The position numbers and the translations under genes are program-made. Of a DNA stretch of 23,413 bases, positions 1 to 23,413 are shown in pieces (within the stretch, counting starts at the first letter, position 1; every line of letters begins with the position of its first letter). The notes beneath the pieces are model-generated. The model had not been told where the DNA came from. It worked only from the letters and a program-made list of their open reading frames with translations, and searched no databases. The stretch comes from a virus. The stretch spans positions 1-23,413 of the IMG/VR virus record IMGVR_UViG_3300023174_000648; one strand, 5' to 3'.

Positions 1-42
1 AAGTACGATACAATTATGGCAATTGCACGTCCAAAGAACTAA
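1..42 (+). CDS. 3' end of an unknown gene (partial)
   Basis: An open frame enters from the left edge and ends at a TAA at 40-42; the visible C-terminus is KYDTIMAIARPKN. The stop overlaps the AAAGGAG ribosome-binding site of the holin-like gene downstream, the tight spacing seen across this genome. Nothing about function can be read from 13 residues. A position just before a holin would suit a lysin or a tail gene, but that is only inference. Confidence 0.35.
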   Translation, partial: KYDTIMAIARPKN

Positions 43-51
43 AGGAGTGTC

Positions 52-246
52 ATGAAACTTAAGCCAAAGCATAAAGCAGCAATTAAATCTTACCTTAGAG
101 CAGTAGCAGCATCTGGTATTACTGTACTTCTAGCGATTGTAGGAGACATGAAACCTGAGTATGCAATCCTACTTGGATCTATTGTGGCTCCAATTGTTAA
201 GTCAATTGATCCAAAAGAAAAAGAATTTGGTATAGGAAGTAACTAA
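52..246 (+). CDS. Holin-like small membrane protein
   Basis: A 64-residue protein with a basic N-terminus (KLKPKHK), a first hydrophobic stretch at about residues 15-31, a short acidic turn (GDMKPE), and a second hydrophobic stretch at about 37-51, followed by a charged tail. Two membrane segments in a protein this small, with charged ends, is the usual build of a class II phage holin, which would make holes in the cytoplasmic membrane at lysis. The start has a strong AAAGGAG site five bases upstream. No endolysin is adjacent on the right side; one may lie to the left of the window. It could be another small membrane protein, since holins are called on topology rather than sequence. Confidence 0.6.
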   Translation: MKLKPKHKAAIKSYLRAVAASGITVLLAIVGDMKPEYAILLGSIVAPIVKSIDPKEKEFGIGSN

Positions 247-497
247 TGATGAGCTCGGGGGACTTATCAAAAGCCATAAATGATCTATTAAATGAACAGA
301 TCAAACCACTTTGTGTGGTTGGTAAAATCAAAAATCAACTATTACCAGCAGATTCAGATGCTCTAGAAAACTTAATTCAATCTAAAGTTACTATTGTTCA
401 AATAGTAAGTCTTCTTAGATCACATAGTTTTGAAGTTGGAAACACTGCAGTAACTGTCCATAGGAAAAAACTATGCCCATGTTTTAGGACCCCATGA
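246..497 (+). CDS. Small helix-turn-helix-like phage protein
   Basis: 83 residues, starting at the ATG that overlaps the upstream stop (TAATG); a second ATG three bases later is equally possible. The C-terminal half (about residues 42-80) has a two-helix pattern with VTIVQIVSLLRSHSFEVGNT followed by a V-x-x-H-R-K segment and a C-P-C tail. This layout resembles short phage proteins with a DNA-binding helix-turn-helix, often found near packaging or exonuclease genes of actinophages. The ATGA overlap with the metallophosphoesterase gene says the two are translated together. Family resemblance is from memory of the pattern only; function not established. Confidence 0.55.
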   Translation: MMSSGDLSKAINDLLNEQIKPLCVVGKIKNQLLPADSDALENLIQSKVTIVQIVSLLRSHSFEVGNTAVTVHRKKLCPCFRTP

Positions 498-1543
498 CTC
501 TATCTGACGACGCTAAGAAACTGCAACTAGAAGTAGACGAATCAGTTTCAGATCTTCGTCAGACACTTGTACGAACACAAAAAGAATTATCTAAAGCAAA
601 ACAACGTACAGAGGAATTAGTAGAAGCCACAATCCAAGCATGTAAAGATGCAACTTTGGCTTTAGGTCCAATGAAGCCTATTGAAGGTCCAAAGCCTGAC
701 AAACGCCGCAAAAGAGCAGAAGTTGCTTTATGGCATTTGACTGACTGGCAAGGTGCAAAAGTAACTCCTAGTTATAACTCAGAAATCATGAGAACTAGAG
801 TCATGGACTTTACAATCAAGGCAACTAAAATTACTGAAATACAAAGACAAGACCATCCAGTCAATGATGTTGTAGTTTGCTTTGGCGGAGATATGGTTGA
901 AGGTCTTTTTAACTATCCAGCTCAGTTATGGGAAATTGATCTTAGTCTTTATGATCAGTACATAACGGTTAGCCGTTTGATTGTAGATGTAGTAAGACAA
1001 GCATTAGCGGTTTACGAACGCGTAACTGTTATTGCAGAATGGGGAAACCATGGCAGAATCGGAAACAAAAGGGCGGATGTACCGAAGTCTGATAATTTTG
1101 ATCGTATGTGTTATGAGCTTGCGCGTCAGTTATTATGTTCTGAAGAAGCGACTGCTAAAAGACTAACATGGGATCCACGCCACGGTGTTGAAGATATTCA
1201 ACGCATTGAAATCGGCAATTATCGAGCTTTGCTTATGCACGGCGATGAAGTTGGTAGATCTGGTTTTGCTTCTCCGGCCGGATGGCAAGCAGCTGGAAAC
1301 CGTTGGAAAGCCGGAGCATACGACTGGGAATTTCAAGATATATACCTCGGTCATTACCATCGTCATGCACAAGAACCGCTTTCAGATGGTCTTGGATCTG
1401 TATATTGGACCGGTTCGACAGAGTCCGATAACCGCTACGCAAGAGACTCTATGGCCGCCTCAGGTGTTCCTTCTCAAAGATTGCACTTCATTGATCCCGA
1501 ACGAGGTCGTGTCACTGCTTGTTATCAAGTTTGGTTAGACTAA
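494..1543 (+). CDS. Calcineurin-like metallophosphoesterase with N-terminal coiled coil
   Basis: 349 residues. Residues 1-70 are charged and heptad-like (coiled coil), ending in a KPDKRRKR linker. The remainder carries the metallophosphoesterase motif series in order: D84-W-Q86 (motif I, Gln where the usual D-x-H has His), GGD at 131-133, GNH at 185-187, H249 in the LLMHGDE segment, and GHYH at 286-289. These residues bind two metal ions in the family, whose members cut phosphodiesters including DNA ends (SbcD/Mre11) and nucleotides. Starts at an ATGA overlap with the upstream gene and ends in a TAATG overlap with the next. Substrate is unknown; phage homologues are often annotated as DNA exonuclease-like. 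Confidence 0.85.
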   Translation: MTLSDDAKKLQLEVDESVSDLRQTLVRTQKELSKAKQRTEELVEATIQACKDATLALGPMKPIEGPKPDKRRKRAEVALWHLTDWQGAKVTPSYNSEIMRTRVMDFTIKATKITEIQRQDHPVNDVVVCFGGDMVEGLFNYPAQLWEIDLSLYDQYITVSRLIVDVVRQALAVYERVTVIAEWGNHGRIGNKRADVPKSDNFDRMCYELARQLLCSEEATAKRLTWDPRHGVEDIQRIEIGNYRALLMHGDEVGRSGFASPAGWQAAGNRWKAGAYDWEFQDIYLGHYHRHAQEPLSDGLGSVYWTGSTESDNRYARDSMAASGVPSQRLHFIDPERGRVTACYQVWLD

Positions 1544-1812
1544 TGGATCGCAAAGAGATCTTAGAAGAAGCAACTCGTTTAATTTATAATGATAGGCAAA
1601 CAGATTATGGAACTCCACAAGAAAACCATGATCGTATTGCAAAGCTTTGGAGTGTAGTTTTAGGCATTACCGTAGAACCTTGGCAAGTTGCATTGTGCAT
1701 GAATCAAGTAAAGGTTGCTAGACTACTCCAATCACCTGAGAAATTAGATGGTTGGATTGATGGAGCAGCTTATATGGCTATTGGCGGAGAACTAGCTACG
1801 GAGGAAAAATGA
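1543..1812 (+). CDS. DUF6378-type phage protein
   Basis: 89 residues from the ATG at 1543, which overlaps the upstream stop as TAATG; a longer frame begins at 1519 but would run inside the previous gene. The sequence has the pattern I-L-E-E-A, ending with N-D-R-Q-x-x-Y-G near the N-terminus, then H-D-R-I-A-x-L-W, a central V-A-L-C-M-x-x-x-K-x-A-R segment, and D-G-W-I-D-x-A-A-Y near the C-terminus. This matches a widespread all-alpha phage family (DUF6378) that may be distantly related to MazG-like nucleotide pyrophosphatases, although the biochemical role is not established. Followed by a GGAGG site and an ATGA overlap with the Ntn-hydrolase gene. Confidence 0.75.
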   Translation: MDRKEILEEATRLIYNDRQTDYGTPQENHDRIAKLWSVVLGITVEPWQVALCMNQVKVARLLQSPEKLDGWIDGAAYMAIGGELATEEK

Positions 1813-2405
1813 CAACACTCATTGCATTTCAGCACGATGATTATTGCATCATTGCCGCAGATACGCAAACCACTGGTTATGACATGAGAGCTGATTGTTC
1901 TCCAATGGGCAAGATTGCAGAGAATGGGAAATATTTAGTTTCAGCTGCAGGTTTAGTCCGAGGCATGAATCTGATCCAACATGCTTTCAATCCACCAGCT
2001 CCTCCAAGATCAAAGAATCTAGATAAGTTTATGGTAACTCAGTTTGTGCCAAATCTACGAAAAACCTTTGGAATCTCAGGTTATGACATTAAATCTGAAG
2101 GCTTTCCATCATCGTTTGAGAATGATTTTATAGTTGCTGTCCAAGGAACATTGTATTTTATAGATGAAGTCTATGGATTAGAAAAGACAAAAGACAAAGT
2201 TTATTGCACAGGAACCGGCGCAGCATTAGCTCTTGGAGCTGCTCATGCCTTAGGAATTGATGAAGTAGATGAATACGAAGATGCAATTGATATTCTAGAA
2301 CAAGCGGTCAAAACTGCCATTCGATTCGATATCAATAGTGGTGGACAAATACAAGTAGCATTACAAACAAAAGCTGGAAAGAATCACATTGCATTCTTAG
2401 ATTAA
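1809..2405 (+). CDS. Proteasome/HslV-like Ntn-hydrolase
   Basis: 198 residues. Removing Met1 exposes MTTLIAF's Thr, and counting from that Thr gives the proteasome beta/HslV signature: T1, D17 (in the IIAADTQTT strand) and K34 (in MGKI, one off the classical K33). A SAAGLVRG segment and a C-T-G-T-G-x-A-L-A-L-G-A helix match the G-x-G-x-x-x-A-x-G substrate-channel region of the same fold. Proteasome-type enzymes use the N-terminal Thr as nucleophile to hydrolyse peptides. There is no propeptide and no ATPase partner gene in the window. It closes the operon just before a strong terminator. Could be a self-compartmentalised protease or an inactive regulator; catalytic activity is inferred. Confidence 0.8.
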   Translation: MTTLIAFQHDDYCIIAADTQTTGYDMRADCSPMGKIAENGKYLVSAAGLVRGMNLIQHAFNPPAPPRSKNLDKFMVTQFVPNLRKTFGISGYDIKSEGFPSSFENDFIVAVQGTLYFIDEVYGLEKTKDKVYCTGTGAALALGAAHALGIDEVDEYEDAIDILEQAVKTAIRFDINSGGQIQVALQTKAGKNHIAFLD

Positions 2406-2411
2406 AACAGC

Positions 2412-2455
2412 AAAAAAGAAGCCCCTGCCTTTCGGCAGGGGCCTTTTTCTTTTTG
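2412..2455. terminator. Bidirectional intrinsic terminator
   Basis: A perfect 9-bp GC-rich stem (GCCCCTGCC at 2421-2429, GGCAGGGGC at 2434-2442) with a TTTC loop is flanked by an A-rich tract on the left and a T-rich tract on the right. It therefore works on either strand, and it lies exactly between the convergent stops of the Ntn-hydrolase gene and the DUF932-type gene. Confidence 0.95.
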
Positions 2456-2457
2456 TC

Positions 2458-3426
2458 TTAGCGAACCATCTCCAAGACTCGATCTGAGAGAGATGTTCCT
2501 TGATTCATCATGAATCGCTCACCAGCCGCAAAATCATTAGCTGAACGAGTTGTGCGGGTCCATTGTTCGTACTCTGTAAAAGCATTAACAATTCCCCATG
2601 CAGTTCCTTTGATGTTCTCCTGAGTTGGTCCGTTCCAAATACCTAGAAGAGTCTGCTGACGCTCACGAACATTGTTCTGTTGACGCTCAGTCATGTTGTT
2701 TTCATCTAGTGGAAGAAGATCTTTGACAATTGACCAGAAGTCAGAGTTAGCAACTTTCTTCTCAAGAAGAGCAGAAGATAGAAGATTGAACTCTTGATTT
2801 GACTTAAGAACAACTCCTAGAGTCTCACGAACATCTTCGATCTTGACACTCATACGAGCTGAGTGGCGGAAAGAGATAGAAGAAGCATTTGTCCAACGTG
2901 TCATTCCGTTTGTGCAGATCAAGCGAAGATACTTGATTTCAAAGCGAAGTGAATCTGTTCCATCGTGAGTGTTTGAAGCAACTAAGAATGATTCGATTGG
3001 ATCGATATTCTTGAGAGTAAGATCTAAAGTGTCTGGAAGCTTTGCAGCCATGAAGATCTTCTTGCCACCGCGTAGTTCACCAGCTGACTGGTAAATTGCA
3101 CCGGCTTCGTACATAACAGAATCCACAATGTTGACAATATCGTTATTCTGGACAATTGTATATGTAGGAGAAGTGATACCTAGAACAGAAGCTGATCCGT
3201 CCTTGTTAACACGAGTTGTAGCAACTTTGTCTTCGAGTTTGACGACTGTCACACCGTCATTGTTAATTGCTGTAGTTGAAAGTGGAGTGTGTTGAACTTC
3301 CCAATCAAGATTTGCATTCTCAAGAACTTGAGCTGCAGAGATTTGCTCGTCACTTGAATTTACCCATGTTGCTGTGCTGATCCATGGTGCCTTGCGACGT
3401 GCTGCGTTTTGGATTTGTACTGACAT
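2458..3426 (-). CDS. DUF932 phage/plasmid-like protein
   Basis: 322 residues when started at the ATG at 3426, which has a perfect CAGGAGG site eight bases upstream. An upstream extension to 3546 exists but would overlap the neighbouring minus-strand gene and lacks such a site. The sequence has the family pattern: an N-terminal W-x-x strand region, a V-x-K-x-D and G-I-x-S-x-x-Y-x-x-V-Q-N-x-D segment (residues about 88-103), a G-G-x-K-I-F-x-A-x-K-L segment, S-x-D-G-T-D-S-like and L-x-C-x-N-G-M, then a helical C-terminus. DUF932 proteins are common on phages and plasmids and are often highly expressed. Their role is unknown. It is transcribed away from the rest of the genome under its own leader. 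Confidence 0.85.
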   Translation of the reverse strand: MSVQIQNAARRKAPWISTATWVNSSDEQISAAQVLENANLDWEVQHTPLSTTAINNDGVTVVKLEDKVATTRVNKDGSASVLGITSPTYTIVQNNDIVNIVDSVMYEAGAIYQSAGELRGGKKIFMAAKLPDTLDLTLKNIDPIESFLVASNTHDGTDSLRFEIKYLRLICTNGMTRWTNASSISFRHSARMSVKIEDVRETLGVVLKSNQEFNLLSSALLEKKVANSDFWSIVKDLLPLDENNMTERQQNNVRERQQTLLGIWNGPTQENIKGTAWGIVNAFTEYEQWTRTTRSANDFAAGERFMMNQGTSLSDRVLEMVR

Positions 3427-3430
3427 TTTT

Positions 3431-3441
3431 TCCTCCTGGCG
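3431..3441 (-). repeat. Start-associated repeat, divergent copy
   Basis: Minus-strand CGCCAGGAGGA directly upstream of the DUF932-type start. It matches the other copies from CGCCAGG onward but has T in place of C just before (ATCGCCAGG). The GGAGG part doubles as the ribosome-binding site. Confidence 0.8.
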
Positions 3442-3508
3442 ATTTATTCTGATGGACTCATCAGCAGTGTCATTTAACACTGGACACTCCTTGCGGAGTG
3501 TTTCGTCC

Positions 3509-3694
3509 TTATCTGTATCCTGCAGCGTGAAGTGCACGGAAAACATTGTTTACACGATCAGCTGTAATCTTTGAACGATCTTCAGATTCAAACATTTCTG
3601 AAAGTGTTTCAATATTTTGTAGTAAACAATCAAGTTGTGAGATTTGTTGTGCATCGAATGTAACTGTGATTGTAGTTCCAATTGCTATTCCCAT
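3509..3694 (-). CDS. Hypothetical 61-aa phage protein
   Basis: Reads from an ATG at 3694 that sits eight bases after a CAGGAGG ribosome-binding site, which is the main reason to trust it. The first 14 residues are a beta-strand-like segment (GIAIGTTITVTFDA), followed by a mostly helical region with one Cys and a short A-D-R-V-N-N-V-F-R-A-L-H motif at the C-terminus. It ends 83 bases before the DUF932-type start, so both probably share one transcript from the minus-strand promoter near 3744-3772. No family recognised. Confidence 0.75.
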   Translation of the reverse strand: MGIAIGTTITVTFDAQQISQLDCLLQNIETLSEMFESEDRSKITADRVNNVFRALHAAGYR

Positions 3695-3699
3695 TTGGA

Positions 3700-3714
3700 T
3701 CCTCCTGGCGGTTT
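3700..3714 (-). repeat. Start-associated repeat
   Basis: Minus-strand AAACCGCCAGGAGGA, ending six bases before the ATG at 3694. It contains the full ten-base AACCGCCAGG core plus the Shine-Dalgarno extension. Confidence 0.85.
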
Positions 3715-3717
3715 ATG

Positions 3718-3733
3718 GCAACCGGTTGGTTGC
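3718..3733. repeat. Inverted repeat GCAACC-GGTT-GGTTGC
   Basis: Six-base arms with a four-base centre, in the leader of the minus-strand transcript; it includes the palindrome AACCGGTT (3720-3727), which is found again next to the repeat element at 5969-5976. It could be a leader hairpin or an operator. Confidence 0.5.
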
Positions 3734-3743
3734 TCATAGGTAC

Positions 3744-3772
3744 ATTCAATACTGTCCACCGGCATTTGTACA
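3744..3772 (-). promoter_or_regulatory. Putative minus-strand promoter
   Basis: Read on the minus strand, TGTACA (3772-3767) is separated by exactly 17 bases from TTGAAT (3749-3744). The -35-like hexamer is identical to the one in the better promoter at 16392. It would drive the 61-aa gene and the DUF932-type gene. The -10 is weak, so the call rests on spacing and on symmetry with the + strand leader. Confidence 0.45.
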
Positions 3773-3781
3773 CTCTATTGA

Positions 3782-3793
3782 ATAAGATCTTAT
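3782..3793. promoter_or_regulatory. Palindrome ATAAGATCTTAT, possible operator
   Basis: A perfect 12-base palindrome just upstream of the minus-strand promoter. A related AATAAGATCTT lies at 3975-3985 upstream of the + strand promoter, so one dimeric regulator could bind both sides. Confidence 0.4.
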
Positions 3794-3876
3794 GGGAACC
3801 TTTTGACACCTTTTGGAGTCCGTTTAGTCCAGATCGAGCGGCCAGGTTTGTCCCAGGACGACGGACATATCGATCC

Positions 3877-3892
3877 GAGTATATTTATACTC
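3877..3892. promoter_or_regulatory. Inverted repeat GAGTATA-TT-TATACTC, possible operator
   Basis: Seven-base perfect arms around a two-base centre, close to the middle of the divergent region. Short arms with a near-zero spacer are typical of a dimeric repressor site rather than of an RNA hairpin. Confidence 0.45.
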
Positions 3893-3920
3893 ACCACAAA
3901 TGGACCCGCGTCCTGATGGA

Positions 3921-3933
3921 TCCTGGCGGTTCT
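3921..3933 (-). repeat. Orphan copy of the start-associated repeat
   Basis: Minus-strand AGAACCGCCAGGA followed by TCC. No start codon follows at a usable distance, so this copy is not a ribosome-binding site for a visible gene and argues that the element is more than a Shine-Dalgarno sequence. Confidence 0.7.
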
Positions 3934-4007
3934 GGCTAAGTTATGTGCCACCGGCCAGAACGGATGTTCTGGTAAATAAGATCTTTTAGAAACATTCCCA
4001 CAAATGG

Positions 4008-4036
4008 TGGATAAATGTCCACAAACAGTGTATATT
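4008..4036 (+). promoter_or_regulatory. Putative promoter of the + strand operon
   Basis: TGGATA (4008-4013), a 17-base spacer and TATATT (4031-4036) precede the gene at 4080 by about 45 bases. The stretch CAGTGTATATTGATCC around the -10 closely matches CAGTGTATAATGGTCC at 5079-5094, suggesting a shared promoter class. Confidence 0.55.
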
Positions 4037-4061
4037 GATCCTATGAGCAACCGCTCATACT

Positions 4062-4073
4062 AACCGCCAGGAG
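4062..4073 (+). repeat. Start-associated repeat
   Basis: AACCGCCAGGAG, ending six bases before the ATG at 4080. The AGGAG end is the ribosome-binding site. Confidence 0.85.
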
Positions 4074-4079
4074 AATAAA

Positions 4080-4619
4080 ATGCGTACGAATACAAAAACT
4101 GTAGTAACTGAAGTATCACTAGTCGATGTAGAAAAAACTTATCGTGGAGATACTGGTTGTGCTTGTGGATGTGGTGGAGAATACTACGACATCAATGATT
4201 TGCAAAATGAAGCTGAAGTAAACCGTAGAGTTAAATATGTTCTACGTGGCATTCGTGAAGGTAAAGCAGAATTTTTTGGCAATGGAGTTGAAGTTGCTAA
4301 TCCTTCATATACAAAAGTTACACGTCTTTATTTCAAAGATGGAATTGACTACGATATAAATCGTGACGGAACTTTTGAACGCACTGAAGAAGGTCCACGT
4401 GTTATGGATAAGTTTACAACAGAACAAATCTCATGGACAAGAAGTTGCGGACTTCCAACAGATCACACAATTACAAAAATTGTTTATAACTATGCTGAAG
4501 GATCTTCTTCAGTGGAGGAATATGCAGAGTATTATGCAACATGGACTTCATATCAAAAAGATATGGCGGACAAGTTAGTACTAAGTATCGCTAAGTCAGT
4601 AGATCAGGAGATCAAGTAA
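4080..4619 (+). CDS. Hypothetical phage protein with CxCGCGG motif
   Basis: 179 residues. The N-terminal region carries a tight G-C-A-C-G-C-G-G motif (residues about 26-33) that could bind a metal ion or simply form a loop; a further Cys lies in the R-S-C-G-L segment near residue 123. The rest is a mix of strand and helix with many acidic and aromatic residues and no membrane segment. It is the first gene of the + strand operon, with its own leader and promoter, so it is likely expressed early and strongly. Similar GC-x-CGC-type proteins occur in actinophages without known function. No recognised family. Confidence 0.8.
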   Translation: MRTNTKTVVTEVSLVDVEKTYRGDTGCACGCGGEYYDINDLQNEAEVNRRVKYVLRGIREGKAEFFGNGVEVANPSYTKVTRLYFKDGIDYDINRDGTFERTEEGPRVMDKFTTEQISWTRSCGLPTDHTITKIVYNYAEGSSSVEEYAEYYATWTSYQKDMADKLVLSIAKSVDQEIK

Positions 4620-4789
4620 TGACTCTCAACGATCAAATTGCAGAAGTTGCAAATGTCTCAGTGGACGTTGCAAAACAGATACGTGATTATATCGATGAAG
4701 AAATTGGAATCGATTGGTCAGAATGTACTGAAAGAACTTTTAAGTCCGCTGTCAAGCAAGCTGTAAAAGAAATGGCGGCAAAAGCATGA
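4619..4789 (+). CDS. Hypothetical 56-aa protein
   Basis: ATG overlapping the upstream stop (TAATG) with an AGGAG site about nine bases before. The peptide begins MTLNDQIAEVANVSVDVAKQ and looks helical and acidic; the first 30 residues (QIAEVANVSVDVAKQIRDYI) resemble a short helix-turn-helix. It ends in an ATGA overlap with the next gene. No family recognised. Confidence 0.65.
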   Translation: MTLNDQIAEVANVSVDVAKQIRDYIDEEIGIDWSECTERTFKSAVKQAVKEMAAKA

Positions 4790-4935
4790 GTACTCAAATC
4801 TATATGTGCATATATTGCGACAATGAAGTTACTAGTACTTATTGTGTACCTTGCCATGAGTACAAAAGCGTAGTCACAAAAGAAGAGTGGATTCAGTTCA
4901 ACTCAGAAAATCCCAGAAAGAAAGTTGGTGCATGA
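4786..4935 (+). CDS. Zinc-ribbon microprotein (49 aa)
   Basis: Coupled by ATGA to the gene before. Cysteines C8, C11, C20 and C23 form two C-x-x-C knuckles nine residues apart (MCIYCDNEV, then YCVPCHEY), enough for one structural zinc site. The remaining 25 residues are helical and basic at the end. Such microproteins in phages may bind nucleic acid or host proteins, but nothing here specifies a partner. Confidence 0.7.
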   Translation: MSTQIYMCIYCDNEVTSTYCVPCHEYKSVVTKEEWIQFNSENPRKKVGA

Positions 4936-5087
4936 TGAGTGATTGTCCGATGTGTGGAAGCAAAAGTAACAATTTGCAAAATCGTTGGTATCAATATGAC
5001 GACGGTCAGCGTTTCATTGCATATGTATGCAAGAAATGTGCTGAATTGCACGACAAACTAGCGGATCAAAAAGTCCGCAGTGTATAA
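4932..5087 (+). CDS. Zinc-ribbon microprotein (51 aa)
   Basis: Starts at the ATG at 4932 overlapping the previous stop, or at the ATG three bases later; a longer frame from 4887 would overlap the upstream gene and is unlikely. C-P-M-C-G near the N-terminus and C-K-K-C about 30 residues on form a zinc ribbon, with an aromatic strand pair (RWYQYDD, RFIAYV) between. A probable promoter overlaps its last codons. Confidence 0.7.
   Translation: MMSDCPMCGSKSNNLQNRWYQYDDGQRFIAYVCKKCAELHDKLADQKVRSV
5061..5078. repeat. Inverted repeat GCGGA-(8)-TCCGC
   Basis: Five-base arms in the end of the coding sequence, immediately upstream of the TATAAT box at 5083-5088, where a -35 box would be expected. It may be an operator for that promoter. 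Short arms make chance possible. Confidence 0.3.
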
Positions 5088-5088
5088 T
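5083..5088 (+). promoter_or_regulatory. Putative -10 box TATAAT
   Basis: A perfect TATAAT in the context CAGTGTATAATGGTCC, very similar to the -10 region upstream of 4080. No good -35 hexamer is seen at 17 bases upstream. It would serve the gene at 5120, giving a leader of about 25 bases. Confidence 0.5.
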
Positions 5089-5102
5089 GGTCCAGTACCA
5101 CT

Positions 5103-5115
5103 AACCGCCAGGAGG
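5103..5115 (+). repeat. Start-associated repeat
   Basis: AACCGCCAGGAGG, four bases before the ATG at 5120. This is the strongest version of the element combined with a ribosome-binding site. Confidence 0.85.
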
Positions 5116-5119
5116 AAAA

Positions 5120-5545
5120 ATGAAATACGAATATAACGATGGCGGTAGATCCGAAGCAGGATATAAAGGATCTACTGGCGATTGTGTTGTCCGCGCTATA
5201 TCTATTGCTAGTCAAAGACCTTACAAAGAGGTTTACGATCTAGTTAATAGTTATGCGTCTAATGAATACAAGTCCAGAGTTAGCAAAAAATCTAATGCTA
5301 GGACTGGAGTACGTAAAAGTACTATAAGAAAAATGATGGAAGACTTAGGATTTGTCTGGACTCCAACAATGAAAATTGGATCTGGTTGCAAAGTCCATCT
5401 TATAGAATCAGAACTTCCAGAAGGAAGACTTGTGGTGCAGGTTTCTAAACACATCACGGCAGTTCTGGACAAAGTTATACATGACACTTATGATCCATCA
5501 AGAGATGGAACTCGGTGCGTCTATGGATATTGGAGATTGCCATGA
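5120..5545 (+). CDS. Papain-like cysteine peptidase-type phage protein
   Basis: 141 residues. After a short N-terminus comes STGDCVVRAISIASQ, in which C22 begins a helix as the nucleophile does in papain/C39-like folds. A later H111 in SKHITAV follows a strand (RLVVQVS), and D122 in IHDTYDPS sits where the third member of a Cys-His-Asp triad would be. Many phages carry this short family next to regulatory genes; a peptidase, amidase or acyl-transferase activity is possible but unproven. It has its own probable promoter and the best copy of the start-associated repeat, so it is probably well expressed. Ends with an ATGA overlap. Confidence 0.65.
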   Translation: MKYEYNDGGRSEAGYKGSTGDCVVRAISIASQRPYKEVYDLVNSYASNEYKSRVSKKSNARTGVRKSTIRKMMEDLGFVWTPTMKIGSGCKVHLIESELPEGRLVVQVSKHITAVLDKVIHDTYDPSRDGTRCVYGYWRLP

Positions 5546-5700
5546 CTGTAAAAACAGGAAGATTAAAGTGTGCCGCATGTGGATCTGATGTCATGGTTTC
5601 CAGTAGAGCATATAGTGGAATGCCACGATGGGTTTGTGTTGTTCCAATATGCATAAACTCTGAAATAGCTTGGGATTTGGATGAATCAAATGACTTGTAA
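5542..5700 (+). CDS. Zinc-ribbon microprotein (52 aa)
   Basis: ATGA overlap with the gene before fixes the start. C-A-A-C-G near residue 10 and a C-V-V-P-I-C pair near residue 33 give four Cys in two knuckles. Between them are basic and aromatic residues (RAYSGMPRWV). No family recognised. Confidence 0.65.
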   Translation: MTVKTGRLKCAACGSDVMVSSRAYSGMPRWVCVVPICINSEIAWDLDESNDL

Positions 5701-5806
5701 TCTATGCTACGGCAAAGGATATATCTACCATTCCCATTACGAAGAATACGATGTAGAAGTCTGTTCTTGTCAACAAACAAAGGAGACTAAAGATGAAACT
5801 AACTAA
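5690..5806 (+). CDS. Cys-rich microprotein (38 aa)
   Basis: ATG 5690 overlaps the end of the previous gene by 11 bases. The peptide starts MTCNLCYGKGYIY, a C-x-x-C-x-G-x-G knuckle as in the zinc centre of DnaJ, with a second C-S-C pair at residues 25-27. It ends inside the next gene. Short and seen only from the sequence, so moderate confidence. Confidence 0.5.
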   Translation: MTCNLCYGKGYIYHSHYEEYDVEVCSCQQTKETKDETN

Positions 5807-5939
5807 ACGTGGCAAACGAGTTAGAGCAGTATTGATCTTGATTGGTCTATGGGCTATTTGGCAAGTCTCTGGACATCTTTGGTGGGTTGAAGATCATTAC
5901 TGTTGGGGAGAAATGGTTGAATGTTACTTTCCAAAATAA
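5793..5939 (+). CDS. Small single-pass membrane protein (48 aa)
   Basis: An AAGGAG site is placed seven bases before the ATG. The N-terminus is strongly basic (KLTKRGKRVR), followed by a hydrophobic helix at residues 12-24 (AVLILIGLWAIWQ) and an aromatic/acidic tail with two Cys (residues 37 and 44) that could form a disulphide outside the membrane. This is one transmembrane segment with the N-terminus inside by charge rule. Function unknown; small membrane proteins in phages can be holin partners or superinfection factors. Confidence 0.65.
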   Translation: MKLTKRGKRVRAVLILIGLWAIWQVSGHLWWVEDHYCWGEMVECYFPK

Positions 5940-6083
5940 TAGACGACCAACCGGAGAACCGCCAGGTAAACCGGTTGATCGCTTGCGGATTATACATTGT
6001 ATTTGCAATGTGTGTTATGTCCGATTATGAAACGAAACAAATCAATGATACAATGGTCACTACGGACAGATTAGGATATACGA
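5940..6083 (+). promoter_or_regulatory. Regulatory gap before the HTH gene
   Basis: A 144-base gap holding AACCGG (5949-5954), the repeat AACCGCCAGG (5957-5966) and the palindrome AACCGGTT (5969-5976), then an inverted repeat ACATTG-(6)-CAATGT at 5994-6011, and a TACAAT box at 6049-6054 in the context TACAATGGTCA, which resembles the TATAATGGTCC at 5083. These suit a regulated promoter for the DNA-binding protein at 6084, perhaps autoregulated. Confidence 0.45.
5957..5966 (+). repeat. AACCGCCAGG repeat without a start codon
   Basis: Exact ten-base core, but followed by TAAACCGG rather than an SD extension and a start. Together with the orphan copy at 3921 it shows the element also occurs away from gene starts. 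Confidence 0.7.
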
Positions 6084-6269
6084 ATGACAACTGAAAATAG
6101 TAGAAAGTCCCTTACTACAGGGCAAGCTGCAAAGCTCATTGGACGCAACTCACGGACTGTTCGTCGTTGGGTTGATCTTGGAAAAGTTGAAGGTTATAAA
6201 ACACCTTCTAATTTACGTTACGTTTATCAAGATGCATTAGATGCATTGATGAATGGAACCAAAAGCTAA
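6084..6269 (+). CDS. MerR/excisionase-type DNA-binding protein
   Basis: 61 residues. The SLTTGQAAKLIGRNSRTVRRW segment is a winged helix-turn-helix of the HTH_17/excisionase (AlpA-like) family: T-T-G-Q-A-A-x-L-I-G, a turn, S-R-T-V-R-R-W-V-D as recognition helix, then a wing G-K-V-E-G-Y and R-Y-V-Y. These proteins regulate transcription or direct excision by an integrase. No integrase gene is seen in the window, so a regulator role is more likely. It sits right after a gap full of inverted repeats that could be its binding sites. The start has only a weak ribosome-binding site. Confidence 0.8.
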   Translation: MTTENSRKSLTTGQAAKLIGRNSRTVRRWVDLGKVEGYKTPSNLRYVYQDALDALMNGTKS

Positions 6270-6294
6270 CTAACACAACGACTAGGAGGCAACT

Positions 6295-6348
6295 ATGTTT
6301 GTGTTTATTTACGCTGTTTCTATCCGCCGTCAGAGGAAAGATGGCTGA
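6295..6348 (+). CDS. 17-codon upstream ORF (leader peptide candidate)
   Basis: A strong AGGAGG lies seven bases before this ATG, the best ribosome-binding site in the area, yet the frame is only MFVFIYAVSIRRQRKDG. Its TGA (6346-6348) overlaps a CTG (6345-6347) that would begin the next gene with a textbook signal peptide, mimicking the ATGA overlaps used elsewhere. Most likely it loads ribosomes that restart on the transglycosylase gene. A frameshift fusion or a sequencing error joining the two frames are the alternatives. Confidence 0.5.
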   Translation: MFVFIYAVSIRRQRKDG

Positions 6349-6794
6349 AGGTCTTGGCAATCGCTGTAGCCTTTTTATTGGTAACACCAAATGCAAATGC
6401 GGTGGACTATAAAACAGCGGCAGCAAGAGTTCCAAAAGATCAGGTTGCTTATGCAAAATGCATTAGTCACCACGAATCTAGAGGGAACTACAAAGCAATA
6501 GGAGATCAGTCTTCCGCACGAGGACGATGGCAATTCTTAGATGATCAGTGGAGACGCGGATTATCTTTCATGGTTGCAAACAGATTAGTAGATTATGGAA
6601 TGCCAAAGTCTAAGACTAAGAAGCTGGTGAAACACCTGCAATCAAAGTCCATAGATACATGGGAACCGATCTACCAAGATGTAGGATTTGTAGCAGCGTT
6701 GAACGCAAGATACCACTGGTCCGGTTGGACACATTGGGCGGTCAATTCTGAATGCAATGAACTAGTACCAACACCACTAAAACGAAAGGCATAA
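6345..6794 (+). CDS. Secreted Rpf/lysozyme-like transglycosylase
   Basis: Starting at CTG 6345 gives MKVLAIAVAFLLVTPNANA, an ideal secretion signal cut after ANA; a TTG at 6354 gives a shorter version without the Lys. The mature part has a CISHHESRGNYKAIG segment whose E44 is the expected catalytic acid, followed by SSARGRWQFLDDQW, the pattern of resuscitation-promoting factor/transglycosylase-like domains that cut peptidoglycan. C39 and a C-terminal Cys (NSECNE) could make the fold's disulphide. Length about 149 aa is usual for a single-domain enzyme. It lies in the regulatory/early part of the genome rather than with the holin, and could act on the host wall in lysis or during entry. The non-ATG start is inferred. 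Confidence 0.75.
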   Translation: MKVLAIAVAFLLVTPNANAVDYKTAAARVPKDQVAYAKCISHHESRGNYKAIGDQSSARGRWQFLDDQWRRGLSFMVANRLVDYGMPKSKTKKLVKHLQSKSIDTWEPIYQDVGFVAALNARYHWSGWTHWAVNSECNELVPTPLKRKA

Positions 6795-6795
6795 A

Positions 6796-7131
6796 ATGTC
6801 AGAAACCGCCAGGGAATGGTTTGAGCCACGCCAATTATCTTTATTGGCCGATCCAATTGATGAACAGTTTAACAAGTTTCATCATCAGAATCCGCACATC
6901 TATCGTCAATTAGTTGATCTAGCATACCAATGGAAAAATGCTGGACATGATATTTGTTCGATAGATTTGCTGATTAACAAACTAAGATGGGAAATTGGTA
7001 TCCGTTCAACGGGGGACCAATTTGCTATATCAAACAACTACGCCAGTCGTTACTCAAGACTCATTGAGGCAAACGAAAAAGATCTTGCTGACTTCTTCAC
7101 TAAGAGAACATTGAAGAGCTCATGGGACTAG
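6796..7131 (+). CDS. Conserved phage protein of unknown function
   Basis: 111 residues. Central pattern F-N-K-F-H-H-Q-N-P-H-I-Y-R-Q-L-V-D-L-A, K-x-A-G-H-D, S-I-D-L-L-I-N-K-L-R-W-E and N-N-Y-x-S-R-Y-S-R-L is a family found in many phages of diverse bacteria next to recombination or HNH genes. It is all-alpha by eye. The role is unknown. The start has an AAAGG site, and the AACCGCCAGG element lies inside the first codons. It overlaps the following nuclease gene by ten bases. Confidence 0.75.
   Translation: MSETAREWFEPRQLSLLADPIDEQFNKFHHQNPHIYRQLVDLAYQWKNAGHDICSIDLLINKLRWEIGIRSTGDQFAISNNYASRYSRLIEANEKDLADFFTKRTLKSSWD
6804..6813 (+). repeat. AACCGCCAGG repeat inside a coding start
   Basis: Exact core at codons 3-6 of the gene at 6796, just downstream of its ATG rather than upstream. 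Confidence 0.7.
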
Positions 7132-7892
7132 AACGCATTGAAACTAAGCGTGGCCACAAGTACGAACTGGATGGTCAACCTGTCAAAGGTGTGACAACTC
7201 TCATCGGTTCGGGTATGCCTAAACCTGCACTTCCTTATTGGAGTGCCAAATTAGTTGCAGAATATGTGTTTGATAATTTTGCAAATCTTCCTAATTTAAT
7301 GACTCGTGAACGAGAAGAAGCTGTCAAGTTCCTTAAAATGATTCCTTGGAATCAACGAGACAAAGCTGGCGCACGAGGTACAGAGATCCATGCAATTGCT
7401 GAAACTATTATTCATGGTGGGGAAGCTGAAGTTGCTGGTGAATTTGCTCAGTATGTCGACGGCTATGTAGAATGGTTAGATCAATGGGAAGTCATTCCTG
7501 TTTTAACTGAGAAGGTTGTAGCAAACCGTGTTCATGGTTATGCAGGAACTTTTGATGCCATTCTAAAGTTTGGCAGCGGTCCATTGACTGGCAAAACCTA
7601 TCTTTGCGATTGGAAAACAAGCGCTGGCGTTTACGGAGAAATGGCAATGCAAATTGCAGCGTACGCAAATGCTGATTTCTATCTTGATGAAGAAGGCAAT
7701 GAAGTACCGATGCCTGAAGTAGATGGACTAGGAATTGTTCATGTATCTCCAAATGGCACAACATTTCATGAAGTGACAGATGTTGATCTTGCATGGGATT
7801 CGTTTCTAACTGTTATTGATTTGGCAAACAGATTAGAACATATTGAAGGTTTACTAATACAACTAGGGGGATTAAATGGACAAGCGTCTTGA
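7122..7892 (+). CDS. Cas4/RecB-like PD-(D/E)XK exonuclease
   Basis: 256 residues. Motifs in order: H90 (GTEIHAIAE), E130 with a K131, D145 in GTFDAI, D163-W-K165 in LCDWKTS, and Q177-I-A-A-Y181. This is the RecB/Cas4-type nuclease arrangement. Without the four Cys of true Cas4 it lacks the usual iron-sulphur cluster. Phage members of this type resect DNA ends for recombination. The gene directly downstream encodes an annealing-type protein and overlaps by 17 bases, a nuclease-annealase pair as in lambda exo-beta. It starts ten bases inside the preceding gene. Confidence 0.85.
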   Translation: MGLERIETKRGHKYELDGQPVKGVTTLIGSGMPKPALPYWSAKLVAEYVFDNFANLPNLMTREREEAVKFLKMIPWNQRDKAGARGTEIHAIAETIIHGGEAEVAGEFAQYVDGYVEWLDQWEVIPVLTEKVVANRVHGYAGTFDAILKFGSGPLTGKTYLCDWKTSAGVYGEMAMQIAAYANADFYLDEEGNEVPMPEVDGLGIVHVSPNGTTFHEVTDVDLAWDSFLTVIDLANRLEHIEGLLIQLGGLNGQAS

Positions 7893-8427
7893 GAACTATG
7901 TAGATGTACCACAAAGAATTAAACTGTTTTATGAGAAGTATCCAGATGGTTCATTGCAAATGGATCCTGATCTGCAATTTCAGACAGTTGGAGATCAGAT
8001 CATTGTGATTGGTAGAGCTTACGCTTACCGTCATCCTGGAGATGAAAAGCCTGGCATTGGCACAGCTCAAGAGTATTTACCAGGAAAAACTAATTTTACT
8101 CGTGGTAGTGAGATCCAAAACCTTGAGACAAGTTGCTGGGGCAGAGCAATCGGAGCTTTAGGCATAGGCATAGATAAAGCAATTGCAAGTAAAGAAGAAG
8201 TTGAACTTGCAATGGAACGCAACAAACCAGAAAAGGTAATGATGAAACGTGCAAATCCTGGTCTGAAGCAAATAGTAGAGTTGCTAGGAACACAAGGCAT
8301 CACGGAGAAGGATGCGATCCTAGCGGCAGTACGCGGTCTAATAAACCGTGAAATAAGTTCGAGCAATGAACTAACTGATGATGAGATTGAACTCATCATC
8401 AAAAACCTGGCGGTTGTTGGTTCATGA
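7876..8427 (+). CDS. Single-strand annealing / ssDNA-binding protein
   Basis: 183 residues. The core (about 9-110) carries V-P-Q-R-I-K-x-F-x-x-x-Y-P-D-G-S, then A-Y-A-Y-R, P-G-x-G-T-A-Q-E and S-E-I-Q-N-L-E-T-S-C-W-G-R-A-I-G-A-L-G-I-G, the pattern of phage annealases/ssDNA-binding proteins in actinophages. The segment TSCWGRALGALGIG is the strongest mark, as in Erf/Sak-like proteins. The C-terminal third is helical and charged and probably helps oligomerise. It forms a likely pair with the upstream nuclease. Exact subfamily (Erf, Sak, RecT) cannot be told by eye. Confidence 0.65.
   Translation: MDKRLENYVDVPQRIKLFYEKYPDGSLQMDPDLQFQTVGDQIIVIGRAYAYRHPGDEKPGIGTAQEYLPGKTNFTRGSEIQNLETSCWGRAIGALGIGIDKAIASKEEVELAMERNKPEKVMMKRANPGLKQIVELLGTQGITEKDAILAAVRGLINREISSSNELTDDEIELIIKNLAVVGS
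8406..8415 (-). repeat. AACCGCCAGG repeat, minus orientation, in coding sequence
   Basis: CCTGGCGGTT on the + strand, in the last codons of the annealase-like gene and nine bases before the dCMP deaminase start. It is the last copy found in the window. Confidence 0.6.
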
Positions 8428-8849
8428 CTCGAATGTCTTGGGACAAATATGGATTGGAGATTGCGAGAGCAGCCTCCTATCGCAGTGAAGATCCATATCT
8501 AAAAGTCGGTGCATGTGTTCTACGCGGGGACAGAAGCATAATAAGCATTGGCTACAATGGGGCTGCGCCTGGCGTCGATATTCCTTGGGGAGATAGAGAC
8601 GCTAGGCGCGGTTTTGTAATACACGCAGAGGTGAACGCATTGCGGTATTGCACACCAGATCAAACAAAGGGTGGATATTTGTACGTGACTCATCACCCTT
8701 GTTCTGAATGCATAAAAGTAATCGCCAGTTATGGAATTGCAAATGTTATGTATTCTGATTTGATAGATGTAGCAATTTACGATCTATCTTCAATTGCCGA
8801 ATTGGCAAAAGTTTTTAACATTTCATTGAAACAGGAGGTAAGACAATGA
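8424..8849 (+). CDS. dCMP deaminase
   Basis: 141 residues of the zinc-dependent cytidine/deoxycytidylate deaminase family. The catalytic motif is H67-A-E69, and P92-C93-x-x-C96 supplies the other two zinc ligands. An N-terminal V-G-A-C-V-L-R and G-Y-N-G-A-A-P-G-V region matches the nucleotide-binding loops. The enzyme converts dCMP to dUMP, the substrate of thymidylate synthase. It starts at an ATGA overlap and ends in another, opening the coupled nucleotide operon. In a pathway that uses dCMP as substrate it may balance dCMP and dUMP. Confidence 0.9.
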   Translation: MTRMSWDKYGLEIARAASYRSEDPYLKVGACVLRGDRSIISIGYNGAAPGVDIPWGDRDARRGFVIHAEVNALRYCTPDQTKGGYLYVTHHPCSECIKVIASYGIANVMYSDLIDVAIYDLSSIAELAKVFNISLKQEVRQ

Positions 8850-9277
8850 GTTCATTACAAATGATTTTGGACAATCAAAGAAAATTGCAGTTAAAATCCT
8901 ATGGAGTAGATGTATCTACTTTAGACGGAGAAGAAAGAGCAGCGTACATTCGAGATATGTCTTTGGCATTAACAGATGAACTGCATGAAGCATTAAATGA
9001 AACCGGTTGGAAACCATGGGCAACAAGTAGGCATCTAAACAGAGCAGCTTTTGCTGGAGAAATGATTGACGTTCTGCATTTCTGGGTTAATTTAATGCTA
9101 GTTGCAGGAGTAACTGAACAAGATATTCTTGATCTTTACTTTGCAAAGGCAGATAAAAATGCTAAGCGTCAGCTGAATGGGTATGACGGTGTCGATGGTA
9201 AGTGCAAAACTTGTGGACGAGCATTTGATGATGGTGCCGTTCTCTGTACTCCAATTGCTTGCGAACACATAGAATGA
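8846..9277 (+). CDS. Dimeric dUTPase-like (MazG-fold) pyrophosphatase with C-terminal zinc knuckle
   Basis: 143 residues. The all-alpha NTP-pyrophosphatase signature is present: E-L-H-E-A-L-N-E at about 45-52 and E-M-I-D-V-L-H-F at about 72-79 (ExxE and ExxD), with the W-K-P-W between them as in dimeric dUTPases; Y-x-x-K-x-x-x-N-x-x-R-Q-L-N-G-Y-D closes the domain. A four-Cys tail (C-K-T-C-G then C and C-E-H) is added, which most dUTPases lack. Family members hydrolyse dUTP or dCTP to the monophosphate, and T4 gp56 of the same fold does both. Here it could supply dCMP/dUMP and keep the unmodified triphosphate low. Substrate is inferred. Confidence 0.8.
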   Translation: MSSLQMILDNQRKLQLKSYGVDVSTLDGEERAAYIRDMSLALTDELHEALNETGWKPWATSRHLNRAAFAGEMIDVLHFWVNLMLVAGVTEQDILDLYFAKADKNAKRQLNGYDGVDGKCKTCGRAFDDGAVLCTPIACEHIE

Positions 9278-10272
9278 AATACGTTCTAGATGATGTAGTA
9301 ACATCTTTCACTGATCGTATCGCTAGCCATAGATCTGCTTGGCCTCGTATGCAAAAATGCATGGTCGATGATGCTCTTAATACTAAATCTGAAATTGCTT
9401 TTGGCAATGATCAGCTTGTTAAAGAGGACACATGGTTAGTATCAAGTCCTATGGAATTCAAAGGTGAAGTCTTTAATTTATTTGGCGGTTATACAAAAGA
9501 GACTCGAGACAGAATTGCTAGAGTTCTTGACATGGATCTTGCCAAGATCAAGGCTTTGGATATGCCTGTTGGTGACATCGAAAGAATTCTTCGTCCACGT
9601 GCAGCAAAGACTGATTTTGACTTTACAGAAGCAGAATGGTCAAAGATTCGTGATCTAATGAAATGTGAAGTTATTAAGCATGAAGATCTTGTGCTAGACA
9701 TTCAGCGAGTAGTTATTGGTGACTCACACTCAATTTCAAGATACCGAGCAAACACGGTGGTTTATCGTCATGATGGTTTAACGCTTCACGGTTTAACCGA
9801 ACGAGGAGTTGAACCTTATCTTCCTGATTACTTTGTGCCACACTTGGTTATTTACGCAGGAAATGTAGACATAAGACATCATTTGTGCAGACAACTAGAT
9901 CCTGAAGGTTCAGCACGTAGGTTAATCAGTAACCTTAGAATGCACCTTGAACATATGCAACAAAAGGGAAAAATAGGCACATTTGAAGTTACTGCGCCTT
10001 ATCCAATTGAGTTTGAAGATCGCAAGATTCCAAAAACAGGATTTTACAAAGGTACAGCTTTTTATGGATCTCATCCTTCAAGAGACAGAGTCCGTCAGAT
10101 CATGACTAACGAGATGAAGTATCAGTTTGACAATGTTCACGAATGGCCAACTAATTGGTACATGATTGATCCAGAAGATTATGCAAAGACATATATGGAA
10201 AAACCTGGATCAGTCCATCTTTCACCTGAGTTCTATGAATGGGATTTGGTTAATAATGCCGCAAATAACTGA
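9274..10272 (+). CDS. SGNH-hydrolase-like protein in the nucleotide operon
   Basis: 332 residues from the ATG at 9274 (ATGA overlap). The first 140 are helical, with an LRPRAAKTDFDFTEAEW stretch, and of unknown type. From 145 the sequence shows R-V-V-I-G-D-S151-H-S (block I of SGNH hydrolases), an I-Y-A-G-N197-V-D-I-R-H-H (block III-like), and a late G-S-H267-P-S-R-D near 265-271. These give a plausible Ser-Asn-His arrangement. In the superfamily they form esterases, acetyltransferases and glycan-modifying enzymes. Its setting beside a pyrophosphatase, a PLP enzyme, a kinase and a thymidylate-synthase homologue suggests it acts on a modified nucleotide or its sugar/acyl donor rather than on a cell surface. 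Not certain. Confidence 0.5.
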   Translation: MKYVLDDVVTSFTDRIASHRSAWPRMQKCMVDDALNTKSEIAFGNDQLVKEDTWLVSSPMEFKGEVFNLFGGYTKETRDRIARVLDMDLAKIKALDMPVGDIERILRPRAAKTDFDFTEAEWSKIRDLMKCEVIKHEDLVLDIQRVVIGDSHSISRYRANTVVYRHDGLTLHGLTERGVEPYLPDYFVPHLVIYAGNVDIRHHLCRQLDPEGSARRLISNLRMHLEHMQQKGKIGTFEVTAPYPIEFEDRKIPKTGFYKGTAFYGSHPSRDRVRQIMTNEMKYQFDNVHEWPTNWYMIDPEDYAKTYMEKPGSVHLSPEFYEWDLVNNAANN

Positions 10273-11308
10273 AACCATCTACTGGGAAGATTTTAAGAAA
10301 TACTACGATAAAGCTGCAGTCTTGCAAAACATAAACATTGCAAGTCAGGGCGGTCGTGATACTTCTGAAGATCTGCATGTTGATGATCCATTGCAGCATC
10401 ACATTACTATCTACGATACAGTAGATCGTGAATTTGCTGGATTTAGCAATGCAATTCAGCAGATTTGGTATGGGTCAAATAATCCAAAGAAGTGGCAAGT
10501 TGATAGTCGTTTTGATGGTTACAACTTACACACAATGGATTGGTTTTATCTCTTCATGATCCATAGAGTGACTGGATCTGGCGCTTCGTTTAGTTATGAC
10601 CACGGATTTAGAAACAGCATACTTTCTGATATGGCTCTTAAGACAGATAACATGATTCATATGAGAAATTACGTGTTAAGTGAAATGAGAACCGGTCGTC
10701 CAATTTTTACAAGTATTGGTAATCAGATTCCACAATTTCCTAAACCTAATACAGAATATCCACGTGGATCTCAGCTTTACATTTCAGAATACATGCCTCA
10801 TTTGGTTAAAGATTTCTACACTCATTTATCCTACAATCCATTGACGATGTCAATTAGAGATGGAGTTGATTGGATCAATGAGTGGCACAAATCTCAAGGT
10901 CTTAAGTGTTTCCATTTTGTAATGACAGCATTTGTGATGGATGTTGCTCAATATTTCCCTACATTGATAGATCCATGGAGTCAAGTAAACTATGGAAGCA
11001 ATGCAATTAAAGCTTTGAACTTATTGTTCAAGAACGAAGGTTATAAGCAAAAAGACTTTTTAGATGCTGCAATGGAGATCATCTGCAATGAGTTTAGATC
11101 TCCTTATGATCCACGTGACCATGAAAGAAACCTAGGCAAAGGATTAAGTTTAGAAGATGTTGCATGTGATTATGTACGATACGTTGAATGTTATGTACCA
11201 AAAGGTTATGAACATTTAGAACCATGGCAAGTGACAAATAAGTCTTTAATTCCTCACCATGCAAAACATTGGACATACCACAAACACTTGGAGGCTAAAA
11301 ATGTTTAA
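10256..11308 (+). CDS. Helical protein resembling aGPT-PPlase / HMU-kinase helical domain
   Basis: 350 residues from ATG 10256, which lies in the end of the previous gene; the frame runs further upstream but only inside that gene. The layout recalls the helical family linked to thymine hypermodification (alpha-glutamyl/putrescinyl-thymine pyrophosphorylase and the helical part of 5-hydroxymethyl-dU kinase): D-D-P-L-x-x-x-x-T-I-Y-D-T-V-D-R-E-F (43-60) like the DPIL-NVyRelD segment; H-R-V-T-G-S-G-A-S-F (103-112) near D-H-G-F-R-N; and F-V-M-D-V-A-Q-Y-F-P-x-x-I-D-P, V-N-Y-G-S-N-A-I-K-A-L (226-253) like the D-L-x-x-T and G-P-G-A-x-R-G-L segment. The family transfers amino compounds to activated pyrimidines in DNA. 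Assignment is by recalled pattern and should be tested. Confidence 0.45.
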   Translation: MPQITETIYWEDFKKYYDKAAVLQNINIASQGGRDTSEDLHVDDPLQHHITIYDTVDREFAGFSNAIQQIWYGSNNPKKWQVDSRFDGYNLHTMDWFYLFMIHRVTGSGASFSYDHGFRNSILSDMALKTDNMIHMRNYVLSEMRTGRPIFTSIGNQIPQFPKPNTEYPRGSQLYISEYMPHLVKDFYTHLSYNPLTMSIRDGVDWINEWHKSQGLKCFHFVMTAFVMDVAQYFPTLIDPWSQVNYGSNAIKALNLLFKNEGYKQKDFLDAAMEIICNEFRSPYDPRDHERNLGKGLSLEDVACDYVRYVECYVPKGYEHLEPWQVTNKSLIPHHAKHWTYHKHLEAKNV

Positions 11309-12188
11309 GATAACTACAGACTCTTCAAGTAAGTATTCACATCGGCACAGAGATCAATGGTTAAAACTTGCTGGTGATTGGACGGATGAAACTCAATCGC
11401 CAAATATAGGTACATTTCACGGAGCAACAATTTGGGATGATTCTGTTACTGGAGTCGGTACCAAAGGTCGATGGGGTGATCTTCTAGTCAAAACTATGGA
11501 ATCAGATCATTTAGTTTATGTACAACCTAGAGTTGGTTGGGCAGGAGTTTCACTGGCAGCTCTTGCAAAGAAATATAACAAAAAGTTAACATTGTTCATG
11601 CCTTCCTCAAAAGTGGTCAGTGACCATCAATTAGTTTGCATTGAAAGAGGAGCAAATCCGATCTTTCGAAGAATCGCAGCAATGCCAGTTCTGAACAAAT
11701 ATGCCAAAGATTGGGCAGAACAAAATAATGCTCAATTTGTGCCATTTGGTTTAGATCATCCCCTAGTTGTTGCGGCAGGAGTCAAATCTACAATCCAACA
11801 ATGGGGAGATCGAGATGAACCAAGAGATGTTGTATCAGTTATTAGTACAGGAGTTCTCACGAGAACTCTCCAAATTGCTTGGCCAAATGCAACCTTCCAC
11901 GGAATTGCAGTTGCAAGAAACTTGCATCCGGGAGAAATCGGAAGAGCGGACGTTACAACTTACCATAAAGCTTTCAGAGAAAAAGCTGAGTATGCAGACA
12001 AGATCAACGAGGAAATCAACTCCGCACCAACGTACGATTGCAAAGGTCTAGAAAGATTTATGTTGGACAAAACATCTGCTCCTAAAACACCTTCAACTTT
12101 ATTGTGGAATGTGGCAGGTGACGTAAAACCAGTTATAATGGACCATTCACAAGTTGATAGTTTCAGAGAATGGGGTGAGTTTAGATGA
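11301..12188 (+). CDS. PLP-dependent enzyme, tryptophan-synthase-beta/ACC-deaminase fold
   Basis: 295 residues, ATG 11301 with a GGAGG site nine bases upstream. G-V-G-T-K55-G-R-W-G-D-L-L places a Lys where ACC deaminase and D-cysteine desulfhydrase bind pyridoxal phosphate; V-Q-P-R-V-G-W-A-G-V-S-L-A-A-L-A-K-K-Y-N-K-K-L-T-L-F follows as the helix and strand after the substrate loop. A later S-T-G-V-L-T-R-T-L segment is the phosphate-binding glycine loop position, though the run of Gly is thin. The fold II enzymes eliminate or deaminate amino acids. Phage copies beside base-modification genes are known from thymine hypermodification (phage M6). Here it likely makes or uses the amino compound of the modification. 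Confidence 0.65.
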   Translation: MFKITTDSSSKYSHRHRDQWLKLAGDWTDETQSPNIGTFHGATIWDDSVTGVGTKGRWGDLLVKTMESDHLVYVQPRVGWAGVSLAALAKKYNKKLTLFMPSSKVVSDHQLVCIERGANPIFRRIAAMPVLNKYAKDWAEQNNAQFVPFGLDHPLVVAAGVKSTIQQWGDRDEPRDVVSVISTGVLTRTLQIAWPNATFHGIAVARNLHPGEIGRADVTTYHKAFREKAEYADKINEEINSAPTYDCKGLERFMLDKTSAPKTPSTLLWNVAGDVKPVIMDHSQVDSFREWGEFR

Positions 12189-12628
12189 TTACAATCATTG
12201 AAGGTTCTGATGGAACAGGTAAAACAACTTACGCTCAAAAGTTAACTGAACGATACAATGCACAATATTTGCATGCTGAACAACCTAGATCTAGATTATG
12301 GGTTGATGAATACATTCGACCTTTAACTTCTAGCAACATGGTATTAGATCGATGGCATTTAGGTGAAGTTGTATGGCCAAAGATCTATGGAAGAGTATCA
12401 TTGTTTGATGAAACAACATTTGATTATTGCAATTGGGAACTTGCTAAACTAGGAGCTAGGTTAATCCTATTAACAAGATCAGAAGATGCAATAGCTGAAG
12501 AATTGTTAAGACGAGGTGAAGAACTACAGATTGATGCTGTATTGCATTCAAGATCTTTATTTGTAGAAGCTTTTAGACAAGTAAAATATTTAGACAAGAC
12601 AATAATCCATAGTGAGGTGGTTAGGTAA
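12185..12628 (+). CDS. Deoxynucleoside monophosphate kinase (thymidylate-kinase-like)
   Basis: 147 residues. P-loop GSDGTGKTTYA at residues 7-17, a D-R-W-H-L-G-E-V-V-W-P segment matching the DR(Y/W)-x-x-(S/G) nucleotide-binding motif, and a lid region with R-G-E-E-L near 115. The enzyme would phosphorylate a dNMP, which in a modification pathway means the modified monophosphate made by the synthase next to it, as T4 gp1 does for hydroxymethyl-dCMP. It is shorter than cellular thymidylate kinase (about 210 aa), which is common in phages. Coupled by ATGA on the left and TAATG on the right. Confidence 0.8.
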   Translation: MITIIEGSDGTGKTTYAQKLTERYNAQYLHAEQPRSRLWVDEYIRPLTSSNMVLDRWHLGEVVWPKIYGRVSLFDETTFDYCNWELAKLGARLILLTRSEDAIAEELLRRGEELQIDAVLHSRSLFVEAFRQVKYLDKTIIHSEVVR

Positions 12629-13437
12629 TGCATATAATTACAGAAAATCCAAGCGAAGCTTTAGAGTTAGCAACTCAATATGTAATTGAGCATGGTGAAG
12701 CAATATCTCCTCGTGGAATGGTCACTAGAGAACTTCTTAATGTGACTTTACAAATCGAAAAGCCATGGAACATACCTGTATCTATGGAAAACCGTAAACT
12801 CAATCACAACATCGGTATTAAAGAAGCATTACAACTTGTTGGACAAGTCACTGATCCAGAAGCAATGACAGATACAAGTCAAGTTTTTGGAAAGTTTATG
12901 GATAATGGAATACTTCATGGTGCTTACGGTCCACGTATTCACGGTAATCTAAACAAAGTGGTTGATCAGTTAAAAAAAGATTACTCTACCAGACAAGCAG
13001 TACTAACCATATTTGACTCAAACAAAGATCTAAATGTCGATGTTAAAGATGTTCCATGTACATTAAATCTGCAGTACTTTATTAGAGACAATAAACTAAT
13101 TGCTAGAACAAACATGAGAAGCAATGATGTATTCCTAGGTCTTCCATATGATTTGACTCAGTTTATTGCTTTACAAGGAGCAATTGCAAAGGCTTTAGAC
13201 ATTGAAATGGGTCAGTACGTTCATGTTGTAGGAAGTATGCATATTTATGATGAACATATACCTCAAGCTCAATGGATCAAAGCATACTTTAATGGATCAT
13301 TCAAAGACTACGAACCTATGTGGACTGGTAATAGTATTGGTGAAATTAGTCATACCGCAAGATCTATTCTCAAAGGTAACATTCCTGAGGGTTTAACTCG
13401 CTTTGAAAGATTTTTGGCAGGTAAAATAAATGACTGA
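12628..13437 (+). CDS. Thymidylate synthase homologue, probable dCMP hydroxymethylase
   Basis: 269 residues with the thymidylate synthase landmarks: Y100 in HGAYGPRIHG, S-T-R122 (phosphate contact), P143-C144 (nucleophile), M-R164-S165-N-D167-V-F-L-G-L-P-Y174-D175 and M-H205-I-Y207. In E. coli ThyA the residue at the D175 position is N177, which selects dUMP. T4 dCMP hydroxymethylase has Asp there, and Asn/Asp swaps switch base preference. So D175 suggests that this enzyme uses dCMP and makes 5-hydroxymethyl- or methyl-dCMP. A classical dUMP role remains possible, since related actinophage proteins are annotated as thymidylate synthase. It ends in an eight-base overlap with the next gene. Confidence 0.8.
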   Translation: MHIITENPSEALELATQYVIEHGEAISPRGMVTRELLNVTLQIEKPWNIPVSMENRKLNHNIGIKEALQLVGQVTDPEAMTDTSQVFGKFMDNGILHGAYGPRIHGNLNKVVDQLKKDYSTRQAVLTIFDSNKDLNVDVKDVPCTLNLQYFIRDNKLIARTNMRSNDVFLGLPYDLTQFIALQGAIAKALDIEMGQYVHVVGSMHIYDEHIPQAQWIKAYFNGSFKDYEPMWTGNSIGEISHTARSILKGNIPEGLTRFERFLAGKIND

Positions 13438-13564
13438 ACCAATTGCACGATGTGAAGCATGTGGATCCTGGACTTATTTGTATGCGATAGATAAACTCAT
13501 GGGTCAACCACATTTTTGTAATGATTGCAAGGCTAGGCAGAAGGGAAAAAAACGTGCTGCCTAA
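13430..13564 (+). CDS. Zinc-ribbon microprotein (44 aa)
   Basis: Starts inside the last codons of the synthase gene. C8-x-x-C11 and C30-x-x-C33 (ARCEACGSW, FCNDCKAR) give a clean four-Cys ribbon with a basic tail RQKGKKRAA. It may bind nucleic acid or a partner protein of the modification enzymes. It is translated together with its neighbours. Confidence 0.7.
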   Translation: MTEPIARCEACGSWTYLYAIDKLMGQPHFCNDCKARQKGKKRAA

Positions 13565-13907
13565 TCAAAGCGAAGTAGTTAAGCGACTCAGTGAACTTTC
13601 TCGTATGCTAGATGCTGCAACAGAAGAAATAGCGGCACTAGATGACCAATCTGTTCGTGCCAAAGGATCTTATGAAGTTGCATATGCAAGATCTTTCCTG
13701 GAATCTAATGGATCAATGGATGTAAGAAGACAAGAAGCAATTCTTGCTTGTTCTGATCTTAGACTTGCTATGGAGATCTCTGAAGCTCAAGTAAGAGCAA
13801 TAAAAGAGCGAATTAACACGCTTAGATCACAAATCTCTATTGGTCAATCGTTATCAGCTGCAATTCGACAACAATTTAGCGCTGAAGGTGTAGGTCAATA
13901 CACGTGA
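13554..13907 (+). CDS. Coiled-coil phage protein
   Basis: 117 residues when read from the GTG at 13554, which has a good GAAGGG site ten bases before and an 11-base overlap with the upstream stop; a longer frame from the ATG at 13521 would overlap the ribbon gene by 44 bases. Mostly helical with heptad-like Leu/Ala spacing: E-V-V-K-R-L-S-E-L, then Y-E-V-A-Y-A-R-S-F-L-E-S-N-G-S-M-D-V-R-R-Q-E-A at the centre, and R-A-I-K-E-R-I-N-T-L-R-S-Q-I near the end. Proteins with this central pattern are common in actinophages beside replication genes. Function unknown. Confidence 0.7.
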   Translation: MLPNQSEVVKRLSELSRMLDAATEEIAALDDQSVRAKGSYEVAYARSFLESNGSMDVRRQEAILACSDLRLAMEISEAQVRAIKERINTLRSQISIGQSLSAAIRQQFSAEGVGQYT

Positions 13908-14170
13908 GATTTAGAAGTAAGAAAATGGCTAAAAAATACATCGAAAGACGAAAACTTGTTGGAGAGATTCTAGAAGAGTTCCCACTTTGCGAACGCTGCG
14001 GCATAAAACCCTCAAGCGAAGTTCACGAAGTACTAAGTAGAGCCAGAGGAGGAGACATTTTGGATAAAAGTAACTGCAGAGCTCTTTGTCACATGTGCCA
14101 CTTCTGGATTACAACAAATCCTGCAGAAGCACTTAAGACAGGCTGGTTAAAGAATTCCTGGGATAAATGA
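13904..14170 (+). CDS. HNH-type endonuclease, small
   Basis: 88 residues from a GTG that overlaps the upstream stop (GTGA); an ATG at 13925 would give a slightly shorter form. C29-x-x-C32 and C62-x-x-C65 hold the zinc, H41-E42 is the catalytic pair in the V-H-E-V-L-S-R-A-R-G-G-D segment, N57 and H66 complete an H-N-H set. Basic N-terminus (RSKKMAKKYIERRK) for DNA contact. Phage HNH proteins of this size nick DNA for packaging or recombination. The context (before FmdB-type, resolvase, WhiB and SSB) does not decide. Confidence 0.75.
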   Translation: MRFRSKKMAKKYIERRKLVGEILEEFPLCERCGIKPSSEVHEVLSRARGGDILDKSNCRALCHMCHFWITTNPAEALKTGWLKNSWDK

Positions 14171-14334
14171 TGCCAACTTATGACTACAAATGCCAAAAAT
14201 GTGGAATTACAGTCGAAGTTAACCACTCAATCTCAGAACACGGTCCTAGATGTGATTGTGGAGAAGTTATGCAAAAGGTTTTTACCGTTGTACCCGCTAT
14301 TTTCAAAGGTGAAGGATGGGGAGGCCAGAAATGA
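14170..14334 (+). CDS. FmdB-family zinc-ribbon protein
   Basis: 54 residues starting MPTYDYKCQKCG at the second of two consecutive ATGs (14167 is the other), because the family almost always begins MPTYDY. Zinc Cys pairs are C8-C11 and C29-C31 (C-D-C-G; one residue shorter than C-x-x-C), and the C-terminus F-K-G-E-G-W-G matches the family. FmdB was named as a regulatory protein for formamidase and is of uncertain role. In phages it is a frequent small neighbour of nucleases. It overlaps the resolvase-like gene as ATGA. Confidence 0.85.
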   Translation: MPTYDYKCQKCGITVEVNHSISEHGPRCDCGEVMQKVFTVVPAIFKGEGWGGQK

Positions 14335-14669
14335 CCAATCTATCCAGAAAAAGACGAGGTAGAGAGACAGAATTGATTTTTGCTCAATATCTGAAGACAC
14401 AAGGTTGGATCTATGCCGAAGCAACTAGCTCATCAGCTGCAGGTACTGATATAAAGGGAGTTATCGGAGTTGATTGGGAACTAAAGGCTAGAGCAGACTT
14501 TGATCCTAAATCAGCAATGAAACAACAACAGAAAAGAATAAAAGAAGGCGTAATCCCCATTGCTGTATTGAGGCAGAACGGACAAGGTGAGGCTGACATT
14601 GAAAATTGGCCAGCATGTGTTCCAGTTAGCATAATGATTCAATTACTCAAAGAAGCGGGATATTTGTGA
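14331..14669 (+). CDS. Holliday-junction resolvase-like nuclease
   Basis: 112 residues from the ATGA-coupled ATG at 14331. R-G-R-E12-T-E-L-I-F-A near the start, G-T-D40-I-K-G-V, then V-D-W-E50-L-K52-A-R, gives the E-(x)-D-(x)-E-x-K series of PD-(D/E)XK nucleases, in the order used by archaeal Hjc-type and phage resolvases. A helix with K-Q-Q-Q-K-R-I-K and a final strand V-P-I-A-V-L-R follow, as in that fold. It probably cuts branched DNA during replication or packaging. Other nucleases of the VRR-type share the pattern, so the substrate is inferred. Confidence 0.75.
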   Translation: MTNLSRKRRGRETELIFAQYLKTQGWIYAEATSSSAAGTDIKGVIGVDWELKARADFDPKSAMKQQQKRIKEGVIPIAVLRQNGQGEADIENWPACVPVSIMIQLLKEAGYL

Positions 14670-14944
14670 CGATTAGAGATTTAGCTTTTGATAGAGAAAG
14701 TGTGCCTTGGATGGCAAAAGGCAATTGCACTGATCCATCAATAGATCCAGATTGGTTTTTTCCAGATAGTGAACACGAAAATAACATAGAACAGAAAATA
14801 GCATTGGACATGTGCAAAACGTGTCCAGTAAAGATGAATTGTTTAGGTTATGCACTAAACAACTGGCCAGTGTACGGCATTTGGGGCGGAATGCGAAACA
14901 AAGAACTAAAAGATCTAGCGAGACAGATAAAGGAGCAGAAATGA
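14666..14944 (+). CDS. WhiB-family transcription regulator
   Basis: 92 residues from a GTG overlapping the upstream stop. Four Cys in the WhiB order: C21, C50-x-x-C53, then C59, which bind a [4Fe-4S] cluster, followed by G71-I-W-G-G75, the hallmark turn that contacts the sigma factor. WhiB proteins bind the principal sigma factor region 4 and change promoter choice. Phage copies (as in mycobacteriophage TM4) interfere with host gene control and can block superinfection. This is the strongest host marker in the window. It ends in an ATGA overlap with the SSB gene. Confidence 0.92.
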   Translation: MTIRDLAFDRESVPWMAKGNCTDPSIDPDWFFPDSEHENNIEQKIALDMCKTCPVKMNCLGYALNNWPVYGIWGGMRNKELKDLARQIKEQK

Positions 14945-15339
14945 GTGCAGCAATAACAATCAAAGGTCGTATTGGCAAAGACATGGACATTAAGTTCACA
15001 CAAGCAGGTAAAGCTTATGTTCCATTCAGCGTTGTGTCCAATACACGAAAGAAAGTTAATGATGAATGGATAGATGCAGATACAAGTTGGTGGGAATGTA
15101 AAGCCTTTGGAGGTTATGCCGAGGCTCTTGTAGATAACATCAAACGAGGCGATCTAGTAACCATTACAGGAACGATTAAGCAAACGACATGGATTGACAA
15201 AGACGGAAATAAGCGCTCGTCATATGAGGTTCTGGTTGATACTATTGCAAAACAGATAGTAGTTCAGAAGTATCATGGAACACCAAGAACAAAGAATCCG
15301 GATCCTGTAGCATGGGATCCTACTGAAGGAGTATTTTAA
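14941..15339 (+). CDS. ssb: Single-stranded DNA-binding protein
   Basis: 132 residues, start set by the ATGA overlap; a longer frame to 14812 runs through the WhiB gene and is not used. The OB fold shows S-A-A-I-T-I-K-G-R-I-G-K-D, K-A-Y-V-P-F-S-V-V-S-N, D-T-S-W-W-E-C-K-A-F-G-G-Y-A-E-A-L and G-D-L-V-T-I-T-G-T-I-K-Q-T-T-W, all family strands. The tail ends D-P-T-E-G-V-F, not the D-D-D-I-P-F of host SSB, so it may not dock host repair partners. It would coat single strands during replication and recombination, with the annealase-type gene at 7876. Confidence 0.9.
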   Translation: MSAAITIKGRIGKDMDIKFTQAGKAYVPFSVVSNTRKKVNDEWIDADTSWWECKAFGGYAEALVDNIKRGDLVTITGTIKQTTWIDKDGNKRSSYEVLVDTIAKQIVVQKYHGTPRTKNPDPVAWDPTEGVF

Positions 15340-15800
15340 TGTCAGTTAAAGCAATGACCTATGTATGGGAAAACTCTCCTTACAATGGCAATGCTTTAAT
15401 TGTCCACTTAGCATTGGCAGATCATTGTGATGATCAGGGTATTTGTTGGCCAAGTCAGCAATATTTGGCAGATAAATGCAAGATCAGCGTAAGGCAGATC
15501 CGTAGAATAATTCATCAGATGATTGTTGATAACTATTTGTTTATAGAACAACACTCAAGAGCTGGTATTTCTAATAATCGTTACAGATTGTTATTTAAGA
15601 AACCGCAGGTCACTGATGTCCTGTCCACAGAATATGATAACCCTGAACGTCCTGCGGCTGAGGTCACAGCTGTGGCCAGCGGTAGAGGCCAAGCTGGTGG
15701 CCACCCTAATCATCATATAACCATCAATAACCATCAGAGAAAAGGTCCACCAGAAGAAGTTAAATTGTTGATTGAAAGGCTAAGAAAGAAAAATGGATAA
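15339..15800 (+). CDS. Helix-turn-helix replication-type protein
   Basis: 153 residues, TAATG overlap with the SSB gene. The N-terminal 70 residues carry K-A-M-T-Y-V-W-E, N-A-L-I-V-H-L-A-L-A-D-H-C-D-D-Q-G-I-C-W-P-S and Y-L-A-D-K-C-K-I-S-V-R-Q-I-R-R-I-I, the winged HTH_36 pattern found at the start of phage replication initiators (lambda O-like). Beyond it is a low-complexity linker with a His/Asn-rich part (NHHITINNHQ), then a short helix. It may bind a replication origin, but no iteron-like repeats were recognised inside the gene, although such origins often lie there. Confidence 0.7.
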   Translation: MSVKAMTYVWENSPYNGNALIVHLALADHCDDQGICWPSQQYLADKCKISVRQIRRIIHQMIVDNYLFIEQHSRAGISNNRYRLLFKKPQVTDVLSTEYDNPERPAAEVTAVASGRGQAGGHPNHHITINNHQRKGPPEEVKLLIERLRKKNG

Positions 15801-16407
15801 ATGCCTTAGTTGTCGTGGGGTAAGTGAGAAAGGTGCTTGTCCACATTGCAGAAGAAGATTAAAAAAAATGCTACATGAGCTAATTGCATTCATTGATCTT
15901 CTAATTGCTAATCCTTCCTTAAGACAACAGGTATCTTCCAAGCAAGAAGGTAGAGGTTCATTATCAGATAGATCTCCAATCAATGTCCAGATTGTTGATC
16001 TTATTGCCAAGACAGGTATTCAAAGTGTTCTACAATCATGGTGTGAGTATGTGGTAGAAACAAGAAGCCTAAACACTGATTGCCTTAAGTCCACAAAAGA
16101 AACAAACAAACTACACACATTGCATCATGTATTAGATACTCATACTGATTGGATTGCTGACACTGAACTGTGGACTGATTACTACAATGAGATTAAAGAA
16201 CCATGGACAACATTAAGGCGTATCATATATGGTGAGAGAAAACCACCTGAAGCAGTTAAATGCCCTGTACAAGATTGCATTGGTAGTTTAAGATTAGAAC
16301 CTAATGGTGATGTCCATTGTCTACACGATAAGACACATCAATGGGCATATGAACAGTGGTCTAGGTTAGCAAAACTAATGGTAGAAACCTCTGTACAATC
16401 ACAGTGA
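15793..16407 (+). CDS. Zinc-finger-flanked conserved actinophage protein
   Basis: 204 residues, ATG eight bases before the upstream stop. Four Cys at the N-terminus (C4, C7, C16, C19) make one zinc knuckle; a second Cys cluster at about residues 156-175 (C-P-x-x-x-C then C-L-H) may make another. Between is an all-helical domain (L-H-E-L-I-A-F-I-D-L-L-I, D-L-I-A-K, L-Q-S-W-C-E-Y-V-V). Proteins of this build with no known function sit at the end of the replication region of many actinophages. It is the last gene before the promoter for the packaging genes, which starts inside its last codons. Confidence 0.65.
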   Translation: MDKCLSCRGVSEKGACPHCRRRLKKMLHELIAFIDLLIANPSLRQQVSSKQEGRGSLSDRSPINVQIVDLIAKTGIQSVLQSWCEYVVETRSLNTDCLKSTKETNKLHTLHHVLDTHTDWIADTELWTDYYNEIKEPWTTLRRIIYGERKPPEAVKCPVQDCIGSLRLEPNGDVHCLHDKTHQWAYEQWSRLAKLMVETSVQSQ

Positions 16408-16420
16408 TGTAATTTATAAT
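16392..16420 (+). promoter_or_regulatory. Promoter of the packaging/structural operon
   Basis: TGTACA (16392-16397), a 17-base spacer and a perfect TATAAT (16415-16420). The -35 is the same TGTACA as in the divergent region. The box overlaps the last codons of the upstream gene and would give a leader of about 35-40 bases before the HNH gene at 16462. This is the best promoter in the window. Confidence 0.7.
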
Positions 16421-16461
16421 ATGGATCACCGAGCTACAGCTATCTAACAAATCGGACGCTA

Positions 16462-16770
16462 ATGAATAAACCATGCTTAGATTGTGGTGTGTTAGCAAAC
16501 AAACCTAGATGTCCTATCTGCAATAAGAAGTATCAGAAGTTTAAAGCAACCTCTCGTCCTTCACGTGCTGATAGGGGTTACGATGCAAATTGGAAAAGGT
16601 TATCAAAACAACTTAGATTGCTACAACCTTATTGCACTATTTGTAAAGCAACCAACGATTTGACTGTGGATCACATAACACCGTTATCGAGTGGTGGTCT
16701 CACAGTCGAATCCAACCTACAGGTTCTGTGCAGACGATGCAACAGCAGCAAAGGTACTTCCTCTTCCTGA
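16462..16770 (+). CDS. HNH endonuclease beside the terminase
   Basis: 102 residues. Two zinc sites: C5, C8, C17, C20 at the N-terminus and C58, C61, C90, C93 around the active site. The catalytic segment is V-D70-H71-I-T-P, N85 in E-S-N-L, and C-R-R-C-N94-S-S-K-G. Phages with HK97-like packaging usually carry such an HNH next to the small terminase, where it works with the large subunit to cut DNA at cos sites. Its position 150 bases before the small terminase, with the gap holding structured DNA, fits this. No ribosome-binding site of note is seen before the ATG. Confidence 0.88.
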   Translation: MNKPCLDCGVLANKPRCPICNKKYQKFKATSRPSRADRGYDANWKRLSKQLRLLQPYCTICKATNDLTVDHITPLSSGGLTVESNLQVLCRRCNSSKGTSSS

Positions 16771-16920
16771 ATAACATAATGTTATATTAAATCTCATAGA
16801 GGGCCAACGGGCGGTATGGTATGGCCTAAAAGTACATGCAAAAACCACGCTGGATACCCCGCATCCATGGGAGCGTGCAAAGTATCATAATTATTGATTT
16901 GACCAAACTGGAGGATTTTG
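16771..16920 (+). other. Structured gap before the terminase, possible cos/pac site
   Basis: The 150 bases hold no gene. They include a 15-base palindrome ATAACAT-A-ATGTTAT (16771-16785), AGGGCC and GGCCT separated by 17 bases, and a longer inverted repeat at 16846-16877. The terminase gene starts at 16921 with GGAGG seven bases before. In HK97-like phages the packaging recognition or cut site is often just upstream of the small terminase. Confidence 0.4.
16846..16877. repeat. Inverted repeat CACGCTGGAT / ATCC...AGCGTG
   Basis: Left arm CACGCTGGAT pairs with ATCC (16863-16866) and AGCGTG (16872-16877), with a 7-base loop and a 5-base bulge (ATGGG) on the right side. As RNA it would fold stably; as DNA it could be a protein-binding site at the packaging start. 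Confidence 0.5.
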
Positions 16921-17382
16921 ATGACCGCGGGTCGTCCACGCAAACCTATTGAACAAAAGCGCAAAACAGGCCGAACTCCTACAACGGATTCAGGTGGTCG
17001 CAAACTTCCTGACGTTCAGAAGATCACTGTCTTGCCTATGGCCGATGGTATTCCTACTCCTCCTATGGATCTTGGTCTTGAAGGCAGAGATCTTTGGGGA
17101 AAAGCTTGGGATCGTGCAATCACTTGGCTTTCTCCTGTAAGTGATTTGACACAAGTTCATCATGCTTGTCGAGTGGCAGATGATCTTAATTTGGCAAGAA
17201 CAGTTTACAATACGACACGTGACTCACAAGACGGGCGGCTTGTGGTTGCACTAAGTAAATCTTTTCATGAGGCTTTGGCCTCGTTAGGATTTACACCAAC
17301 ATCTCGCTCGCAGTTAGGCGTAGCGGAGGTCAAGCGTGTCACAGCTCTCGAACAACTCATTGCAACCAAACGAGCCAAGTAA
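16921..17382 (+). CDS. terS: Terminase small subunit
   Basis: 153 residues from the ATG at 16921 (GGAGG about nine bases before); a TTG one codon earlier is less likely. The N-terminus G-R-P-R-K-P-I-E-Q-K-R-K-T-G-R is basic and G-R-P-x-K-P is typical of P27-type small terminases, which bind the packaging site. L-G-L-E-G-R-D-L-W-G-K-A-W-D-R-A-I-T-W-L and L-G-F-T-P-T-S-R-S-Q-L-G-V-A match the helical core and the C-terminal family motif. It overlaps the large subunit gene by 47 bases, so the two are coupled. Confidence 0.85.
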   Translation: MTAGRPRKPIEQKRKTGRTPTTDSGGRKLPDVQKITVLPMADGIPTPPMDLGLEGRDLWGKAWDRAITWLSPVSDLTQVHHACRVADDLNLARTVYNTTRDSQDGRLVVALSKSFHEALASLGFTPTSRSQLGVAEVKRVTALEQLIATKRAK

Positions 17383-18898
17383 TTCTTGGCCGCCTAAGTG
17401 GTTGACGCCTGTATCTGAAGAAGATCAACTAAGAGGCGATGGACCTGTCTATTCACAGTTTGCCGAAACCGTTTGTCGAGTTACTAAAGACTCACTAGGT
17501 GGACCAGCAGGTGAATTGCTTAAACTTCGTTCATGGCAATCATCTCTTCTTAATCATGCATTTGCTAGAAAAGAAAACGGAAGATTTAAGCACCGCATTG
17601 CACTAATAGGCATGGCTCGTAAAAACGGCAAGTCTGCGTTAGGCGCAGCCGTTGGTTTAGCCGGTCTGACTCTTGGTGGAGCAGGTTCTGAGATCTATTC
17701 TTGTGCAGCAGATAGAGATCAAGCACGAATTGTGTTTGGTACTGCTAAGCGAATGGTTGAATTAGACGAAGAATTATCTAAAATGTTTACTCTTTACCGC
17801 GACACAATTGAGTATAAAGATACAGGTTCTGTCTATAAAGTCCTCTCGGCAGAGGCTTACACAAAAGAAGGTCTCAATCCGTCACCTCTTGTGATCTTCG
17901 ATGAAGTTCATGCGCAGCCAAATCGCGAACTTTGGGATGTAATGTCTCTTGCCGGAGGCGCAAGAGCTGACTCTTTGCTGTTCGGTATTACTACAGCGGG
18001 TGTAAAAACACAGACCGATGGTCAAGATTCTTTGTGTTATTCACTTTACCAATACGGTCAGCAGCTAGTTAAAAAAGAATTAGAAGATCCGTCATTCTTC
18101 TTTGCTTGGTGGGAACCAAAGAATGTTGAGGGAGATCATCGAGAACAATTCATGTGGGAAGAATCAAACCCAGGTTTTAACGACATTGTCGACTCTGAAG
18201 ATTTTGAGTCTTCAGTGCTTAGAACACCAGAAGCAGAATTTCGAACTAAGCGAACTAACTGCTTTGTTTCAACAGCTACTGCATGGCTTCCTACCGGAAG
18301 CTGGGATGCATTGGTTGACAAGGACAGAGTGCCAATGCAAGGTGAAGATGTCATTCTCGCATTCGATGGAGCCTTCTCTAACGACTCAACAGCCTTAATT
18401 GCGTGGCTTGTAGGTTCTGAAAAACCACATCTGATGGTTGTAGGACTATGGGAAAGACCAATCGATGCTGATCAAGCGTGGCATGTGCCTGTTGCAGAGG
18501 TCGAAAAGACGATTATGGATGCCTGTAGAGACGGCAGATTTAACGTAAAAGAGATTGTTTTCGATCCTGCACGATGGAATAGAACCTTTATGGTACTAGA
18601 TGAAGATGGTTTGCCTTGCGTTTCTTATCCTAACTCTGCAGAACGTATGGTTCCTGCAACACAAAAGTTCTATGAAGCAGTAGTTAACCAGTCATTTACG
18701 CACGATGGTGATGAACGTCTTGCTAGACATGTGGCTAACTGTGTGACAAAACAATCATCACGTGGGGTCATGGTTGCTAAGGCTTCATCTAGAAGAAAAG
18801 TAGATGCTGCTGTTGCTTCTATCTTTGGATATGATCGAGCAACGCAACCTCCTGGACCGAAAGAACCTGTTGCCAGGTATTTCTCAATACAAGTATGA
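17336..18898 (+). CDS. terL: Terminase large subunit (HK97-like)
   Basis: 520 residues from GTG 17336. ATPase half: G-M-A-R-K-N-G-K-S (Walker A, residues 92-100) and L-V-I-F-D-E (Walker B, 185-190, with E190). Nuclease half: D344 in LAFDGAFSNDS, D350, D410 in VFDPARW, and a final D in K-V-D-A-A-V-A-S-I-F-G-Y near 497, the metal-binding set of the RNase H-like nuclease. This motor translocates and cuts DNA into the capsid. The length is within the usual range for HK97-type large terminases. The first 46 codons overlap the small subunit gene. No portal or protease gene follows at once. Confidence 0.95.
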   Translation: MSQLSNNSLQPNEPSNSWPPKWLTPVSEEDQLRGDGPVYSQFAETVCRVTKDSLGGPAGELLKLRSWQSSLLNHAFARKENGRFKHRIALIGMARKNGKSALGAAVGLAGLTLGGAGSEIYSCAADRDQARIVFGTAKRMVELDEELSKMFTLYRDTIEYKDTGSVYKVLSAEAYTKEGLNPSPLVIFDEVHAQPNRELWDVMSLAGGARADSLLFGITTAGVKTQTDGQDSLCYSLYQYGQQLVKKELEDPSFFFAWWEPKNVEGDHREQFMWEESNPGFNDIVDSEDFESSVLRTPEAEFRTKRTNCFVSTATAWLPTGSWDALVDKDRVPMQGEDVILAFDGAFSNDSTALIAWLVGSEKPHLMVVGLWERPIDADQAWHVPVAEVEKTIMDACRDGRFNVKEIVFDPARWNRTFMVLDEDGLPCVSYPNSAERMVPATQKFYEAVVNQSFTHDGDERLARHVANCVTKQSSRGVMVAKASSRRKVDAAVASIFGYDRATQPPGPKEPVARYFSIQV

Positions 18899-18906
18899 GG
18901 AGCATC

Positions 18907-19047
18907 ATGAAAAAAATTGACTTTGCTTTATTTACAGAATTGGCAGGAGTAATTCTTGTCGCCATTGGGGTTGGCATGTTCTCAGTTCCTCTTGCCCTTA
19001 TAACGGTAGGCGGATTTCTTATTTGGGCTACAGAAAAGGCTAATTGA
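18907..19047 (+). CDS. Small membrane protein (46 aa)
   Basis: Good GAGGAG site before ATG 18907. The peptide begins MKKIDFALFTELAG and has two hydrophobic stretches, L-A-G-V-I-L-V-A-I-G-V-G-M-F and P-L-A-L-I-T-V-G-G-F-L-I-W, enough for one long hairpin or two short membrane helices. The tail ends E-K-A-N. Small membrane proteins after the terminase appear in many phages, with no known role. ATGA overlap with the next gene. Confidence 0.65.
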   Translation: MKKIDFALFTELAGVILVAIGVGMFSVPLALITVGGFLIWATEKAN

Positions 19048-19394
19048 TGACCGCTGGTATTTACAACACAACCATTGATCAAGGTTCTATTTGGTCAGTT
19101 GTATTAGTTTACACTGATTCGAATAATGTAGCCGTCAATTTAACTGGCTATACCGCGGCTATGCAACTGCGCCAGAACTATAATTCCGCAACTGCTGACC
19201 TTACTTTGACTACAGCTAATGGCGGAATCACTATTGTTGGTGCTACTGGAACTATTACAATTACTGCAACAGCAACTCAAACAGGTTTACTTGATTCAGG
19301 TCTTTATGTTTATGATCTTGAATTGACATCAGGTTCTAACATTTCTCGTCTTATCCAAGGTCAATTAACAGTTGCAGAGCAGGTGACACGATAA
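19047..19394 (+). CDS. Tail-associated beta-sandwich protein
   Basis: 115 residues from the ATGA-coupled ATG at 19047. Y-N-T-T-I-D-Q-G-S-x-W-S-V-V-L-V-Y and [14 protein letters not shown] near the N-terminus, G-T-I-T-I-T-A-T-A and [13 protein letters not shown] near the end, match a short all-beta structural family (similar to BppU-type baseplate/tail proteins) that is common beside tail fibre genes in aquatic phages. It is followed at once by the collagen-like fibre, so it may anchor that fibre. Which virion part it belongs to is inference. Confidence 0.65.
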
Positions 19395-21082
19395 TGACAG
19401 CCAATAAAGTCACCATTAACGAAACTAATAATACCGTTGATGTATCCGCTCCTGGTCCTCAAGGTGCATTAGGACCAACTGGTCCTACCGGTGCAACCGG
19501 CATTCAAGGTCCGACTGGATCTACCGGTCCTACCGGTTCTCAAGGAATTCAAGGTCCGACCGGTCCAACTGGAACTCAAGGAATTCAAGGCGTTACCGGT
19601 CCAACTGGAGCGCAAGGTGTTACTGGTCCTACCGGGCCGCAAGGAGTTACTGGTCCAACAGGACCAACAGGAGCTCAGGGAATTCAGGGTGTAACTGGTC
19701 CGACAGGACCGCAGGGCATTCAAGGTCCTACTGGACCTACAGGACCGCAAGGAATACAAGGCGCAACTGGTCCGACAGGACCGACCGGCGCACAAGGAAT
19801 TCAGGGAGTTACAGGACCAACTGGTCCGCAGGGTATTCAGGGTGTAACTGGTCCTACTGGTTCTACAGGCGCAGCATCAACCGTTACCGGACCAACAGGA
19901 TCTACCGGTCCTCAAGGAATTCAAGGCGTTCAAGGTATTCAGGGAATCCAAGGTCCTACTGGTCCTTTAGGACCAACTGGATCTACAGGACCAACTGGAG
20001 CAGCTTCAACTGTGACAGGTCCAACCGGCGCATCAGGACCAACTGGTCCGCAAGGTGTTTCAGGACCAACAGGACCAACAGGATCTGCTGGTTTAGATGG
20101 AGATAGATACAAAACTACATCTACTACTTCACTATTAGTTGGCAATGGTACAAAAACTTTAACTACTGTTGATCTTAATTTAGATTATTCAGCATCTCAA
20201 AACGTTGTAATCTCATATGACATAAACAACACTATGCGTGGCGAAGTTGTTTCATATAATGGAACTACTGGCGTTCTAGTTGTAACTATTACTAAACATA
20301 CCGGTTCTGGAACTTATACATCTTGGCAAGTTAATTTAGATGGATCAGTTGGTATTCAAGGCGATACAGGTCCAACCGGTCCAACTGGCGCAACAGGAAT
20401 TCAAGGATCAACAGGTCCAACCGGTGCGATCGGTGCAACTGGTCCTACAGGTTCAACTGGCTTAACTGGAAATACAGGACCGACCGGTGCACAAGGCATT
20501 CAGGGAATCCAAGGTGTGCAAGGAATTCAAGGAGTAACCGGTCCAACAGGTCCGCAAGGACAAACTGGACCGACAGGTGCTCAAGGTATTCAAGGAGACG
20601 TTGGTGGAACTGGACCGACTGGTCCGCAAGGAATCCAAGGATCTACAGGACCGACAGGTCCGCAGGGAAACCAAGGTGTCCAAGGAGTAACCGGTCCAAC
20701 GGGTCCACAAGGAATACAAGGTCCTACAGGACCGACTGGTCCGCAAGGTATTCAAGGAATTCAAGGTGTGACAGGTCCTACAGGATCCCAAGGTGTTCAA
20801 GGACCCACTGGACCTCAAGGAGATCAAGGAATTCAAGGTGTTACCGGCCCGACCGGCGCACAAGGAATTCAAGGTCCTACTGGAACAAGCGGTCCTACAG
20901 GAGCATCTGGACCTACAGGAGCAACAGGTCCTACAGGATCCCAAGGTGCAGATAACCCAGTTGTTGATTATCTTGATGGTGGTAATGTTGCAAATACCGA
21001 CATTATTTATGATGCAGGATCATCAACTACTTCATCTTGGACTTACACAATTGACGCTGGCGGGGCGACAGTAACCTTCTAA
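19394..21082 (+). CDS. Collagen-like tail fibre protein
   Basis: 562 residues, TAATG overlap. After about 20 residues come Gly-X-Y triplets, mostly G-P-T, G-P-Q, G-I-Q and G-V-T, to about residue 235. A non-collagen module follows (about 236-317, [16 protein letters not shown], all-beta), then a second collagen stretch to about 517, and a short C-terminal beta segment ending G-G-A-T-V-T-F. Phage collagen-like proteins form trimeric stalks in tail fibres. The triplets are dominated by GPTGPT, with Thr in the third place often, where collagens use Pro or Hyp. Bacterial collagens use Thr for stability without hydroxylation. The DNA is highly repetitive, so it may vary in length between relatives. 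Confidence 0.93.
19448..20947 (+). repeat. Tandem Gly-X-Y coding repeats
   Basis: Short imperfect repeats of GGTCCNACNGG-type units (coding Gly-Pro-Thr/Gly), in two blocks split by the non-collagen module at about 20095-20345. Codon choice is mixed (GGT, GGA, GGC; CCT, CCA, CCG), so the DNA is diverged even where the protein is nearly identical. The repeats are coding and not CRISPR-like: there are no spacers. They could recombine. Confidence 0.85.
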
Positions 21083-21101
21083 ACAAGCGAAAGCAGGAAT
21101 C

Positions 21102-21932
21102 ATGACAGCAAGAATGCAACAACGCAGAGATACGGCAGCAAACTGGACCAGCACAAATCCAACACTTGCAGCTGGCGAAATGGGTATTGAAACAGATACC
21201 TATAAATTCAAAGTTGGCAATGGTTCAACTGCATGGGCAAGTTTGCCATACTCAGTTGATATTCCTACGCAAGTCGGCCAATCAGGTAAGTATTTAACTA
21301 CTAATGGAACCGTTACAAGCTGGGGAACAGTTGCAGGCGATATTGAAGGAGTAACTGCAGGTACTGGTTTAAGTGGCGGTGGTACATCAGGAACTGTAAC
21401 TTTATCAATTGATACTGCAACTACCGTTGATAAGACAACGGCGCAGACTCTAAGTAGTAAAACTTTGACAAGTCCAGTTGTAAATACTGCAACTAATGTT
21501 GGTCTTAGTTCATCTAACATTGCAACTGGAACTCTTACTGATAGCATAGTTAGAGGTTTGAATGAAGATGTAAACGTTGTAGCTTCTGCTGCTACAGGAA
21601 CAATAAACCTTGATGTTGCAACTGCATCAGTTTGGTACTATACATCAAATGCAACTGCAAATCATACTCTTAACTTTAGATATTCAAGTAGCGTCTCACT
21701 AAATACTTTTATGAACACAGGTGATTCACTTACTGTTGTTTGGCTTAATACCAACGGCACAACTGCTTACTATCCAAACGTCATTCAGATCGACGGAAAC
21801 ACAGTGACACCGAAGGTACCAGCAGCTATTACAGCTGGCAACGCTTCGTCTATTGATGCCTATTCGTTCACAATCATTAAAACAGCTTCTGCTACTTTCA
21901 CAGTTCTAGAAACTCAAACCAAGTTCGCTTAA
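21102..21932 (+). CDS. Tail fibre protein with Mtd-N/hyaluronidase-type N-terminus
   Basis: 276 residues. The opening M-Q-Q-R-R-D-T-A-A-N-W-T-S-T-N-P-T-L-A-A-G-E and T-D-T-Y-K-F-K-V-G-N-G-S-T-A-W is the shared N-terminal domain of phage tail fibres and the major tropism determinant, used for attachment to the virion. Then a repetitive linker G-L-S-G-G-G-T-S-G-T-V and S-S-K-T-L-T-S-P-V-V, and a beta-rich C-terminal domain (S-V-W-Y-Y-T-S-N-A-T-A-N-H-T-L-N-F-R). It sits between the collagen-like and glycine-rich proteins, so these three probably form one receptor-binding apparatus. No separate diversity-generating reverse transcriptase is visible. Confidence 0.8.
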   Translation: MTARMQQRRDTAANWTSTNPTLAAGEMGIETDTYKFKVGNGSTAWASLPYSVDIPTQVGQSGKYLTTNGTVTSWGTVAGDIEGVTAGTGLSGGGTSGTVTLSIDTATTVDKTTAQTLSSKTLTSPVVNTATNVGLSSSNIATGTLTDSIVRGLNEDVNVVASAATGTINLDVATASVWYYTSNATANHTLNFRYSSSVSLNTFMNTGDSLTVVWLNTNGTTAYYPNVIQIDGNTVTPKVPAAITAGNASSIDAYSFTIIKTASATFTVLETQTKFA

Positions 21933-21941
21933 GGGGTTAAG

Positions 21942-23413
21942 ATGCCGATCATCGGAACAATTGCAGGGGCTTCAACTAGAGGCTATGGCGGGTTGCGCAC
22001 GTTTGCGCCTTCAACTATACTTGTTGATTACCTTGTTGTTGCTGGGGGTGGCGGGTCAAGCAATGGTGGTGGCGGTGCAGGTGGATACAGAACTTCTATT
22101 GGTGGATCCCCTCTTACTTTAGAAGTTAATACTTCTTACACAGTTACTGTTGGAGCAGGTGGTGCTTCCGGTGCTAATGGTTCTAACTCGGTGTTTTCAA
22201 CTATTACTTCAACTGGTGGTGGTCGTGGTGGCGGCGCAGGGCAAGCTGGTGGTTCTGGTGGCGGTGGTGGTAATGATCCTGGCAATACTGGTGGTGCTGG
22301 AAATCTAGGCGGTTATTCTCCAGTTGAAGGTTATGCTGGTGGAAACTACGCAACTATTAGTAATGCTACAGGTGGCGGTGGTGGTGCAGGTGAAGTTGGA
22401 AATAACGCCACAGGGAGTGGTGCTGGTGGTTCAGGCGGAGCAGGCGTCGCATCTTCAATAACTGGAACATCTGTTACTCGTGGCGGTGGTGGAGGAGGAT
22501 CTGGTGCTACTACAGCTAGTGCTGGTGGTGCAGGTGGAGGAGGAGCAGGTCAAGGAGCCGCTAATTCAACATTAGGATCATCAGGTGCCGTAAATACAGG
22601 TGGCGGTGGTGGTGGTGGATACTGGGTAACTGGTGGTGCCGGCGGCTCAGGAATTGTTATAGCCAGATATTCAGGCACTACACAAAAAGCATTTGGTGGA
22701 ATAGTTACTACATCAGGTGGAAATACAATTCATACATTTAGTGGATCAGGAACTTTTTATACAAACACAAGTACATCAGGTGCTAAAGCAACTGGTGGAA
22801 CAATTACAACTGATGGTACATATTGGTATCACGCATTTACTTCATCAGCACAATCTCCTTTTGCACCTACACAATCATTAACTGCTGACATATTAGTTGT
22901 TGCAGGTGGTGGTGGAGGTGGTTGGTATGGTGCTAATACAGGTCGTGGTGGTGGAGGTGGAGCAGGTGGATTATTAGCATTTACTTCCCAATCTTTAACT
23001 GTTCAAAATTACACAATAACAGTTGGATCTGGTGGTGCAGCAGGATCAACTGGCCCAGGTTCAAATGGTGGTGACTCTCAATTTGGATCACTTACATTGG
23101 TGAAGGGTGGCGGTGGTGGTGGTACTGGCCCAGCAAACACAAATAGAAATGGTTTAACAGGTGGTTCTGGCGGTGGCGGTGCAACTTATGCCGGTGGTGG
23201 AACTGGTGGTTCACCAACTACTGGTCAAGGTTATGCTGGTGGTGCAGGAACCGAAGCTGAGCCACAATATGGAGCAGGTGGTGGCGGTGGAGCAGGTGCA
23301 GTTGGAACTACTGGATCCTCAAACAAGGGTGGCTTTGGCGGTATTGGTTTAGATTATACATCATGGGCTGGTGCAACTGGAACTGGTTCAGAAGGTTACT
23401 ACGCTGGCGGTGG
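21942..23413 (+). CDS. Glycine-rich adhesin/tail tip protein (partial, runs off the window)
   Basis: ATG at 21942 with an AAGGGG site upstream; the frame stays open to the window end (at least 490 residues). After a 25-residue start comes V-D-Y-L-V-V-A-G-G-G-G and long Gly-rich runs with Ala, Ser, Asn and Tyr, ending in G-I-V-I-A-R-Y-S-G. A second module begins at about 22886 with A-D-I-L-V-V-A-G-G-G-G-G-G and Y-T-I-T-V-G-S-G-G-A, so the protein is a tandem of two similar units joined by an I-H-T-F-S-G-S-G-T-F segment. Poly-glycine beta-sandwich adhesins of this sort, as in T-even gp38, bind host receptors. Strong base bias (GGT, GGC) reflects the protein. The end is cut. Confidence 0.85.
   Translation, partial: MPIIGTIAGASTRGYGGLRTFAPSTILVDYLVVAGGGGSSNGGGGAGGYRTSIGGSPLTLEVNTSYTVTVGAGGASGANGSNSVFSTITSTGGGRGGGAGQAGGSGGGGGNDPGNTGGAGNLGGYSPVEGYAGGNYATISNATGGGGGAGEVGNNATGSGAGGSGGAGVASSITGTSVTRGGGGGGSGATTASAGGAGGGGAGQGAANSTLGSSGAVNTGGGGGGGYWVTGGAGGSGIVIARYSGTTQKAFGGIVTTSGGNTIHTFSGSGTFYTNTSTSGAKATGGTITTDGTYWYHAFTSSAQSPFAPTQSLTADILVVAGGGGGGWYGANTGRGGGGGAGGLLAFTSQSLTVQNYTITVGSGGAAGSTGPGSNGGDSQFGSLTLVKGGGGGGTGPANTNRNGLTGGSGGGGATYAGGGTGGSPTTGQGYAGGAGTEAEPQYGAGGGGGAGAVGTTGSSNKGGFGGIGLDYTSWAGATGTGSEGYYAGG

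Follow-up and report, generated by a model that had tools for sequence, protein, structure and literature searches.

An operon of environmental bacterial viruses that probably hypermodifies cytosine with a conserved SGNH, helical and PLP protein module

Does a compact run of genes in an environmental bacterial virus serve to make a modified DNA base and, if so, from which pyrimidine and with which enzymes? The locus lies in a virus record of IMG/VR of 23,413 bases, which was analysed as a whole and is called the window here. Positions 8424-13437 hold seven genes on the plus strand, each overlapping the next one, by 4, 4, 17, 8, 4 and 1 bp. An earlier note on this DNA had described seven coupled genes there, and all seven open reading frames are indeed present at that place and on that strand; its proposal of an operon for pyrimidine hypermodification, with a gene combination not described before, is well supported at the level of sequence. 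The seven-gene block recurs in identical order in more than 40 related IMG/VR contigs, with 58-99% identity, which is far beyond chance, and the synteny that the note had proposed to look for is found. Contig L015/L068 has an inverted right half and a split PLP gene, possibly due to an assembly fault. A WhiB-like gene is also encoded in the window, along with phage genes, and these make an actinobacterial host likely for the virus.

On strong homology, the nucleotide half of the operon mirrors genes 56, 42, 1 and cd of phage T4. The gene at 8424..8849 (plus strand) encodes a dCMP deaminase, converting dCMP to dUMP (Pfam PF00383, 1.6e-19; phrog_174 dCMP deaminase, 1.7e-37), and the gene at 8846..9277 (plus strand) encodes a pyrophosphatase of the MazG/dUTPase_2 type (Pfam PF08761, dUTPase_2/MazG-like, 9e-14; phrog_18650 dUTPase, 7e-35). 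By analogy with T4 gp56 the latter would be a dCTPase-dUTPase, where the dCTPase activity is suggested by the context. At the other end of the operon are P0006 (12185..12628, plus strand), a P-loop dNMP kinase resembling thymidylate kinases (Pfam Thymidylate_kin, 3.3e-05, below the cut-off; phrog_761, 1.5e-07), and P0007 (12628..13437, plus strand), a member of the thymidylate synthase superfamily (Pfam, 1.8e-22). The deaminase, the MazG-fold enzyme, the dNMP kinase and the thymidylate synthase homologue had all been named in the earlier note, and these matches agree with it, weakly so for the kinase. P0006 fits a dNMP kinase of the T4 gp1 type and probably has the role of gp1, as a kinase of hm-dCMP. 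We considered also a DNA kinase of the 5-HMUDK type and rejected it, as P0006 and the P-loop kinase that adjoins the ADDT gene of phiMAM1, a ViI-like phage, have only a 27-residue P-loop stretch in common, beyond which no relation was detectable.

The choice of pyrimidine can be read from the synthase. In a PDB profile search the best solved relative of P0007 was the CMP 5-hydroxymethylase MilA (6e-21), the best thymidylate synthase scored 3e-16, and the others were weaker. Its residues Cys144, Thr145 and Asp175 occupy positions 146, 147 and 177 of the E. coli thymidylate synthase (TS), and the features Cys-Thr, NMRSND, the Asp and VGSxHxY are common to P0007 and T4 gp42. Cys146, Thr147 and Asp177 were present in 33/33 distinct synthase homologues linked to the three-gene module described below, as well as in gp42 of phage 44RR, in gp42 of phage 25 and in the second synthase of large marine phages, whereas the canonical ThyA of 44RR, which provides an internal control within one genome, has Cys-His and Asn at these positions. 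Position 177 was tied to cytosine substrates by MetaGPA and by older mutagenesis, and the other position by which MetaGPA discriminates is 147 (PMC8670742). The dCMP-type Asp thus indicates cytosine as the substrate and nucleotide steps that are T4-like and unlike those of phiW-14, SP10 and M6. P0007 is very probably of the dCMP 5-hydroxymethylase type, with a hydroxymethyl group as its predicted product and hydroxymethylcytosine, rather than a thymine derivative, as the predicted base. Hypermodification of thymine or 5hmU, which we also considered, was rejected on account of the Asp found at position 177 in all 33 module-linked homologues. Hence, of the known logic invoked by the earlier note, the T4-like route from synthase to kinase stood, while the likeness to phiW-14, SP10 and M6 did not.

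Between the two groups of nucleotide genes are encoded p3 (P0003, 9274..10272), p4 (P0004, 10256..11308) and a PLP enzyme (P0005, 11301..12188), all on the plus strand. A Pfam search of the operon proteins matched no family to P0003 or P0004, and relatives of both carry annotations as hypothetical proteins or proteins of unknown function. The AlphaFold model of p3 (pLDDT 88.7, pTM 0.88) has an SGNH-hydrolase fold and its best PDB matches are SGNH/GDSL esterases (probability 1.00), confirming the earlier description of this protein as SGNH-like. The catalytic residues are conserved among homologues: Ser151, within GDSHS, in 49/49, Asn197 in 48/50 and His315 in 50/51. The Asp of block V, three residues ahead of the His, is absent, and its position is taken by G, R, Q, K, S or N across the homologues. 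The natural guess for the step carried out by p3 is acyl transfer or hydrolysis.

The second protein, p4, is all-helical in its AlphaFold model, with a mean pLDDT of 56 and a core at about 80, and carries the signature motifs HRxTGSG, DHGxRN, FTSxGNQ and LEDVxCD. When this model of mean pLDDT 56 was searched against BFVD, rank 1 was a protein labelled as containing an amino acid:DNA transferase domain (E 9e-10, with 25% identity across 379 columns), rank 4 was a second protein labelled as amino acid:DNA transferase (E 3e-3), and ranks 5, 6 and 11 were the 5-hmdU DNA kinase of SP10 and the HMUDK_hel proteins of phiRSL1 and phiW-14. Proteins of the amino acid:DNA transferase/HMUDK_hel type are expected to be few in BFVD, so their clustering at the top of the match list is unlikely to be due to chance. 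The sequence profiles gave a different result, as HMM searches assigned p4 neither to HMUDK_hel or ADDT nor to any other Pfam family. The HMUDK_hel HMM (PF18723) matched 0/24 diverse p4 proteins, and the ADDT HMM (PF18724) had no match in the window or among relatives, with phiMAM1 as a positive control at 4.6e-59. Alignment of p4 profiles (Neff 1.4 to 3.4) with HMUDK_hel and ADDT by hhalign was not significant, in a weak test where ADDT against HMUDK_hel was also not significant, and a PDB profile search returned no solved structure matching the p4 or HMUDK_hel profiles. We suggest, from a model of moderate confidence, that p4 may work like the helical proteins of the amino acid:DNA transferase/HMUDK_hel type, a likeness that we do not extend to family membership. 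The earlier note had seen here a helical protein resembling enzymes of thymine hypermodification; the fold search agrees with this, the sequence profiles do not, and the comparison with Pfam HMUDK_hel and ADDT, which it had proposed for this protein, placed p4 in neither. For the 5-HMUDK of the thymine pathway, 5hmC in DNA is not a substrate (PMC6457204), as would be expected if a separate enzyme family is needed.

P0005 is a PLP enzyme of fold-type II, like cysteine synthases and O-phosphoserine sulfhydrylases. Its PDB profile matches include cysteine synthase (6e-05) and CysM, the O-phosphoserine sulfhydrylase (4e-04), and it has a weak match to Pfam PALP. Lys55 aligns with the lysine of the CysM KDR motif, which forms the Schiff base, and is kept in 42/42 sequences; these profile matches and the invariant lysine bear out the assignment to PLP fold II made in the earlier note. 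In cysteine synthases the TSGNT loop binds the carboxylate of the free amino acid substrate. This loop is absent from P0005, where PRVGWAG is found instead, a replacement that hints at a substrate which is altered or bulky and possibly bound to DNA.

Do p3, p4 and the PLP enzyme belong together? Profile-guided scans revealed about 190 relatives of p4 in IMG/VR, and the module was found in many uncultured viruses and in freshwater, marine and soil phages. Genome contigs searched for p4 yielded one match, a Gallionella MAG contig carrying also p3, the PLP gene, a kinase, TS and a dCMP deaminase, and four diverse queries found no p4 in a collection of cultured phages. Of 25 representative loci, 25/25 have both p3 and p4 and 23/25 have the PLP gene; the two loci lacking it (L187 and L255) stop just past p4. 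The genes are arranged as p3-p4-PLP, p4-PLP-p3 or p3-PLP-p4, and in one locus (L237) p3 and p4 are fused. That all three are retained although their order is shuffled argues for one function that needs p3, p4 and the PLP enzyme. Within about 8 kb of the module in these 25 loci we found the synthase in 17, the deaminase in 13 and the kinase in 9, with the synthase located elsewhere on the contig in several of the remaining loci; neither a DNA kinase nor any other activating enzyme accompanies the module throughout. As only p3, p4 and the PLP enzyme are constant, these three, rather than the kinase, appear to be the decorating core. The set of SGNH, PLP and helical proteins that the earlier note did not recognise from described systems is thus a real, conserved module, and our searches, including that of the literature, found no described DNA-modification system that matches it.

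A link to cultured phages is provided by p3. Both Aeromonas T4-like phages and large marine phages have homologues of it, at 27-41% identity. ORF233c of phages 44RR and 31 (phrog_17781, unknown function) consists of an N-terminal half that is a p3 homologue (33% identity) and a C-terminal domain that is 41% identical to marine proteins scoring above the Pfam HMUDK_hel cut-off. In the large marine phages an HMUDK_hel gene lies about 3 kb downstream of the p3 homologue, and between or beside the two are encoded a myo-inositol-1-phosphate synthase, an FkbM methyltransferase and a MazG-like protein; the p3 homologue of Aeromonas phage 25 adjoins a UDP-galactopyranose mutase. Phages 44RR, 31 and 25 encode a dCMP hydroxymethylase (gene 42) and no known glucosyltransferase. 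Whether such phages modify hmC further is a question that a review of 2010 did not settle (PMC2993671). The p4 family is absent from 44RR, phage 25, PTm1, phiMAM1 and three large marine phages. More generally, the genomes tested that have p3 with HMUDK_hel lack p4, and the p4 loci lack HMUDK_hel; since the two never occur together in these genomes and loci, each seems to fill the same slot. The PLP gene, like p4, is absent where a p3 homologue pairs with HMUDK_hel.

Judging by its genes, the operon very probably builds 5hmC into the virus DNA, and we consider it likely that this 5hmC is then hypermodified by p3, p4 and the PLP enzyme, probably with an amino-acid-derived group, so that the virus DNA probably contains an undescribed base. 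Weighing against this reading are the p4 profile comparisons, which favour neither HMUDK_hel nor ADDT, the moderate quality of the p4 model, the missing block-V Asp of p3, the want of a universal activating enzyme and the lack of p4 in the cultured phages searched. Following T4 logic, the MazG-type enzyme would lower dCTP and dUTP, the deaminase would feed dUMP to dTMP synthesis, and the synthase homologue would convert dCMP to 5-hydroxymethyl-dCMP. The small kinase would phosphorylate this product, a host NDP kinase would complete hm-dCTP, and hm-dCTP would be polymerised into phage DNA, on which p3, p4 and the PLP enzyme would jointly act at 5hmC. In this last stage p4, which would hold the place of the HMUDK_hel protein of phages that have p3 and no p4, is most likely the transferase that engages the DNA and would attach an amino-acid-derived group to the 5-methylene. 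The PLP enzyme would supply or process the amino acid by beta-elimination or replacement, and p3, as a Ser-His SGNH enzyme, may acylate, de-acylate or otherwise trim the adduct. We infer the action of the module on DNA and the order of the steps; the structure of the operon, the co-occurrence of the genes and the p3-HMUDK_hel fusion point to hypermodification of 5hmC by the three proteins, and the PLP enzyme and the fold neighbours of p4 point to an amino acid as the source of the adduct, which is the least certain step.

Could the group finally placed on 5hmC be a sugar, added as in T4 by a glycosyltransferase encoded elsewhere in the genome, with p3, p4 and the PLP enzyme preparing or trimming that group or serving another process? 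Pfam search revealed no alpha- or beta-glucosyltransferase among the operon proteins; a full-length relative, with a genome of 37 kb, carries a GT-B glycosyltransferase (PF00534, 2e-13) that could be the real hmC modifier, and the UDP-galactopyranose mutase and myo-inositol-1-phosphate synthase genes near p3 homologues would suit a sugar as well. However, the GT-B gene lies among structural genes, more than 20 kb from the operon on the linear contig. The module is also kept with TS across phages that otherwise share little, and known hmC glucosylation makes no use of a fold-type II PLP enzyme, so we regard a sugar as unlikely. Slightly less probable is action of the three proteins on free hm-dCMP or hm-dCTP, ahead of polymerisation: module and nucleotide enzymes form one operon, but polymerised DNA is the actual or assigned substrate of the fold neighbours of p4, and the p3-HMUDK_hel fusion of 44RR points to DNA too. 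There is also a slim chance that the synthase homologue is a dCMP methyltransferase of the XP12 type, making 5-methylcytosine, and that the three genes act on another handle. With the change Asn177Asp alone, an E. coli-type TS was reported to use dCMP in place of dUMP and to yield 5-methyl-dCMP (PMC8670742). Yet the closest solved homologue is a CMP 5-hydroxymethylase, MilA, the CT, NMRSND and VGSxHxY motifs are those of T4 gp42, and 5mC would lack the hydroxyl on which a further modification could build.

Returning to the hypermodified cytosine, its boldest form is plausible but tentative: a DNA-modification system, widespread though uncultured, whose SGNH enzyme, new family of helical DNA transferases (p4) and fold-type II PLP enzyme turn 5hmC into an undescribed amino-acid-bearing cytosine, with the p3-HMUDK_hel fusion as the corresponding hmC modifier of Aeromonas T4-like phages. 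If true, a hydroxymethylcytosine enzyme set with a fold-II PLP and an SGNH enzyme would represent new chemistry, the modification would likely help in evading restriction and other DNA-targeting defence, and it might find use in enzymatic DNA labelling. ORF233c of 44RR is a concrete candidate for the hmC modifier, should there be one, of gene-42-positive Aeromonas T4-like phages that have no glucosyltransferases, the question raised in the review (PMC2993671). The Aeromonas phages with the p3 link are cultured, so the p3-HMUDK_hel half of the proposal is open to direct testing.

How does the operon compare with known systems? Like the hmC pathway of T4 (gp42, gp56, gp1 and cd), it brings together a dCMP hydroxymethylase signature, a dCTPase/dUTPase-type enzyme, a dNMP kinase and a dCMP deaminase, and unlike that pathway it has the SGNH, helical and PLP trio in place of a glucosyltransferase. 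Amino-acid hypermodification is known for thymine-derived bases, and the thymidine systems of ViI, M6, SP10 and phiW-14 employ 5-HMUDK, amino acid:DNA transferase, aGPT-PPlase and PLP enzymes. The operon resembles them in having a helical protein, with a possible ADDT/HMUDK_hel likeness at the fold level, beside a PLP enzyme and a TS-family hydroxymethylase; it differs in its cytosine-type synthase, its fold-type II PLP enzyme and its SGNH enzyme, in lacking a fused 5-hmdU DNA kinase, and in that p4 fails the Pfam ADDT and HMUDK_hel models. ORF233c of 44RR and 31 shares the p3-homologous half, in a phage with gene 42, whereas its C-terminal domain of the HMUDK_hel family replaces the separate p4 and PLP genes. 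The MetaGPA system for 5-carbamoyloxymethylcytosine (PMC8670742) likewise comes from environmental phages in which a TS homologue that has Asp177 is accompanied by dCMP deaminase and MazG-like genes, but its carbamoyltransferase has no counterpart in this operon by Pfam search. In the carboxymethylcytosine system of CmoA, CmoX and CmoY (PMC12783734) cytosine also receives a handle and then an amino acid, glycine; there, however, a methyltransferase acting on DNA makes the handle and an amide ligase follows, with no genes in common. The plan of decorating a hydroxymethylpyrimidine is already known, while the enzyme set is new and the base is probably new.

The neighbours of p3, the SGNH-hydrolase-fold protein, hint at a sugar or polyol substrate in Aeromonas phages, because its homologue is flanked by a gene for UDP-galactopyranose mutase, together with one unknown gene, in Aeromonas phage 25 (L002:3776-7047) and by a sodium:solute symporter gene in phage 44RR (L001:4408-8388). 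Large marine phages (L129, L150 and other loci within L121-L158) also encode p3, along with the helical Pfam domain HMUDK_hel, and there the pair is accompanied by myo-inositol-1-phosphate synthase, an FkbM methyltransferase, a small HAD-like gene and MazG, and by a second synthase of the dCMP type. The DNA of these marine phages possibly contains an inositol-bearing hydroxymethylcytosine. Immediately before p3 in the marine phages (L129 and L150:6691-6966) lies a small gene of MazG/DUF6378 appearance, similar in size to the DUF6378 gene of the window (1546-1812). Elsewhere in the window, the protein encoded at 1809-2405 has a Pfam match (9e-06) that is proteasome-subunit-like, here in a phage genome, and 19394-21082 encodes a collagen-like protein with repeats of a ten-residue type spanning several hundred residues.

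The 37,354-base full-length relative, L282, carries a GT-B glycosyltransferase (10879-11979) and a GT-A-like gene without a Pfam match (6394-7101), both amid structural genes; inspection of its larger ORFs revealed neither a DNA polymerase nor a second thymidylate synthase. On another contig (L015 and L068) the right half of the operon, PLP gene-kinase-synthase, appears inverted and the PLP gene is split, reflecting either an assembly chimera or a true inversion. The module of p3, the all-helical p4 and the PLP enzyme was also found with kinase, synthase and deaminase on a bacterial metagenome-assembled contig (Gallionella MAG, JAQTYN010000017.1; L277), where the module-bearing sequence is probably phage or prophage.

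Relatives of the PLP enzyme occur in other phages as well. The one in Erythrobacter phage ZS04 (L003:2326-4764) is inserted within, and divides in two, a gene for an N6/N4 DNA methylase with a ParB-like N-terminus, and ParB-like genes adjoin the one in Microcystis phage Mae-JY30 (L004:8378-10696). These two loci place fold-type II PLP enzymes in a further DNA-modification context.
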